DNA of 64,000 nucleotides from Clostridium tyrobutyricum DSM 2637 = ATCC 25755 = JCM 11008 (GTDB lineage: Bacteria > Bacillota > Clostridia > Clostridiales > Clostridiaceae): NCBI RefSeq assembly GCF_000359585.1, contig NZ_APMH01000005.1, forward strand, positions 1 through 64,000. The letters run 5' to 3'. Below the pieces are notes generated by a model. It worked only from the letters and a program-made list of their open reading frames with translations, searched no databases and had not been told where the DNA came from. Below, one piece after another: positions 1 to 64,000 of this stretch. The position numbers were made by a program, and so were the translations under genes. Positions within the stretch are counted from its first letter, which is position 1. Each line of letters starts with the position of its first letter.

Positions 1-1121
1 TAAATTTTCAACAGTTTGTAGGTTTAACTGCAGATGGTTATGCAGGATCTCAAACATGGGCATCACTTTTAGTTAGTACAGGCGATCCAAACAGAAAAGG
101 TACGGCATGCGACTGTTCTACAACTATAACAGCTGAAAAAGCAGCTACATTAAAAGCCAATGGATATGAAATAGTTGGAAGATATCTTACGGGAATATAT
201 GCAATGACACATGATGAATTAGAAACTATATTTGCCAATAACCTCAAAGTTGTTCCAATATTTGAAGTTGGAGGATATAATTTGATTTACTTTACTTCAT
301 CACAGGGAGTATCAGATGCAAATTCTGCAATAGCTGCGGCCAATAATCTAGGATTTCCTGATGGTACAATAATATATTTTACAGTTGATTTCGATGCTCT
401 AGATATAAATGTGACGAATGCTATAATCCCTTATTTTAAGGCAATTAAGAATACATTTACTGAGTTAGGTTCAAAGTATAATATAGGTATATATGCACCT
501 AGAAATGTTTGCAGCAGAATTGCTAATGCCGGATATTCATGCAGTAGTTTTGTATGTGATATGTCTTCAGGATTTAGTGGAAATTTAGGATATACTCTAC
601 CGCAAGACTGGGCATTTGATCAAATTCATACTATTTCACTTGGAAGTGGATCCGGATATATAGAAATTGATAATGATATTTCTTCCGGTAAAAATAATGG
701 TTGGAAAATACGTGATATAACTCAAGAACTAAAAAATTTGATGATAAGATATCAGTATATATATGAATCAGATTGGTCTAGTGCTTCAACAATAGTAAAG
801 TTAGCAGAATTTTATGAAATTGTTCGTAATAATGGACTTTTAGATCTAAAAAATCAAGGTTGGGATGATAAGTTTTATTATTTTGATAAAGAGGCAATTA
901 GAGGAGATGCTCCTGGAAATATATTATATGGATACTTAGGAAAAGTATATGGATTTAGTGATGAATTGTTATGTAGAGCTGCAGGATATGCACAAGTTAA
1001 AGCGGGTACTAGCAATCCAAATTGGGGAACTTACACTGGTAATCCACCATATGGAGATGATCCAAAAGACCAAGAAAATATAAAGCTTGGAATATCTTAT
1101 TATGAAAAGCTTAATAATTAG
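1..1121 (+). CDS. Peptidoglycan-binding / DUF1906 / Ntox44-like protein (5' truncated by window)
   Basis: The open frame runs in from the window edge, so the start is missing; 372 residues are visible. The first ~25 residues (FQQFVGLTADGYAGSQTW) look like the end of a peptidoglycan-binding domain 1 repeat. Next comes a DUF1906 (Rv2525c-like, GH25-related TIM barrel) domain, starting near GTACDCSTT and including YFTVDFDA and a late EIDND. The last ~115 residues (GWDDKFYYFDKEAIRGDAPGN, then GDDPKDQENIKLGISYY) resemble the polymorphic toxin type 44 (Ntox44) domain. Seen: domain order and motifs. Known: DUF1906 proteins are often linked to cell-wall hydrolysis, and Ntox44 occurs at the C-terminus of secreted toxins. 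Inferred: a secreted cell-wall-acting or toxin-tipped protein. A secretion signal, if any, lies upstream. It is followed by a strong terminator. Confidence 0.75.
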   Translation, partial: NFQQFVGLTADGYAGSQTWASLLVSTGDPNRKGTACDCSTTITAEKAATLKANGYEIVGRYLTGIYAMTHDELETIFANNLKVVPIFEVGGYNLIYFTSSQGVSDANSAIAAANNLGFPDGTIIYFTVDFDALDINVTNAIIPYFKAIKNTFTELGSKYNIGIYAPRNVCSRIANAGYSCSSFVCDMSSGFSGNLGYTLPQDWAFDQIHTISLGSGSGYIEIDNDISSGKNNGWKIRDITQELKNLMIRYQYIYESDWSSASTIVKLAEFYEIVRNNGLLDLKNQGWDDKFYYFDKEAIRGDAPGNILYGYLGKVYGFSDELLCRAAGYAQVKAGTSNPNWGTYTGNPPYGDDPKDQENIKLGISYYEKLNN

Positions 1122-1157
1122 TATAAACTAATTGTATCATTATAGTATAAAAAGTCG

Positions 1158-1194
1158 AGATAATAGAAGTATTCTTAATATACTTCTATTATCT
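1158..1194. terminator. Bidirectional terminator hairpin
   Basis: A 15-bp perfect inverted repeat (1158-1172 with 1180-1194) separated by a 7-nt loop lies between two convergent genes. The + strand continues with a short T-rich stretch, so it can end the DUF1906 transcript and probably the opposite one. Confidence 0.7.
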
Positions 1195-1216
1195 TGATTT
1201 ACAATATATAATACTA

Positions 1217-1648
1217 TTAATCATTATTTTTAAGGGCATTTTTCGTTTGGTGTATGGACACAGCAACTACACTAGATATTATTACAATTACATATTGGAA
1301 TAAACCAACAAATAATTCTATAGATATTCCTAAAATACCAAATCCATAATCATTTGAATTATTATGCGAATAAAATAACAATATTTTAGATGAAAATAAA
1401 TACCAGTAAATTACATAGGATATAGCAATTAAAATGACATTAATTAAATTTCTGTTTAAAAATAAAATATTTATTATTATGCAAAATAGTATAAATAAAA
1501 TAAAGCTAAAAATCAATGCTATAGAATTAGTTAATAAATTTGTATGAGATAATAGTAAGTTTATATGAAATCTAGAAATAATGGCGAAAATTATGCTTAA
1601 TAATTGACTTTTTAACAATATTTTTAATACTTTTAACGATATAGTCAT
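1217..1648 (-). CDS. Small multi-pass membrane protein, unknown function
   Basis: A 143-residue hydrophobic protein with about four predicted membrane segments (around residues 10-30, 40-65, 70-90 and 110-135) and a short charged tail. I chose the ATG at 1648 because AAAGGAG sits just upstream; the longer TTG reading overlaps that ribosome site. I do not recognise a family. It is convergent with the Ntox44-like protein and shares its terminator, and it sits just before minC but on the opposite strand. An immunity role toward the neighbouring toxin-like domain is possible but unsupported, because such genes normally follow the toxin on the same strand. Confidence 0.55.
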   Translation of the reverse strand: MTISLKVLKILLKSQLLSIIFAIISRFHINLLLSHTNLLTNSIALIFSFILFILFCIIINILFLNRNLINVILIAISYVIYWYLFSSKILLFYSHNNSNDYGFGILGISIELFVGLFQYVIVIISSVVAVSIHQTKNALKNND

Positions 1649-1850
1649 AGTGGGCTCCTTTATATGCAATTACTTTTTCTAGAAATAAAACAGTTAAATA
1701 TACTGAATAAACATAACATTACTTCTATTTTATACCATAAATTAAATTGTTTGCAAGTTCTATTATTTCTCAAAATAAAATCATAAATTAGCAGGATTTA
1801 CAGTAATGGTGTTGAATAATATAATAGGTGTGTTATGGAGGTCTACTGAC

Positions 1851-2492
1851 ATGTTCGATAATAATGATAATAATATAGTAATTAAAGGAAACAGAGATGG
1901 AATAAACATAATTATAAATATGAATAAGTTTAGAGATTTTGATGATATGGTTGAAACTTTAAATAGGAGGCTTTCACCGGGAAAAACTTTTTATAAAGGA
2001 TGCACCCTTAAAATAATTACTGATTTTAAATACATAACAGATAGGCAATATAGAAAGCTTAAAGATATTTTATTCGAAGAATTTTTGATAAAGGACTGTA
2101 TATTTGAAGATAGAGAGGAAAAATCCAGCAAGATATTTTCAGGGATTTATGAAGGGCGGACTAAATTTGTACGAAGGACAGTTAGAAGTGGACAGGTTAT
2201 AAATTATTCTGGTAATATAGTTGTAATTGGTGATGTGAATTCTGGATCTGAAATATATGCTGGAGGCAATATAATTGTGTTTGGTGCACTCAGGGGTTTT
2301 GCCCATGCTGGATTCAGCGGCAACTCCAAGGCAATAGTTGCTTCATTTTATCTTGAACCAGAAATGCTTCAAATTGCAAACATGGTAACTAGGTCACCAG
2401 AAGACAGTATAAAGCCAAGATATCCTGAAGTAGCACGAATTAGAGGTAATACAATAATTGTTGAGCCTTATTTACCTAACAAATTTATATAA
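1851..2492 (+). CDS. minC: Septum site-determining protein MinC
   Basis: MinC inhibits FtsZ polymerisation away from midcell and is recruited to the membrane by MinD. The 213-residue product has an N-terminal MinC_N-like half and a C-terminal beta-helix with the typical repeats ([21 protein letters not shown], then [10 protein letters not shown]). The start at 1851 follows GGAGG with 9-nt spacing; a longer reading from 1806 would place the ribosome site inside the gene. It is the first gene of minC-minD-minE, with a 13-nt gap to minD. The length is normal for Firmicutes MinC. Confidence 0.95.
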
Positions 2493-2505
2493 TGGAGGTT
2501 TTTTT

Positions 2506-3303
2506 ATGGGAGAATCAATTGTAGTCACATCAGGTAAAGGAGGAGTTGGTAAAACTACTACTACAGCTAATATAGGAACGGGATTAGCTGCGCTGGATAA
2601 AAGTGTGGTTTTAGTTGATGGGGACACGGGACTTAGAAATTTAGATGTTCTCATGGGACTGGAAAACAGAATAGTGTTTACACTTATAGACGTAATAGAG
2701 GAAAAATGTAAATTAAAGCAGGCACTTATAAAGGATAAAAGATTCTCCAACTTATATCTTTTGCCTACAGCTCAGACGAGAGATAAAGAGGACGTAAACA
2801 GTGAAGATATGTTTAATCTAATATCTCAGTTAAAGAGAGAATTTGATTATGTTATAATTGACTGCCCTGCAGGAATTGAACAGGGATTTGAAAATGCAAT
2901 TGTAGGAGCTGACAGGGCATTGGTTGTAGTCAATCCTGAAGTTACATCTGTAAGGGATTCAGATAGAGTAATAGGAAAATTGGATTCCAAAGGGCTTGAA
3001 AATCATCAACTTATAGTAAATAGAATAAATTATGAAATGACTAAAAATGGACAAATGCTTGATGTAAATGATATATTGGACAGCCTTGCCATAGAATTAA
3101 TAGGTGTAGTACCTGATGACAGGGAAATAACAGTATCAACAAATAAAGGGGAACCTGTAGTTTTAGATAGTAAATCACTATCCGGACATGCATTTAGAAA
3201 TATAGCAAAGAGGATAACTGGAGAGAATGTACCATTTATGGATTTTAGTGCAGGTCAGCAGGGATTCTTTTCATCTATTAAAAAAATATTTGGTATTAAA
3301 TAG
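2506..3303 (+). CDS. minD: Septum site-determining ATPase MinD
   Basis: Membrane-associated ParA/MinD-type ATPase that positions MinC. The 265-residue protein starts MGESIVVTSGKGGVGKTT, carrying the deviant Walker A motif with the signature lysine. It has the switch motif DGDTGLRNLDVLMG and a Walker B-like VIIDCPAG. It ends in an amphipathic membrane-targeting helix (GFFSSIKKIFGIK). The start at 2506 follows TGGAGG; the longer in-frame reading from 2458 overlaps minC. It is followed after 11 nt by minE, so this Clostridium has the oscillating Min system and not only MinCD. Confidence 0.97.
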   Translation: MGESIVVTSGKGGVGKTTTTANIGTGLAALDKSVVLVDGDTGLRNLDVLMGLENRIVFTLIDVIEEKCKLKQALIKDKRFSNLYLLPTAQTRDKEDVNSEDMFNLISQLKREFDYVIIDCPAGIEQGFENAIVGADRALVVVNPEVTSVRDSDRVIGKLDSKGLENHQLIVNRINYEMTKNGQMLDVNDILDSLAIELIGVVPDDREITVSTNKGEPVVLDSKSLSGHAFRNIAKRITGENVPFMDFSAGQQGFFSSIKKIFGIK

Positions 3304-3314
3304 GAGGTAATTTG

Positions 3315-3584
3315 ATGGACTTATTTAAGATCTTTTCAAAAAAACCTTCTAAAGAGGTGGCAAAGGAAAGATTAAGATTAATACTTATACATGATAGATC
3401 CAATATGTCCCCTGATTTATTGGAAAATATAAAAGAGGATATTCTAAAAGTATTGTCAAAATATATCGAAATTGATTGTGGGGATGTAGAAGTAAAGATG
3501 ACGAGTGCCGAAGAAGATGTAGGAGAAGGATCTCCAGCATTGGTTGCAAGCATACCCATTAAAAAAGTAAAGCACAAAAATTAG
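3315..3584 (+). CDS. minE: Cell division topological specificity factor MinE
   Basis: MinE stimulates MinD ATPase and drives Min oscillation. The product has 89 residues, the usual family size. Its N-terminal MDLFKIFSKKPSKEVAKERLRLIL region combines a membrane-targeting helix with an anti-MinCD segment, followed by a topological-specificity domain (DILKVLSKYIEID, VEVKM). AGGAGG lies at 3303-3308; I prefer the ATG at 3315 over the TTG just before it. It is the last gene of the min cluster and is followed directly by a terminator. Confidence 0.95.
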   Translation: MDLFKIFSKKPSKEVAKERLRLILIHDRSNMSPDLLENIKEDILKVLSKYIEIDCGDVEVKMTSAEEDVGEGSPALVASIPIKKVKHKN

Positions 3585-3612
3585 CTATGTATAAATTTGT
3601 ACATAGCTTTTT
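3583..3612 (+). terminator. Rho-independent terminator after minE
   Basis: AGCTATGTA and TACATAGCT form a 9-bp stem with a short AT loop and are followed by five Ts. The stem starts at the minE stop codon. Confidence 0.85.
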
Positions 3613-3622
3613 CATAACTATA

Positions 3623-3631
3623 TGGTATAAT
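3623..3631 (+). promoter_or_regulatory. Extended -10 promoter of rodA
   Basis: TGGTATAAT is a perfect extended -10 element, ending 28 nt before the rodA start. The -35 position falls in the minE terminator and matches poorly, which fits an extended -10 promoter. Confidence 0.6.
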
Positions 3632-3659
3632 CTAAATAGTTATAGTGGAGGTAGATAGA

Positions 3660-4781
3660 ATGCTTGAAAAATTGGCTATTGACAGAAGGCTTTTAAGAGA
3701 ACTTGACTTTACAATAATTATAACGGTGTTGATTATTGCTGTATTTGGAGTTTTGAATATATATAGTGCTACCCGTATGACATCAGGATTTAGTTATTTG
3801 AAAAGCCAGCTTATATGGATAATAGGTGGAATTATATTGACATATATTATATTGGTTGTTGACTATAAGATAATAGAAAATTATTCTAGTATAATATATT
3901 GGTTTGGAGTATTTTTGCTTGTCCTAAATTGTATCCCTGGTATTAAATCCACGGTTAATGGAGCTGCATCGTGGATAAAATTAGGACCTGTTTCCTTTCA
4001 ACCATCCGAGATTGCCAAAATAGGAATTATTGTAATGTTGGCAAAGCAGCTGGACGATATGGATGGGAATATAAATAACTTTAGAAATTTTTTGAAATTG
4101 ACAATTTATGCACTGATACCTATGGCCCTTATAGTAAAACAGCCTGATTTGGGAATGACCATGGTCTGCTTTTTTACTGTATTTGGCATATATTTTGTGT
4201 CAGGACTTAATTTGAAAAGTATAGGCATAGCTGTTGCAGCTGTTGCAGGAATAGTAACTATAGCATGGAAATCTTCACTTATAGAAAAATATCAGAAGAT
4301 GAGAGTGCTGGCATTGTTTAATCCAGAGAAATATGCAAAAAGTTATTCACTTCAGCTTTTACAATCCCAAATAGGAATAGGATCTGGAGGAATACTTGGA
4401 AAGGGATTTTTAAAGGGAACTCAAATTTCAGGAGGATATGTTCCATTTGCATCTACTGATTTTATATTCTCTGTAGTAGGAGAGGAATGGGGATTTTTGG
4501 GAGCTGGAGTACTTATATTGTTCTATGCCATTGTACTATATAGAATTATAACTATATCACGAGAGTCCAAGGATATATTTGGGTCAGTAGTATGTGTCGG
4601 AATGGTATCTACAATGTTGTTTTCAATACTGCAGAATATAGGAATGACCATAGGGCTGCTTCCTATAACAGGAATTACACTGCCTTTTATGAGTTATGGA
4701 GGAAGTTCTCTTTTAAGTGCATTTATTGGCCTAGCTCTCGTATTAAACATAGGAATGAGAAGAAAAAAGATTAATTTTTAA
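3660..4781 (+). CDS. rodA: Rod shape-determining SEDS glycosyltransferase RodA
   Basis: SEDS-family polytopic membrane protein that polymerises lipid II during cell elongation with a class B PBP. The 373 residues contain about ten membrane segments. Family signatures include [29 protein letters not shown] and the C-terminal [15 protein letters not shown]. FtsW and SpoVE are close paralogues; the position directly after minCDE and the sequence tail favour RodA. The start at 3660 follows GTGGAGG with good spacing; the GTG start at 3645 would consume the ribosome site. It is followed closely by mgsA. Confidence 0.9.
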
Positions 4782-4798
4782 ATAAAGGGGGAAGATTA

Positions 4799-5179
4799 AT
4801 GAGAATTGCTTTTATAGCACATGATAAAAAGAAAGATGATATAGTAGATTTTGTAAGAAGATACAAGGATGTTTTTAAAGAACATGAATTGTTTGGTACA
4901 GGAACTACTGGAAAGCTTATAAGTGAAATTACAGGTTTAGAAGTACATAGATTCCTTTCAGGACCTTTAGGAGGAGATCAGCAAATAGGAGGAAGAGTTG
5001 CCCAGGGTGATATAGATCTTGTATTTTTCATGAGGGATCCACTTACAGCACAACCTCATGAACCTGATATATCCGCACTGCTTAGAATATGTGATGTGCA
5101 TAGTGTACCTCTGGCTACCAATCTTGCAGCTGCAGAAGTATTTGTAAAAGTCCTTAGAATGCATGTAAGCAATGAATAG
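4799..5179 (+). CDS. mgsA: Methylglyoxal synthase
   Basis: Converts dihydroxyacetone phosphate to methylglyoxal plus phosphate, a bypass that relieves phosphate-limited glycolysis. The 126-residue product has the MGS-like fold motifs: [13 protein letters not shown] at the start, [10 protein letters not shown] (phosphate site), [20 protein letters not shown], and [15 protein letters not shown] with the catalytic Asp region. GGGGGA precedes the ATG. It lies 17 nt after rodA and is probably co-transcribed; a strong hairpin terminator follows. Confidence 0.97.
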
Positions 5180-5188
5180 TAATTATGT

Positions 5189-5234
5189 AATAAGAGAAAT
5201 CAGTATAAGATTTATGCTGGTTTCTCTTATTTTT
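5189..5234 (+). terminator. Rho-independent terminator after mgsA
   Basis: An 11-bp stem (5189-5199 with 5221-5231) is extended inward by CAGTATA pairing with TATGCTG through one wobble pair, and ends in TTTT. Confidence 0.85.
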
Positions 5235-5312
5235 ATGCTGATGTCTATCATAATTTACAGGTATCTCAAATATATATAGGTTATGTATAATGATATAGAA
5301 GGGTGATAAGTT

Positions 5313-5675
5313 TTGGGATATTACAATTCACAATACGAAGATTATTATAATCAGTTAAAGGGAAAAGCTAAATATATTCCACATTATAATAAAACTACTA
5401 ACAATAGAAATAATAAATTTAATATAGGAAAGTTTATTACAAAGAGGATTATAAGAGATTTAACGGGGGTTTTGATTTTATCTGTTATTGTAGTGGGATG
5501 TAGGCTTATATCAACTCCTGAAACTAAAGCTGTATACAGTTATTCTAAAAAAGTTATAAATGAAACCTATGATTATAATAGTATAAAAGATCGGATAACA
5601 AATATTTCGTTTAAAGATTTAAAAAATACCACTAGAAATATAATCAATAGAGTGCAAATTAATTTGCCGAATTAA
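5313..5675 (+). CDS. SpoIVFA-position protein lacking the M23 domain
   Basis: A 120-residue product starting with TTG after GGGTGAT. It has a basic, Tyr/Asn-rich N-terminus, one membrane segment (LTGVLILSVIVVGCRLI, about residues 50-66) and a short extracytoplasmic tail that ends at NLPN. The place immediately upstream of spoIVFB is where SpoIVFA, an M23-type membrane regulator of the protease, normally sits. No LytM/M23 motif is present, and only 21 nt separate its stop from spoIVFB. Seen: single membrane segment and position. Inferred: a shortened SpoIVFA-like partner that keeps only the anchor. It could also be an unrelated small membrane protein. Confidence 0.6.
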   Translation: MGYYNSQYEDYYNQLKGKAKYIPHYNKTTNNRNNKFNIGKFITKRIIRDLTGVLILSVIVVGCRLISTPETKAVYSYSKKVINETYDYNSIKDRITNISFKDLKNTTRNIINRVQINLPN

Positions 5676-5696
5676 AATGTCTGTGAGATAGATTTT

Positions 5697-6545
5697 TTGA
5701 TAAAAATAAGCAGATATTTTATTCCATATGTAGTATTTTTAATTATCATAGGCTATAGAGAACAAATTCTTTATACATTTATAGTAGTTTTTTGTCATGA
5801 GTTAATACACTATATATTTGCAAGACATTATAATATTTCTGGATTCGATATAGAATTTATAGCAGTTGGAACAGTTATAAAACTAAAGGATTTAGACGAG
5901 GCTACCCCAAAAGAAGATATTGCAATTTCATCCTGTGCACCTCTGGCAAATTTGGCTTTTTCACTAATATTTTATACTATTTATGCAAAGTCAGGTATGC
6001 ATATATTTTATACATTTTGCTATATAAATTTGGCTATAGGAATATTTAATTTAATACCTGCTTTTCCTCTGGATGGAGGTAGAATATTTAGAAGTATTCT
6101 AAATCTTAAAACCAATTATAGAAAAGCCAATAAAATTATGATTAGGGTGAGCATTATTATAGGTGTTATATTAATGCTTATTTATGTAATAAGTTTTTTA
6201 AAGAAGGATAGCGTATTTAATGTAGGAATCATAGGGTTGTTCATAGTCATGTCCTCTCTTAAAGAAAATGAAAGGATAGCATATATAATTATGGGAGATA
6301 TATTTAAGAAAAAATATAAATTTATAAAAAGAGGGTATATAGAGAATAGACATTTATCCATACACTACAAGCAGAATTTGTTAACGGCTATGGGTATGTT
6401 TGATAAAAATAAATACAATGTATTTATGGTATTAAACGATTCGATGAAGGTTATGGATATAGTATATGAAGAGGAAATAGTTGATGCACTTAAGATATAT
6501 GGTAACATTACTTTAGAGGAATTTTTAAAGAATAATAGTGTTTAA
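5697..6545 (+). CDS. spoIVFB: Stage IV sporulation intramembrane metalloprotease SpoIVFB
   Basis: Site-2-type (M50) protease of the forespore outer membrane that processes pro-sigma-K in the model system. The 282-residue protein has several membrane segments, the zinc motif HELIH (about residues 34-38) and the second metal motif NLIPAFPLDGGR (about residues 119-130). A C-terminal cytosolic part (HLSIHYKQNLLTAMGMF, then VFMVLNDSMKVMDIV) resembles the single CBS-like ATP-sensing domain of the family. The start is a TTG with only a weak ribosome site, so translation may be coupled to the gene before it. Confidence 0.9.
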   Translation: MIKISRYFIPYVVFLIIIGYREQILYTFIVVFCHELIHYIFARHYNISGFDIEFIAVGTVIKLKDLDEATPKEDIAISSCAPLANLAFSLIFYTIYAKSGMHIFYTFCYINLAIGIFNLIPAFPLDGGRIFRSILNLKTNYRKANKIMIRVSIIIGVILMLIYVISFLKKDSVFNVGIIGLFIVMSSLKENERIAYIIMGDIFKKKYKFIKRGYIENRHLSIHYKQNLLTAMGMFDKNKYNVFMVLNDSMKVMDIVYEEEIVDALKIYGNITLEEFLKNNSV

Positions 6546-6599
6546 AAAAGATTATTCTTATGTTAGAATATAGAAATGTACTTAAGAGGAGGATTTTTA

Positions 6600-8459
6600 A
6601 TGAACAGAATTTCTGATGATATATTATTTAGAGTAGAGAAGCCTGCAAGATATATTGGTGGGGAACTGAACTCCTTTATAAAAGATAAAAATAATGTAGA
6701 TGTAAGATTTGCATTTTGTTTTCCAGATGTGTATGAAGTAGGAATGTCTCATCTCGGAATGAAAATACTTTATTACATTTTAAATAAGAGAGAAGATACG
6801 TATTGTGAAAGAGTCTTTACACCTTGGCCTGACCTTGAAAATTTAATGCGGGAAAAGGAAATATTATTGTATGCTCTTGAAAGCAAAGATCCCATTAAGG
6901 ACTTCGATTTTATAGGATTCACACTTCAATATGAAATGAGTTATACAAACATATTAAATATGCTTGATTTGGCAGGGGTGCCTATAAGAGCTTCTGAAAG
7001 AAGTGAGGATGATCCTTTAGTAATATGTGGAGGACCATGTGCATATAATCCTGAGCCGCTGTATGACATAGTAGATTTGTTCTCTATTGGCGAAGGAGAA
7101 GAACAGCTTCAGGAAATAATAGAAGTTTATAAAGAATACAAGGGAAATAAAAAGAAATTTTTAAGAGAGGCATCTCATATAGAGGGAGTATATGTTCCAT
7201 CACTTTATACTGTGGATTACAATAATGATGGTACAATACAAAAATTTAGTCCTATATATGCAGATGTCCCTTCTAAAGTAAAAAAGACAATAATAAAGGA
7301 TTTAAACAAAGTTGATTATCCTGATAAACTTATAGTACCATATACTGATATAGTTCATGACAGGGTAATGCTTGAAACGTTTAGAGGATGTACGAGAGGT
7401 TGTAGATTTTGTCAGGCAGGTATAATATATAGACCGGTTAGAGAAAAAACAACTGATAAACTCTTGGAGCAGGCAGATAGTATTATAGAAAATACAGGCT
7501 ATTCAGAAGTTTCTCTCACATCATTGAGTATATGTGATTACTCTGATTTAAAAAATCTGGTTCACTCATTTATGCTGAAATATGAAAGTGATAAAATTGG
7601 GCTATCACTACCATCTCTTAGAGTAGACTCTTTTTCTGTAGGTCTTATAAATGAAATACAGAAAGTAAGAAAAACAGGGCTGACTTTTGCACCAGAAGCA
7701 GGAAGTCAGAGAATGCGTGATGTCATAAATAAGGGAGTTACTGAAAAGAATCTTATGGACTCAGTAAAAAATGCATTTGAATCAGGGTGGTCAACTATAA
7801 AATTATACTTTATGATAGGTCTTCCATATGAGACTTTAGATGATATAATTGGAATTTCCGATTTAGCAGAAAAAGTTGTAGATCAGTATTTCTCAGTACC
7901 AAAGGAAAAGAGAAAAAAAGGATTAAAAGTAACTGTAAGTACGTCCATATTTGTTCCAAAGCCATTTACGTCTTTTCAGTGGTCGCCACAAATAAAAATG
8001 GAAGATATTAGAGAGAAAATACAGGTACTTAGAAAATCCATTAAAAGAAAGCAGATAACCTATAACTGGCATGAAAGTCCTGTAAGTTATTTAGAGGCCG
8101 TATTTGCAAGGGGAGATAGAAGACTTTGTGATGTATTGGTGGAAGCTTTTAAAATGGGTGCCAAGTTGGATGGATGGTCAGAATATTTCAATTTTGATAT
8201 ATGGACTTCAGCATTTGAAAAATGTGAAGTCAATGGTGATTTCTATGCCTATAGACAGAGAGACTATGATGAAATTTTACCCTGGGATTTTATAGATGTA
8301 GGAGTAAATAAAGAATATTTAATAAGAGAAAATGAAAGAGCTAAATTATCTCAAGTAACTCCAGATTGCAGATTGGGATGCGAAAATTGTGGAGTAAATA
8401 TCAATTTGGATGGGGAGTGTTTTAATGGTTCGGTATTTAATAAAATTCAGCAAGGATAG
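6600..8459 (+). CDS. TIGR03960 family B12-binding radical SAM protein
   Basis: A 619-residue member of the TIGR03960 family. The N-terminal half has a B12-binding-like fold (FAFCFPDVYEVGMSHLGMKIL, ICGGPCAYNPEPLYDIVDLF). The radical SAM core carries the CxxxCxxC cluster motif in FRGCTRGCRFCQAG (about residues 263-276). A Cys-rich tail, CRLGCENCGVN, may bind a further cluster. The substrate is unknown. The family is almost always followed by a DUF2344 gene and RNase G, as here, which suggests an RNA-related role. The start at 6600 follows AGAGGAGG; the longer reading swallows the ribosome site. Confidence 0.9.
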   Translation: MNRISDDILFRVEKPARYIGGELNSFIKDKNNVDVRFAFCFPDVYEVGMSHLGMKILYYILNKREDTYCERVFTPWPDLENLMREKEILLYALESKDPIKDFDFIGFTLQYEMSYTNILNMLDLAGVPIRASERSEDDPLVICGGPCAYNPEPLYDIVDLFSIGEGEEQLQEIIEVYKEYKGNKKKFLREASHIEGVYVPSLYTVDYNNDGTIQKFSPIYADVPSKVKKTIIKDLNKVDYPDKLIVPYTDIVHDRVMLETFRGCTRGCRFCQAGIIYRPVREKTTDKLLEQADSIIENTGYSEVSLTSLSICDYSDLKNLVHSFMLKYESDKIGLSLPSLRVDSFSVGLINEIQKVRKTGLTFAPEAGSQRMRDVINKGVTEKNLMDSVKNAFESGWSTIKLYFMIGLPYETLDDIIGISDLAEKVVDQYFSVPKEKRKKGLKVTVSTSIFVPKPFTSFQWSPQIKMEDIREKIQVLRKSIKRKQITYNWHESPVSYLEAVFARGDRRLCDVLVEAFKMGAKLDGWSEYFNFDIWTSAFEKCEVNGDFYAYRQRDYDEILPWDFIDVGVNKEYLIRENERAKLSQVTPDCRLGCENCGVNINLDGECFNGSVFNKIQQG

Positions 8460-9135
8460 CAGTATAAAATTTATTGGCCATTTGGATCTTATGAGAACAA
8501 TACAGAGAATGATGAGAAGATCAAAACTTCCAGTGGAGTATTCCAAGGGTTTTAATCCACACATAAATATGTCAATTGCTCAGCCGCTTTCAGTAGGTGT
8601 ATATTCTTGTGGAGATTATATGGATGTTTGCTTTGAAAAGGAAGTTTGTGAAAATTATATAAAAGAAAAATTAAATGAAAGTGCACCTGCAGGAGTAAAG
8701 ATATTTAAGGCAAATAAAATAAATGATATTCCAAATAAGAAAACATTTAAATCAATGGCTGAAGTTTATGCTGCAAAGTATATTATAAAAATAAAGTATT
8801 CAAATTCTTCAAATGTTTTATCAAATATGGAGGAATTATTAAAAGAAGATCAGTGGAATACATTAAAAAAGAGCAAGCGAGGAAAAGTAGAATCAAATAT
8901 AAAAAAATTTATAAAGAGCATAAATTATAAATTAAAAGATAATGTACTTGTAATAGATACAATAATAAGTTGTGGAAGCAGGGAAAACCTGTCTGCAGAA
9001 CTTTTGGGACAATATATTCAAGAGAGAACAGAAGGATCTGATAAAGATGCTTTTATAGATATAATGCGAGAAGAAATGTATGGAAAGCTTGATAATAAAT
9101 TAATTACACTTGATAAACTAGTGAACGTCAACTGA
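8425..9135 (+). CDS. TIGR03936 / DUF2344 family protein
   Basis: A 236-residue DUF2344 protein. The start region MVRYLIKFSKDSSIKFIGHLDLMR and LPVEYSKGFNPH(I)NMSIAQPL are family signatures. It overlaps the preceding radical SAM gene by 35 nt, and the ATG at 8425 follows GGGGAG. Known: in some genomes this domain is fused to the TIGR03960 enzyme, which implies they act together. The biochemical role has not been settled. It lies 17 nt before rng. Confidence 0.9.
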   Translation: MVRYLIKFSKDSSIKFIGHLDLMRTIQRMMRRSKLPVEYSKGFNPHINMSIAQPLSVGVYSCGDYMDVCFEKEVCENYIKEKLNESAPAGVKIFKANKINDIPNKKTFKSMAEVYAAKYIIKIKYSNSSNVLSNMEELLKEDQWNTLKKSKRGKVESNIKKFIKSINYKLKDNVLVIDTIISCGSRENLSAELLGQYIQERTEGSDKDAFIDIMREEMYGKLDNKLITLDKLVNVN

Positions 9136-9152
9136 ATAGAAGGTGTGAAATT

Positions 9153-10589
9153 TTGAAAAAGATATTTATAGATAGAAATGAGAAATTTTTGAGAATTGCA
9201 TTTAGAGAACAGGATATACTTAAAGAATTATTTTTTCAACAAAATGGTCAGCCCTATCCAGGTGAAGTATATAAAGGTATAGTAAAAAATATAGTTCCTG
9301 CTATAAAATCTGTTTTTATAGATATAGGTGAAAATAAAAATGTATATATGTATCTTGATAATAGATTGAAAAATTCAAAGTTGAAAAAAGGACAGGAAAT
9401 TCTTGTTCAGGTTATAAAAGAGGATCTTGGTAAAAAAGGTGCAAGGGTATCAAATTGTATAAATATACCCGGGAAATACTGTGTTTTAAATAATACTGGC
9501 AAAGGTATTGAGTTTTCAAAAAAAATAATTGATAATGAATTCAAAAAAAATATTATACATAACTTACATATACCCGATGGTATGGGGATAATGATTAGGA
9601 CATTAGGACATGAGGCTTCTTCAAGCACCATAAAAATGGAATTTGATAGTCTCTATGAAATCTATAAAAAAATAATTATAAAGAATGAATACTCTTTAAA
9701 ATCAGGCCTGATTTTTGCAGGAGATGGGATAATCGGAAAAATATTGAGAGACAAATTGCAGGATGATAATTTTATGATATATGTTCACAATGAAGATGAC
9801 TATGAAAAAATAAAGGGACATTTAGAACAATATAACTATAATATAAACAATATTGAATTTTATTCAGGCAATAGAAATATATTTGATTACTATAATATAG
9901 AAAATGAAATACTATCCCTTAGAAATAAAAGAGTTTATTTAAAATGCGGTGGATATATAGTTATAGATAAGACTGAAGCAATGTATGTCATAGATGTAAA
10001 TTCAGGAAAGAATGTAAAAGGAAGTTCTATGGAGCATACTGTGTTTACTACAAATCTACAGGCTGCACAAGAGATTGTAAGGCAGATAAGATTAAGAAAT
10101 CTAAGTGGAATCATTTTAATAGATTTTATAGATATGGATAAGCAAGAAAACAAATCACAAATTTTGGAATTGCTGAGAAAGGGATTTTTTGATGACAAAA
10201 ATAAAACTTTGGTATATCAATTTACAGAGCTAAATCTAGTGCAAATTGCAAGGAAAAGATTTGGCAGATCCATATATGACAGTATAGAGGAAAAGTGTAA
10301 ATGCTGTAGGGGAAGTGGAAACAGAATCAAGTTTTCCTATATAAGTATGCTAATAAAAAATGAGATAGAAAGAATAAATGAGGAAGGCATTATACAGAAT
10401 ATTCATATTGAAATTGGAAATACTTATAAAAGAGATATTGAAAAAAACACTCAATATTTTTTAAATAGTATAGGATCAAAACACAAAAATATATATTTGA
10501 CATATTCACATACTGAATATTTTAAAGTGGAGCCTCTTGTATTTTCAAATCAAATTGATGAATTTAAAGAATTTAAATTAAATAAATAG
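9153..10589 (+). CDS. rng: Ribonuclease G/E family endoribonuclease
   Basis: Endoribonuclease that acts on 5'-monophosphorylated single-stranded RNA in rRNA and mRNA processing. The 478-residue protein has an N-terminal S1-type RNA-binding domain (PGEVYKGIVKNIVPAIKSVFIDIG, residues ~30-95). Catalytic aspartates sit in VIDVNSGK and IILIDFIDM. The zinc-link-like motif CKCCRGSG precedes the short C-terminal domain. The length matches RNase G without the RNase E scaffold. The start is TTG with AAGGTG upstream. It lies before the L21 operon, a common clostridial arrangement. Confidence 0.93.
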   Translation: MKKIFIDRNEKFLRIAFREQDILKELFFQQNGQPYPGEVYKGIVKNIVPAIKSVFIDIGENKNVYMYLDNRLKNSKLKKGQEILVQVIKEDLGKKGARVSNCINIPGKYCVLNNTGKGIEFSKKIIDNEFKKNIIHNLHIPDGMGIMIRTLGHEASSSTIKMEFDSLYEIYKKIIIKNEYSLKSGLIFAGDGIIGKILRDKLQDDNFMIYVHNEDDYEKIKGHLEQYNYNINNIEFYSGNRNIFDYYNIENEILSLRNKRVYLKCGGYIVIDKTEAMYVIDVNSGKNVKGSSMEHTVFTTNLQAAQEIVRQIRLRNLSGIILIDFIDMDKQENKSQILELLRKGFFDDKNKTLVYQFTELNLVQIARKRFGRSIYDSIEEKCKCCRGSGNRIKFSYISMLIKNEIERINEEGIIQNIHIEIGNTYKRDIEKNTQYFLNSIGSKHKNIYLTYSHTEYFKVEPLVFSNQIDEFKEFKLNK

Positions 10590-10605
10590 ATGGAGTTCTC
10601 TAAGC

Positions 10606-10634
10606 TTTACAAAGAAAGTTATGTATGCTACAAT
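10606..10634 (+). promoter_or_regulatory. Sigma-A promoter of the rplU operon
   Basis: TTTACA, a 17-nt spacer and TACAAT, with a TGC extended -10 triplet in front of the -10 box. It drives the L21 leader and rplU-prp-rpmA. Confidence 0.75.
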
Positions 10635-10639
10635 ACCAT

Positions 10640-10720
10640 GTGTAGACCGCTCGAATTAGGTTTGATAAATTGTATATTTAAATATACATACCTTTTAGGC
10701 GAGACTGGATTGAGGAGGTG
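10640..10720 (+). ncRNA. Ribosomal protein L21 leader (probable)
   Basis: Between the promoter and rplU lies a structured stretch with GACCGCTCGAATTAGGT upstream and ACCTTTTAGGCGAGAC downstream. CTCG can pair with CGAG and TAGGT with ACCT(T), closing a stem around an AT-rich TATTTAAATATA hairpin. This arrangement and position match the L21 leader family of Firmicutes, which binds L21 for feedback control. Boundaries are approximate. Confidence 0.65.
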
Positions 10721-10725
10721 TTTTA

Positions 10726-11040
10726 ATGTACGCAGTTTTAGTTACTGGAGGAAAACAATATAAGGTTTCAGAAGGAGACGTTATATATGTTGAAAAGATC
10801 AATGCTGATGTGGATTCAACAGTTGAAATTGACAATGTACTTGCAGTAAGCAAGGAAGATGGCAAATTAGTTGTTGGAAAGTCTGAATTAGAAAGTGCTA
10901 AAGTAAGTGCCAAGGTTTTAGCTCAAGGAAAGAATAAAAAGATAGTTGTATTCAAGTACAAGAGAAAGAAAGACTATAGAAAGAAACAGGGACATAGACA
11001 GCCATATACTAAATTACAGATAGAAAAAATTGATGCCTAG
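10726..11040 (+). CDS. rplU: 50S ribosomal protein L21
   Basis: Large-subunit protein that contacts 23S rRNA. The 104-residue product begins [21 protein letters not shown] and ends with the basic [19 protein letters not shown] signature. GAGGAGGTG precedes the ATG. It is the first gene of the rplU-prp-rpmA operon and is probably under control of the leader just upstream. Confidence 0.98.
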
Positions 11041-11043
11041 ACT

Positions 11044-11370
11044 ATGATTAAGGTAGAATTTGAAAAAAGGTCCTTTAAATTGATATCAGTTAAATTAAAG
11101 GGTCATGCAGATTCAGTAGATGATGGATATGATCTTGTATGTTGTGCCGTTTCTGTCTTATCACAGAGTATATTGATTGGATTGACAGAAGTACTTAAAT
11201 TTAATGTGAAATATTCTATAGATGATGGATTCTTAAGTTTTTCATTAAAGGGTATGTCAGCATTACATATTGAAAAGTGTCAGGTACTTATGGAAACTAT
11301 GTTGCTTGGCTTAAAAAAAATAGAATTTAATTATGATAAATATATAAGTATAAGTGTAAAGGAGGTGTAG
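11044..11370 (+). CDS. prp: Ribosomal-processing cysteine protease Prp
   Basis: Cleaves the N-terminal extension from L27 in Firmicutes. The 108-residue protein has the catalytic His in KGHA (about residue 20) and the catalytic Cys in [14 protein letters not shown] (about residues 34-35). It lies 3 nt after rplU and just before rpmA, the gene for its substrate, in the usual order. Its target motif is visible at the start of the L27 gene here. Confidence 0.95.
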
Positions 11371-11374
11371 TTGT

Positions 11375-11677
11375 ATGTTCACAATGGATCTTCAATTATT
11401 TGCCCATAAAAAAGGAATGGGTAGTACAAAAAATGGTAGAGATAGTGAATCCAAGAGGCTTGGAGCTAAATCTGCAGATGGTGAATTTGTTTTAGCTGGA
11501 AACATATTAGTTAGGCAGAGAGGAACAAAAATCCATCCAGGAAATAATGTTGGTAGAGGTTCTGATGATACTCTTTTTGCTAAAGTAGACGGAATAGTTA
11601 AATTTGAAAGAGTAGGAAGAGATAGAAAAAGAGCTAGTGTGTATCCTTTAGCTGAGGAAGAATTAGTAGTTGAATAA
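11375..11677 (+). CDS. rpmA: 50S ribosomal protein L27 with cleavable N-terminal extension
   Basis: L27 reaches the peptidyl-transferase centre through its N-terminus. The 100-residue product begins [20 protein letters not shown]. The LQLF/AHKKG boundary is the Prp cleavage site known from Firmicutes, so the mature protein should begin AHKKG. The core includes [21 protein letters not shown]. The start follows GGAGGTG; a second Met three codons on is possible and would still keep the Prp site. Confidence 0.97.
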
Positions 11678-11687
11678 TACTGCATAG

Positions 11688-11712
11688 GACACCCTTATAG
11701 GGTGTCTTTTTT
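11688..11712 (+). terminator. Rho-independent terminator after rpmA
   Basis: GACACCC, loop TTATA, GGGTGTC, then six Ts. It ends the ribosomal protein operon before obgE. Confidence 0.93.
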
Positions 11713-11731
11713 AAAATAATAACATATTTGA

Positions 11732-13024
<1,293 letters not shown>

Positions 13025-13044
13025 TAATGTGGAGAGAGAAATAT

Positions 13045-13647
13045 ATGATTAAAAAGGCTATTTTTGGTGGAACATTTGATCCTATACATAATGGGCACAT
13101 ACATATAGCTTATGAGGCATTGTATGCTCTTAAATTGGATGAAGTAATATTTGTACCATCAGGTACACCGCCTCATAAATTAGGCAATAAAATAACTGAT
13201 TCTTATATTAGATTTGATATGGTTAGGAAGGCTATACAAGAGGAAAGAAAATTTTTAGTAAGCGATTATGAAATAAAAAAGAAAAATTTAAGTTACACAT
13301 ACGATACTTTAAAACATTTCAATGAGGTAGAAAACAATACTGAATGGTATTTTTTAACAGGCATGGATTGCCTAATGCAGGTGGAAGAATGGAATAATCC
13401 AAGGGGAATATTTGAATTGAGCAATTTTATAGTATTTAATAGGCCTGGATTCAATATGGAAAATATAAGACAACAAAAGAAGAAGATTGAAAACAAATAT
13501 GCAGCAAAAATTATATTTTTGGATGCGCCTCTTTTGGATATATCCTCAACTAATATAAGAGAGAATATTAAAATGGGAAGAAATATAAGTTACCTTTTAC
13601 CGGGAAATGTTTATGATATAATAAAAAAATATGAGCTTTACAAATAG
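13045..13647 (+). CDS. nadD: Nicotinate-nucleotide adenylyltransferase
   Basis: Transfers AMP from ATP to nicotinate mononucleotide in NAD synthesis. The 200-residue enzyme begins [22 protein letters not shown], with the GxFDPxHxGH nucleotidyltransferase motif, and ends with the [10 protein letters not shown] motif. I chose the ATG at 13045, 8 nt after GGAGAG; the upstream ATG at 13027 would contain that site. It slightly overlaps the yqeK upstream region and is probably co-transcribed with it. Confidence 0.96.
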
Positions 13648-13675
13648 AATATTTTATGTTGGAGTGATGATAAAA

Positions 13676-14245
13676 ATGTGGGATGAGGAACAGATAGAAC
13701 AATATTTGAAGGCTAATCTTAAACCAAAGAGATATCAACATAGCCTGGGTGTTAGGGATACAGCCGGCAAACTGGCTAATAGATATGGAGCAGATGAAAA
13801 AAAAGCTAGATTAGCAGGCCTTATTCACGATTGTGCAAAGTGTATGTCAGATAGTGACTTAATATCCATTGCAAATGAAAATGGAATTAATATAGATGAA
13901 GTTTTAGAAGAAACTCCTAATCTTCTTCATGGAGTAGTAGCTTGTGTGATTGCAAAAGATAAGATGGGAATAAATGATACAGATATATTAAGTGCTGTAG
14001 CCTATCATACTACAGGAAGACCAAATATGACTATTCTTGAAAAGATAATTTATTTGGCAGATTATATTGAACCTATGCGTGACTTTCCTGGAGTTGATGA
14101 TATAAGGCAGGAGGCAGAGAAAAGCCTGGATAAGGCATTGCTCCATTCCTTCAATAGTACAATAAGGCATGTACTAAATAAAGGCCAGCTTTTGCACTTA
14201 AATACTATAAAAGGTAGAAATTATTTAATTTCTCAATATAAATAA
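13676..14245 (+). CDS. yqeK: YqeK family HD-domain Ap4A hydrolase
   Basis: Symmetrical diadenosine tetraphosphate hydrolase of the HD superfamily, as shown for Bacillus YqeK. The 189-residue protein has RYQHSLGV (first metal His), LIHDCAK (HD pair), LLHGVVA and VAYHTTGR further on. The start at 13676 fits GGAGTGAT; a start at 13667 would be too close to it. It follows nadD as in many Firmicutes. The usual next gene, rsfS, is not here; ridA follows instead. Confidence 0.92.
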
Positions 14246-14259
14246 ATGGAGGGTTTTTT

Positions 14260-14640
14260 ATGACAAAAGAAATAGTAAATACTAAAAAAGCACCAGCTGC
14301 AGTAGGACCATATTCACAGGCTGTTAAGGCTTGTAATCTTTTATTTGTTTCAGGGCAAATACCATTGGATCCAAAAACAGGTGAACTTGTTTCAGGAGAT
14401 GTTCAAAAAGCTGCTGAAAGATCCTTAGAAAATGTAGGAGCAATTTTAGAAGAAGCAGGTACTTCATTTGATAATGTTGTTAAAACTACAGTATTTGTAA
14501 AAGATATAGGCGATTTTGCAAAAGTAAATGAAGTTTATGCAAGATATTTTAAAAAAGATATGCCTGCAAGATCTTGTGTAGAAGTAAAACTTCCAAAAGA
14601 TGCTCTTGTAGAGATAGAAGTAATAGCATTATTACAATAA
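14260..14640 (+). CDS. ridA: RidA family reactive intermediate deaminase
   Basis: Hydrolyses enamine/imine intermediates released by PLP enzymes. The 126-residue protein has [24 protein letters not shown], and near the C-terminus [22 protein letters not shown], including the conserved Arg of the active site. TGGAGGG precedes the ATG. It lies 14 nt after yqeK and is probably in the same transcript. Confidence 0.95.
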
Positions 14641-14659
14641 TTTTATAGTTGATTTCATA

Positions 14660-14695
14660 TGTGTTAGTTTGAAGTATATACTCCAGACTAACACA
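14660..14695 (+). other. Intercistronic hairpin between ridA and the pseudouridine synthase gene
   Basis: TGTGTTAGT pairs with ACTAACACA over an 18-nt loop. There is no T-run on either strand, so it is not a standard terminator. It could stabilise or process the transcript. Confidence 0.45.
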
Positions 14696-14710
14696 ATATA
14701 GGAGAATAAA

Positions 14711-15613
14711 ATGGAACATAAAAATAAATTGCTGTTTAATATAAAGGAAGATGAACAAGGTTTAAAATTAAGAGAGTATCTTAGAAGAAATCAAAGACTA
14801 TCTGGAAGACTTATAAAAAGTGCTGCTTTAGATGGAAGGATAGAAGTTAACAATAAAAGAGCAAAACTTAATTATGTAATAAAATCCAAAGACCTGGTAT
14901 CTGTGGATATATGTAAGAAGGAAACTCAAAATATTGATCCAGAAAAGATGGATCTGGATGTTGCATATGAAGATGATGATATAATAGTAGTAAACAAGAG
15001 GCCTGGAATGGTTGTACATCCTACAAAATGTTATCAAAGTGGAACTCTTGCCAATGGATTGATATATCACTTTAGACAAAATGGTGAGCAGTGTATAGTT
15101 AGGCTGGTCAGTAGACTTGATATGGATACTTCAGGTCTTGTAATAGTTGGAAAAAATCAATTTTCACATATGGCTCTTGCGAGAGATATGAAGGGAGAAG
15201 ATTTTGAGAAAAGCTATATTGCAGTAGTTCATAATACAATGATAGATACAAAGGGAGTTATAGATCTTCCTATATATAAACCTGAGAGAATGGGAATAAA
15301 GAGAATAATAGATGAGCGAGGGCAGAAGAGTATAACTCATTACAGTGTACTTAAAAGTTTAAGGTTGGGGGATGTTGTCAAATTGACTTTAGAGACAGGT
15401 AGGACTCATCAAATCCGAGTACATTTAAGCAATATAGGATATCCAATCTATGGAGATACATTATATTGTGAAGAAGATGATTCCAAGTATATAACCAGAC
15501 AGGCACTGCATGCATATAGACTTAGATTTCCTCATCCTAGAACAGGCAATATATTGGAGATTGAAACTGAATTACCTAAGGACATGCAAGAATTAATAGA
15601 AGAGATAAGCTAA
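14711..15613 (+). CDS. RluA family pseudouridine synthase
   Basis: Isomerises uridine to pseudouridine in rRNA or tRNA. The 300-residue protein has an N-terminal S4 RNA-binding segment (LREYLRRNQRLSGRLIKSAALDGRIEVN, residues ~18-50). The catalytic motif is SRLDMDTSGLVIVGK, with the catalytic Asp; the family more often has HRLD. RTHQIRVH and YGDTLY follow. Which nucleotide it modifies cannot be told; the domain layout is RluD-like. A long hairpin follows the stop codon. Confidence 0.93.
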   Translation: MEHKNKLLFNIKEDEQGLKLREYLRRNQRLSGRLIKSAALDGRIEVNNKRAKLNYVIKSKDLVSVDICKKETQNIDPEKMDLDVAYEDDDIIVVNKRPGMVVHPTKCYQSGTLANGLIYHFRQNGEQCIVRLVSRLDMDTSGLVIVGKNQFSHMALARDMKGEDFEKSYIAVVHNTMIDTKGVIDLPIYKPERMGIKRIIDERGQKSITHYSVLKSLRLGDVVKLTLETGRTHQIRVHLSNIGYPIYGDTLYCEEDDSKYITRQALHAYRLRFPHPRTGNILEIETELPKDMQELIEEIS

Positions 15614-15651
15614 AAACTTTGATGTCATTATAGGTTTTTAGCTTATCTTTT
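15604..15651. terminator. Bidirectional terminator between convergent genes
   Basis: ATAAGCTAAAAAC and GTTTTTAGCTTAT form a 13-bp stem followed by CTTTT on the + strand. It starts inside the last codons of the + strand gene and separates it from the convergent carboxypeptidase gene. Confidence 0.75.
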
Positions 15652-15653
15652 AA

Positions 15654-16871
15654 TCATGCTCTTTTCTTTATTAAGAATATAATTCCACCTATAAATATAA
15701 TAGCCATTCCTAAGATAGAATATGTTATATTTATATTTAATGTCTTATCTAATTTTTCGCTTAATAAATTTTTGGATTCATGAGTTATTCCGCTTGCAAG
15801 CTTAATAGTTCCAATATTTTTTCCATTTAGTAAGACATTGGCATTTTCTATAAAATCACCTTTATTAAAGGATTTTAGATTTAAGTTGGTATTTTTTAAA
15901 ACAACTTTAGGATTCGATGTAGAATCTATTGGTTTTGTATAGTAAAAATCAGATTCAGCTTTTAATGGTACAAATAATTTTTCATCTTTATATGTAGTTA
16001 CTAGATCTCCTTTGGAATATAATTTTTCAAGTTTGAAATTATTGAATCCGTAGTTAAATAAAGCTATTGAATCAGGAAAGAATGTTTTATTCTTGTCATG
16101 TACTAAAGATACAATCAATTTATGATCTCCTCTTACAGCTGATGCTACATAAGAATGAAGGGATTGAATAGTATAACCTGTTTTCCCACCAATTGCCCCT
16201 TCATAATAATAACGAGATGTTTTTTGAACCAATCTATTTTCATTCCATACAGTTCTTGAAGCTTTTGATTTATTAGTTGGTTTAATTGTATATGAAAGTG
16301 TAGTAGCTATTTTTGAATATTCAGGATTTGCAGATAATTTTTCCATTATAAGAGCAAGATCTTTTGCAGATGTCTTATGATCTTTGTTAAATAAACCACT
16401 TGGATTTACAAAATGAGTATGATTGGCACCTAATTCTAAAGCACGATCATTCATCATATCTACAAATTTGCCCATTGATCCATTACCTACATATTCTGCT
16501 AGAGCTTCTGCACAATCATTATCAGAAGCAAGTAGTAATCCATATAATAAGTCTCTTACTGTTAACTTTTCACCTTCAATTAAGCCAACTCTAGTTCCAT
16601 CAACATTAGGTGGATTTTTACCGACGGTTACTTCACTGTTTAAGTTTGTGTTTTCAAATACTAAAAGTGCAGTCATTATTTTAGTAGTAGAAGCTGGCGG
16701 ATATGCGGAATCAGGATTTTTTGAATAGAGAACTTCACCAGTTGTAGCATCTAATACAACGGCACTGTCCGCTGAAACTGAAGGAGGTTTTTGTAGGGCA
16801 TAAACTTTATATTGGTTGCCATAACTAACAAGCAATAATAGTAATATTGTTAATGTAATTATTTTTTTCAT
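15654..16871 (-). CDS. D-alanyl-D-alanine carboxypeptidase (DacF-like)
   Basis: Low-molecular-weight penicillin-binding protein (S11 family) that trims the terminal D-Ala of peptidoglycan stem peptides. The 405-residue product has an N-terminal signal peptide (MKKIITLTILLLLLVSYG). Active-site motifs are STTK, SDN and GGKTGYT. A PBP5-type C-terminal domain and a C-terminal hydrophobic anchor (ILGMAIIFIGGIIFLIKK) follow. The start at 16871 lies four bases after AGGAGG. Members of this group in spore formers are often DacF or DacB; I cannot assign which. Confidence 0.92.
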   Translation of the reverse strand: MKKIITLTILLLLLVSYGNQYKVYALQKPPSVSADSAVVLDATTGEVLYSKNPDSAYPPASTTKIMTALLVFENTNLNSEVTVGKNPPNVDGTRVGLIEGEKLTVRDLLYGLLLASDNDCAEALAEYVGNGSMGKFVDMMNDRALELGANHTHFVNPSGLFNKDHKTSAKDLALIMEKLSANPEYSKIATTLSYTIKPTNKSKASRTVWNENRLVQKTSRYYYEGAIGGKTGYTIQSLHSYVASAVRGDHKLIVSLVHDKNKTFFPDSIALFNYGFNNFKLEKLYSKGDLVTTYKDEKLFVPLKAESDFYYTKPIDSTSNPKVVLKNTNLNLKSFNKGDFIENANVLLNGKNIGTIKLASGITHESKNLLSEKLDKTLNINITYSILGMAIIFIGGIIFLIKKRA

Positions 16872-16945
16872 GTTTCCTCCTAAAATAGTCAAATAAACCT
16901 AAAATTTAGATTTATATTGATCATTTATTAAGTTTTGTTTATAAC

Positions 16946-16954
16946 ATTATACCA
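16946..16954 (-). promoter_or_regulatory. Extended -10 promoter of the carboxypeptidase gene
   Basis: On the minus strand TGGTATAAT lies 75 nt upstream of the start codon. The -35 match is weak. The same word precedes rodA, era, the ccpN-like gene and dnaG in this window. Confidence 0.55.
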
Positions 16955-17075
16955 AAAAAACATAATGTATGCTAAATAATTTTAAATAATTGTCAATAAT
17001 ATAAATAATTAGTGCAATTATACATTGTAAATCAGAGTAATAAATAATGCAAATTTATATAAATGGAGGTATATT

Positions 17076-17732
17076 ATGAGTATAATTCATAAAATTAATA
17101 GATTTATTGCTAAATGCAATGAAAGTAATTATAAAAAGAAAATAGTTGGATCATGTATAATTTTAATAGTATTTATTATTTTTCTAATCGTAGGATATAC
17201 TAACTCAAAACCTGCCAATGTGTCAAGTAATGAAGATATATTTAGACAGGAAGGGGTAAAAAACCAAAAAACTCAGGATAATAAAAGTTATGGTACTATA
17301 ACGGTATACATAAATGGTCAGGTTAAAAATCCTGGGGTGTATGAACTTAAGAATGACAGCAGAGTGGAAGATTTAGTTAAAATATCAGGTGGTTTTAAAG
17401 ATACTGCTGATACATACAGTTTAAATTTGGCAAAGAAGCTAAAGGATGAGGATTATATACATGTAGATGAAATAAAAAAAGATGGCGATGGTAAAAACAA
17501 TTCTAATAAAGATGAAAAACCTGGGTTAAATGATAATGGAACAGTAAATATAAATAAAGCATCGAAGGAAGAATTAAAGAGTATACCTGGAGTAGGGGAT
17601 GTAACAGCGGAAAATATAATAGAATATAGAGAACAAAATGGAGACTTTTCTTATATAGAAGATATAAAAAATGTAAATAGAATAGGGGATAAAACATTTG
17701 AAAAGTTGAAAGATAAAATAGATGTAAGATGA
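17076..17732 (+). CDS. comEA: ComEA-like DNA receptor
   Basis: Membrane-anchored double-stranded DNA receptor of natural transformation. The 218-residue protein has one N-terminal membrane helix (IVGSCIILIVFIIFLIVGY, residues ~24-42). An SLBB domain follows (ITVYINGQVKNPGVYEL, residues ~77-135), then a Lys/Asn-rich linker and a C-terminal helix-hairpin-helix pair (VNINKASKEELKSIPGVG, ADN-type, ~residues 158-218). TGGAGG precedes the ATG. It starts a block that ends in comEC and holA, but a 121-nt gap and a P-type ATPase-like gene come in between. Confidence 0.93.
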   Translation: MSIIHKINRFIAKCNESNYKKKIVGSCIILIVFIIFLIVGYTNSKPANVSSNEDIFRQEGVKNQKTQDNKSYGTITVYINGQVKNPGVYELKNDSRVEDLVKISGGFKDTADTYSLNLAKKLKDEDYIHVDEIKKDGDGKNNSNKDEKPGLNDNGTVNINKASKEELKSIPGVGDVTAENIIEYREQNGDFSYIEDIKNVNRIGDKTFEKLKDKIDVR

Positions 17733-17853
17733 GAAAAGAATTAGCAAAATATTTATAAAGTATTATAATTAATTTATAAAGTTGAAATAATTGAATACGA
17801 TACTTAATAAGTAATATATTATTGTGTCCTTTTTTATATGGGAGGTAAATTAT

Positions 17854-20454
17854 ATGGTTGAATGGTATGGTCAATCTTGGAGTCATATTATAAAAAAATT
17901 AGACAGCAACAGTTATTATGGACTCTATGATGAACAAATTGAACCTCATAGAAAAAAATACGGTAAAAATGAAATATTGATTCCTGAAACTAAAAGCTTT
18001 TTTTCTCTCATTATAATCCAATTAAAAGAGCCATGGGTTTTATACCTGCTGCTATCTATAGTATTGTCTATATATTTTAAATTATTTTGGGAAATGCTTG
18101 TAACTATTGTTATATTTTTGGTGAATGTAATGTGCATAGCCCTACAAAAATATAAAGATCAAAAAGATATCAAGGAACTCAAAAAAATGAATATGGGAAA
18201 TGCAAGGGTTATAAGGGGGGGAAGAACAATTAGAATCCCTTTAGAAGAACTTGTAGTAGGAGATATAGTCATAATTGGTTCAGGGGAGTCTGTACCTGCC
18301 GATATAAGAATAATTGAAGCAAATGATCTAAAGGTGGATGAATGTTCTGTTACAGGAGAAAGAGTTCTATCTGACAAATATTCACCTAAAATAGAAGACA
18401 AGGAGATATCTTTATCAGATATGAAGAATATTCTTTTTAAATCTTCAATAGTTGCTGGTGGAGATGCTACTGGAGTTGTAATAGCTGTTGGTATGAAAAC
18501 ACAAATATCTGATATAGTAAAATCTTTTTTAGAGCAGAAGCAAAATAAAAATTTCTTTAAATCTGTTATAAGCAGTATATTAAATATGTATATAAAATTT
18601 TTATTTATAGGAATTTTTATTTCTAATTTTTTGACCTATAATTGGAATAGAAATATTTTTCAGTTGATAAAACAGTTTGCCATTGTTTCAATTAGTTCAT
18701 TTCCAATAGGTTTTGTTATAATAATATATCTTATAAATAATATATTTTTAAAGAATATTGAAAAAAGCAATAATGTAAATTTTAAAGATTTGTCCAGTAT
18801 TGAAAAATTCTCAAAAGTAACTGTCATATGCGAAGATAAAGTAGGTGGATTTTCCAAAAAAAGGATGGATTTAAGCAAGGTATATGGAAACGATGGATTT
18901 ATTGATATTGATGAAGAAACACTTAAGGAAGATGGTGTTAGTGAAAATTTATATAGAATGTTGGATATAGGTCTTCTATGTAATGATACACAATTGGTCA
19001 ATGGAGAAATTGAAAATTCAAAAGATGATTTAACTGAAATAGCCCTTGTCAAATTTGCACAGCAGAATGGGATTTATAAAAGGAAGATTGAAAGGGAGCA
19101 TAGAAGAATATTTCAGATTTCATTTGATACTGATAGGAGAATTATGACTTCTGTCAATAAAATGGACAAGAACTATAGAGCAAGTGTAAAGGGAGCGGTT
19201 GATTCCATATTGGACAGATGTACCCATATAATGAAGAATGGAGTTGAGCTTGAAATAACCGAAGATGATATAAATGATATACGTACTGCAGATATAAGTA
19301 TGTCTAATGATTCACTAAATGTAGTAGGATTTGCATATAGAAATTTTAATTATGAACCAAGTCTTAAAGAAAATATAGAGAGCAATCTTGTATTTGTAGG
19401 CTTGATGGGATTCGATAATAAACTAAAAGATTTTGCAGAAGATTATGTGAAGAAGTCTGATGAATTATCTATAAAGCCCATTATAATTACGGAAGACAGC
19501 AAGTTGACTGCATTTGCAGTAGGTAGGAAGCTGGGGATTGTATCAAGACTTCAACAGATAATATCTGGAGTTGAAATAGATAATATGGATGAGGAAGAGT
19601 TTAATCGTATAGGAGAAAAAATAAATATATTTTCAAGAATTAGTTCAAAAAATAAAGTAGAAATTATTAAGGCATTAAAAAACTATGGATATATTACAGC
19701 TATAACAGGTTGGAAGTTAACTGATGTCCCAGCACTTAAAATATCCGATATAGGAATAACTAATAGTAGAAGCAATATAGTAAAAAGATTAAGTGATGTA
19801 TTTATTAAAGATATCGATTTTATGAATCTTTTGAAATTAATAGAAAGTTGTAGAAAGATAATGTCTGAAATGAGAAAAATTTTGATTTATTTGGCTAGTT
19901 GTAGTTTTGGTATAGCTGCTTTTTTAATTATAAATACAATTGCTGGAACTGTGAAAATAAATGAGGATTTATTTTTAAAATCTTCTATATTTAATATTTT
20001 TACTATGATTCTATCAACATTGGCACTTATATACCAACATGATGAAGAGAGTTCAGAATATATAAGTTATGTCATAAATAAGGATATTATAAAGAGTAAA
20101 ATTTCTTTTGTATGTTCAAGGGGAGTGCTTATGGCTGTATCGGCATTTATATCTTTTAAAATTTCTGAATTCCTAGGAAGTAAATTTTCATTGCAGATTC
20201 CTTTTCTGGTTTTAAATTTTTGTGCTGTATTTTTTGTATATAGTTTTTCAAATAATAATTTATTTAAAAATAAATTACCCAATATTATAGTAAGTATAAA
20301 TTTTATATTTCAAATATGCATAATTTTATTATGGACAAAATTTAGTGTAATTTTTGAAGCATCATATTGGATAATTGTATTTGTATTTGCAGCTATTTGG
20401 TTTGTATTGAGTTTAGTAAATAAGTTTGATAAAAAAGAATATTATATGGAATAG
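17854..20454 (+). CDS. P-type ATPase-like protein with degenerate catalytic motifs
   Basis: The 866-residue protein has the full layout of a P-II cation ATPase: N-terminal cytosolic segment, M1-M2, A domain (LVVGDIVIIGSGESVPADIR), M3-M4, P/N domains and about six C-terminal membrane segments. Key motifs are altered. DKTGTLT is replaced by DKVGGFS with the Asp kept at about residue 328; TGES is TGER at 167; TGDGVND is TGWKLTD at 618-624; the M4 PEGLP motif is SSFPIG; and the M6 Asp motif is missing. KGA in the N domain is kept. Seen: intact frame over 2.6 kb. Known: these residues are needed for phosphoryl transfer, Mg binding and ion coordination. Inferred: no ATP-driven transport; a scaffold or regulatory role. 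It sits between comEA and comEC. The ATG at 17854 follows GGAGGT. Confidence 0.85.
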   Translation: MVEWYGQSWSHIIKKLDSNSYYGLYDEQIEPHRKKYGKNEILIPETKSFFSLIIIQLKEPWVLYLLLSIVLSIYFKLFWEMLVTIVIFLVNVMCIALQKYKDQKDIKELKKMNMGNARVIRGGRTIRIPLEELVVGDIVIIGSGESVPADIRIIEANDLKVDECSVTGERVLSDKYSPKIEDKEISLSDMKNILFKSSIVAGGDATGVVIAVGMKTQISDIVKSFLEQKQNKNFFKSVISSILNMYIKFLFIGIFISNFLTYNWNRNIFQLIKQFAIVSISSFPIGFVIIIYLINNIFLKNIEKSNNVNFKDLSSIEKFSKVTVICEDKVGGFSKKRMDLSKVYGNDGFIDIDEETLKEDGVSENLYRMLDIGLLCNDTQLVNGEIENSKDDLTEIALVKFAQQNGIYKRKIEREHRRIFQISFDTDRRIMTSVNKMDKNYRASVKGAVDSILDRCTHIMKNGVELEITEDDINDIRTADISMSNDSLNVVGFAYRNFNYEPSLKENIESNLVFVGLMGFDNKLKDFAEDYVKKSDELSIKPIIITEDSKLTAFAVGRKLGIVSRLQQIISGVEIDNMDEEEFNRIGEKINIFSRISSKNKVEIIKALKNYGYITAITGWKLTDVPALKISDIGITNSRSNIVKRLSDVFIKDIDFMNLLKLIESCRKIMSEMRKILIYLASCSFGIAAFLIINTIAGTVKINEDLFLKSSIFNIFTMILSTLALIYQHDEESSEYISYVINKDIIKSKISFVCSRGVLMAVSAFISFKISEFLGSKFSLQIPFLVLNFCAVFFVYSFSNNNLFKNKLPNIIVSINFIFQICIILLWTKFSVIFEASYWIIVFVFAAIWFVLSLVNKFDKKEYYME

Positions 20455-20510
20455 CTTATGTTTATATATCAATTATTTGGTCAATACTTATAATCAAAGG
20501 GGTGTGGCCA

Positions 20511-22307
20511 ATGAAAAGACCATTGATATTTTATGCTATTTCTACAGCAGTAGGTTGCTTATGTGCCATGGAAATTTTAGAAAATTCCATTACCATATGT
20601 TCAACTATTGCTGTATTGTTTTTTATAATATATTTTACTACACTAGATAAAAAATTTTTTATCATAAATGCTGTTTTTTTCTCTTTGGCAGCCTTTAGCT
20701 TTTTGAATTATTTTAATTTTAATCCCGGATCTCATATAGATAAAATCAAATTATTAAATAAGAAAAACTATTATTTTATAGGAAGTATAAATGGTAGAAA
20801 AGTAATAGTCAATGGAAAAGTAGAAAAATTAAAAGAGGGTTCAAGCATAGAAGCCTATGGATCTTTTAAAAAAGATATGAATTTTACAAGAGGAATCATA
20901 GGAAATTATAAATTAGAGAAATATAAATTATTAAAAAGAGATATCATGTACTATTCTTATTCATATAAAAAACTTATATATAATAAATTCAAGAATATAA
21001 TTGGTGAGGACAGAACAGCTCTTATAATGGGCATATGCTATGGGGATGTCCATTACCTTACTCAAGAACAAAATCAGGAATTTCAAAAATTAGGAGTTAT
21101 ACATGCCGTTAGTGTATCAGGTTTTCATATGGCAATTATATATCAAGCTATAGAAGGAATATTTGGATTTAATATAGCTGTTTTATTTTCAATAATTTAT
21201 GTGATTTTTACTGGAATGTCTGCCGCTACAATGAGATCATTTATAATGATATTCATATATAAACTATCTAAAATATTTTTTAAGGAATATGATGGATTGT
21301 CATCTCTAAGCTTATCTGCAATTATACTAATTATGGCAAAACCATATTATATAGTTGATATAGGGTTTGGACTATCTTTTTTAGCAACTTTAGGTATACT
21401 TGTGTATTATAAAAAGCTTTCAAGAGTTTTATATATGATGCCTAAAAAATTAAATGAAAGCATAAGTTTGACTTTATCATCCCAAGTATTTTCACTTCCC
21501 TATGTTGCGTTTACAATTCAAAATTTCAGTTATGGATTTATGTTGGGAAATCTATTTTTACTTCCACTTTATTCTATACTTGTAGTACTCGGCAATATAG
21601 CACTTGTTGTTTCTTTTCTTAAACCAGTATTTAATATTATTGCAAAGCTGATTAATTTAGTGATCGAGGCCTCAGAAGGTGGAAGTTCAATAGTACTTAA
21701 ATTAACTCCGGAAATAGTATATTTAAATTATGAACAAGGTATTATAATGCTGCTGATCTATATTAGTTTTAAATTGTATAAAAGTGGATATAAGAAAATG
21801 AAATACATGCCTGCAGCACTTTTCATATTTATTGTATTACAAAGTTATAGCATCATAACAAAGGTTACCTTTCTAAATTTTCAAAGTGGTGAAGCAGTTA
21901 TATTAGATAGTAGAAATCAAAGAGTTATGATATGTAATTATGATTCCTATAATGGAAAATGGATAGTAAATATAAAAAAATATATGAACATAGATAAAGT
22001 TATAACTAACCCAGGGCAAAATTATAGATACATATTGAATAAAAACAGTTTTTTAAGTGTAAATTCAAGTGAAAAAAATAATAGTCTCATAGTTAAATTT
22101 CATAGATATAATAAAGAAAAATTTAATTTTATATTGAATGGGGAAACAGATTATGGAATTTCAAAAACAGATGATAATTCTTTAATTTACATACCCAAGG
22201 TAAAAATTAATGATTCATCTAAATATGAAGATCCTTTAGATAAGAGTATTACATATGGTATAATATTTAACAGATTGATTCCAATTGAAATGAGCGAAAA
22301 AAGGTGA
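20511..22307 (+). CDS. comEC: ComEC/Rec2-type DNA uptake channel with degenerate C-terminus
   Basis: Polytopic membrane channel for single-stranded DNA entry. The 598-residue protein has an N-terminal DUF4131-like region, then the competence domain with HAVSVSGFHMAIIY and about eight to ten membrane segments. Usual ComEC proteins end in a metallo-beta-lactamase domain (DVGQGDS, then HxHxDH). Here that region, from about residue 453, reads LNFQSGEAVILDSRNQRVM, has no metal-binding His motif and is short. Seen: conserved channel part, worn C-terminal domain. Inferred: nuclease function lost or supplied elsewhere. The ATG at 20511 follows AGGGGTG. It is 56 nt after the ATPase-like gene and 4 nt before holA. 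Confidence 0.88.
   Translation: MKRPLIFYAISTAVGCLCAMEILENSITICSTIAVLFFIIYFTTLDKKFFIINAVFFSLAAFSFLNYFNFNPGSHIDKIKLLNKKNYYFIGSINGRKVIVNGKVEKLKEGSSIEAYGSFKKDMNFTRGIIGNYKLEKYKLLKRDIMYYSYSYKKLIYNKFKNIIGEDRTALIMGICYGDVHYLTQEQNQEFQKLGVIHAVSVSGFHMAIIYQAIEGIFGFNIAVLFSIIYVIFTGMSAATMRSFIMIFIYKLSKIFFKEYDGLSSLSLSAIILIMAKPYYIVDIGFGLSFLATLGILVYYKKLSRVLYMMPKKLNESISLTLSSQVFSLPYVAFTIQNFSYGFMLGNLFLLPLYSILVVLGNIALVVSFLKPVFNIIAKLINLVIEASEGGSSIVLKLTPEIVYLNYEQGIIMLLIYISFKLYKSGYKKMKYMPAALFIFIVLQSYSIITKVTFLNFQSGEAVILDSRNQRVMICNYDSYNGKWIVNIKKYMNIDKVITNPGQNYRYILNKNSFLSVNSSEKNNSLIVKFHRYNKEKFNFILNGETDYGISKTDDNSLIYIPKVKINDSSKYEDPLDKSITYGIIFNRLIPIEMSEKR
22256..22264 (+). promoter_or_regulatory. Possible internal extended -10 promoter for holA
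   Basis: TGGTATAAT occurs inside the comEC 3' end, 47 nt before the holA start. It could give holA expression independent of the competence genes. Confidence 0.35.
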
Positions 22308-22311
22308 TAAC

Positions 22312-23355
22312 ATGATAGATTTATTTACATTTAAGGAAGATTTAAAAAAGAAGGATTTTAAGAATTGCTATGTATTTTGTGGGTCGGATGAAAATATTAT
22401 TCAAGAATGTGTAAAACTTATAGTAGACAGATTTATTAATCCTGACTTTTTAGATTTGAATTATATAAAATTTGATGGCAATTCAATGGATGGCTTTCAG
22501 CCTGTTATAAATGCCTGTCAAACACTCCCATTTATGAGTAATAAAAAAATTGTACTTGTATATAGAGCAAATTTCATCGGAAATGATTTACAAAATAAAA
22601 GTAAATTGTCCGGGGAAAAGGAATTTAATTATATACACAAGTATGTAAAGAAAGTTCCAGAACACTGTATATTGATAATGTATGAAGTTTTTAAAAGTAA
22701 AAGGGATAAGGTAAGTAAGAGAATATACAAGCTTGACAAAGATGTATGTGTAGTCAGAATAGATAAATTTAAAGGAAGACAACTTGAAAACAGGGTAGAG
22801 GAGATATTCAGCGAAAAAAATAAAGAAATAAAAAAATTTGAGTTGAGATTGTTTTGCAGTGTTATGGAAGATAATAATTTCAGTGTAATAAAAAATGAGG
22901 TGGAAAAGCTCTGCTGTTACACTTATGGAAGAGAGATAACCAAAGATGATATAAAAAAATTATTTTTAAAAACAAGTGATGATGATATATTTGATCTTGT
23001 AAATCCAATATCGAATAAAAAGATAAAAGAGTCATTGATTGTTTTAGATGAACTTATATATAAGGGAGTAAATATAAATTATATTTTGACTATGATAGAG
23101 AGGCAATTTAATCTGCTATTTAAAATGAAAAAGGCCCTTGAAGACAAGAAGGATAAGAAATACATAATGAATATGCTTAGAATGAAATCGGACTATGCTT
23201 ACAGTATAATGATGAGCCAGAGCAAAAAATTTACATTAAGACAGCTCAGACATGCTGTAGATCTTTGTATTAATTCAGAACAAAAAATTAAAAGTTCTAC
23301 AGTAGATCAAAAAACTGAAATAGAACTTCTAATAATAAATACAATTGCAGGATAA
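22312..23355 (+). CDS. holA: DNA polymerase III subunit delta
   Basis: Clamp-loader subunit that opens the beta clamp. The 347-residue protein has the AAA-like N-terminal part (FKNCYVFCGSDENIIQECVKLIVDRF), a clamp-contact region near LPFMSNKKIVLVY, and the C-terminal collar domain (ILTMIERQFNLLFKMKKALE). It starts 4 nt after comEC, with the ribosome site AAGGTGAT inside the comEC end. comEC-holA-rpsT is a standard Firmicutes order. Confidence 0.95.
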   Translation: MIDLFTFKEDLKKKDFKNCYVFCGSDENIIQECVKLIVDRFINPDFLDLNYIKFDGNSMDGFQPVINACQTLPFMSNKKIVLVYRANFIGNDLQNKSKLSGEKEFNYIHKYVKKVPEHCILIMYEVFKSKRDKVSKRIYKLDKDVCVVRIDKFKGRQLENRVEEIFSEKNKEIKKFELRLFCSVMEDNNFSVIKNEVEKLCCYTYGREITKDDIKKLFLKTSDDDIFDLVNPISNKKIKESLIVLDELIYKGVNINYILTMIERQFNLLFKMKKALEDKKDKKYIMNMLRMKSDYAYSIMMSQSKKFTLRQLRHAVDLCINSEQKIKSSTVDQKTEIELLIINTIAG

Positions 23356-23390
23356 ATAAATAACCGGTAGATACCGGTTTATTTATTAAG
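23352..23390. terminator. Bidirectional terminator between holA and rpsT
   Basis: AATAAATAACCGGT and ACCGGTTTATTTATT pair around the loop AGAT with one bulge. Both flanks are AT-rich, and the two genes converge here. Confidence 0.8.
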
Positions 23391-23652
23391 CGGATAAATT
23401 ATCCAATCTTGCTGCCAATCTAGATTTTTTTCTCGCTGCTTTGTTTTTATGTATAATGCCTTTTGATACAGCTTTATCTAAAGATCTAGCAGATGCAAGA
23501 TAAGCAATTTTAGCTTCTTCCGCATTATTATTCTCAACAGCAGTTAAAAACTTCTTTATAGTAGTCTTTAATGAGGATCTTATGATCTTGTTTCTAAGAG
23601 TCTTGGTTTCTATAACTTTGATTCTCTTTTTTGCTGATTTAATATTTGCCAT
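23386..23652 (-). CDS. rpsT: 30S ribosomal protein S20
   Basis: Small-subunit protein that binds 16S rRNA. The 88-residue basic product begins [21 protein letters not shown] and ends with [12 protein letters not shown], both family signatures. The ATG at 23652 follows GAGGGGGTGAAT; three extra upstream codons are not needed. It is on the minus strand with its own promoter, convergent with holA. Confidence 0.97.
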
Positions 23653-23732
23653 GTAATTCACCCCCTCATAATTTTATAAAGTCTTATTAGCTCTGGGGAA
23701 TACTAATAAACTTCGTATATTTAACAAATGCT

Positions 23733-23761
23733 ATTATAGCATTAAAAATAACTTCATTCAA
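23733..23761 (-). promoter_or_regulatory. Sigma-A promoter of rpsT
   Basis: On the minus strand: TTGAAT (23761-23756), a 17-nt spacer ending in TGC, and TATAAT (23738-23733). This gives a leader of about 75 nt before the S20 start. Confidence 0.8.
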
Positions 23762-23789
23762 GTATAAATTTTAGGTGTCAGTAAAATAT

Positions 23790-23821
23790 GAATAAACATA
23801 AAGAAAAAACAAACAATATTA
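23790..23821 (+). promoter_or_regulatory. Possible sigma-G/F-type promoter of gpr
   Basis: GAATA at 23790 and CAATATTA at 23814, 19 nt apart, resemble the forespore sigma-G boxes (GmATr and CATnmTA). They overlap the earliest in-frame ATG of gpr, which supports the later GTG start. Confidence 0.35.
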
Positions 23822-23856
23822 GCATAAATAGAATTTTTATATTTGGAGTGGTGAAT

Positions 23857-24843
23857 GTGTTTAATACAAGAACAGATTTAGCTTTGGAGGCAAAGGAAAT
23901 ATATGAAAATGAAAGTGGAAAAGATATAGACGGCGTTAAGATAAGTGAAAGTTTAAAAGATAATATAAAAATAACCAATGTTAATGTAATTGAAGATGTA
24001 GGGGAAAAGATGATAGGTAAGCCAAAAGGATCATATATCACTATTGATATTCCCAAACTTGCACATTATGATGGAGAGTTGAGAGATAAATTGAGCAAAG
24101 TTATGGGAGATGAATTAAAAGAAATAATTAATTCTATTGGGAATGATTTAGACAACAGCATGACTGCACTGGTTGTAGGACTTGGAAACTGGAATATAAC
24201 TCCTGACTCTTTAGGACCCAAGGTTATATCAAGGTTAATGGTTACAAGGCATTTGAAACAGCTAGTACCAGATAAGATAGATGAAAGAATAAGACCGGTT
24301 TGTGCAGTTGCACCAGGAGTACTTGGACTTACAGGTATCGAAAGCAGTGAGATTATAAAGGGAATTGTAGATAAAATTAAACCCAATATAATAATATGTA
24401 TAGATGCACTTGCTTCTAGAAAAATGGATAGAGTCAATTCTACCATACAGATAAGCAATACTGGAATATCTCCTGGATCAGGAGTTGCGAACAGAAGAAT
24501 GGAACTTAGCATAAAGACTCTAGGAGTACCTGTAATTGCAATAGGTGTACCTACAGTAGTAGATGCTGCTACAATGGCCAATGATACTATAGATTGTGTG
24601 GTAAATGAGTTAATATCCAAATCTAAAACTGGCGGCGAATTTTATAATATGCTTAAGTCAATGGATAAGGAAGAGAAGAGAAAGTTGATAATTGAAATTT
24701 TAAATAACTCTGAAAATATCATGGTAACACCTAAAGATGTTGATGTTGTAATAGAGTCGGTATCCAAAATACTTGCATTGGGAATAAATATGGCTCTCCA
24801 ACCGGAACTCAATTTAGAAGAGATAAATACTTTCTTAGAATAA
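23857..24843 (+). CDS. gpr: Germination protease GPR
   Basis: Aspartic-type endopeptidase (A25) that degrades small acid-soluble spore proteins at germination. The 328-residue form begins VFNTRTDLALEAKEIYENE, where the pro-peptide is normally cut. The core has LVVGLGNWNITPDSLGPKV and AVAPGVLGLTGIESSEII. I place the start at GTG 23857 after GGAGTGGTGA; an ATG at 23788 would add 23 residues but lacks a ribosome site and overlaps a possible forespore promoter. spoIIP, which commonly follows gpr, is not present. Confidence 0.95.
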   Translation: MFNTRTDLALEAKEIYENESGKDIDGVKISESLKDNIKITNVNVIEDVGEKMIGKPKGSYITIDIPKLAHYDGELRDKLSKVMGDELKEIINSIGNDLDNSMTALVVGLGNWNITPDSLGPKVISRLMVTRHLKQLVPDKIDERIRPVCAVAPGVLGLTGIESSEIIKGIVDKIKPNIIICIDALASRKMDRVNSTIQISNTGISPGSGVANRRMELSIKTLGVPVIAIGVPTVVDAATMANDTIDCVVNELISKSKTGGEFYNMLKSMDKEEKRKLIIEILNNSENIMVTPKDVDVVIESVSKILALGINMALQPELNLEEINTFLE

Positions 24844-24944
24844 ATACCAAATGACAAGTGAATAAAATTTGTAAATAAGTCCATCCTTAATAATAGAAAA
24901 TAGCAGAAATTTTAAAATATTTCTTATTGTGAGGGTGGTTTTTT

Positions 24945-25268
24945 ATGAGCAGGAGAGCATTTAAATCTGTAACTATATGTTGTATAATATTGGTAATTAC
25001 GGGGGTGATCACGGTGAATAATAGTATGCCAAAATTTATTAAGGATAAATCTGATTTTAGTATAGATTTTAATATCAATCCATTTAATTTTACTATTAAC
25101 ACTAAAAATTATTCTATTGATTTTGGAAGAGGTGGTTTATATAATTTTAAAAATATTTCATTTCAATTTACTCAAAATGTTTACAATGGAGTAAGAGACA
25201 AAACGGAAGATATAGTTGATGTAATGGATAAAACATTTAGACAAATCAAATCTAATATGGTACATTAG
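24945..25268 (+). CDS. Small membrane-anchored protein, unknown function
   Basis: A 107-residue protein with one N-terminal membrane helix (VTICCIILVITGVITV, residues ~9-24), then an extracytoplasmic region rich in Asn, Phe and Lys with alternating beta-like segments (FSIDFNINPFNFTIN). GAGGGTGG lies before the ATG. I do not recognise a family. It sits where spoIIP would be expected between gpr and lepA, but it shows no SpoIIP amidase motif and is far shorter. Confidence 0.65.
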   Translation: MSRRAFKSVTICCIILVITGVITVNNSMPKFIKDKSDFSIDFNINPFNFTINTKNYSIDFGRGGLYNFKNISFQFTQNVYNGVRDKTEDIVDVMDKTFRQIKSNMVH

Positions 25269-25297
25269 TTAATCCTCTTTTAACTGAATATTTCTTA

Positions 25298-25306
25298 TGT
25301 TATAAT
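25298..25306 (+). promoter_or_regulatory. Extended -10 promoter of lepA
   Basis: TGTTATAAT is an extended -10 box, with a TTTAAC-like -35 about 16 nt upstream. It gives a leader of about 80 nt for lepA. Confidence 0.5.
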
Positions 25307-25339
25307 TTAGATAGTTATTATAGATTTTTAAACATGAAA

Positions 25340-25364
25340 GGTTTGCAGAAAGTGCAAATCTTTT
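25340..25364 (+). terminator. Leader hairpin with T-run upstream of lepA
   Basis: GGTTTGCA, loop GAAAG, TGCAAATC (one wobble pair), then TTTT. It lies between the lepA promoter and start, so it may act as an attenuator instead of a gene-end terminator. Confidence 0.45.
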
Positions 25365-25394
25365 AAATCGTCTATTGGTTATGGAGGAGAATAT

Positions 25395-27203
25395 ATGCAG
25401 AGCGAAAGGCAAAAATATATAAGAAATTTTTCTATAGTTGCTCACATAGATCATGGTAAATCTACCCTTGCAGATAGATTGATCGAAAAGACTGGTACTC
25501 TTACTGAAAGGGAAATGGATTCTCAAGTACTTGATAATATGGACCTTGAGAGGGAAAGAGGCATAACTATAAAATCACAGGCTGTAAGATTGGTATATAA
25601 AAAATCAGAAGATGAAGAGTATATATTAAATCTTATAGATACTCCTGGACATGTAGATTTTAACTATGAGGTATCTAGAAGTTTGGCTGCTTGTGAGGGA
25701 GCCATACTAGTTGTAGATGCTACACAGGGTATACAGGCACAGACGCTTGCAAACTGCTATCTGGCATTGGATCATGATCTGGAAATTGTTCCTGTAATAA
25801 ATAAAATAGATCTTCCAAGTGCAAGACCTGATGAAATAAAAAAGGAGATAGAAGATGTTATTGGAATAGAAGCACAAGATGCACCTCTTGTTTCTGCAAA
25901 AACAGGACTTAATATAGAAGATGTTCTAAAAGCCATAGTAGAAAAGATACCCGCTCCTGAGGGTGACGAAAATGCTCCACTTAAAGCTCTTATATTTGAC
26001 TCTAACTATGATAGTTATAGGGGAGTTGTTTGTCATATAAGAGTAAATGAGGGCTCTATAAAACCTGGAATGCAGATAAAATTGATGGCTACAGACAAAT
26101 CATATGAAGTAATTGAGACAGGTGTATTTGCTCCAAATTTTCTGCCTAATGATGGTCTGAAAGCAGGGGAAGTAGGATATTTTACAGCTTCTATAAAGAA
26201 TGTAAGGGATGCTAGAGTTGGAGATACTGTTACGGAAGCAAAGAGAATGGCCAAAGAAGCTCTTGAAGGTTATAGACCTGCAGTACCTATGGTGTTTAGT
26301 GGTATATATCCTGTGGATGGAGCAAAATATGGAGAGTTAAAAGAAGCTCTTGAAAAACTTCAGGTAAATGATGCAGCACTTTCTTTTGAACCGGAAACAT
26401 CTATAGCACTTGGATTCGGTTTTAGATGTGGTTTCCTGGGACTTTTACATATGGATGTAATTCAGGAAAGAATAGAGCGAGAATTTAATCTGGACATTAT
26501 AATTACAGCTCCTTCAGTTATATATAAAATTATGAAAACAGATGGAAGCATAGTAGAACTTACCAATCCTACAAATATGCCGGAATTAACTGAAATAAAG
26601 TATATGGAGGAACCTGTAGTAAGAGCTTCTATAATAACACCTTCAGATTATGTAGGTGCTGTAATGAAGTTGGCACAGAGCAGAAGAGGGACTTTTAAGG
26701 ATATGCAGTATATTGAAACCACAAGAGTATCTCTCAACTACGATATACCACTCAATGAGATAATATATGATTTTTTTGATGCATTGAAATCAAGAACCAG
26801 AGGCTATGCTTCCTTTGATTATGAATTAAAAGGATATAGTGAAGCAAAATTGGTTAAATTGGATGTACTTTTAAATAGTGAAATAGTGGATGCACTTTCT
26901 ATGATAGTACCAGAAGAGAGGGCTTATGAAAGAGGAAGGCATATAGCTGAAAAATTGAAGGAGATAATACCAAGGCAATTATTTGAAATACCTATTCAGG
27001 CGGCTGTTGGAGGAAAGATAATAGCAAGAGAGACAGTTAAGGCTATGAGAAAAGATGTTTTGGCAAAATGTTATGGAGGAGATATATCCAGAAAGAAGAA
27101 ATTACTTGAAAAGCAAAAAGAAGGAAAGAAGAGAATGAGGCAGGTAGGATCGGTGGAGATACCTCAAGAAGCATTTATGACAATTTTAAAGACAGAGGAT
27201 TAA
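25395..27203 (+). CDS. lepA: Elongation factor 4 (LepA)
   Basis: Ribosome-associated GTPase. The 602-residue protein has G1 [10 protein letters not shown]2 around [10 protein letters not shown]3 DTPGHVDF and G4 [11 protein letters not shown]-like domains III and V and the LepA-specific C-terminal domain ([40 protein letters not shown]) follow. TGGAGGA precedes the ATG. hemW follows after 2 nt. Confidence 0.98.
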
Positions 27204-27205
27204 TT

Positions 27206-28345
27206 ATGAATAGTTTAAAAGATAATCTTTCATTGTATATACACATTCCTTTTTGTGTCAGAAAATGTCTGTATTGTGATTTTAATTCTTACAGTGGTAT
27301 GGAAAATTTAATGATCAAGTATGGTAAATCCCTTCAAAAGGATATAAATAGTGCTGTATATGATAAAATAGGAACTATATTTATAGGAGGTGGGACTCCT
27401 ACTTATTTACCTTTGGATGTATGGAAAAATGTATATCATTCAATTTTAAAATTGAATTTAATACATGACATGGAGTTTACAGTTGAAGGAAATCCAGGAA
27501 CTTTTTCAGAAGAAAAATTGAGTTTCTTAAAGTATATGGGAGTTAATAGATTGAGTATCGGACTGCAATCATGGCAGAATAAGATTCTTAAAAGCTTGGG
27601 TAGAATACATACTATAGATCAATTTTTAGAAAGTTACAAACTTGCTAGAAAATTAAAATTTTCAAATATAAATATAGATATTATGTTTGGGCTTCCCAAT
27701 CAATCAATATTGGATTGGCGGGAGACTTTAAAAAATGTTGTTCAATTAAACCCGGAGCATATATCATGTTATAGTCTTATAATAGAAAAGAATACAGCTT
27801 TTTACAATATGCATAGAGAAGGAAATCTAGTTCTTCCACAAGAAGATCTGGAAAGGGAAATGTATGAATTCGCAGTGGATTTTCTTGAGCATAATGGATA
27901 TGTACAATATGAAATTTCAAATTTTTCAAAACCTGGTTTTCAATGCAAACATAATTTGAACTATTGGAATCTGGGAGAATACATAGGAGTTGGTGCAGGT
28001 GCCCATTCCTATGTGAAAGGATACAGGTATAAAAAAATTGAGTATATAGCACAATATATAGGGGAGGCAGATAATAACAATTTTTCAAAACTGGATTTTC
28101 ATAAAAATTCTATAGAAGATGATATGGAAGAATTTGTATTTATGGGCCTTAGAAAAAATGAAGGAATATCCATATTAGATTTTAAATCAAGATTTCATCG
28201 TGATATATATTCTATATATAAAACTCAAATAGATAAACATATAGCATATGGTACTCTAATTGAGAATGGTGATAGATTATATTTAAGTAAAAGGGGAATA
28301 CAAGTATCTAACAGCGTGATGTGTGATTTCATTTTAACTGCATAA
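27206..28345 (+). CDS. hemW: Radical SAM heme chaperone HemW
   Basis: HemW-type radical SAM protein, thought to deliver heme to acceptors. The 379-residue protein has the YIHIPFCVRKCLYCDFNSY motif with CxxxCxxC, then GGGTPTYL and the C-terminal HemN-type domain (FVFMGLRKNEGISILDFKSRF). It lacks the extra N-terminal segment of coproporphyrinogen dehydrogenase HemN. It lies between lepA and hrcA, as in most Firmicutes. Confidence 0.93.
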   Translation: MNSLKDNLSLYIHIPFCVRKCLYCDFNSYSGMENLMIKYGKSLQKDINSAVYDKIGTIFIGGGTPTYLPLDVWKNVYHSILKLNLIHDMEFTVEGNPGTFSEEKLSFLKYMGVNRLSIGLQSWQNKILKSLGRIHTIDQFLESYKLARKLKFSNINIDIMFGLPNQSILDWRETLKNVVQLNPEHISCYSLIIEKNTAFYNMHREGNLVLPQEDLEREMYEFAVDFLEHNGYVQYEISNFSKPGFQCKHNLNYWNLGEYIGVGAGAHSYVKGYRYKKIEYIAQYIGEADNNNFSKLDFHKNSIEDDMEEFVFMGLRKNEGISILDFKSRFHRDIYSIYKTQIDKHIAYGTLIENGDRLYLSKRGIQVSNSVMCDFILTA

Positions 28346-28449
28346 ATAAGTTATATAGATATTAGAAGAAAAATTAAGTATTGACGATTATTATAGATGT
28401 AAACTCGAAAAATTATAGAATTTTATTAAGTAATTAATATTGCATAAAG

Positions 28450-28478
28450 TTGACAAAAAAAATCATGAGTGATATTTT
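28450..28478 (+). promoter_or_regulatory. Sigma-A promoter of the hrcA operon
   Basis: TTGACA (28450-28455), a 17-nt spacer and TATTTT (28473-28478) with a TGA triplet before the -10 box. The CIRCE operator starts 14 nt downstream. Confidence 0.75.
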
Positions 28479-28491
28479 TTAATCATAGCAA

Positions 28492-28518
28492 TTAGCACTC
28501 ACCACTAATGAGTGCTAA
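28492..28518 (+). promoter_or_regulatory. CIRCE operator bound by HrcA
   Basis: TTAGCACTC, a 9-nt spacer, GAGTGCTAA: a perfect CIRCE inverted repeat. It lies just downstream of the -10 box and 15 nt before the hrcA start, so HrcA represses its own operon until heat stress. Confidence 0.98.
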
Positions 28519-28533
28519 TAAAGAGGTGATTAT

Positions 28534-29574
28534 ATGGAAATGGATTCTAGAAAGATAAAAATACTACAGGCAATAATAGATTCTTATATAAATACAGCAG
28601 AGCCTGTAGGGTCCAGAACCATTGCCAAAAAGTATAATATGGGCATAAGTTCGGCTACAATAAGAAATGAAATGGCTGATCTTGAGGACATGGGATATTT
28701 GGAACAATTGCACAGTTCTTCAGGGAGGAAACCATCAAATAAGGGATACAGGCTTTATGTTGATAAATTGATGGAAATACCTATTCTTAGTGAAGAAGAA
28801 CTATATGTAATAAAAAAACAGATTTTAAACAGTGCCCTTTTTGAAGTAGATAAAATAATAAAACAGGCCACTTTGCTTTTAGCACAACTTACTAAACTTA
28901 CATGCATAGTTAGGACGCCATCTGTAAGCAAGAGTTATATAAAACATCTTCAGCTTGTGAATATAGAATCTAACAGTAATATACTTTTGGTACTTGTTAC
29001 AGATAGTGGAGTAATAAAAAACAATGTGATAAGAGTTGGAAAAAATGTTCCTGATACAGTATTGAATAAATTGAGTATTTTGCTTAGCAACAGATTAAGA
29101 GGTTTAAATAGTGAACAGATAAATCTAGAAGTAATAAACAATATAAAGATTGATTTAAGAGGATATGAAGATATATTTAATGCTATAATTCCGGCCTTAT
29201 ATGAAAATTTAAAGAGTGCAGACAACTCGGATATTTATTTACAAGGTACTGTTAATATATTCAACTATCCAGAATATAAAGATATTGCAAAGGCTAGAGA
29301 ATTTTTATCAATGCTTGACAATAAGGAAAAGGTAAGTGAACTTTTAAATGATCCTTCAAATATTTCAGTTAAAATAGGAAATGAAAACTATATTGAAGGA
29401 GCAGAAGATTGCAGCGTTATATCAGCAGTTTATAATTTAGGAGATAGGCCTATAGGAAAAATTGGGCTTATAGGACCCACAAGGATGCCATACTCCAAAG
29501 TTATATCTGTATTGTCAAATGTAGTGAAGGAATTAAATTATATTATAACTAATATTTATTTTGACGATGAATGA
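28534..29574 (+). CDS. hrcA: Heat-inducible transcription repressor HrcA
   Basis: Winged-helix repressor of class I heat-shock genes that binds CIRCE. The 346-residue protein has the N-terminal HTH with SRTIAKKYNMGISSATIRNEMADLEDMGYLEQ and a GAF-like dimer domain. AGAGGTGAT precedes the ATG. It is the first gene of hrcA-grpE-dnaK-dnaJ, and its operator lies directly upstream. Confidence 0.97.
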   Translation: MEMDSRKIKILQAIIDSYINTAEPVGSRTIAKKYNMGISSATIRNEMADLEDMGYLEQLHSSSGRKPSNKGYRLYVDKLMEIPILSEEELYVIKKQILNSALFEVDKIIKQATLLLAQLTKLTCIVRTPSVSKSYIKHLQLVNIESNSNILLVLVTDSGVIKNNVIRVGKNVPDTVLNKLSILLSNRLRGLNSEQINLEVINNIKIDLRGYEDIFNAIIPALYENLKSADNSDIYLQGTVNIFNYPEYKDIAKAREFLSMLDNKEKVSELLNDPSNISVKIGNENYIEGAEDCSVISAVYNLGDRPIGKIGLIGPTRMPYSKVISVLSNVVKELNYIITNIYFDDE

Positions 29575-29613
29575 TATTTATTATAAAATATTGGATTGGA
29601 GGAAATAACTAGT

Positions 29614-30264
29614 ATGCCTAATAAAAATAACAATACTGAGGAAAATGAAAATTTAAAAAAAGATTTAGATGAAACTGAAGCATCTTCAGAATGTAAAGTA
29701 TCAGACGAATATGAAGAATACAATGAAAATGAAAGTAATGAAAGGAAAGATAAGGATTCAGATAATGTTGAAGATATTTCAGATGCAAAATCAGTTAAAA
29801 ATATAAAAAAAGAGAACAGCAAATTAAAAGATGAAAATAAAAAATTTAAAAATGAATTGGATACATTAAAGGATAGGCTGGCTAGAACAGCTGCAGAATA
29901 TGATAATTTTAGAAAGAGGACAGCTAAAGAAAAGGAAAATATCTATACAGAGTCCTGTGAAGATATACTTAAGGATATACTTCCGGTGCTTGATAATTTA
30001 GAGAGGGCAATTGCAGTGGATGGAAATAAAGATGATCTTAAAAAAGGCATAGAGATGACAATGAAGCAATTTAATGATGCTCTAAAAAAATTAGATGTAG
30101 AAGAAATTCCTGCAGATGGAGAATTTAACCCTCATCTGCATAATGCAGTTATGCATATAGAAGATGATAATTATGATAAAAATTGCATAGCGGAAGTATT
30201 CCAGAAAGGATATAAAAGAGGAGATAAAGTATTAAGATACAGTATGGTTAAAGTGGCAAATTGA
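29614..30264 (+). CDS. grpE: Nucleotide exchange factor GrpE
   Basis: Nucleotide exchange factor for DnaK. The 216-residue protein has a long acidic, low-complexity N-terminus (Glu/Asp/Ser/Asn, residues ~1-65), then a coiled coil (KENSKLKDENKKFKNELDTL) and the GrpE head with ILPVLDNLERAI, GVxx-like KKLDVEEIPADGEFNPHLHNAV and VFQKGYKRGDKVLRYSMVKV. The ATG at 29614 follows GGAGG; the earlier TTG reading overlaps it. Confidence 0.97.
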   Translation: MPNKNNNTEENENLKKDLDETEASSECKVSDEYEEYNENESNERKDKDSDNVEDISDAKSVKNIKKENSKLKDENKKFKNELDTLKDRLARTAAEYDNFRKRTAKEKENIYTESCEDILKDILPVLDNLERAIAVDGNKDDLKKGIEMTMKQFNDALKKLDVEEIPADGEFNPHLHNAVMHIEDDNYDKNCIAEVFQKGYKRGDKVLRYSMVKVAN

Positions 30265-30325
30265 TTCTAATTATATAAATATTTAATGAATTTTGAAGAC
30301 AGATAAATTTAGGAGGTAATTAACA

Positions 30326-32179
30326 ATGTCAAAAGTAATAGGTATTGATTTAGGTACAACAAATTCCTGTGTAGCAGTTATGGAAGGTGGAGACCCTGTA
30401 GTTATATCCAATTCAGAAGGTGCAAGAACAACTCCATCTGTAGTTTCATTCCAGGCAAATGGGGATAGACTTGTAGGTCAGGTAGCAAAAAGACAATCAA
30501 TAACAAACCCTGATAAGACAATAATATCAATAAAGAGACAAATGGGAACAGATCATAAAGTAGATATAGATGGGAAAAAATATACTCCACAGGAAATATC
30601 AGCAATGATACTTCAGAAAATAAAGGCAGATGCTGAATCTTATTTAGGAGAAACTGTTACTCAAGCTGTTATAACAGTACCAGCATACTTTAATGACAGT
30701 CAGAGACAGGCAACTAAGGATGCAGGTAAGATAGCAGGACTTGAAGTGCTTAGAATAATAAATGAGCCAACAGCTGCATCGCTTGCTTATGGTGTAGATA
30801 AGATGGATACAAATCAGAAGATATTTGTATATGATTTAGGTGGTGGTACATTTGATGTATCAATATTGGAACTTGGAGATGGAGTATTTGAAGTTAAGGC
30901 TACAAATGGAGATACTCACTTAGGTGGAGATGATTTCGATGAGAAGATAATTGATTATATAGCAGATACTTTCAAAGCTGAAAATGGAATAGACTTGAGA
31001 AATGACAAGATGTGTCTTCAAAGATTGAAAGAAGCTGCTGAAAAGGCAAAAATTGAACTTTCTTCATCTACACAAACAAATATAAACCTGCCATTTATAA
31101 CAGCAGATGCTACTGGTCCTAAACATATAAACATGGATTTAACTAGAGCAAAGTTTAATGAATTAACTCAAGACTTAGTTCAAAGAACTATAGAACCTAT
31201 GAAGAAGGCATTAGATGATGCAGGTCTTACAATAAGTGATATAAACAAGATTATATTAGTTGGTGGTTCAACAAGAATACCTGCAGTTCAAGAAGCAGTT
31301 AAAAACTTTACTGGTAAAGATCCTTCAAAGGGGGTTAATCCAGATGAGTGTGTAGCAGTAGGTGCCGCTATTCAGGCAGGAGTTTTAACAGGGGATGTAA
31401 AGGACGTTTTACTTCTTGATGTTACACCACTTACTCTTGGAATCGAAACTTTAGGTGGAGTTGCAACTCCATTAATACCTAGAAATACTACAGTACCAAC
31501 TAAAAAGAGCCAGGTATTCTCAACAGCAGCAGATGGTCAGACTTCCGTTGAAATACATGTAGTTCAAGGTGAAAGACAGATGGCTGCGGACAATAAGACA
31601 CTCGGAACATTTACACTTTCAGGTATACCTGCAGCTCCAAGAGGAGTTCCTCAAATAGAAGTTACATTTGATATAGATGCCAATGGTATAGTTAATGTAT
31701 CTGCTAAAGATAAGGGAACTGGAAAAGAAGCAAATATTACAATTACAGCTTCAACTAATTTAAATGATGAAGAAATAGATAAGGCTGTAAAAGATGCAGA
31801 AAAATTTGCAGAACAGGATAAAAAGAGAAAAGAATCTATAGAAGTTAAAAATAATGCAGATCAGCTTGTATATCAAACAGAAAAGACATTAAAAGATCTT
31901 GGAGATAAAGTATCTGGAGATGATAAGAAATCTATAGAAGATAAATTAGAAGCTCTTAAAAAGATTAAAGATGGAGAAGATTTGGAAGCTATAAAGAAAG
32001 CTACTGAAGATTTAACTCAGACATTCTATGGAATTACATCTAAGATATACGGACAACAAGGTCAGGCAGGTCAGGCTGGACCAAATCCTGGAGCTGGTAC
32101 CCAAGGTGGAGCTGAAAATGCAGAAAAAAAAGATGACAATGTAGTTGATGCTGATTACAAAGTAGATGACGATAAATAG
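30326..32179 (+). CDS. dnaK: Molecular chaperone DnaK (Hsp70)
   Basis: ATP-driven chaperone. The 617-residue protein starts [22 protein letters not shown] and has the Hsp70 signatures [16 protein letters not shown] and [13 protein letters not shown]. The substrate-binding domain follows, then a flexible tail rich in Gly and Asn and the terminal acidic [12 protein letters not shown]. Unlike E. coli DnaK it lacks the ~24-residue N-terminal insert, as in other Firmicutes. AGGAGG precedes the ATG. Confidence 0.98.
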
Positions 32180-32188
32180 GATTTTCTC

Positions 32189-32217
32189 TTCACGATTATA
32201 TAATAAATGTGTATAAT
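32189..32217 (+). promoter_or_regulatory. Possible internal promoter before dnaJ
   Basis: TTCACG, a 17-nt spacer and TATAAT in the dnaK-dnaJ gap. The -35 match is partial (four of six). Confidence 0.4.
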
Positions 32218-32225
32218 AGTAATAG

Positions 32226-32261
32226 TTAAGGGATGAGTATTACTCTTCCCTTAATATTTTT
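32226..32261 (+). terminator. Intercistronic hairpin with T-run between dnaK and dnaJ
   Basis: TTAAGGGA pairs with TCCCTTAA, and inside it GAGT pairs with ACTC; it is followed by TATTTTT. It would lower dnaJ transcription relative to dnaK, or act on transcripts from the internal promoter. Confidence 0.65.
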
Positions 32262-32294
32262 AGTATAGTTTTCATTAGGTGGTGAAATATAAAA

Positions 32295-33455
32295 ATGGCA
32301 AATAAAGATTACTATGAAGTATTGGGACTTGAAAAAGGTGCAAGTGATGACGAAATAAAAAAAGCTTTTAGAAAACTAGCTTTAAAATACCACCCGGATA
32401 GAAATAAGGGCAATAAAGATGCAGAGGAAAAATTTAAGGAAATAAATGAAGCCTATCAGGTTTTATCGGATCCGCAGAAAAAAGCTCAGTATGATCAATT
32501 TGGAACAGCTGATTTTAGTGGTGCTGGTGGAGCACAGGGAGCTGGTTTCGGAGGATTTGATTTTTCAGATCTTGGTGGTTTTGGAGATATATTTGATTCA
32601 TTCTTTGGAGGTGGATTTTCTCAAGGTGGAAGCAATAGAAGGAGAAATGCTCCTCAGAAGGGTAGGGATCTTGAATATACTTTAAGTCTGACATTTGAAG
32701 AAGCGGTATTTGGTATTAAAAAAGATATAAGCTTAAGCAGAAATGAGAATTGTGAGCACTGTCATGGTACAGGAGCAAAAGAAGGAACTAAGCCTCATAC
32801 TTGTGATAAGTGCGGAGGAACTGGTCAAATAAGAGTTCAGAGGAGTACACCTCTTGGAAATTTTGTAACTATGACTACTTGTGATAAATGCGGAGGAAAA
32901 GGAACTATAATAAAAGATCCATGTCCACATTGTAAGGGAAAAGGAACAGTAAGAAAACATAGAAAGATACAGGTTAATATTCCAGCTGGAGTCGATACAG
33001 GCAATATTATTCCTATGAGGGGACAGGGAGAAGCTGGAGTACATGGAGGGCCAGCAGGAGATCTTTATATAAATATAAGAGTTGCATCCAGTTCTAAATT
33101 TAAAAGAGAAGGATTTGACATATATATAGATGCCCATATAAGTTTTGGAAAAGCAGTCTTTGGAACTACAATGAAAGTACCAACAATAGATGGTGAAGTA
33201 AAATATGACGTTCCTGAAGGAACTCAGTCCGGAACTGTATTCAGGCTTAGAGGTAAAGGTGTAAGCAGGGTAAATGGAAGAGGCAGAGGCGATCAATATG
33301 TAAATGTCATAGTAGATGTTCCTAAGAATTTAGATCAAAAGCAGAAAGAGACTCTAATTGAATTTATGGAAGCTAGTGGAGAAAATGTAACTCCAGAAAA
33401 AGACAAGAATTCTTTTATGAACAAAATAAAGCGTGAATTTAATAAAAGAAAATAA
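32295..33455 (+). CDS. dnaJ: Co-chaperone DnaJ (Hsp40)
   Basis: Stimulates DnaK ATPase and delivers substrates. The 386-residue protein has the J domain with the HPD motif (ALKYHPDRN, about residue 33), a Gly/Phe-rich linker ([17 protein letters not shown]), four CxxCxGxG zinc repeats ([36 protein letters not shown]) and the C-terminal substrate domains. GGTGGTG precedes the ATG. Confidence 0.98.
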
Positions 33456-33478
33456 TTTCACTTAGAAAGTGGTGTATT

Positions 33479-34423
33479 ATGGACAAAAATTGGATAGAAC
33501 TTTCCATTGCTACAACTAGCAGTGCGGTAGAGGCTATTTCAGGAATATTATACAATACTGGAGTGCAGGGGATTTCTGTCGAGGATCCGGAAGATATTGA
33601 ATTTAAAAAAAAGCATCCTGGAGATTGGGACTATTTTGACAATAGCCTTTTAAAACAGAAAGATTATGCAATTATAAGAGCATATTATAAGGAAAATGAA
33701 AATTTTCAGGAAAGTTTGAATTATATAAAGGAATCTATAAATAATTTACAAGAATTTGGTATAGACAAGGGCAAGGGAACAGTTACGGTAAAAAGAGTGA
33801 AAGAACAGGATTGGGAAAATAATTGGAAGCAGTATTATAAGCCTACTAAAGTTGGAAGCAAAATAGTAGTAGTTCCAATATGGGAAAATTATAAAATAGC
33901 AGATGATGAAATACCAGTATATTTGGATCCTGGAATGGCTTTTGGCACCGGCACCCATGAAACTACTAGAATGTGCATTAAAATGTTGGAAAACTATGTA
34001 GGTAGCAATTCTGTAGTATTTGATATAGGAACTGGTTCAGGCATACTTTCAATAGCATCTGCAAAGCTAAATGCAAAGCAGGTAATAGGAGTTGATTTGG
34101 ATCCTGTAGCTGTAAAATCAGCCAGGGAAAATGTAACTTACAATAATATTTCAAATATAAAAATACTCCATGGAAATCTTATGGATGTTGTTTCTGGAAA
34201 AGCTGATATAATAGTTGCCAATATAATAGCCGATATAATAATACCACTATGTGATACTGTTAAGAAATTTTTGAGATCCGGAGGAGTTTTTATATCTTCC
34301 GGTATATTAAAAGAAAGGGAACAGGAAGTAATAGATAAATTGGAAAAATCTGATTTTACTGTTGAAAAGATAGATGAAGATGGAGAATGGTCCTGTATAA
34401 CTGCAAAATATAACAAAGTATAA
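33479..34423 (+). CDS. prmA: Ribosomal protein L11 methyltransferase
   Basis: SAM-dependent methyltransferase for L11. The 314-residue protein has a substrate-recognition N-terminal domain. The motifs are [34 protein letters not shown] (SAM-binding motif I) and [14 protein letters not shown] (NxxA-type). Its place after dnaJ and before rsmE is the conserved Firmicutes order. AAAGTGG lies upstream of the ATG. Confidence 0.95.
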
Positions 34424-34446
34424 TTTAATTAAAAAGGTTGTTGTGC

Positions 34447-35199
34447 ATGCACAAATTTTTTGTATCAAAAGAAAATATAATGGAAAATACAGCTTATATT
34501 TTGGGAGAAGATGTAAGGCATATATATAAAGTACTTAGACTTAAACCTGGTGATAAAGTGAGTATAAATGATTGCTGTGGTGAAGAGTTTTTAGGATCAA
34601 TAAAAACTATTGACCGAGAACAGGTTCAGGTGGAAATATTAGAAAAATTGAATCTGGACAATGAAAGTAATATAGATGTATATTTGTTTCAGGGATTTCC
34701 AAAATCAAGTAAGATGGATTTAATAGTTCAAAAAGCTACAGAACTTGGTGTAAAGGGGATAACTCCAATTTTTACTGATAGGGTTGTAGTAAAAAACAAG
34801 CAGGGGGAATTAAAAAAGGTAGACAGATGGAATAGAATAGTTAAAGAATCTTGCAAACAGTGTAAGAGAAGTATAATACCTAAAGTAAATAATCCCATGG
34901 AATTTAAAAATATTCAGCAATTACTGAAAAATATAGATCTAATTATAGTACCATATGAAAATGAACAAAACACTGGAATAAAAAATTTAGCACAAAATAT
35001 AGATAAAAATAAAATTGAGAGTATTGGGATAATAGTTGGCCCTGAAGGCGGATTTGCTGAGGAAGAGATAAACACATTAAAAGATATTGGAGCTAATATA
35101 GTTACTCTTGGGCCTAGAATATTACGAACAGAAACTGCGGGATTTGTATGCACATCACTACTTATGTATGAGTTCGGTGATTTAGGAGGTTCAAATTAG
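34447..35199 (+). CDS. rsmE: 16S rRNA (uracil(1498)-N(3))-methyltransferase RsmE
   Basis: SPOUT-class methyltransferase of 16S rRNA. The 250-residue protein starts MHKFFVSKENIMENTAYILGED and has the C-terminal knot motif IGIIVGPEGGFAEEEI with LGPRILRTETA. The ATG at 34447 lies 9 nt after AAGG; a TTG at 34438 is less likely. Its stop codon shares one base with the mtaB GTG start, which suggests translational coupling. Confidence 0.95.
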   Translation: MHKFFVSKENIMENTAYILGEDVRHIYKVLRLKPGDKVSINDCCGEEFLGSIKTIDREQVQVEILEKLNLDNESNIDVYLFQGFPKSSKMDLIVQKATELGVKGITPIFTDRVVVKNKQGELKKVDRWNRIVKESCKQCKRSIIPKVNNPMEFKNIQQLLKNIDLIIVPYENEQNTGIKNLAQNIDKNKIESIGIIVGPEGGFAEEEINTLKDIGANIVTLGPRILRTETAGFVCTSLLMYEFGDLGGSN

Positions 35200-36554
35200 T
35201 GATAGATTTAACTTTAAATGAAATTGAATTTTTAAATCAGTATAACCGTAAAAAAACTGTAAGTGCGTTAACTTTGGGATGTAGAGTTAATCAATATGAA
35301 ACAGAAGCCATGATAGAAAAATTTATGAAAGAAGGCTATGAGTCCGTAAATTTTAATGAATGTGCGGATGTTTATATTATAAATACATGCACTGTAACAA
35401 ATATGGGTGACAAGAAATCCAGACAAATGATTCATAGGGCCAGAAAAAAAAATAAAGATGCAGTTATTGCGGTAGTTGGATGTTATTCACAGGTATCCCC
35501 CGAAGAAGTTTCAAATATAGAAAGTGTTGACGTAGTTCTGGGAAGCAGAAACAAGGGCGATATTGTATATTGGATAAATCGCTACATAAATGAGAACGAG
35601 AAAATTGTAGAAGTAAATAAAATTTTAAAGAACAATATATTTGAAGATTTGAATATTGATAAATATCAGCATAGAACTAGAGCTTTTTTAAAAATACAGG
35701 ACGGATGTAACAGATTTTGTTCTTACTGTTTGATTCCATTTGCAAGAGGGGCAGTATGCAGCAAGGAACCATATAAGGTTATAGAAGAAGTAAAAAAATT
35801 AGCACATAACAATTTCAAAGAAATAATACTTTCAGGAATACATATAGCTTCTTATGGAACTGATTTAAAAGATGGTTGGAATCTTCTACGACTTTTACAG
35901 GAAATAGACCAAATAGAAGGTATCCAGAGAGTTAGAATTGGCTCTATTGATCCTCAATTTTTCACAGAAGAAGTTGTAGAAAATATAAAATATATAAAAA
36001 AGTTATGTCCTCATTTTCATCTTTCACTGCAAAGTGGATGTGATGAAACGCTTAAAAGAATGAATAGAAGATATACTGCAAGTGAATATGAAAATATTTT
36101 GAATCAATTGAGAAGTAATATAAAAACTGTGTCCATAACTACGGATATTATAGTTGGATTTCCAGGTGAAACAGATGAAGAATTCAATAAAACTTACGAA
36201 TTTTTAAATAGAATAAAACTTTCAAAAATGCATGTATTCAAGTACAGTCCTAGATCTGGAACAAGAGCTGCATCTATGAAAGATCAGATAGATGGCAATG
36301 TAAAAGAGTACAGAAGTTCTAAAATTATAAATTTGGATAAAATATTTGAGGAACAGTTTAGAAATAAGTTTTTAGGCAATGATATGAATGTATTGTATGA
36401 AAAAAAATTAAATAATAGTGAGGATTTATATGAAGGCTATACTCCTAATTATATAAAAATCGTAACCAAATGCCATAAAAATATAGAGGGAAGCATAATT
36501 AAAACTAGAATTATAGACAGTGAAAATGGATATTTGATAGGTAAAATATTATAG
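35199..36554 (+). CDS. mtaB: tRNA t6A37 methylthiotransferase MtaB
   Basis: Radical SAM methylthiotransferase that makes ms2t6A at tRNA position 37. The 451-residue protein has the UPF0004 domain (TLGCRVNQYETEAM, INTCTVTNMGD, VVGCYSQ, giving three cluster cysteines). The radical SAM motif is DGCNRFCSYCLIPFARG (CxxxCxxC), and a C-terminal TRAM domain follows. GTG start with AGGAGG at 35184-35189. The N-terminus is about 20 residues longer than typical MtaB. Confidence 0.94.
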   Translation: MIDLTLNEIEFLNQYNRKKTVSALTLGCRVNQYETEAMIEKFMKEGYESVNFNECADVYIINTCTVTNMGDKKSRQMIHRARKKNKDAVIAVVGCYSQVSPEEVSNIESVDVVLGSRNKGDIVYWINRYINENEKIVEVNKILKNNIFEDLNIDKYQHRTRAFLKIQDGCNRFCSYCLIPFARGAVCSKEPYKVIEEVKKLAHNNFKEIILSGIHIASYGTDLKDGWNLLRLLQEIDQIEGIQRVRIGSIDPQFFTEEVVENIKYIKKLCPHFHLSLQSGCDETLKRMNRRYTASEYENILNQLRSNIKTVSITTDIIVGFPGETDEEFNKTYEFLNRIKLSKMHVFKYSPRSGTRAASMKDQIDGNVKEYRSSKIINLDKIFEEQFRNKFLGNDMNVLYEKKLNNSEDLYEGYTPNYIKIVTKCHKNIEGSIIKTRIIDSENGYLIGKIL

Positions 36555-36654
36555 TAGCATAAAAGTTTTTGATTTCTAGGAGGATATTTGATATAAGTGT
36601 TGAATACATTTAAGTAATATTTATTTGATATTCCAATAATAAGGAGGTGAGTAT

Positions 36655-36999
36655 ATGGAAGATTGTATTTTTTGTAAAATAATAAAGGAAGAGATACCTT
36701 CACAAAAAATATATGAGGATGAACTTGTATTGAGTTTTAAAGATATAAGTCCGGGAGCACCGGTTCATGTGCTTATAATTCCAAAAAAACACATAGAAAG
36801 TATTAATCTTCTTACAAAAGAAGATTCAAAAATTATTTCACATATATTTTTAATAGCTAAAGATATTGCAAAAAAATTGGGAATAGATGAGAAGGGTTAT
36901 AGGATTGTTTCAAATACTGGAGAAGATGGAGGTCAGACTGTGCCCCATGTACATTTTCATTTATTAGGAGGAAGGTCATTGAATTGGCCGCCAGGCTAA
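36655..36999 (+). CDS. HIT family protein (HINT-type nucleotide hydrolase)
   Basis: Histidine-triad purine nucleoside phosphoramidase-type enzyme. The 114-residue protein begins MEDCIFCKIIKEEIPSQKIYEDE and ends with the triad motif TVPHVHFHLLGGRSLNWPPG. CxxC at residues ~4-7 is the optional zinc site. AAGGAGGTGA precedes the ATG. Confidence 0.95.
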   Translation: MEDCIFCKIIKEEIPSQKIYEDELVLSFKDISPGAPVHVLIIPKKHIESINLLTKEDSKIISHIFLIAKDIAKKLGIDEKGYRIVSNTGEDGGQTVPHVHFHLLGGRSLNWPPG

Positions 37000-37012
37000 A
37001 AAATTCAAATTG

Positions 37013-37042
37013 TTGACAGTATAAAAACATTTGTTGTATAAT
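37013..37042 (+). promoter_or_regulatory. Sigma-A promoter of rpsU
   Basis: TTGACA (37013-37018), an 18-nt spacer and TATAAT (37037-37042), about 80 nt before the rpsU start. Confidence 0.8.
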
Positions 37043-37121
37043 AATCTATGTGCTATTTGACCTATGTTAACTGTATTTAATTTTTAAAATTAAATTGAGC
37101 TAGCGGAGGGAGGGATATAAT

Positions 37122-37298
37122 ATGTCAGAAATAAAAGTTGGAGAAAATGAAACTATTGAAAGTGCATTGAGAAGATTTAAAAGAAAATGCGCTAGAGCTG
37201 GTGTTCTTTCAGAAGTAAGAAAGAGAGAACATTATGAAAAACCAAGTGTAAAGAGAAAGAAAAAGTCAGAAGCTGCTAGAAAGAGAAAATTTAAATAG
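37122..37298 (+). CDS. rpsU: 30S ribosomal protein S21
   Basis: Small-subunit protein that helps base-pairing in initiation. The 58-residue, strongly basic product reads [20 protein letters not shown] at its start and ends in [15 protein letters not shown], the family pattern. GGAGGGAGGGA precedes the ATG. It has its own promoter and is followed by yqeY, the standard Firmicutes pair. Confidence 0.97.
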
Positions 37299-37327
37299 AG
37301 TTCTTTTGGAAGAGGGTTATTGTATAA

Positions 37328-37774
37328 ATGTCTCTTAAAGAAAGATTACAAGAAGATTGGAAGCAAGCTTTAAAGTCTAAGGACAAATTTAAAGCTAGCA
37401 CCATAAGTATGGCAAGAGCGGCTGTTTTGTTAGTTGAAAAAACTGATGGAAAGCAGCTTGACGATGAACAAATCATAGGTATTTTAGCAAAGGAAGTCAA
37501 GCAAAGGCGTGAAGCCGTACTGGAATTTAAAAAAGGAAATAGACAGGATTTAATTGATAATGCTGAAAATGAAATAAAGATCTTGTTGAGTTACCTTCCT
37601 CAGCAATTAAATGAAGAAGAGATTTCCGAAATTGTTCATCAAGCAGTTAACGAAGTAGGAGCAAATAGTATAAAAGACATGAAAAAAGTTATGGCGCTTG
37701 TTATGCCAAAAACAAAAAGCAGAGCAGATGGTAAGCTTGTAAGCCAAATTGTAAAACAATATTTGAATAAATAA
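37328..37774 (+). CDS. yqeY: GatB/YqeY domain protein
   Basis: A 148-residue YqeY-family protein related to the tail domain of the GatB amidotransferase subunit, which contacts tRNA. It has MSLKERLQEDWKQALKSKDK, a helical body and the C-terminal GANSIKDMKKVMALVMPK and ADGKLVSQIVKQYL motifs. It lies 29 nt after rpsU. The free-standing role is unknown. Confidence 0.93.
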   Translation: MSLKERLQEDWKQALKSKDKFKASTISMARAAVLLVEKTDGKQLDDEQIIGILAKEVKQRREAVLEFKKGNRQDLIDNAENEIKILLSYLPQQLNEEEISEIVHQAVNEVGANSIKDMKKVMALVMPKTKSRADGKLVSQIVKQYLNK

Positions 37775-37801
37775 AAGGTTGAGTTTACTCAACCTTTTTT
37801 G
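37774..37801 (+). terminator. Rho-independent terminator after yqeY
   Basis: AAGGTTGAGT and ACTCAACCTT form a 10-bp stem with a TT loop, followed by six Ts. Confidence 0.93.
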
Positions 37802-37805
37802 TTAG

Positions 37806-37839
37806 GCAAAACCCTATATACACGGGATTTTGCTTTTTT
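37806..37839 (+). terminator. Second tandem terminator
   Basis: GCAAAACCC pairs with GGGATTTTGC with one bulge, followed by seven Ts. It backs up the previous terminator. Confidence 0.8.
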
Positions 37840-37919
37840 TATATAAAAATTTAATGCTCGTATACACCTTTAAGTAATTTATTTTAGTTATAATTCATAA
37901 GTTAATAAGAGAATATGAA

Positions 37920-37985
37920 ACTCCTCTTTCTTTGGTCAGAGGAGTAAGCGACCATAGCCAAATTAAAAATTTGGGATGTATGCTT
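37920..37985 (+). repeat. Palindromic element copy A
   Basis: Two hairpins in a row. ACTCCTCT (37920-37927) pairs with AGAGGAGT (37938-37945). Then a 40-nt hairpin runs from AAGC (37946) to GCTT (37985), with an inner CCAAATT/AATTTGG stem and CATA and TATG in the arms. The same design recurs at 48684-48832 and 57857-57921. It lies in the leader region of yqfC. Confidence 0.7.
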
Positions 37986-38013
37986 AACCTATATAAATAT
38001 TAGAGGTGATAAT

Positions 38014-38295
38014 GTGGGAGACAAATTATATAATACAAAACGGAATATTGCAGATAAGTTGGAATTTCCAAGAGATATAATTTTAAATATGCCCAAAATT
38101 CAAGTGACAGGAGATAATGAAATAATAATAGAAAATCACAAAGGAATAGTGCTCTTTGACAAGAGTATAGTGAAGATTAATTCAGGTGTAGGATTGATAT
38201 CTATATATGGTAATAATTTCGAAGTGCTTTTTATGGGAGGAAGTACTATAACAGTGGGAGGAAAGTTTAAATCAATAGTCTATGAAGGAAACTAG
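38014..38295 (+). CDS. yqfC: Sporulation protein YqfC
   Basis: A 93-residue YabP/YqfC-family protein. In the model system it is made under sigma-E and works with YqfD. It begins with GTG after AGAGGTGAT. Family pattern: LEFPRDIILNMPKIQVTGDNEI and IENHKGIVLFD, IYGNNFEVLFMGGSTITVGGKF. The end overlaps yqfD by 14 nt. Confidence 0.92.
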   Translation: MGDKLYNTKRNIADKLEFPRDIILNMPKIQVTGDNEIIIENHKGIVLFDKSIVKINSGVGLISIYGNNFEVLFMGGSTITVGGKFKSIVYEGN

Positions 38296-39469
38296 GAAAA
38301 ATAATTTTTATAATTATAAAAATGCAGTGATAACCATTGAAATACAATCCATTATGCCTGAAAGATTTATCAATTTGATATGGAAAAATGATGTATATAT
38401 CAAAAATATAATAAGAAAAAGTGTAACAACTGTAGTCATGGATATAAGATATAAAGACTACAATAAAATAAAGAAGATAGGTAAAAAAACTGGGACTAGG
38501 ATAAGAATAGTTAGAAGATGGGGACTTTCGTTTTTAATACTTCGGATCCAAAAAAATAAAATGTTGATCTTTGGAGTAACTATTTTTATTGGCATAATCT
38601 ATTACATGTCCACATTTATATGGCAAATTCAAATAAATTCAGATTCTAATTTACCACCTTATGAAATAAGACAAAAATTGAAGGCTTATGGAGTAACCAA
38701 CGGTATTAACAAAAATAAAATAGATGTATATAAAATAGAAGAATTTCTTATAAAAAATGATGATAATATAATGTGGGTAAGGGCTAGAATAGACGGTTCA
38801 AGACTTATAGTCACTGCACAGGAGAGAAAGTCTCCGCCTAACATAATATCGGATAATTCACCATGTGATTTGGTAGCATCAAAAGATGGTGAAGTAATTA
38901 GATTGTATACTACAGCTGGAACACCTGTAGTAAATATAGGAGATATGGTTAAGAAAGGCCAATTGCTTGTAAAAGGAGTACAGGGAAAAGAGGGCGATAC
39001 TTATACAGTTCATGCAGCAGGAGATGTATTATGTAAAACTTTTTATGAAAAAACTAAAGAAGTAAATATAGATACTATACAGAGGAAAAGAACTGGTAAA
39101 AAAATAGTGAATTACTATATCAATATAAATGGTAAAAGACTATATTTGAAAAATACTGCGAATACTTTCAATAAGTATGATAAAATAGAAGAAAGCAAAT
39201 TTTTCATAAAAAAAGAAGTTTTTTATGAAGTAAAAGAATTTAAAGTTAGGGGAAATATAGAAAAGATAACAGCTGATACTTCAGATAAACTTTATACACA
39301 AATAACATCCAATTTAGATAAAACGGTGAAAATACTGGATAAAGTTGTAGATAAAAAACAAGGCAGATTGCTAAAGGTAAGAGTTTTGGTTATAGCAGAA
39401 GAAAATATAGCGTCCCAAGTAGAACATAAGGAAGAGATAATGGAAGAGAATAAACAGACGAAAGAGTAA
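38282..39469 (+). CDS. yqfD: Sporulation protein YqfD
   Basis: A 395-residue membrane protein of the YqfD family, needed for normal spore formation and sigma-E-dependent in the model. It has a cytosolic N-terminus, one membrane helix (MLIFGVTIFIGIIYYMSTFIW, residues ~93-113) and an extracytoplasmic part with GEVIRLYTTAGTPVVNIGDMVKKGQLLVKG (a hammerhead-like hairpin). The ATG overlaps the yqfC stop region, so translation is probably coupled; the nearest GGGAGG is 20 nt upstream. phoH, which commonly follows, is absent. Confidence 0.92.
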   Translation: MKETRKNNFYNYKNAVITIEIQSIMPERFINLIWKNDVYIKNIIRKSVTTVVMDIRYKDYNKIKKIGKKTGTRIRIVRRWGLSFLILRIQKNKMLIFGVTIFIGIIYYMSTFIWQIQINSDSNLPPYEIRQKLKAYGVTNGINKNKIDVYKIEEFLIKNDDNIMWVRARIDGSRLIVTAQERKSPPNIISDNSPCDLVASKDGEVIRLYTTAGTPVVNIGDMVKKGQLLVKGVQGKEGDTYTVHAAGDVLCKTFYEKTKEVNIDTIQRKRTGKKIVNYYININGKRLYLKNTANTFNKYDKIEESKFFIKKEVFYEVKEFKVRGNIEKITADTSDKLYTQITSNLDKTVKILDKVVDKKQGRLLKVRVLVIAEENIASQVEHKEEIMEENKQTKE

Positions 39470-39496
39470 TAAACAGTTTACAAAGGGTGATTTTCA

Positions 39497-41599
39497 ATGA
39501 AAAAACTAGACTTAAAAAGATTTTTTATAAGAGAAAAACAAAATAGGATAATTATATTTATAGTAAGTTTTATACTCATATATGCTGTACTTCTAACAGG
39601 GCTTACTACTAAAAGATATAATCTAAAGCTTGGAGAAATTGCAAAAGTTGATATTAAGGCACCAAGAGAGGTCAAAGATGATCTTTCAACACAAGATAGA
39701 GTAAATCAGGTATTAGATTCTGTACCAATTCAATATAATAAAAAACCTGAAGTTAAAACTGAAACTATAGATAAAATAAATAAATTTTTTTCTACAGTAA
39801 ATCCAATTATAATTGACAGTCAAACAGATGAAAAACAAAAGCAGCAAAAAATTAAAAGTGCTGCAGATATATCCTTGTCAGATAATGATTATTTGAAATT
39901 AGCTAGAATGAGTAAAAGTGATATGGATGAACTTCATAATTTTTTAATAGAGTCCATGTCTGATCTATATGACAATAATAATATAAGTGACAATAGTCAA
40001 AAAGATAATGAAGAGGATATTAAAAAAGCACAGGAAGATATAATAATAAAAGTGGGAAATTCCAATTTATCTAAGAGTATACGTGATTTAGCAATTAATA
40101 TAGCATATACTCAGATATCACCTAATTTTTTTTATGATAAGGATAAAACCCAGGAATTAAAAATTGAAACTGCCAAAAAAGTACCTCCTGTTATGATTAA
40201 AAAAGACCAGATCATAGTAAAAGAAGGTGAACCGGTTACTAAATATCAAATTGGAGTTCTCAAAGATCTTGGACTTTTGAATGACGGTTCATATTTCAAA
40301 TGGTATATATATATATCACTGGCAGTTCTCGTAGTCCTTATATTGGCACTTCAGTGGATATATTTGAATATATATAGTAAGAGTATATACAAAGATTTTA
40401 ATATATTTGTCATGATAAACATATTGAGCTTTTTAGGTATTCTGTTTGCAAGATCTTTAGGGATAATTTCACCATTTTTTATACCACTTGCCTTTATTCC
40501 CATGATATTTTCTATACTTGTGAATTCTAAAACATCACTTGTAATTAATATACTTAATTGTGTACTGATAAGTACTGCAGTGGAATTCAATATAGAAATT
40601 ACTATATTAGCTATGGTAAATGTAATAATAGGATCCATAATACTTAGAAAATTACAGCAGAGAAATGATATATTATATGCTACTATTTGTATAGCTGTTA
40701 TAAATATAGTGCTTACTGTTTCAATGGGATTTTTGTTGACTAACAACGTAGTTGATGTAGCTGAAAAAGCTATATTTACGGGAATAGGAAGCATAATATC
40801 AGGCATATTGGTAATAGGATTTTTACCCGTTTTTGAAAGCAGTTTCAATATAGTTACTACTATTAAACTTTTAGAACTGTCAAATCCAAATAATCCACTC
40901 CTTAAAAGATTGCTTATGGAAGCCCCTGGAACTTATCATCACAGCATATTAGTAGGTAATCTTGCTGAGGTTGCAACAGAGGAAGTAGGTGGAAATGCAC
41001 TTTTTTCAAGAGTGGCAGCCTATTATCATGATATAGGCAAGATAAAAAGGCCGTATTTTTTTAAAGAAAATCAGCTTGGAAATGATAATCCACACGATAA
41101 AATAACTTCAGCTTTAAGTGCTGTTATAATAATATCACATGTAAAAGATGGAGTTGAGATGGCAAAGGAATATAAACTCCCTAAAGTAATAATAGATGTT
41201 ATAGAACAGCATCATGGAACATCACTTGTAAAATATTTTTATGTTACTATGAAGAATTCAAGCAAAAGTCCTGAAGATGTAAAAGAGGAGGATTTCAGAT
41301 ATCCAGGACCTATACCGGAAACTAAGGAAGCAGGTATAATAATGCTGGCAGATGGAGTGGAAGCTGCTGTTAGATCTATTAATGAACCTAATAAAGACAA
41401 TATTGAAAGTATGATTAACGATATAATAAATGATAGATTATCATCGGGGCAACTGGATAATTGTGATCTTACATTGAGGGATATAACCAAGATAAAGGCT
41501 GCTTTTATAAAAGTACTTCTTGGAATATACCACCATAGAATAGAGTATCCAAAAGACAAATGGGCTGACAAGAACAATAAGCTTATAGATGATAAATAA
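39497..41599 (+). CDS. pgpH: PgpH-type HD phosphodiesterase (c-di-AMP hydrolase)
   Basis: 7TMR-HDED family membrane phosphodiesterase that hydrolyses c-di-AMP. The 700-residue protein has one N-terminal helix, a long extracytoplasmic domain (residues ~40-260), about seven membrane segments (~residues 265-440) and a cytosolic HD domain with [36 protein letters not shown] and IEQHHG metal ligands. AAAGGGTGA precedes the ATG. It is followed by ybeY. Confidence 0.94.
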
Positions 41600-41613
41600 T
41601 ATGGAGGACTAGT

Positions 41614-42114
41614 ATGATTTTTATAGATAATAGACAAAATAAAGTTGAAGTTACAGAAGAATTTGAGGATATTGTGAAAAAGGTTATACAACATGCACTT
41701 ATAGTTGAAAAAGTGGAAGTTCCATGTGAAGTCAGTGTAATATTTATAGATAGTGATACTATAAGGAATATAAATCGTGAAAATAGAAATATAGATAAAG
41801 TTACTGATGTATTATCATTTCCAATGCTGGATTATCCAGAGGGAAAGGTATTTAAAGAAACCTATTTAAATTATGAATTTAAAGAATGTGATATGGACAG
41901 TGGAAACTTGGTACTGGGAGATATTGCGCTTTCATTGGAAAAAGCCAAAGAACAGAGCATTGAATTTGGTCATTCTTTTTTGAGAGAAACTTGTTATTTG
42001 ACAGTTCATTCTGTTCTTCATCTTTTAGGATATGATCATATGGCAGAGAATGAAAAAAAGATAATGCGTGATAGAGAAGAAAAAATTTTAAAAGAATTTA
42101 ATTTTGATTTATAA
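41614..42114 (+). CDS. ybeY: Endoribonuclease YbeY
   Basis: Metal-dependent RNase that takes part in 16S rRNA 3'-end maturation and ribosome quality control. The 166-residue protein has the zinc motif [11 protein letters not shown] (about residues 130-140) and the upstream TDVLSFPM signature. TGGAGG precedes the ATG. It lies between pgpH and the dgkA fusion, the conserved order. Confidence 0.96.
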
Positions 42115-42129
42115 AAGAGGAATACATAT

Positions 42130-42828
42130 ATGAAGGTGAAAAAACTTTTAGATAGTTTTAATTATGCTATTGAAGGTATAATATATTCTGTAAGAACCCA
42201 AAGGAATATGAGAATACACATGTTGGCGGCTCTTTTCGTTTTGACCTTATGCTTCTTTTATGACTTAAGCAAAATAGAAATATTGGCAATAACAATAACA
42301 ATAACCATGGTCATAATGGCAGAACTTTTTAATACTGCAGTTGAGTTTGCTATAGATGCTACAACAAATTACTATCATCCGTTGGTTAAATTAGCTAAAA
42401 ATGCAGCCGCAGGTGGAGTACTTGTAACTGCTGTTAATGCTGTTCTAGTTGGGTACATTATATTCTGGGACAAATTGAAGTATATAAATTTTGTGCTTAT
42501 GAGCAAAGTAAGAACAACAAATCCATATACTATATTTATAATAATAGCCATTGTATGTATATCCATTATTATAATAAAGGCTATCTTTGGAGAAGGAACT
42601 CCACTAAAAGGTGGAATGCCAAGTGGACATAGTGCAATAGCTTTTTCCATAGCTACGACTATCGCTCTTATGGTTGAAAGCCTTACTGTGGTTATACTTA
42701 GCTATGTACTTGCATTTATAGTAGCTCAAAGTAGGGTTGATTCTGAAGTTCATTCTATAGCAGAGGTTTTTATAGGCGGAATTTTTGGTATACTTATAAC
42801 TGTACTTCTATTTAGAATATTTGGATAA
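42130..42828 (+). CDS. Diacylglycerol kinase fused to a PAP2-like phosphatase domain
   Basis: A 232-residue fusion. Residues ~1-125 are a DgkA-type (undecaprenol/diacylglycerol) kinase with ERIIYSVRTQRNMRIH-like start and MAELFNTAVEFAIDATT, LAKNAAAGGVL signatures. Residues ~130-232 are a PAP2-type membrane phosphatase with GGMPSGHSA and SRVDSEVHSIAEVFIGG. The first PAP2 motif (KX6RP) is not evident, and the last motif has Glu where Asp is usual. Inferred: phospholipid or undecaprenol-phosphate recycling; the phosphatase half may be weak or altered. It sits before era. Confidence 0.9.
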   Translation: MKVKKLLDSFNYAIEGIIYSVRTQRNMRIHMLAALFVLTLCFFYDLSKIEILAITITITMVIMAELFNTAVEFAIDATTNYYHPLVKLAKNAAAGGVLVTAVNAVLVGYIIFWDKLKYINFVLMSKVRTTNPYTIFIIIAIVCISIIIIKAIFGEGTPLKGGMPSGHSAIAFSIATTIALMVESLTVVILSYVLAFIVAQSRVDSEVHSIAEVFIGGIFGILITVLLFRIFG

Positions 42829-42854
42829 AAATGCATTACAAAGAATAAAAATAA

Positions 42855-42863
42855 TGGTATAAT
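42855..42863 (+). promoter_or_regulatory. Extended -10 promoter of era
   Basis: TGGTATAAT with a TTACAA-like -35 box 16 nt upstream (42836-42841). Confidence 0.6.
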
Positions 42864-42927
42864 CTATGTACAAGAATATACGTATTTATTTACTGAGATA
42901 AGTTGTATAAAAACAAGGAGAATATAT

Positions 42928-43809
42928 ATGTTTAAATCAGGATTTATAACTATAGTAGGAAGACCCAATGTAGGTAAATCTACGTTGCTAAATAATTTAA
43001 TTGGAGAAAAGTTATCAATTGTATCTTGCAGGCCTCAAACAACCAGAAATAACATACAGACAATACTTACGGAGAAGGATTTTCAGCTTGTATTTGTAGA
43101 TACACCAGGTATTCATGATCCAAGACATAAATTAGGAGAGTATATGGTTAAATCTGCCAAAGACTCTATAAATGATGTAGATCTAGTACTATTTTTAACT
43201 ACACCAGAAGGACAAATAAAAAAAAGTGATAGGTATATTTTAGATAATTTAAAAGATTATAAAAAACCTGTTTTCCTAGTAATCAACAAAATGGATGAAA
43301 ATTCTGCTGAGAGAGTAGCACAAACGCTTAAAGCGTATTCTGAAGAATATCAATTTCAGGAATATATACCCATATCTGCAATTAATGGAAAGAATGTAAG
43401 TGAACTAAAAAATCTTATAGTTAAATATATGAAGGAAGGGCCTAAATACTACCCTGACGATATGATAATAGATAAACAGGAAAGATTTATAATATCAGAG
43501 ATTATAAGAGAAAAATCATTAAGGCTACTTTCAGAAGAAGTTCCACATGGAATAGCTGTAGAAATAATATCTATGAAAAAGAATTCAAGGGGAATTTATA
43601 ATATAGATGCTACTATACTTTGTGAGAAAAAATCTCATAAGGGAATAATAATAGGAAAAGGTGGTTCTATGCTTAAAAAGATATCCACTTATTCTAGACA
43701 GGATATGGAAAAGTTTTTGGACTCCAAAGTATATTTAAATATATGGGTAAAGGTTAAAAAAGAATGGAGAGACAGCAGCGGACTTCTAAAGGAACTTGGA
43801 TATAAGTAA
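42928..43809 (+). CDS. era: GTPase Era
   Basis: GTPase that binds 16S rRNA in 30S assembly. The 293-residue protein has G1 [11 protein letters not shown]2 QTTRNN, G3 DTPGIHDP, G4 NKMD and a C-terminal KH domain ([37 protein letters not shown]). AAGGAG precedes the ATG. recO follows within about 23 nt. Confidence 0.97.
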
Positions 43810-43832
43810 TAACTGTATTGGGAGATGGTCTT

Positions 43833-44579
43833 CTGGCTATAATCAAGACACGAGCTGTTATAATTAAAACGCAGGATATAAAGGAAAATGATAAGATTGT
43901 ATGGCTATTTACTGAAGAATTGGGGAAAATATCTACTATAGCTAAGGGAGCAAAAAGGAGTAAAAATAAACTCTTTTCCACTGTACTTCAATTTTCTTAT
44001 GGTGAGTATGTTCTATATAGAGGAAAAAATATGTATGCTATAAATGAAGGCAATTTAATAGATTCATTTCAGGATTTATTGAATGATTTAAATACATTGA
44101 CTTATGCCTCCTATTTATGTGAATTAATAGATATAGCCCTAAACGATGAGGAAAAAGATAAAAGATTATTTATTGATTTGGTTTCAGCACTTTATCTTAT
44201 GAAAAATCAAGCTGTAGATATTGAAACATTATCTAGAGCTTTTGAATTAAAAATATTGAAGGCAACAGGTTATGAAATTAATTTTGAAAACTGTGCCATA
44301 TGTGGAAAGAAAATTAATACTTCTGACTATTTGAGCATTCAATATTTGGGAGGAATATGCAGTGAATGTCATAAGACGAATGGTATTCCTATAAGATATT
44401 CAACATTTAATGCTCTTAAATATATATCAAAAATTTCATTGGAAAAAGTATATAGAGTAAATTTGTCAATAGAAGTAAAGCAGGAATTGTATAAAATAAC
44501 TAGTATGATAATATCTCAAAGTTATTTTAGAAAGCCTAAAAGTCTAGATACTTTAAATAATCTAATTAACTTTAAATAA
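43833..44579 (+). CDS. recO: DNA repair protein RecO
   Basis: RecFOR-pathway protein that helps load RecA. From CTG 43833 the product is 248 residues and begins (L)[22 protein letters not shown], which aligns with the usual RecO start. GGAGATGG lies 8 nt upstream. A TTG start at 43818 would add five residues (GDGLL) but has no ribosome site. An OB-fold domain comes first, and a Cys4-type zinc site (CAICGKK, CSECHK) follows about residue 150. The CTG start is an inference from spacing and alignment. Confidence 0.9.
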
Positions 44580-44605
44580 TAAAATTATTAAAAGGAGAAG
44601 ATAAA

Positions 44606-45187
44606 ATGAGTGATATAACATTAGAAAAGATTGATATTATAAGAGAAAGAACAAATGTAAGTTATGCAGAAGCAAAAAAAGCATTGGAAATAGCAGATGG
44701 AAATGTAGTAGATGCATTAATATATATTGAAGAAGATCAAAAAAAGGAAGAAGAAAATTCATATACCACAAAAGATGAATTCATAAATTGGCTCAAGGAT
44801 TTAGTAAAAAAAGGAAATGTAAATAGAATAAAAATAAAAAAGGATGATAGGGTTATTTTAAATATACCTGTAAATGCTGGTATAGCAGCTACTCTTACAA
44901 TGCTTGTTTGGCCACCTTTGATTGCTATTGGAATACTTACAGCTGTAATTACTAAAGTTACAGTGGAAATAATTAAAGATGATGGTTCAGTAGAAGTTGT
45001 CAACAAGATAATTAAAAATGGTGTTAAAAGCACTGTAAAAGATGTAAAAGATAAAGTACATGATGCAACATCTTCTGTAAAGGACAAATTTAATAGTAAA
45101 GAAAATAAATATGATGATAAAAATACTTATCAATACACTGTTAAATTTGATGATATAAATGAAGATGATGAAGACAAATCCAAATAA
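44606..45187 (+). CDS. DUF4342 domain protein with UBA-like N-terminus
   Basis: A 193-residue protein. Residues ~1-45 form a UBA-like helical segment similar to EF-Ts/NAC (TLEKIDIIRERTNVSYAEAKKALEIADGNVVDAL). The middle (residues ~60-140) is a DUF4342-type region with one hydrophobic stretch (GIAATLTMLVWPPLIAIGILTAVI). The tail is charged (Lys/Asp/Asn). AAGGAG precedes the ATG. Its role is unknown. It lies between recO and a large inverted repeat. Confidence 0.85.
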   Translation: MSDITLEKIDIIRERTNVSYAEAKKALEIADGNVVDALIYIEEDQKKEEENSYTTKDEFINWLKDLVKKGNVNRIKIKKDDRVILNIPVNAGIAATLTMLVWPPLIAIGILTAVITKVTVEIIKDDGSVEVVNKIIKNGVKSTVKDVKDKVHDATSSVKDKFNSKENKYDDKNTYQYTVKFDDINEDDEDKSK

Positions 45188-45217
45188 TCGATTATTCAAC
45201 TTTATATAAAAATTTTA

Positions 45218-45276
45218 AAATAGTATAGCATTTTTGTTCTTTTATACTTATAAAAAATAAAAATGCTATACTATTT
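45218..45276. repeat. 18-bp perfect inverted repeat
   Basis: The 18 bases at 45218-45235 (starting AAATAGTATAGC) are repeated in inverted form at 45259-45276 around a 23-nt AT-rich loop. The stem contains a TTTTT run, but no T-run follows it on the + strand. It can act as a terminator for the DUF4342 gene or as a regulatory hairpin before the ccpN-like gene. Confidence 0.6.
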
Positions 45277-45288
45277 GAGCCAATATAA

Positions 45289-45297
45289 TGGTATAAT
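45289..45297 (+). promoter_or_regulatory. Extended -10 promoter of the ccpN-like gene
   Basis: TGGTATAAT at 45289, with a second TATAAT at 45309-45314. Either could drive the regulator gene. Confidence 0.55.
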
Positions 45298-45343
45298 ACT
45301 TTTAAGATATAATATTTCTCTTGGATTATTATAGAGAAAGAGG

Positions 45344-45985
45344 GTGGACATTATTAAATTTTCGCATAGGCAAAAAAAAATAACTGAACTAGTAAAAAAA
45401 TATGCACCTATAACCAGTGAACAGTTGGCAGAAAAGCTAGGTGTAACAAGAGCAGCTCTTAGGCCGGATTTAGCCATACTTACAATGACAGATGTATTGG
45501 AGGCTAAGCCTAAGGTAGGATATATATACTCTAAAAAGCCATCTTATAGTATGTTATATGATTATATAAGAAAGATAAATGTTGGTGATGTAATGTCAAA
45601 ACCGGTTGTAGTTGATGAAAATACAATGGTATATGATGCTATAGTCAATTTATTTTTAAATGATGTAGGAACATTATTTATAGAAAATTCCGGAGTTTTG
45701 ATAGGTGCTGTATCACGTAAAGATTTTTTGAAGATATCTATAGGTGGTACTGATATGCGTAAAGTACCTGTTGGAATAATAATGACAAGGATGCCTAATA
45801 TAGTATGTGTCGAAAAAGATGACAGTGTTTACTTGGCAGCCCAGAAAATAATGGATCATGAAGTTGATAGCCTGCCAGTTGTAGAAAAGTCTAAAGATGG
45901 TTCAAAAGAAATTCTCAAGATAATTGGGAAGGTCTCCAAAACAAACATAACAAGACTTTTTGTGAAAATGGGGGAAAACAAATAA
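45344..45985 (+). CDS. CcpN/YqzB-type HTH-CBS transcription regulator
   Basis: A 213-residue regulator. The N-terminal winged-HTH reads RQKKITELVKKYAPITSEQLAEKLGVTRAALRPDLAILTM, close to CcpN of Bacillus. Two CBS domains follow (VGDVMSKPVVVDE and VGIIMTRMPNIVCVEK). Known: CcpN represses gluconeogenic genes according to energy state. Here it lies directly before ppdK, so control of pyruvate/PEP exchange is likely (inference). GTG start at 45344 after AGAAAGAGG; the exact start is not certain. Confidence 0.9.
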   Translation: MDIIKFSHRQKKITELVKKYAPITSEQLAEKLGVTRAALRPDLAILTMTDVLEAKPKVGYIYSKKPSYSMLYDYIRKINVGDVMSKPVVVDENTMVYDAIVNLFLNDVGTLFIENSGVLIGAVSRKDFLKISIGGTDMRKVPVGIIMTRMPNIVCVEKDDSVYLAAQKIMDHEVDSLPVVEKSKDGSKEILKIIGKVSKTNITRLFVKMGENK

Positions 45986-46050
45986 AGTAAGTTGCGGATA
46001 TATTCCGTTAGCATATATTGTAATTTTATAGACAAGGGGATGTGTATTTC

Positions 46051-48681
46051 ATGGAAGAAAAAAAATATGTTTATCTTTTTAACGAAGGAAATGCCGGAAT
46101 GAGAAATTTACTTGGAGGAAAAGGTGCAAATTTGGCGGAAATGACTAATTTGGGAATGCCTGTTCCAACTGGTTTTACGGTATCTACAGAAGCATGTACT
46201 AAATATTATGAAGACAATCAAAAGGTGAGCAATGAAATCGTAGATCAAATTAATATCAGTATGGAAAAACTTGAAGAACTTACAGAAAAAAAATTTGGAA
46301 GCATAAAGAATCCTCTGTTGGTTTCAGTAAGATCAGGAGCTAGAATATCAATGCCTGGAATGATGGACACTATATTAAATTTGGGACTAAATGATGATTC
46401 GGTACAAGCATTAGCCAAATTGACTAACAATCCTAGATTTGCATATGATTCTTATAGAAGATTTATTCAGATGTTTTCAGATGTGGCCATGGGAATTGAA
46501 AAGAGAAAGTTTGAAGATGTTTTAGATGAAATAAAAAGTGCAAAAGGATTAAAATATGATACGGAGTTAACAGAAGATGACCTGAAAAATATAATTGTAA
46601 AATTTAAAAAACTATATAGTCAGGAAATAAATCAAGAATTTCCTCAAGAACCAAAACAACAATTAATTCAGGCTATTACCGCTGTGTTTAGATCATGGAA
46701 CAATCCAAGAGCTATTATTTATAGAAGATTAAATGATATATCCAGTGACTGGGGCACTGCTGTAAACGTTCAAACTATGGTATTTGGAAATATGGGCAAT
46801 ACTTCAGGTACTGGTGTAGCATTTACAAGAAATCCTGCTACAGGAGAAAATCGCATATTTGGGGAGTACTTAATAAATGCACAGGGGGAAGATGTGGTAG
46901 CAGGCATTAGGACACCACAGCCAATAGACAGATTAAAACAGGATTTACCTGAATGTTATGATCAATTTATACAGATTGCTAAAAGACTTGAAACACATTA
47001 TAAAGATATGCAGGACATGGAATTTACAATAGAACAGGGAAAATTATATTTTCTTCAAACAAGAAATGGCAAAAGGACCGCTCAATCAGCACTTAAGATA
47101 GCTGTTGATATGGTAGACGAAGGACTTATAACCAAGGAAGAAGCACTTCTTAAAGTCGAGCCTAAACAATTGGATACACTACTTCATCCCAATTTTGATA
47201 AAGAGGATTTAAAAAATGCAGAGGTTATTGCAAATGGTCTTCCAGCATCACCTGGGGCTGCATGTGGAAAGATCTATTTTACTGCAGATTCTGCAAAAGA
47301 ACATCATAACAGAGGAGAGAAAGTAATACTTGTAAGATTGGAAACCTCTCCTGAAGATATAGAGGGAATGGCTGCCGCAGAGGGCATACTTACCGTAAGG
47401 GGTGGAATGACATCTCATGCTGCAGTAGTAGCTAGAGGAATGGGTACATGCTGTGTGGCTGGTTGCGGGGATGTAAATATAGATGAGCTAAAAAAGGTAT
47501 TTGAAGTACATGGACATAAATTTGGAGAAGGGGATTATATATCCTTAGATGGAAGTACAGGCAATGTATATGGTAAGGCTGTAAAAACAGTATTGCCTGA
47601 GATGTCAGGTGATTTTGGAAAATTTATGGGTTGGGCGGACAGTATTAGGAAATTGAAAATCAGAACAAATGCAGATACTCCTGCAGATGCTAAACAGGCT
47701 GTTAAATTTGGCGCTGAAGGAATAGGACTTTGCAGAACTGAGCACATGTTCTTTCAAGAAGACAGAATACCTCAGGTTAGAAGAATGATAGTTTCAAAAA
47801 GTACAGAACAGAGGAGAGAGGCACTTAACAACATACTACCAATGCAAAAAAGTGATTTTACTAAGATATATGAAGCTATGGAAGGAAGACCTGTTACAAT
47901 TAGATTTTTGGATCCACCACTCCATGAATTTCTTCCAACAGATAAAAAGGATATAGAGGATTTAGCTAAAGAAATGAATATAAGTGTTGAGGAATTGAAA
48001 AATACAATAGATTCTCTTCATGAATTTAATCCTATGATGGGACATAGAGGATGCAGACTCACTGTTTCTTATCCGGAGATAGCTGAGATGCAAACTACAG
48101 CTGTAATTGAAGCAGCAATAGACGTAAAAAAGAGAAAAAAATATGATATTGTTCCTGAAATAATGATTCCTCTAGTTGGGGAATTAAAGGAATTAAAATA
48201 TGTTAAAGATATTGTTGTAAAAACTGCAAATTCCATAATAGAAAAGTCAAAAATTCCCATGAATTACAAAATAGGTACAATGATAGAAATACCAAGGGCT
48301 GCTCTTACTGCAGATGAAATAGCAAAAGAGGCTGAATTCTTTTCCTTTGGTACCAATGATTTAACTCAAATGACTTTCGGGTTCTCAAGAGATGATGCAG
48401 GAAAATTTTTAAATTACTATTATGATAATAAAATATATGATTTTGACCCATTCCAAAAATTAGATCAAACAGGTGTTGGAAAATTAGTCCATATGGCAGT
48501 TGAACTTGGAAGAAAAACAAGACCTGATATCCATCTTGGAATATGTGGAGAACATGGAGGCGACCCGTCTTCTGTAGAGTTTTTCCACAATATAGGGCTT
48601 GATTATGTATCATGTTCACCTTATAGGGTACCGGTAGCAAGACTTGCAGCTGCACAAGCCCAGATAAAAAAACCAAGATAA
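46051..48681 (+). CDS. ppdK: Pyruvate, phosphate dikinase
   Basis: Converts pyruvate, ATP and phosphate to PEP, AMP and PPi reversibly. The 876-residue protein has an N-terminal ATP-grasp domain (GGKGANLAEMTNLGMPVPTGFTV). The swivel domain has the phospho-His in LTVRGGMTSHAAVVARGMGTCCVAG (about residue 455), and the C-terminal PEP domain has GEGIGLCRTEHMFF-like and HLGICGEHGGDPSSVEFF. AAGGGGATG precedes the ATG at 46051. A CBS-type regulator gene lies directly before it. Confidence 0.97.
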   Translation: MEEKKYVYLFNEGNAGMRNLLGGKGANLAEMTNLGMPVPTGFTVSTEACTKYYEDNQKVSNEIVDQINISMEKLEELTEKKFGSIKNPLLVSVRSGARISMPGMMDTILNLGLNDDSVQALAKLTNNPRFAYDSYRRFIQMFSDVAMGIEKRKFEDVLDEIKSAKGLKYDTELTEDDLKNIIVKFKKLYSQEINQEFPQEPKQQLIQAITAVFRSWNNPRAIIYRRLNDISSDWGTAVNVQTMVFGNMGNTSGTGVAFTRNPATGENRIFGEYLINAQGEDVVAGIRTPQPIDRLKQDLPECYDQFIQIAKRLETHYKDMQDMEFTIEQGKLYFLQTRNGKRTAQSALKIAVDMVDEGLITKEEALLKVEPKQLDTLLHPNFDKEDLKNAEVIANGLPASPGAACGKIYFTADSAKEHHNRGEKVILVRLETSPEDIEGMAAAEGILTVRGGMTSHAAVVARGMGTCCVAGCGDVNIDELKKVFEVHGHKFGEGDYISLDGSTGNVYGKAVKTVLPEMSGDFGKFMGWADSIRKLKIRTNADTPADAKQAVKFGAEGIGLCRTEHMFFQEDRIPQVRRMIVSKSTEQRREALNNILPMQKSDFTKIYEAMEGRPVTIRFLDPPLHEFLPTDKKDIEDLAKEMNISVEELKNTIDSLHEFNPMMGHRGCRLTVSYPEIAEMQTTAVIEAAIDVKKRKKYDIVPEIMIPLVGELKELKYVKDIVVKTANSIIEKSKIPMNYKIGTMIEIPRAALTADEIAKEAEFFSFGTNDLTQMTFGFSRDDAGKFLNYYYDNKIYDFDPFQKLDQTGVGKLVHMAVELGRKTRPDIHLGICGEHGGDPSSVEFFHNIGLDYVSCSPYRVPVARLAAAQAQIKKPR

Positions 48682-48683
48682 GC

Positions 48684-48832
48684 AGCGAACCCAAATCTTT
48701 GATTTGGTATGAGTCGGTTAAGCAGACATACAAAATCTATGATTTTGATATGCTCGCTTACTCAGACGAGTACTCATGTGACAGAATGGATCAGGAGTTT
48801 CAGTTAAAAAAGCGAACCCAAATCTTTGATTT
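48684..48832 (+). repeat. Palindromic element copy B (compound)
   Basis: Directly after ppdK. A 22-nt word beginning AGCGAACCCAAATC occurs at 48684-48705 and again, identical, at 48811-48832. Between them a 40-nt hairpin runs from AAGC (48720) to GCTT (48759) with an AAAATC/GATTTT inner stem, followed by ACTC/GAGT and further small palindromes. It has the same CATA and TATG arms as copy A, and exactly the same 40-nt span. Confidence 0.7.
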
Positions 48833-48857
48833 TAATATTTATACTTTAATAGAAAAC

Positions 48858-48884
48858 AAGGCTGGAGTACAATGCTCCAGCCTT
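48858..48884. terminator. Bidirectional terminator between ppdK and the cotS-like gene
   Basis: AAGGCTGGAG and CTCCAGCCTT form a 10-bp stem with a 7-nt loop. A T-rich run follows on the minus strand, so it serves the convergent cotS-like gene and probably also the + side. Confidence 0.8.
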
Positions 48885-49936
48885 TATGTTATCTTAGTAT
48901 TAAATTTTTTTTCCACATGCCTACCCAAGTTTATAATAAAATTCATTTGATTTATATTATTATTCGATGCTTTTTTTAGCAAATAGAAAAAAGATTTATG
49001 GTTGCATTTAGTTATATTGTTATAGTAATCTCTGGATATTTTCCAAAATTTCTGAGGAAATGCTAAATAAGATATAATATATTTATAGTCATCTAGATTC
49101 AGAGGAAAAATTTCTTCATACAATTCAAGACAATGCAGACCTATTTTAAGATTCCAATTTGTATTTGATCTCTTTAAAAATCTTCTCAAAAAATAGGATA
49201 TATCATGAGAACAATAAGCTAATGTACATTTGTCAAAATCGATTATCCAAATGTTTTTTCGATTATCGAATATTATATTTTTATTTACATAATCTAAATG
49301 ACATAATGATGAATGTAGATTATTATAATTTATGGTTTGAGATATTTTAGTGGACATTTCAGCCATCATGTAATTTATTTCAAAATTGTCTAAAAATAAA
49401 TTAGAAAAGTTATCCTGACTTTTAAAGGCTAAATTTGATGAATTTACAAGTTGAGCAAGGTGTTTCTCGAAGGATAAATGTATGCAATTAAAATTTTGTC
49501 TATTTATGCTTCCAGAAATTGCTCTAAAGTTTTTACAGCAACTATGCATTTTTGACAAATTTATAGTTGCAGATATTATATGATCTTTATTGTCATAATT
49601 ACATTTTTCCCCCAATATCCACGGTGTAAGTATGAACAACATACATTCATATTTGACGAATCTACCATTTTCAATTGTAGGTATTATTCTAGGGACATTT
49701 ATATTATTTCTATAAAGCCATTCTACAGCTGAATATACAAATAATAATTCCGACTCATCAAAATATACTTTTTTTAAACAATAGCTTTTATCTCGATAAT
49801 CAACTTTGTATACAGCTCTTTGTTTGTCAGTATCCTTGAATTTTATTCTACTCAAATTAGCATCTTGAAGATTGTAGTGGGGAAGTACATGCTGTTTTAC
49901 ATTTTCTTCAGACAATAAGTTTATATTTTTATTCAT
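48884..49936 (-). CDS. CotS-like spore coat kinase-fold protein
   Basis: A 350-residue protein of the aminoglycoside phosphotransferase / CotS family. It has a Brenner-type catalytic motif [12 protein letters not shown] and IIDFDK for metal binding. Many Clostridium coats carry several CotS paralogues, so a spore-coat role is likely but is inferred. It lies alone on the minus strand between ppdK and dgt, which are usually neighbours. The ATG follows GGGGTATGA. Confidence 0.75.
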
Positions 49937-50055
49937 TTATCATACCCCTTAAAAAATACTTCTTTATAATAGTATTAAATATTTTTTTACATTATACATT
50001 ATCATTAAAAGGAATTTTTAAAAGTAAAATAGAATTAATATTTGAGGTGATATAT

Positions 50056-51084
50056 ATGCTTATAAGACAGAAAATAGAACAGAAAGAAAAATCAATATTA
50101 ATACCTCAGGCAACCTTTTCATCTAGAACAAAAGGCAGATATATAGAAGAAGAAAAAGATCCTATAAGAACTGCATTTATGAAAGATAGGGACAGGATAA
50201 TACACAGTAAATCTTTTAGAAGACTTAAACATAAAACTCAAGTCTATATAAGGACTTTTGGTGATCACTATAGGACAAGATTAACTCATACATTAGAGGT
50301 AAACCAGATTGGAAAAACCATAGGGAAGGCTATTGGATTAAATGAGGACTTAATAGAGGCAATAGCTATGGCACATGATATTGGACATGTACCATTTGCA
50401 CACAGTGGGGAAGATATGTTAAATGAAATACTGCCAGGAGGGTTTAAGCACAATGTAAATAGTGTAAGGGTTTTGACTAAAATAGAAAAGAGTGGTAAAG
50501 GACTCAATTTAACAAGGGAAGTCCTTGATGGAGTGTTGAATCACAGTGGATTTACAACTTCTAAAACATATGCATTTACCCTAGAGGGTCAGGTAGTTAA
50601 ATATAGCGATAAAATTGCCTATGTAAATCACGATATAGAGGATTCCATTAGAGCTGGAATCCTGAAAAATACTCAATTACCAGCTTATTCTGTAAAAATT
50701 CTTGGAAAAACCAGCAGTGAAAGAATAGATACTTTAGTGAAAGATTGTATTTATACAACTATAGAAAATATTAAAAATGGAATAATAAAAGTTTCCTTGA
50801 GTGAAAAAATATTTAAAGCTTTAAACACTTTAAGAAATTTTATGTTTAAGGAAATATATCTAGGGGAAGTATTGAGAGAAGAAAGAGAAAAGGCTAAATT
50901 TGTTATAAAAAAAGTGTTTGACTATTTTTATGATAATCCTCATAAGATGCCGGAATTATATAGAAATGTAGTTGAGAAAGAAAATCTATCAAGAGGTGTA
51001 GCCGACTATATATCAGGCATGAGTGATGATTACTGTCTCATGTTGTTTAATGATATATATATTCCTAAAATTATCAAATATTAG
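50056..51084 (+). CDS. dgt: dGTP triphosphohydrolase-like HD protein
   Basis: Hydrolyses dNTPs to deoxynucleoside and triphosphate. The 342-residue protein has the Dgt start ([26 protein letters not shown]) and HD motifs in [32 protein letters not shown] and [15 protein letters not shown]. The ATG at 50056 follows GAGGTGAT. It lies before dnaG, a common clostridial order. Confidence 0.93.
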
Positions 51085-51129
51085 GAATAATTTGTTATAT
51101 TATATGGGTAGAATATATATGAATACAAT

Positions 51130-51166
51130 AAATATTAAATATTTATTGAAGGATATTTAATATTTT
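51130..51166 (+). terminator. AT-rich hairpin after dgt
   Basis: A 13-bp perfect stem made only of A/T (51130-51142 with 51153-51165), loop of 10 nt, ending in TTTTT. Weak pairing but the T-run fits a terminator. Confidence 0.55.
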
Positions 51167-51259
51167 TAAAGAATATATATAGTAGATTAATAAAGTTAAA
51201 TATAAAAAAATTTGATATTTAGCAGGAATATAGCGAGTTGTGTCGAATATATTTAAACT

Positions 51260-51268
51260 TGGTATAAT
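51260..51268 (+). promoter_or_regulatory. Extended -10 promoter of dnaG
   Basis: TGGTATAAT ends 26 nt before the dnaG GTG. The rest of the 210-nt gap is AT-rich and shows no other gene. Confidence 0.6.
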
Positions 51269-51294
51269 AATTTTAGATAGGTGGGAGTTGCTTT

Positions 51295-53058
51295 GTGATA
51301 TCGGAAGATGTCATTCAGAGAATAAAGGATGAAAATGATATAGTTGATGTAATATCTGAAAGTGTAAAATTAAAAAGGTCTGGAAGGAATTATATGGGCT
51401 TATGTCCATTTCATCATGAGAAGACTCCGTCTTTTAGTGTGTCTCAAGATAAACAGATATATAAATGTTTTGGTTGTGGAGAGGCTGGCAATGTAATAAC
51501 ATTTGTAATGAAAATAAATAATCTGAGTTTTCCTGAGGCTATTGCATTACTGGCTGATAGGGCAAATATAGATATAGATTTTAACAGGGAAAAAAATAAA
51601 AACAGAAGAAATAGTTTTGAAAAATTGTATAGAGTAAATGTAGAAGCTGCTAGATATTTTTTTTCTTGTTTAAGTAGCAGTAAAATTGCAAAAGAATATC
51701 TTACGAATAGGGGGATAACCGTAAATACTATTAGAAAATTTGGACTTGGATATTCTTTAGACAGCTGGAATGCTTTGATAAGGCATTTAAAAGACAAAGA
51801 AATTACCGAATTAGATATGATTTCAAATGGACTTATAATAAAGAGTAAAAATGGAAATTATTATGATAGATTCAGAAATAGGATAATTTTTCCTGTATTT
51901 GATTACAGAGGAAGAGTAACAGGTTTTGGTGGAAGGGTACTTGATGATTCAAAACCTAAATATCTGAATTCACCGGAAACTGATTTATTTAAAAAGGGAA
52001 CCAATTTATATGGATTGAACTTTGCGATAAGAGATAATACTTCAAAAATGTTTATTATGGTAGAAGGTTATATGGATTGTATATCACTTCATCAATATGG
52101 TATTACAAATGTAGTTGCATCTTTGGGAACTGCACTTACCATTGGCCAGGCAAAACTTATGAAAAGATATGTTGATAAAGTTATTATAGCATATGATGCA
52201 GATACAGCAGGCCAAATGGCTACTTTAAGGGGACTGAACATATTGAGAAGTGTTGGCTTGGATGTCAGAGTGTTATTGATTCCCCAAGGAAAAGATCCAG
52301 ATGAATTTGTCAGAAATAATGGAAAGAAAAAATTCATGGATTTAGTTCAAAAATCTCTTCCACTTATAGACTATAGAATTCAGAGCATTAAAAAAGGTCT
52401 AAAATTAGATGATCCTGAAAATAGAATAAAATATGTAGAACAAGTTTTAAAAGTGATATCTGAATTAGATCCTATTGAAAGGGAAATGTACATAAAAAAA
52501 TTATCTGAAGAAACAGGAGTTAGGATTCAGGCACTTTACGACATGTTGAATGGCAATATTCAAAAAAGTGCAAAAAAAGATGAAAATATGAATATAGATG
52601 AGTCTTTTGGACAAAAATTATATTTAGAACCAGCATATTTAAAGGCGGAACGGTGTTTGTTGAAATTAATATTTGAAAACAATGATGCTTTGAAATATGC
52701 ACAGAATATCATACAGAAAGATGAATTTTTAATTGACAGTCATAGAAAGATATATACATACATTATTGAAAGCATAGATTACGACAGACATAATAGAGAA
52801 ATTCACGTAGAATCTAAATGTACTGATCTGAATACATCTAAAGAGTGGGTTAATATTTTGGAATCTAAGTTTTTAGATGAAGATTGTAATTATAAGTACA
52901 TGATAAATAGCTTTGTAAATAGTATAAAAAAACATAAATTGGAGCAGAGGAAAACACATATTATAAGAGAAATAAAAAAGTGTGAAGCTGAAGGAAGACT
53001 TGAGGAATCACTTGAACTCGCAAAACAGCTTATTAAAATTCAAAAAAAGGATTGGTGA
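51295..53058 (+). CDS. dnaG: DNA primase
   Basis: Makes RNA primers for replication. The 587-residue protein has a CHC2 zinc finger (LCPFHHEKTPSFSVS, then YKCFGCG), a TOPRIM catalytic core (MVEGYMDCISL, IAYDADTAGQMA) and a helical C-terminal region that contacts the helicase. GTG start after GGTGGGAG. It is followed by rpoD, the macromolecular-synthesis operon order. Confidence 0.97.
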   Translation: MISEDVIQRIKDENDIVDVISESVKLKRSGRNYMGLCPFHHEKTPSFSVSQDKQIYKCFGCGEAGNVITFVMKINNLSFPEAIALLADRANIDIDFNREKNKNRRNSFEKLYRVNVEAARYFFSCLSSSKIAKEYLTNRGITVNTIRKFGLGYSLDSWNALIRHLKDKEITELDMISNGLIIKSKNGNYYDRFRNRIIFPVFDYRGRVTGFGGRVLDDSKPKYLNSPETDLFKKGTNLYGLNFAIRDNTSKMFIMVEGYMDCISLHQYGITNVVASLGTALTIGQAKLMKRYVDKVIIAYDADTAGQMATLRGLNILRSVGLDVRVLLIPQGKDPDEFVRNNGKKKFMDLVQKSLPLIDYRIQSIKKGLKLDDPENRIKYVEQVLKVISELDPIEREMYIKKLSEETGVRIQALYDMLNGNIQKSAKKDENMNIDESFGQKLYLEPAYLKAERCLLKLIFENNDALKYAQNIIQKDEFLIDSHRKIYTYIIESIDYDRHNREIHVESKCTDLNTSKEWVNILESKFLDEDCNYKYMINSFVNSIKKHKLEQRKTHIIREIKKCEAEGRLEESLELAKQLIKIQKKDW

Positions 53059-53088
53059 ATTATAGTAATGGTTAAGGGAGGCAAAAAA

Positions 53089-54153
53089 ATGAAGGATAAA
53101 GATTCAAAAATGCATGTAGTCAAAAAGCTTATTGAAAAAGGGAAAAAAAGTAACAGCCTAACTTACAAAGAGATAATGAACGAATTAGAAGAAATTGAAT
53201 TAACTCCTGAGCAGATAGAAAAAATATATGAGGCACTTGAATCCATGGGTATTGAGGTAATAGGAGATGTTCATGAAGAAGCAGCAGGCGACAAAAATTT
53301 AGATCTATCTGTACCAGAGGGAATTGCCATAGATGATCCTGTTAGGATGTATTTAAAAGAAATAGGAAAAGTGCCATTACTTCTTCCAGAAGAAGAAGTG
53401 GATCTTGCACAGAAAATTGAAAATGGAGATCAAATTGCAAAGAAAAAGTTGGCAGAAGCTAATTTAAGATTGGTTGTCAGTATAGCAAAAAGATATGTGG
53501 GAAGAGGGATGTTATTTCTGGATCTAATTCAGGAGGGGAATTTAGGACTTATCAAAGCCGTAGAGAAGTTTAATTATAGGAAAGGATTTAAATTCAGTAC
53601 CTATGCTACATGGTGGATAAGGCAGGCTATAACGAGAGCTATTGCAGATCAGGCAAGAACTATAAGAATACCAGTACATATGGTAGAAACTATAAATAAA
53701 CTTATAAGAGTTTCTAGACAGCTTTTACAGGAACTTGGAAGAGAGCCTCAGCCTGAGGAAGTGGCGAAGATAATGGAAATGCCTGTAGATAAGGTAAGAG
53801 AGATAATGAAGATAGCTCAAGAACCGGTATCTTTGGAAACACCTATTGGCGAAGAAGAAGATAGCCATCTTGGCGATTTTATACCGGATGATGAAGCACC
53901 TGCACCAGCTGAAGCCGCTGCATTTACTATGCTTAAAGAACAGCTCATAAATGTACTTGACACTTTAACTCCTAGAGAAGAAAAAGTACTTAGACTGAGA
54001 TTTGGGCTTGATGATGGAAGGGCTAGAACTCTAGAAGAGGTTGGAAAAGAATTTAATGTTACAAGAGAAAGAATAAGGCAAATTGAAGCAAAGGCACTTA
54101 GAAAATTAAGACATCCAAGCAGAAGTAAAAAATTGAAGGATTATTTAGACTAA
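53089..54153 (+). CDS. rpoD: RNA polymerase primary sigma factor SigA
   Basis: Housekeeping sigma factor. The 354-residue protein has the sigma-70 1.1 segment, [16 protein letters not shown] (region 1.2), [37 protein letters not shown] (region 2) and the C-terminal [27 protein letters not shown] (region 4). The ATG at 53089 follows AAGGGAGG; the longer reading from 53068 overlaps it. It ends with a strong terminator. Confidence 0.98.
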
Positions 54154-54177
54154 AAGCACCTTATACAGGTGCTTTTT
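54152..54177 (+). terminator. Rho-independent terminator after rpoD
   Basis: AGCACC, loop TTATACA, GGTGCT, then TTTTT, directly after the stop codon. Confidence 0.9.
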
Positions 54178-54237
54178 ATACAATTAATTATTTCAAAATA
54201 CAACTTGTGTTATAATTATATCTAGGAAGGTGATGAT

Positions 54238-55122
54238 GTGAAAAATTATAAATCCTTAAAGGGAATAGGAATGTATTCAATTTTAGGAATTACAATTTTA
54301 TATGACGTGATTTTTATATTAATATATAAATTCATAGATTCCTATGAATTGTCTAATTTGATGAAACTGGCGTTGACTGTATATAATATATATCAAATAT
54401 ATTACATGCTTATATGTAGGACTTTAAATTATTCCATGGATGAGGATAATATATATATAAATACTGCTTTAGGCTTAAAAAAGGAAAAAATAGCATTTGA
54501 ATCAATTAAGGCCTATCAAAAATCTAAAGGCCCCATAAAAGGTGTGAAGTTATCAGGACATGGGAAAAACAGCTTTAATATTGGAAAATCCTTTGTAGAT
54601 AAGATAGGCACTACATATATGTTTGTTACTTCTACAAAAAATGTAATTTACCTAAATACTCCTAATATGAATTATGCAGTTTCACCTGAAAAATTTGATG
54701 AATTTGAAAGTGGGCTTAAAAATAGGGGTATAGAAAATTCATCTTGGAGTGCTGATTCAAATAAAAATATAAATTTTCATAAAGATAAAAGGTTTTTTAT
54801 GTTATTTATCATTACAGCAATTTTGGCATTGATAATTACACTGAATCCTATAATAATGTACTTGACAGATAAAATTCCAGCTAGAATGCCACTTAATTTT
54901 AATACTGATTTTACACCATGTAAATTTGGGACTGGAAAACAGTTTGCATTTAAGCAAATGGCATATGGCTTGCTTAATATGGCTGTGTTGTTTTGTATGT
55001 ATTATGCAGGTGCTCTATTTGGGAAATATGATAAAAAATCTTCTTATAAATTTATTTATATAGCATTGTTAATAACTTTATTGTTTTTAATAAACCAATT
55101 TAGAATAATTATTTTATTTTAA
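54238..55122 (+). CDS. PH-domain / DUF1648-like membrane protein
   Basis: A 294-residue protein with about five membrane segments and a central bacterial PH-like domain (NYSMDEDNIYINTALGLKKEKIAFESI, residues ~60-165). The later IPARMPLNFN segment resembles DUF1648. GTG start after AGGAAGGTGAT. Function unknown; it lies between rpoD and trmK, which are usually neighbours, so it is an insertion in that order. Confidence 0.75.
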   Translation: MKNYKSLKGIGMYSILGITILYDVIFILIYKFIDSYELSNLMKLALTVYNIYQIYYMLICRTLNYSMDEDNIYINTALGLKKEKIAFESIKAYQKSKGPIKGVKLSGHGKNSFNIGKSFVDKIGTTYMFVTSTKNVIYLNTPNMNYAVSPEKFDEFESGLKNRGIENSSWSADSNKNINFHKDKRFFMLFIITAILALIITLNPIIMYLTDKIPARMPLNFNTDFTPCKFGTGKQFAFKQMAYGLLNMAVLFCMYYAGALFGKYDKKSSYKFIYIALLITLLFLINQFRIIILF

Positions 55123-55146
55123 AGTCGTTAGAAATGGAGAAGATAA

Positions 55147-55836
55147 ATGCAGCTTAGTTCAAGATTAAAAGCTATTTGTAATATGGTAGATCATTGTAAT
55201 TGTACAGCTGATATAGGAACGGATCATGGCTATATTCCAATATATCTTGTTAAAAATAATATATGCAACAGGGCAATAGCTTCAGACATAAACAAGGGTC
55301 CTATAAGAAAAGCAGAAATTAATATTAGGAATGAGGATCTCCAGAATAAAATAGAATGTAGACTTGGTAGTGGACTTAACACTATAAATATTGGTGAAGT
55401 ACAGGAAATTATAATTGCAGGAATGGGTGGAAATCTCATAAGAGATATAATAAATGAAAATATAAACATTTTCAAAAGTGTGAATACTTTAATACTTCAG
55501 CCAATACAAAATCCGGAAGTGTTGAGAGAATATATATATAAAATGGGATTTACCATAGTTGATGAAGAACTATGTATTGACGAAAATATATTTTATGAGA
55601 TAATAAAAGTAAAATATGCTAAAAATAAAAATAATATAGATACTATATTTTATGAAGTTGGGAAAAGATTAATAGAAAAGAAGAATCCTCTTGTTAATAG
55701 ATTTATAAACAAAAAAATTGATAAATACAGGACTATATTAAATTATATTAAAGAAGATGGAAGTTTGGCCAAAAAGAGAAAATTGGATATAAAAAATAAG
55801 ATACTTAGATTACAGGAGTTGATTGAATGCCTCTAA
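55147..55836 (+). CDS. trmK: tRNA (adenine(22)-N(1))-methyltransferase TrmK
   Basis: Makes m1A at tRNA position 22 in Gram-positive bacteria. The 229-residue protein starts MQLSSRLKAICNMV and has the SAM motif ADIGTDHGYIPIYLV, ASDINKGPIRKAEINI and IIAGMGGNLI. Its last codons overlap the next gene by 10 nt. Position after rpoD and before a Nif3-like gene matches Bacillus yqfN-yqfO. Confidence 0.94.
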   Translation: MQLSSRLKAICNMVDHCNCTADIGTDHGYIPIYLVKNNICNRAIASDINKGPIRKAEINIRNEDLQNKIECRLGSGLNTINIGEVQEIIIAGMGGNLIRDIINENINIFKSVNTLILQPIQNPEVLREYIYKMGFTIVDEELCIDENIFYEIIKVKYAKNKNNIDTIFYEVGKRLIEKKNPLVNRFINKKIDKYRTILNYIKEDGSLAKKRKLDIKNKILRLQELIECL

Positions 55837-56642
55837 TGGTGAAGGATATAGATACAATAATGGAACAATATGCCCCTTCAAAGCTTAAGGAAAGCTATGA
55901 TACCGTTGGACTTATGGTAGGTGATATGAAAAGTGAAGTTACATCTATTTTAGTGGCATTAGACTGTACTTTGGATGTAATTGAAGAGGCAAAGTTAAAC
56001 AGTTGCAATATGATTTTTACACATCACCCATTGCTATTTAAAAAGCCAAATTCAATAACTACTGATACTTTAATTGGCAGAAAAATAATAGAACTTGTTA
56101 AGAATGATATAAATGTGTATTCAAGTCATACAAATTTGGATTCTACATTAGGTGGAATGAATGATATAATTATGCAGATTCTTGACTTTAAATATATTCG
56201 TATTATGGAACATTCAAGTAATGAAGATAGTTTTGGAAGTAATTCAGGTATAGGAAGAATGGCTAAAATTTCAAAGCCTATTACGCTGGATGAACTTTGT
56301 AATAAAGTAAAGGAAAAACTTGGATTGAAATATCTAAGGTATTCAGGACAAGATAAAAAATTAATAAAGAATATAGCAGTTATAAATGGAAGCGGTCAAG
56401 ATTACTTCAATCTTGCTAAAAAGTTAGGTGCAGATTGCATTATAACAGGGGATACTACTTATCACTATGTAAGTGATTTCAATGAACAGGGCATAGCTGT
56501 CATAGATGCAGGTCATTTTGGAACTGAATGGCCTTCTATTTGTGTAGTATCAAATTATTTGAAGAATAGACTAGGGTCCATGGGATTTAAAAATAATGTT
56601 ATTTTATCAAAAGTTAATAGAGATCCTTATAAATATAAGTAG
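55827..56642 (+). CDS. Nif3-like dinuclear metal centre protein (YqfO family)
   Basis: A 271-residue GTP cyclohydrolase I type 2-related (DUF34/NIF3) protein. The motifs are YDTVGLMVGD, TILVALD-like and FTHHPLLFK, HTNLDS, and the C-terminal ITGDTTYH and DAGHFGTEWP, all with metal-binding His. GGAG lies 8 nt before the ATG, which is inside the trmK end. Shorter than Bacillus YqfO, which carries an extra inserted domain. Function is not settled. Confidence 0.92.
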   Translation: MPLMVKDIDTIMEQYAPSKLKESYDTVGLMVGDMKSEVTSILVALDCTLDVIEEAKLNSCNMIFTHHPLLFKKPNSITTDTLIGRKIIELVKNDINVYSSHTNLDSTLGGMNDIIMQILDFKYIRIMEHSSNEDSFGSNSGIGRMAKISKPITLDELCNKVKEKLGLKYLRYSGQDKKLIKNIAVINGSGQDYFNLAKKLGADCIITGDTTYHYVSDFNEQGIAVIDAGHFGTEWPSICVVSNYLKNRLGSMGFKNNVILSKVNRDPYKYK

Positions 56643-56677
56643 AAGTGAGTATTAATATATTCATTTCTACTTTTTTT
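56638..56677 (+). terminator. Rho-independent terminator
   Basis: AGTAGAAGTGA and TCATTTCTACT form an 11-bp stem with one wobble pair, followed by seven Ts. Confidence 0.85.
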
Positions 56678-56725
56678 ATCGAATAATAGATTTTAATAAA
56701 TAGATAGTTTATAGGAGGAGTTTAT

Positions 56726-57442
56726 ATGCTAGACTTATTAATTGAGATTCAAGAAAACAGAGGAATTATAAAGAATAGAGAGAAAGCAATAAAGGATAGT
56801 ACAAATATCAGTTATATGAAGAAAATTAGATTGGAGTTTGAAAAAAAGAAAAAAATTTATATGAAATTGGATTTGGAAGTAAAAGACAACAAAAGAGACA
56901 TAGAAATTGTAAGTTTAAAATTGGACGAATTAAAAAATGAAATAGAAGAAGAGGAAAATAAGCTATACAGCAATTTTAAATATGATTTAAAATTAATAAA
57001 AAGTTTGGAAAAGTCTATTAATACTAAAAAAGAAGAAGCTAAAGATATGGAAGATAAAAGTTTAAACTTATTGTATAAAGAAGATGATCTTATAAAGAAA
57101 AAATCTGATATAAGAAAAAAATTAGTTGAACTTAGAGATAATTTTTATGAGTATAGAGAAAATAACAAGGAAGTTTTATTAAAAAACAGGAGAGATATAG
57201 AAGATTCAAAAAATAGAATAGTTACTTTGGAAAGACAGGTACCGAAAGATCTTCTTGAAAAATTTAATGAAATATCACGAATAAAAGGAACTGGAGCAGC
57301 AAAATTATCAGATAATGGAGTTTGTCTTGGATGCCTTATGAAAGTGTCTGCTATTACTATAGACAATGTAAAGAAGGATAAAGAAACAGTTTATTGTGAT
57401 AATTGCGGCAGAATAATTCACTATAGAAAAAAATCATTGTAA
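56726..57442 (+). CDS. Coiled-coil C4-type zinc ribbon protein
   Basis: A 238-residue protein. Residues ~1-185 are a long charged coiled coil. The last part has two CxxC pairs (GVCLGCLMKV and VYCDNCGRI) forming a C4 zinc ribbon of the zf-RING_7 / DUF164 family. GGAGGAG precedes the ATG. The family is conserved next to the Nif3-like gene and rnpB in clostridia; it may help RNA or protein binding, but no role is established here. Confidence 0.88.
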   Translation: MLDLLIEIQENRGIIKNREKAIKDSTNISYMKKIRLEFEKKKKIYMKLDLEVKDNKRDIEIVSLKLDELKNEIEEEENKLYSNFKYDLKLIKSLEKSINTKKEEAKDMEDKSLNLLYKEDDLIKKKSDIRKKLVELRDNFYEYRENNKEVLLKNRRDIEDSKNRIVTLERQVPKDLLEKFNEISRIKGTGAAKLSDNGVCLGCLMKVSAITIDNVKKDKETVYCDNCGRIIHYRKKSL

Positions 57443-57465
57443 ATTATAAAAAAGTATGATATGAT
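57437..57465 (+). promoter_or_regulatory. Sigma-A promoter of rnpB
   Basis: TTGTAA (57437-57442), a 17-nt spacer and TATGAT (57460-57465). It puts the transcription start near 57472. Confidence 0.65.
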
Positions 57466-57470
57466 TTTAC

Positions 57471-57820
57471 TTGCGAGTAAACCAGACAATCACTGCTGCA
57501 TTATATGCAGGAGAGGAAAGTCCGAGCTCCATAGGGCAGGGTGCTGGGTAACTCCCAGTCAGGGCGACTTGAAGGAAAGTGCAACAGAGATATACTTCCG
57601 AATTTTTTCGGTAAAGGTGGAAAGGCGAGGTAAGAGCTCACCAGCGCAAGGGTGACTTTGCGGCTATGTAAACCCCATCTGGAGCAAGATCGAATAGGAA
57701 AGCATAAAGAGGTGGCCCGCTTCGCTTTCGGGTAGTATCGCTTGAATCTATTGGTAACAATAGGTCTAGATAGATGATTGTCTAATACAGAACTCGGCTT
57801 ATAGGTTTGGTCGTACATTG
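57471..57820 (+). ncRNA. rnpB: RNase P RNA
   Basis: Catalytic RNA of RNase P, which cuts the 5' leader from pre-tRNAs. Conserved blocks are GAGGAAAGTCCGAGCTC (CR-I), GGGCAGGGTGCTGGGTAACT, AGCGCAAGGGTGACTTTGCGG-like and TAAACCCC, the CGGGTAGTATCGCTTGAA region, and near the 3' end ACAGAACTCGGCTTATA. P1 pairs AAACC with GGTTT. It looks like the ancestral A-type. Boundaries are approximate, about 350 nt. Confidence 0.95.
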
Positions 57821-57850
57821 AAAACACTGGCTTTATGGCTTAGTGTTTTT
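57821..57850 (+). terminator. Rho-independent terminator of rnpB
   Basis: AAAACACT and AGTGTTTTT pair around a GC-containing loop and the second arm ends in Ts. Confidence 0.85.
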
Positions 57851-57856
57851 AATTTT

Positions 57857-57921
57857 GCCACCGATTTGCCATACCAATCAAAATCATCAATTGATTTTGA
57901 TATGATTTCAGTGGCTTTTTT
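57857..57921 (+). repeat. Palindromic element copy C (may also terminate transcription)
   Basis: GCCAC (57857-57861) pairs with GTGGC (57911-57915). Inside, ATCAAAATCA (57877-57886) pairs with TGATTTTGAT (57892-57901), and the arms contain CATA and ATG. Six Ts follow. It lies right after the rnpB terminator. Same three-part layout as copies A and B. The next 265 nt to the XRE gene are AT-rich with a second hairpin and no clear gene. Confidence 0.6.
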
Positions 57922-58162
57922 ATTTATATATCTTAAATTGTGGAATCTTGTATTTTTCTATATACTTACTTTAAGATGAAATTGATCATGTCTGAAAAAA
58001 GAAAAATAAAAGAGAGACATAATTATACAATAAAATTTAAAGATCAAATAGAGGTAATAACCAAGTTATATATATAAATTTATCCTATATATTGAAGTAA
58101 ATTACATAGTCGTATATAATGTAAACGTAGCAATAATTCTTCGCTGAAAAACTTTTTTAATA

Positions 58163-58195
58163 AAGGTTCTAGTTAGCTCTAGGACCTTTAATTTT
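58163..58195. terminator. Bidirectional terminator of the XRE gene
   Basis: AAAGGT with CTAG on one arm pair with CTAG and ACCTTT on the other, with a short loop. A T-rich run follows on the + strand; the gene on the minus strand ends here. Confidence 0.6.
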
Positions 58196-58796
58196 TTAGC
58201 CGCTTTTCAACTAATTTTAAAGCAGTAATGTCATCTATATATCCAATGGGAAATACATAATCTGGTATGATATCTGTAGAAAGTATAAAATATAGGAGAA
58301 CACTGCCAATTATTGGACGTGTTTCTTCAGAAACATCATCACTTAAAAATTGATTGTACATATTTTTTAGCTTTTCTACGAAAAATCCACTTCCATTGAT
58401 ACTGGCTATTTTTTTATTGAAATTTTTATATATTATGTTTTTGCCTTCGTCTGTAAGGGCGTATTGTTCATATTTATTTAATTCTTCTTTTATTTTTTTT
58501 ATATCACATTTATAATTCAATGAATTTATGGTTTTTAATATTTGAGAGGTGTTTTCTTCATTATTACCTATATCATATCCAGCAGACCTTAGTAAAATTT
58601 CCATAGGTATATTAAGATACTTTGAAAATTTTTCAATATGATTTATATTCGCAGATTGTTTACCATTTATGATTCTTGAAATTGTTGCAGTATCTATACC
58701 TGTGAGTTTGCCTAGTTTTCTCATTGACATTGAATTATCCTTTAAAAACACCTTTAAAGTATCTCCTAATTGAGATTTTTTGAAATTTTCATCCAT
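58188..58796 (-). CDS. XRE-family regulator fused to a DUF1232 (YkvA-like) domain
   Basis: A 202-residue protein. Residues ~1-65 are a Cro/C1-type HTH (MSMRKLGKLTGIDTATISRIINGKQSANINHIEKFSKYLNIPMEILL). The C-terminal ~45 residues (GSVLLYFILSTDIIPDYVFPIGYIDDITAL) match the DUF1232 membrane-associated helical hairpin. The ATG at 58796 follows GGAG. It is divergent from the Nramp-type gene over 165 nt with an inverted repeat between them, so it may regulate that transporter (inference). Confidence 0.85.
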   Translation of the reverse strand: MDENFKKSQLGDTLKVFLKDNSMSMRKLGKLTGIDTATISRIINGKQSANINHIEKFSKYLNIPMEILLRSAGYDIGNNEENTSQILKTINSLNYKCDIKKIKEELNKYEQYALTDEGKNIIYKNFNKKIASINGSGFFVEKLKNMYNQFLSDDVSEETRPIIGSVLLYFILSTDIIPDYVFPIGYIDDITALKLVEKRLKN

Positions 58797-58840
58797 AATG
58801 AACATCTCCATAAAATGTTATCAATATATTATATGCTTTA

Positions 58841-58888
58841 TATATAAGAATATTGAGATAATTTCAATATTAATTTGATATATAAGAA
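58841..58888. promoter_or_regulatory. Operator-like repeats between the XRE gene and the Nramp gene
   Basis: AATATTGA (58849-58856) and TCAATATT (58864-58871) form an inverted repeat. It is flanked by two direct copies of TATATAAGAA (58841-58850 and 58879-58888). This fits a symmetrical DNA-binding site for the divergent regulator. Confidence 0.5.
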
Positions 58889-58961
58889 ACAATTTTGATG
58901 TTTTTGTATAGTATATATTAGCGATAAAACAAAAAACTTTTACTGAATGGAGATGGCAAAA

Positions 58962-60260
58962 GTGAGTGAGTTACAGGAAAATTTGGAAAAGAAAAATATT
59001 AAATTTGATGATATTGTTGATAATGATACAAAGGGTATGAAAAACAAATTATTGTTTTTATGGGCACTTATTGGCCCTGGTTTTTTGGCAGCTATAGGTG
59101 ATAATGATGCAGGAGGACTAATTTCATATTCTGTAACAGGTATGAAATTTGGAATAAGCCTTTTTATACCTCTTTCAATTTGTCTGGTAATAATTACTTA
59201 TACTGTTCAAGAAATGTCAATGCGACTTAGTGTTGTAACACAAACAGGTTTTACAAGTCTTATTAAAAAGTATTATGGAAATTTATGGATAAAGTATCAC
59301 ATTACAACCATATGCATGGAAAATATACTTATGCTGACTACAGAATTCATAGGTATGTCTGCAGGATTGGTTGTACTTGGACTTCCTATGTGGGTCAGTG
59401 TTTTAATAAGTCTTGTACTTGTGCTGTCAGTTATTACTATGGCAGGATATTGGACCAAGGAAAGGCTTACATTGTTTATTGGATTTTTTAATATCGTTTT
59501 TATTATAATTGCATTCATGACTCATCCCAGCATTAAAAATATAGCATATACATTTATAGCGTGGAATTATCCAAAGGAAAGCCAAAATCTGTTTTGGTAT
59601 ATAGTAGCTATAATAGGTAATGCAGTAGCTCCATGGATGATATTCTTTCAGGGAAATGCGTGTATAGATAAAGGAATTGTTAAAGACCATATTAGATTGG
59701 GACGTATAGATACAACTATAGGATGTATAGTACAGGTAGTAATTGCAGCTTGCGTTATTATTTCTGGCGCAGCACTTTTTGGACAAGTAAATAATATAGA
59801 GACACTTGGCCCTGCACAACTTATACTTACCTTTAGCAGTCATATGGGTAGGACGGCAGGCATTTTGTTTGGAATAGGTCTATTTAATGCGGGATTTATG
59901 GCAGCTATTACTATATCATTATCCACTACATGGTGTGTATCTGAAGCTTTTGGATGGAAACAAAGTCTGAATTCAAAATTGTCCGAAGCCCCAAAGTTTT
60001 ATGGAGTATATATAGGAAGCGTAGTTATAGCAGCCTGCATAGTTTTAATACCTAATTTGCACTTGAACTATATTACACTTCTGGCTCAGGTCATAAGTGG
60101 ATTTCTTATGGCTCCAATTCTTATATTTTTAGTAATGCTAACTAATAAAAAAGAGCTGATGGGAGAATATAAAAATAATTTATTTATAAATATAAGGGCT
60201 TGTATAGTTGCAGCAATACTTATAGTGATGGCAGTTCTTCTCATATTCAACTCCATTTAA
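58962..60260 (+). CDS. NRAMP-family transporter of the NRMT (Mg-type) branch
   Basis: A 432-residue membrane protein with about eleven helices and the NRAMP fold. The canonical TM1 DPGN is DAGG here (in IGDNDAGGL), and the TM6 A-x-x-M-P-H site is NAVAPWM, so the metal-binding Met is replaced by Ala. Known: loss of this Met with a changed DPGN marks NRAMP-related magnesium transporters (NRMT), first described from Clostridium. Inferred: Mg2+ or Mn2+ uptake, not iron. The GTG at 58962 lies 9 nt after GGAG; ATGs upstream overlap that site. An XRE regulator is divergent. Confidence 0.85.
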   Translation: MSELQENLEKKNIKFDDIVDNDTKGMKNKLLFLWALIGPGFLAAIGDNDAGGLISYSVTGMKFGISLFIPLSICLVIITYTVQEMSMRLSVVTQTGFTSLIKKYYGNLWIKYHITTICMENILMLTTEFIGMSAGLVVLGLPMWVSVLISLVLVLSVITMAGYWTKERLTLFIGFFNIVFIIIAFMTHPSIKNIAYTFIAWNYPKESQNLFWYIVAIIGNAVAPWMIFFQGNACIDKGIVKDHIRLGRIDTTIGCIVQVVIAACVIISGAALFGQVNNIETLGPAQLILTFSSHMGRTAGILFGIGLFNAGFMAAITISLSTTWCVSEAFGWKQSLNSKLSEAPKFYGVYIGSVVIAACIVLIPNLHLNYITLLAQVISGFLMAPILIFLVMLTNKKELMGEYKNNLFINIRACIVAAILIVMAVLLIFNSI

Positions 60261-60336
60261 TTTCCAATGATGAATTGTAAATTGAATTGTGAATTGATAT
60301 AATAAGGCTATGCTTTTAGTAGAGGATGTGACATAT

Positions 60337-61119
60337 ATGAATCCAATAGCCTTTTCTATTGGTAATTTTCAAGTTAGATGGTATGGAATAATCATAGCTA
60401 TAGGAGTCATGGCAGCTTTGATTCTAGCTAATTTTAATTGTAAAAAGAAGAACTATAGTTTTGATTTGATCGTAGATATTTTTTTAATAGCTTTCCCATT
60501 TGGAATAGTAGGAGCAAGGCTTTATTATGTTATATTTCAATTTAGGGATTACATGTATAATCCTATTGATATATTTAATATAAGGCAGGGAGGTCTTGCA
60601 ATACATGGTGGAGTTATATTGGGCCTTGCAGCCGTGTATATATATACCTTCTGTAAAAACAAGGACTTTATAAAAGTAGCGGATTTGGTTGCACCATCTA
60701 TAATACTTGCCCAATCTATTGGAAGATGGGGAAACTTTTTTAATGGGGAAGCTCATGGCAGACAAGTAAGTTATGAATTTATAAGTAAATTTCCTGCATT
60801 TATACAGGAAGGTATGCATATAGGAGGTATTTATTATCATCCTACTTTTTTGTATGAATCCATATGGGATATGATAGTATGTGTTATACTGGTATATGTT
60901 TTTAGAAGAAATCATCCAAGGGGAACTGTTATATTTGGATATATAGGATTGTATTCTCTTGGAAGATTCTTTATTGAAGGGCTTAGAACGGATAGTCTGA
61001 TGCTGGGTCCAATAAGAGTTGCCCAGCTTGTAAGCTTATTGGGCATATTATGCAGTATAATATTTTTTATAATAGTTATAAGAAATATAAGAAAAAATAG
61101 GAACTGTTCTATTGAATGA
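60337..61119 (+). CDS. lgt: Prolipoprotein diacylglyceryl transferase
   Basis: Adds diacylglycerol to the lipobox Cys of prelipoproteins. The 260-residue protein has about seven membrane segments. Family signatures are [36 protein letters not shown] and [15 protein letters not shown] with the conserved Arg. The ATG at 60337 follows AGAGGATGTG. Its last codons and stop form part of a terminator stem. Confidence 0.95.
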
Positions 61120-61143
61120 TTCAATAGAACAGTTCCTATTTTT
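61093..61143. terminator. 24-bp perfect hairpin terminator shared by lgt and htrA
   Basis: Positions 61093-61116 pair perfectly with 61120-61143; the 3-nt loop (TGA, 61117-61119) is the lgt stop codon. AAAAA on one side and TTTTT on the other make it bidirectional for the two convergent genes. Confidence 0.95.
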
Positions 61144-62335
61144 ATTCTGTTAGTGTTAAACTCAATGTTTTTGTAGAATTGTTTCTTGATACTACTATGG
61201 AAATAATATCCCCTGATTTATGTTTGGATTTCAATGTATTTATATCATTTACCGAGCTTATACTTTTTCCATCAAATTTTTGTATTATATCTCCAACTTT
61301 TATACCGGCCTTCTCAGCAGAGCTGAATTCTTCAACTTCTACTACATACACACCTTTTGGAATACCATATTGTTGTGATAGTGTAGAATCAATCTCTCTG
61401 CCTGCAATCCCTAATTTAAGAAACGGTTTTAAAAGACCGCTTAATTTTGATTTTACTGTATTTATTGGAATTGCAAAACCTATACCTTCAACACCGCTTC
61501 CACCTATTTTAGCAGAATTTATACCAATTACCTGCCCCATTGAATTAACTAGTGCACCACCACTGTTACCTGGATTTATAGCCGCATCAGTTTGTAAAAA
61601 GCTTTGTTTAGTATTTCCTACTGAAATGGCTCTATTTGTAGCACTTATGATTCCACTTGTTACAGAACCAAGCAGTTCTGTACCTAAAGGATTTCCAATA
61701 GCTACAACAGGATCTCCTACCTCAACCTTAGAGGAATCTCCCAGTTCTGCTATAGCAGGCATTGTAGTTTTGGATGTAACCTTTATTACAGCTAAATCCT
61801 GATTTGAATCATAATTTACTAATTTTGCTGACACCTGTTTTTTATTGGTTAATATTACATTTATACTTTGAGCATTTTGTACTACATGGTAATTTGTAAG
61901 TATATATCCATCAGAATTTATTATTATTCCTGACCCCATTCCATCCTGTTCACTTGTTCCACTGTCATTATCATCTGAATATCCAAAAGAATTACTGAAA
62001 GAATCATTTTGAACTATGGATTTAACTGATACACCTACAACTGCGGGACTGACTTTTTTTGCTATTTCTGCTGTAGTGAGACCAGTTCCATTAGAAGTAG
62101 ATATTGGAGAGGCCTGCTGTGATGATTTTGTAGTAGCTTGATTTGAAATAGTATTAGCTCTTATACTTTCATAAAGTGGTGTATTCTTGAAAAAATTTGT
62201 ATTGGGAACAATATATAAAAATGCAGATGCACATATACTTCCTCCGATTAAACTTGCAATTATGGCTACTGCAATATAGGATAAAAACTTCTTACCTTTG
62301 AATTTGCCATCTAAAATATTATTTTTTGATTCCAT
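61142..62335 (-). CDS. HtrA/DegP-like serine protease with PDZ domain
   Basis: Membrane-anchored S1C protease for quality control outside the membrane. The 397-residue protein has an N-terminal helix (FLSYIAVAIIASLIGGSICASAFLYI). The catalytic triad is visible: His in TNYHVVQNA, Asp in NQDLAVIKV, Ser in NPGNSGGALVN. A C-terminal PDZ domain (AEKAGIKVGDIIQKFDGKSI) follows. AGGAGG precedes the ATG. It is convergent with lgt. Confidence 0.95.
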   Translation of the reverse strand: MESKNNILDGKFKGKKFLSYIAVAIIASLIGGSICASAFLYIVPNTNFFKNTPLYESIRANTISNQATTKSSQQASPISTSNGTGLTTAEIAKKVSPAVVGVSVKSIVQNDSFSNSFGYSDDNDSGTSEQDGMGSGIIINSDGYILTNYHVVQNAQSINVILTNKKQVSAKLVNYDSNQDLAVIKVTSKTTMPAIAELGDSSKVEVGDPVVAIGNPLGTELLGSVTSGIISATNRAISVGNTKQSFLQTDAAINPGNSGGALVNSMGQVIGINSAKIGGSGVEGIGFAIPINTVKSKLSGLLKPFLKLGIAGREIDSTLSQQYGIPKGVYVVEVEEFSSAEKAGIKVGDIIQKFDGKSISSVNDINTLKSKHKSGDIISIVVSRNNSTKTLSLTLTE

Positions 62336-62489
62336 GTAATTACCTCCTTTTTGATTATTAATGCACTTTATAGTTATATAATATCCATGTTTTGTTACAT
62401 TATCATGTCAGAAATGTTAATTAGTTATGACAATTTTGTTTATTAGATGCTGCTGGTTAAAATCTTTTTAATAAATAATTAAATCTTTA

Positions 62490-62498
62490 TGTTATAAT
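62490..62498 (+). promoter_or_regulatory. Extended -10 promoter of the MATE gene
   Basis: TGTTATAAT about 50 nt before the likely start codon; the -35 box is weak. Confidence 0.5.
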
Positions 62499-62546
62499 TA
62501 TTTGATGTGAAAGTGCTTTTTATTTATGATTAGGGGGTGTTTTTTG

Positions 62547-63893
62547 TTGGAACGTTCAATTAAATTGAAAGATGGAAAAGTGGGCAAACTACTTTTGGAA
62601 TTTTCTATACCAGCTATAGTTGGTATGTTGGTTAACTCTTTGTATATTGTTATAGACAGGATGTTTATAGGAAGAGTGGTAGGAGCCATGGCGATATCAG
62701 GGGTTAGTTTGACTTTTCCTATAGTAATACTTATAATGGCATTTTCTATGTTGGTTGGGATCGGATCAGCAGCTACTATTTCTATAAGACTTGGGCAGAA
62801 TAAAAAAAGTGAAGCAGAAAATATATTGGGAAATGCACTTATTCTCTTAATTATAGTTGGAATAATAGTAACATTTTTGGGACTTGTATTTTTAGAGCCT
62901 ATGCTCATATCATTTGGAGCAACTAATAATACTATAGAATATGCTAAACAGTTTATTGTAATACTGCTTGCTGGTTCAATATTTCAAGTTATAGGATTTG
63001 GATTGAACAATATAATACGATCAGAAGGAAATCCTAAAAAGGCAATGTCTACTATGCTAGTAGGTGCAGTTTCAAATATAATATTGGATTTTATATTTAT
63101 ATATATTTTAAAGTTTGGTATAAGAGGTGCAGCTGTAGCTACTGTTATATCACAAGCCATAAATATGCTATGGGTGCTTTATTATTTTTTTAAGGGAAAC
63201 AGTATGCTTAAAATAAGAAAGCATAATTTATTCCTTAAAAAAGATTTGGTTATGAGTATATTCTCCATAGGAATGGCACCTTTTGCTATGCAGATTGCGG
63301 CAAGTCTTGTGAATATAATACTAAATAGAAGTTTAGGTATATATGGAGGAGATTTAGCTATAGGAGCCATGGGCATAATTAATGGTATAGCTACTATAGT
63401 GCTGATGCCTATATTTGGAATTAATCAAGGCTCACAGCCTATAATTGGATTTAATTATGGGGCGAAGTTATATAGCCGTGTAAAGGAAGCATTAAAACTT
63501 GCCATTATAGCAGGAACAGTTATAGCTACGGCAGGAGCAGTAAGTGTTCATATTTTTCCATATCCATTGGTCTCGCTTTTTAATAAATTTGATATGAATT
63601 TGACCAAAATAACTGTAAATGGGATAAAGATATTTATGCTTATGTATCCTATAGTAGGATTTCAAATAGTAAGTTCCAATTATTTTCAGGCAATAGGAAA
63701 GGCTAAAATATCTATGTTTTTAGCATTGTTAAGGCAGGTTATAGTTCTCATTCCACTAATAATGCTGCTTCCGAAAATATTTGGACTTAATGGAGTGTGG
63801 ATAGCTGCACCAGTATCGGATACAGTATCGTCTGTACTTACAGCAGTATTTTTATTTATTGAAGTTAAAAAACTAAATTTAAAAAAGCAGTAA
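62547..63893 (+). CDS. MATE family efflux transporter
   Basis: Cation-coupled multidrug/toxin exporter family. The 448-residue protein has twelve predicted membrane segments and the MATE halves: MLVNSLYIVIDRMFIGRVVGA in TM1-2 and GINQGSQPIIGFNYGA in the second half. TTG at 62547 is preferred because AGGGGGTG ends 7 nt upstream; TTG 62544 and ATG 62526 are alternatives. The substrate cannot be told. Confidence 0.9.
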   Translation: MERSIKLKDGKVGKLLLEFSIPAIVGMLVNSLYIVIDRMFIGRVVGAMAISGVSLTFPIVILIMAFSMLVGIGSAATISIRLGQNKKSEAENILGNALILLIIVGIIVTFLGLVFLEPMLISFGATNNTIEYAKQFIVILLAGSIFQVIGFGLNNIIRSEGNPKKAMSTMLVGAVSNIILDFIFIYILKFGIRGAAVATVISQAINMLWVLYYFFKGNSMLKIRKHNLFLKKDLVMSIFSIGMAPFAMQIAASLVNIILNRSLGIYGGDLAIGAMGIINGIATIVLMPIFGINQGSQPIIGFNYGAKLYSRVKEALKLAIIAGTVIATAGAVSVHIFPYPLVSLFNKFDMNLTKITVNGIKIFMLMYPIVGFQIVSSNYFQAIGKAKISMFLALLRQVIVLIPLIMLLPKIFGLNGVWIAAPVSDTVSSVLTAVFLFIEVKKLNLKKQ

Positions 63894-63902
63894 GGTGATT
63901 TT

Positions 63903-64000
63903 ATGTTAAATAGGAATGTATTCTTTGCAGTATATACTATTGTTAACTTATATTTAGGATTTAGAATCTTAAACATTGTTAAATATTTCATGCCTAATAT
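63903..64000 (+). CDS. Start of a further membrane-anchored protein (3' truncated by window)
   Basis: An ATG at 63903 follows AAGGTGAT and the frame stays open to the window edge. The visible ~32 residues (MLNRNVFFAVYTIVNLYLGF) form an N-terminal membrane segment. This resembles the start of clostridial membrane-linked metallophosphoesterases, but too little is visible to name it. Confidence 0.45.
   Translation, partial: MLNRNVFFAVYTIVNLYLGFRILNIVKYFMPN

Follow-up and report, generated by a model that had tools for sequence, protein, structure and literature searches.

A putative P-type ATPase pseudoenzyme encoded in front of comEC in Clostridiaceae

In the 64,000-nucleotide stretch of Clostridium tyrobutyricum DNA that was analysed (the window), the forward-strand gene at positions 17854..20454 encodes a pseudo-P-type ATPase of 866 aa, as judged from its single open frame, HMM searches, orthologues and the fold predicted by AlphaFold. 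Sequence comparisons suggest that the protein belongs to an old family forming one clade, which has lost the catalytic residues of its relatives and is kept for a role other than pumping. As a matter of gene order, the link between this gene and comEC is strongly supported. Gene linkage and a correlation of evolutionary distances point to ComEC as the partner of the protein, a proposal in which we have moderate confidence only.

Results

The frame at 17854-20454 (+) comprises 866 codons plus stop and is unbroken, and a Shine-Dalgarno-like GGGAGGT (17840..17846, +), read in the sequence, lies 7 nt 5' of the ATG. In the HMM search, the protein scored 143 bits against TIGR01494 (cut-off 62.3), and the best specific model, TIGR01522 for PMR1-type Ca pumps, gave 313.6 bits, below its cut-off of 798.3. 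Domains above curated cut-offs together with the full fold place it by homology in the P-type ATPase superfamily, and the curated cut-off of TIGR01522 leaves it outside the P2A Ca2+-ATPases. The closest solved structure was that of the Listeria Ca2+-ATPase LMCA1 (6zhf, E 7e-88), and by HMM and best solved relative the protein is of the P2A (Ca2+-ATPase-like) type. The frame, the HMMs and this relative confirm the unbroken 866-codon frame with P-type ATPase layout that an earlier note on this DNA had described. NCBIfam cut-offs would name the protein 'HAD-IC family P-type ATPase', a label which masks that it is probably no pump. All 13 genomes of the genus carry the gene; the 12 other proteins are 53-65% identical to that of the window and have no internal stop.

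An AlphaFold2 model built with 56 aligned family members (pLDDT 87.2, pTM 0.83) predicted a full P-type fold in which about ten long helices would cross the membrane, and P-type ATPases matched it over nearly the whole chain. The lowest rmsd values, 3.2-3.3 Å over 843-853 residues, were obtained with the SERCA structures 2oa0, 8owa, 4ycm and 5zmv, two of which are titled E2, and the rmsd to LMCA1 in E1-Ca was 8.5 Å; we base no claim about the conformational state on these values.

The motifs of active pumps are replaced along the whole protein. In the A domain, VTGER (18349..18363, +; TGER, residues 167-170) stands where active pumps have TGES; SFPIGFV (18697..18717, +; residues 282-288) replaces the M4 AIPEGLP of the active paralogues; CEDKVGGF (18829..18852, +; DKVGG, residues 328-332) replaces CSDKTGTL and alters the phosphorylation motif; and TEDSKLT (19489..19509, +) replaces TGDHKxT, with Gly changed to Glu or Asp in 98/104 aligned homologues. 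Further on, TGWKLTD (19705..19725, +; residues 618-624) replaces TGDGVND with loss of the first Asp, and NIFTMILS (19993..20016, +; NIFTM against NLITD, residues 714-718) replaces the M6 NLITDSFP with loss of the cation-site Asp. At the two motifs that mark catalytic members, DKTGT and TGDGxND, the window protein thus reads DKVGG and TGWKLTD. By SERCA numbering, the first Asp of TGDGxND corresponds to a Mg2+ site. Three further P-type ATPases encoded in the same genome, 27-30% identical to the pseudo-ATPase, have intact motifs; the losses therefore do not characterise the organism as a whole.

The same pattern extended to the family. Among 104 aligned homologues, the Asp of DKTGT was kept in 57 and its first Thr in 3, the Gly of TGD in 1, the first and second Asp of TGDGxND in 20 and 92, respectively, and the Glu of TGES in 71; of the acidic cation-site residues, the M4 Glu was found in 5/104 and the M6 Asp in 0/104. 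At least three of eight key residues were missing in 104/104 proteins and at least four in 103/104. One homologue (L073) has all three P-domain Asp residues, but is without the DKTGT Thr, the TGD Gly and the M6 Asp. No intact pump was found at this locus among the 104 aligned proteins, or by a text match to DKTGT among 80 named loci and 10 further loci. The sole text match to TGDG came from L190; in L016 (genome G002), whose contig is equally long, the orthologue carries its TGDG within the A domain (SSVVTGDGTGV).

These counts bear on what the earlier note had read from the single protein. Its changes of DKTGT to DKVGG and TGD to TGW and the absence of PEGLP and of the M6 acidic motif were all seen in the window protein. 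The change of TGES to TGER is likewise real there and fails as a family trait, three congeners having TGES. The Asp of DKTGT and the KGA motif (VKGA, residues 445-448) are retained as it had stated, but the Asp is present in only 57/104 homologues, so its presence in the window protein says little. None of the 104 aligned homologues had intact catalytic motifs, an outcome that left the note's proposal of a kept pseudoenzyme unrefuted. Given established P-type ATPase chemistry, the losses, as read from the alignment, rule out the usual phosphorylation cycle; absence of all activity is a prediction from sequence. Part of the ATP pocket is retained, with Glu or Asp at the E442-like site in 104/104 and Lys or Arg at the K515-like site in 89/104, and nucleotide binding by the family is therefore still possible.

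To compare constraint between the pseudo-ATPases and active pumps, we counted positions conserved at 85% or more, a threshold of our own choosing, in the 104 pseudo-ATPases and in 18 active paralogues from one genus. In M3-M10 (288 residues), a membrane part so divergent that its alignment is less certain, there were 0 such positions in the pseudo-ATPases versus 76 in the active proteins; the later P domain had 13 versus 73, the A domain 26 versus 49 and the N domain 35 versus 34. Mean identity, calculated for 30 pseudo and 6 active representatives, was 0.43 and 0.38, respectively, in the N domain, and 0.17 and 0.45 in M5-M10. The pseudo-ATPases have 30 newly fixed positions, of which 21 fall at 346-522 (hypergeometric 3e-9) and none in M3-M10. 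The alignment delimits here a family-specific conserved segment at the N domain and hinge, AYRNFNYEPSLKENIESNLVFVG (19333..19401, +), and the family signature is YRxFxYxP...ENxESN, its first part occurring in 99/104 and its second in 96/104 pseudo-ATPases, both in 0/18 active proteins. The comparison indicates that constraint has moved from the membrane part and the P domain to the A and N domains, a shift which suggests that the protein works through its cytoplasmic A and N domains and is anchored by its membrane part. It also bears on an unconventional transporter or channel that would move its substrate without the usual phosphorylation cycle. The retained hydrophobic segments and the full fold with its predicted membrane helices speak for such a protein, but a membrane part with no position at 85% conservation and an M6 Asp in none of the 104 proteins make this reading improbable.

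Selection on the gene was estimated from 18 within-genus pairs that are 64-97% identical, and dN/dS ranged from 0.07 to 0.24, as compared with 0.11-0.20 for comEC and a tighter 0.02-0.14 for holA; the single pair that included the window protein gave 0.23 at a dS of 1.07. With these values and single open frames, the neutral decay that the earlier note had allowed for was not seen, and its proposal that the frame is kept for something other than transport held: loss of catalytic residues combined with purifying selection points, by sequence, to a pseudoenzyme under selection and not to a decaying pump. A decaying transporter gene would account for catalytic residues that are lost differently in different lineages, and 10 of 70 strong family matches run past a stop, yet in each of these loci a single frame of 804 aa or more persists; the frame is open in all 13 genus genomes, dN/dS is low and new motifs have been fixed in nearly the whole family, so that we regard decay as very improbable indeed.

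In a protein tree, one branch with an SH-aLRT of 100 divided 43 pseudo-ATPases from 18 active proteins; the method was a quick one, and it flagged two long branches as well as several rows whose composition is odd. When presence and absence of the ATPase were mapped on a tree of comEC-holA from 89 loci (FastTree, midpoint root), 11 changes were required, of which one may stem from a mislabelled locus (L165), and absences were nested among presences, with roughly ten lineages having comEC and no ATPase. The simplest reading, which is not proven, is one early gain followed by about ten losses.

The distribution of the gene was determined among 206 family genomes, 67 of which were left uninspected at the locus, and the gene was found in 114. 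In 111 of these 114, and in 33/46 genus codes, it stands upstream of comEC on the same strand, no more than 0.7 kb away, a total made up of 69/70 loci with strong matches, 34/34 comEC loci and 8/10 signature loci. The strong matches came from the 70 family genomes matching at E <= 1e-125, one locus each including the window; comEC follows 3' on the same strand at less than 0.7 kb in 69, the exception (L070) being a contig end, and at one locus (L069) comEC is itself cut by a contig end. comEC was detected in 200/206 genomes, and 60 comEC loci were sampled from those in which the ATPase search had given no strong match: a divergent homologue precedes comEC in 34 and none was found in 26, including L165, a contig edge whose gene sits at the end of another contig. 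Ten loci were chosen by signature, and the gene precedes comEC in eight; another is a contig end (L291), and in the last (L290, genome G063) it adjoins holA, with comEC on a separate contig. An assembly or binning error is possible in G063, since this metagenome-assembled genome is a draft of 88% completeness.

The distribution was checked independently by a search with a degenerate codon pattern for ENxESNLV, which matched 96/206 family genomes. Of the 86 among them with a listed comEC position, 83 have the signature codons 0.9-1.7 kb before comEC and on its strand; two exceptions come from split assemblies, in which the match is on another contig, and the third (G163) looks like a chance match, since the homologue of that genome lies before comEC elsewhere. 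In the class, 11/391 genomes matched, all among 19 of the same family, leaving 0/372 outside it, where divergent forms could be missed because the pattern is exact. In a collection of named strains that included C. ljungdahlii, C. ragsdalei, C. drakei, C. magnum and C. tetanomorphum, the gene precedes comEC in 77 of the 80 loci kept; the sequence available for the other three lacks comEC, two being contig ends and one having 4 kb downstream. These 80 were not added to the 111/114 because the set is overlapping and signature-selected.

In the window, the neighbours are comEA (17076..17732, +; HMM), comEC (20502..22307, +), which has the Competence domain only and no HxHxDH metal site, and the gene at 22312..23355 (+), next after comEC, which had no family call and which we take to be holA (DNA polymerase III delta). 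The likely true start of comEC is the ATG at 20511, because AAGGGGTG, an apparent ribosome site, overlaps the GTG at 20502. The gap between the pseudo-ATPase gene and comEC is 48 bp. A terminator-like hairpin lies just after holA (23362..23379, +; 3 sites found, 1.0 expected in shuffles); one more such site lies inside the end of holA, and from comEA up to where holA begins none is listed. Promoter-like sites were no more frequent than in shuffles (62 against 56.5); one of them lies in the gap between comEA and the ATPase gene.

The earlier note had placed the gene in a DNA-uptake block between comEA and comEC, and its link to comEC stood whereas that to comEA did not: comEA lies within 250 bp in only 5/70 and 2/34 loci, and elsewhere is 0.45-2.9 kb from the ATPase gene or absent from the approximately 3 kb fetched. 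The conserved neighbours are comEC-holA, and it is by its place next to comEC (111/114), not by one next to comEA, that the gene would be a candidate member of the comE operon. ComEA as a partner was not borne out by the gene order of relatives. By eye, other genes, for example aminotransferase-like and permease-like ones, stand between comEA and the ATPase gene at L123, L125 and other loci.

ComEC itself was also inspected. HxHxDH was found in none of the ComEC proteins listed, with and without the ATPase alike, so that domain loss in ComEC was not supported as the reason for the ATPase. The C-terminal part of ComEC looks by eye like a metallo-beta-lactamase remnant (NFQSGEAVILD). In many relatives (for example L128, L127, L098 and L113), though not in the window, a conserved small ORF of about 80-105 aa with the consensus ML-NIFET--GSNT-FL-IPE-DYF... 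precedes comEC and has its end close to the comEC start or overlapping it, whether or not the ATPase is present, so that it often separates the two genes; it gave no Pfam match (two examples) and no NCBIfam match (one example), and the genome of the window holds no convincing copy (best E 0.175). Four loci of genus code g6 without the ATPase (L133, L134, L135 and L137) have an ORF of 184-201 aa 0.5-0.8 kb before comEC, at the place expected for the ATPase gene. As regards competence of the host, its genome contains T2SSE-type and DprA-family genes.

To relate the evolution of the ATPase to that of its neighbours, partial distance correlations were calculated over 66 loci, and they were 0.54 for ATPase and comEC given holA and 0.35 for ATPase and holA given comEC, both beyond 2000/2000 permutations. 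The ATPase could instead be a pseudoenzyme retained for a separate role, such as sensing nucleotides or a metal at the membrane or assisting replication together with HolA, its place before comEC being only inherited operon order, which the conservation of the comEC-holA order itself would allow. The correlation with holA, a gene under tighter selection, counts against a role with ComEC, as do the 26 of 60 sampled comEC loci without a homologue upstream and the gene of G063 beside holA with no comEC on the contig; the partly retained ATP pocket would also suit a separate role. Against it, distances track comEC more than holA, and the upstream neighbours differ among the 18 loci read while comEC stays next. 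We consider a separate role possible and somewhat doubtful.

Discussion

P-type ATPases have been described as pumps and as flippases. In the explanation that we prefer, the gene of a P2A-type ATPase would have reached its place before comEC-holA at an early stage of the Clostridiaceae. Its catalytic and cation sites would then have disappeared, partly at the base of the clade and partly in separate lineages, and the protein would have been retained for another role. It would be held in the membrane by some ten anchoring helices and would neither form a phosphoenzyme nor transport an ion, while the A and N domains would expose a conserved cytoplasmic surface (YRxFxYxP...ENxESN) on which a partner docks. 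This partner would most likely be the ComEC channel, or else a cytosolic factor handling the incoming strand, and the pseudo-ATPase may thus scaffold or gate ComEC without catalysis, which is close to the conjecture of the earlier note that it may scaffold, gate or anchor the ComEA/ComEC machinery. Taken as a whole, the explanation of a membrane-anchored pseudoenzyme with this function seems to us evenly poised between right and wrong. Its more specific form, a dedicated non-catalytic subunit of the ComEC channel, with a motorless KdpB-like body and an N-domain signature that serves to dock either ComEC or the incoming strand, is put forward as a tentative possibility.

In a Bacillus-type comE locus, the homologues of comEA, comEC and holA stand in this order; the window has the same order with the pseudo-ATPase added, and its ComEC, unlike that of the Bacillus-type locus, is without a Lactamase_B domain. 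Silale et al. (2021; PMC8579336) state that almost half of ComEC proteins are without a nuclease-like domain and call the removal of the other strand in such organisms an open question. The loss of DUF4131 and Lactamase_B from the ComEC of Clostridiaceae is described in passages of Pimentel and Zhang (2018; PMC6299819), whose main text contains no occurrence of 'atpase'.

The nearest relatives of the pseudo-ATPase, LMCA1 (lmo0841) and other bacterial P2A Ca2+-ATPases, are homologous over nearly the whole length and share the overall fold. The active paralogues have DKTGT, TGDGVND and the M4 and M6 acidic residues, which the pseudo-ATPase family is without; the same motifs were seen in LMCA1 in the alignment, whereas the pseudo-ATPase has an N-domain signature of its own. 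TMEM94, presumably identical with ERMA, is likewise P-type ATPase-like, although a human protein and not a bacterial one, and we know of no link between it and DNA uptake. Passages of a 2025 structure paper, which reports that TGES is absent, argue against a phosphorylation cycle and against a P-type Mg2+ ATPase (PMC12134183), and a 2026 paper on ERMA defends the pump (PMC13322241), so the status of TMEM94 is disputed. In KdpFABC, as described in part of PMC9651954, the P-type ATPase subunit KdpB is joined to the channel-like subunit KdpA. This complex shows that there is a precedent for pairing a P-type protein with a channel protein distinct from it, but KdpB is catalytic, and a complex of the pseudo-ATPase with ComEC is at present a proposal.

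In open-licence literature, which excludes bioRxiv and most subscription journals, we found no description of a pseudo-ATPase beside comEC and none of a P-type ATPase pseudoenzyme. The relevant passages of a review of P-type ATPases (PMC10654040) mention no pseudoenzyme, and the P-type ATPase mentioned in an excerpt of a Micrococcus screen is a heavy-metal pump.

An old and widely kept bacterial pseudoenzyme would show that the P-type fold can be re-used without catalysis. The gene would also add a candidate component, so far unstudied, to the DNA uptake of Clostridiaceae, whose ComEC lacks the nuclease-like domain; if the pseudo-ATPase is indeed a subunit of the ComEC channel, it would be so in a family whose ComEC has lost both its DNA-binding and its nuclease-like domains.
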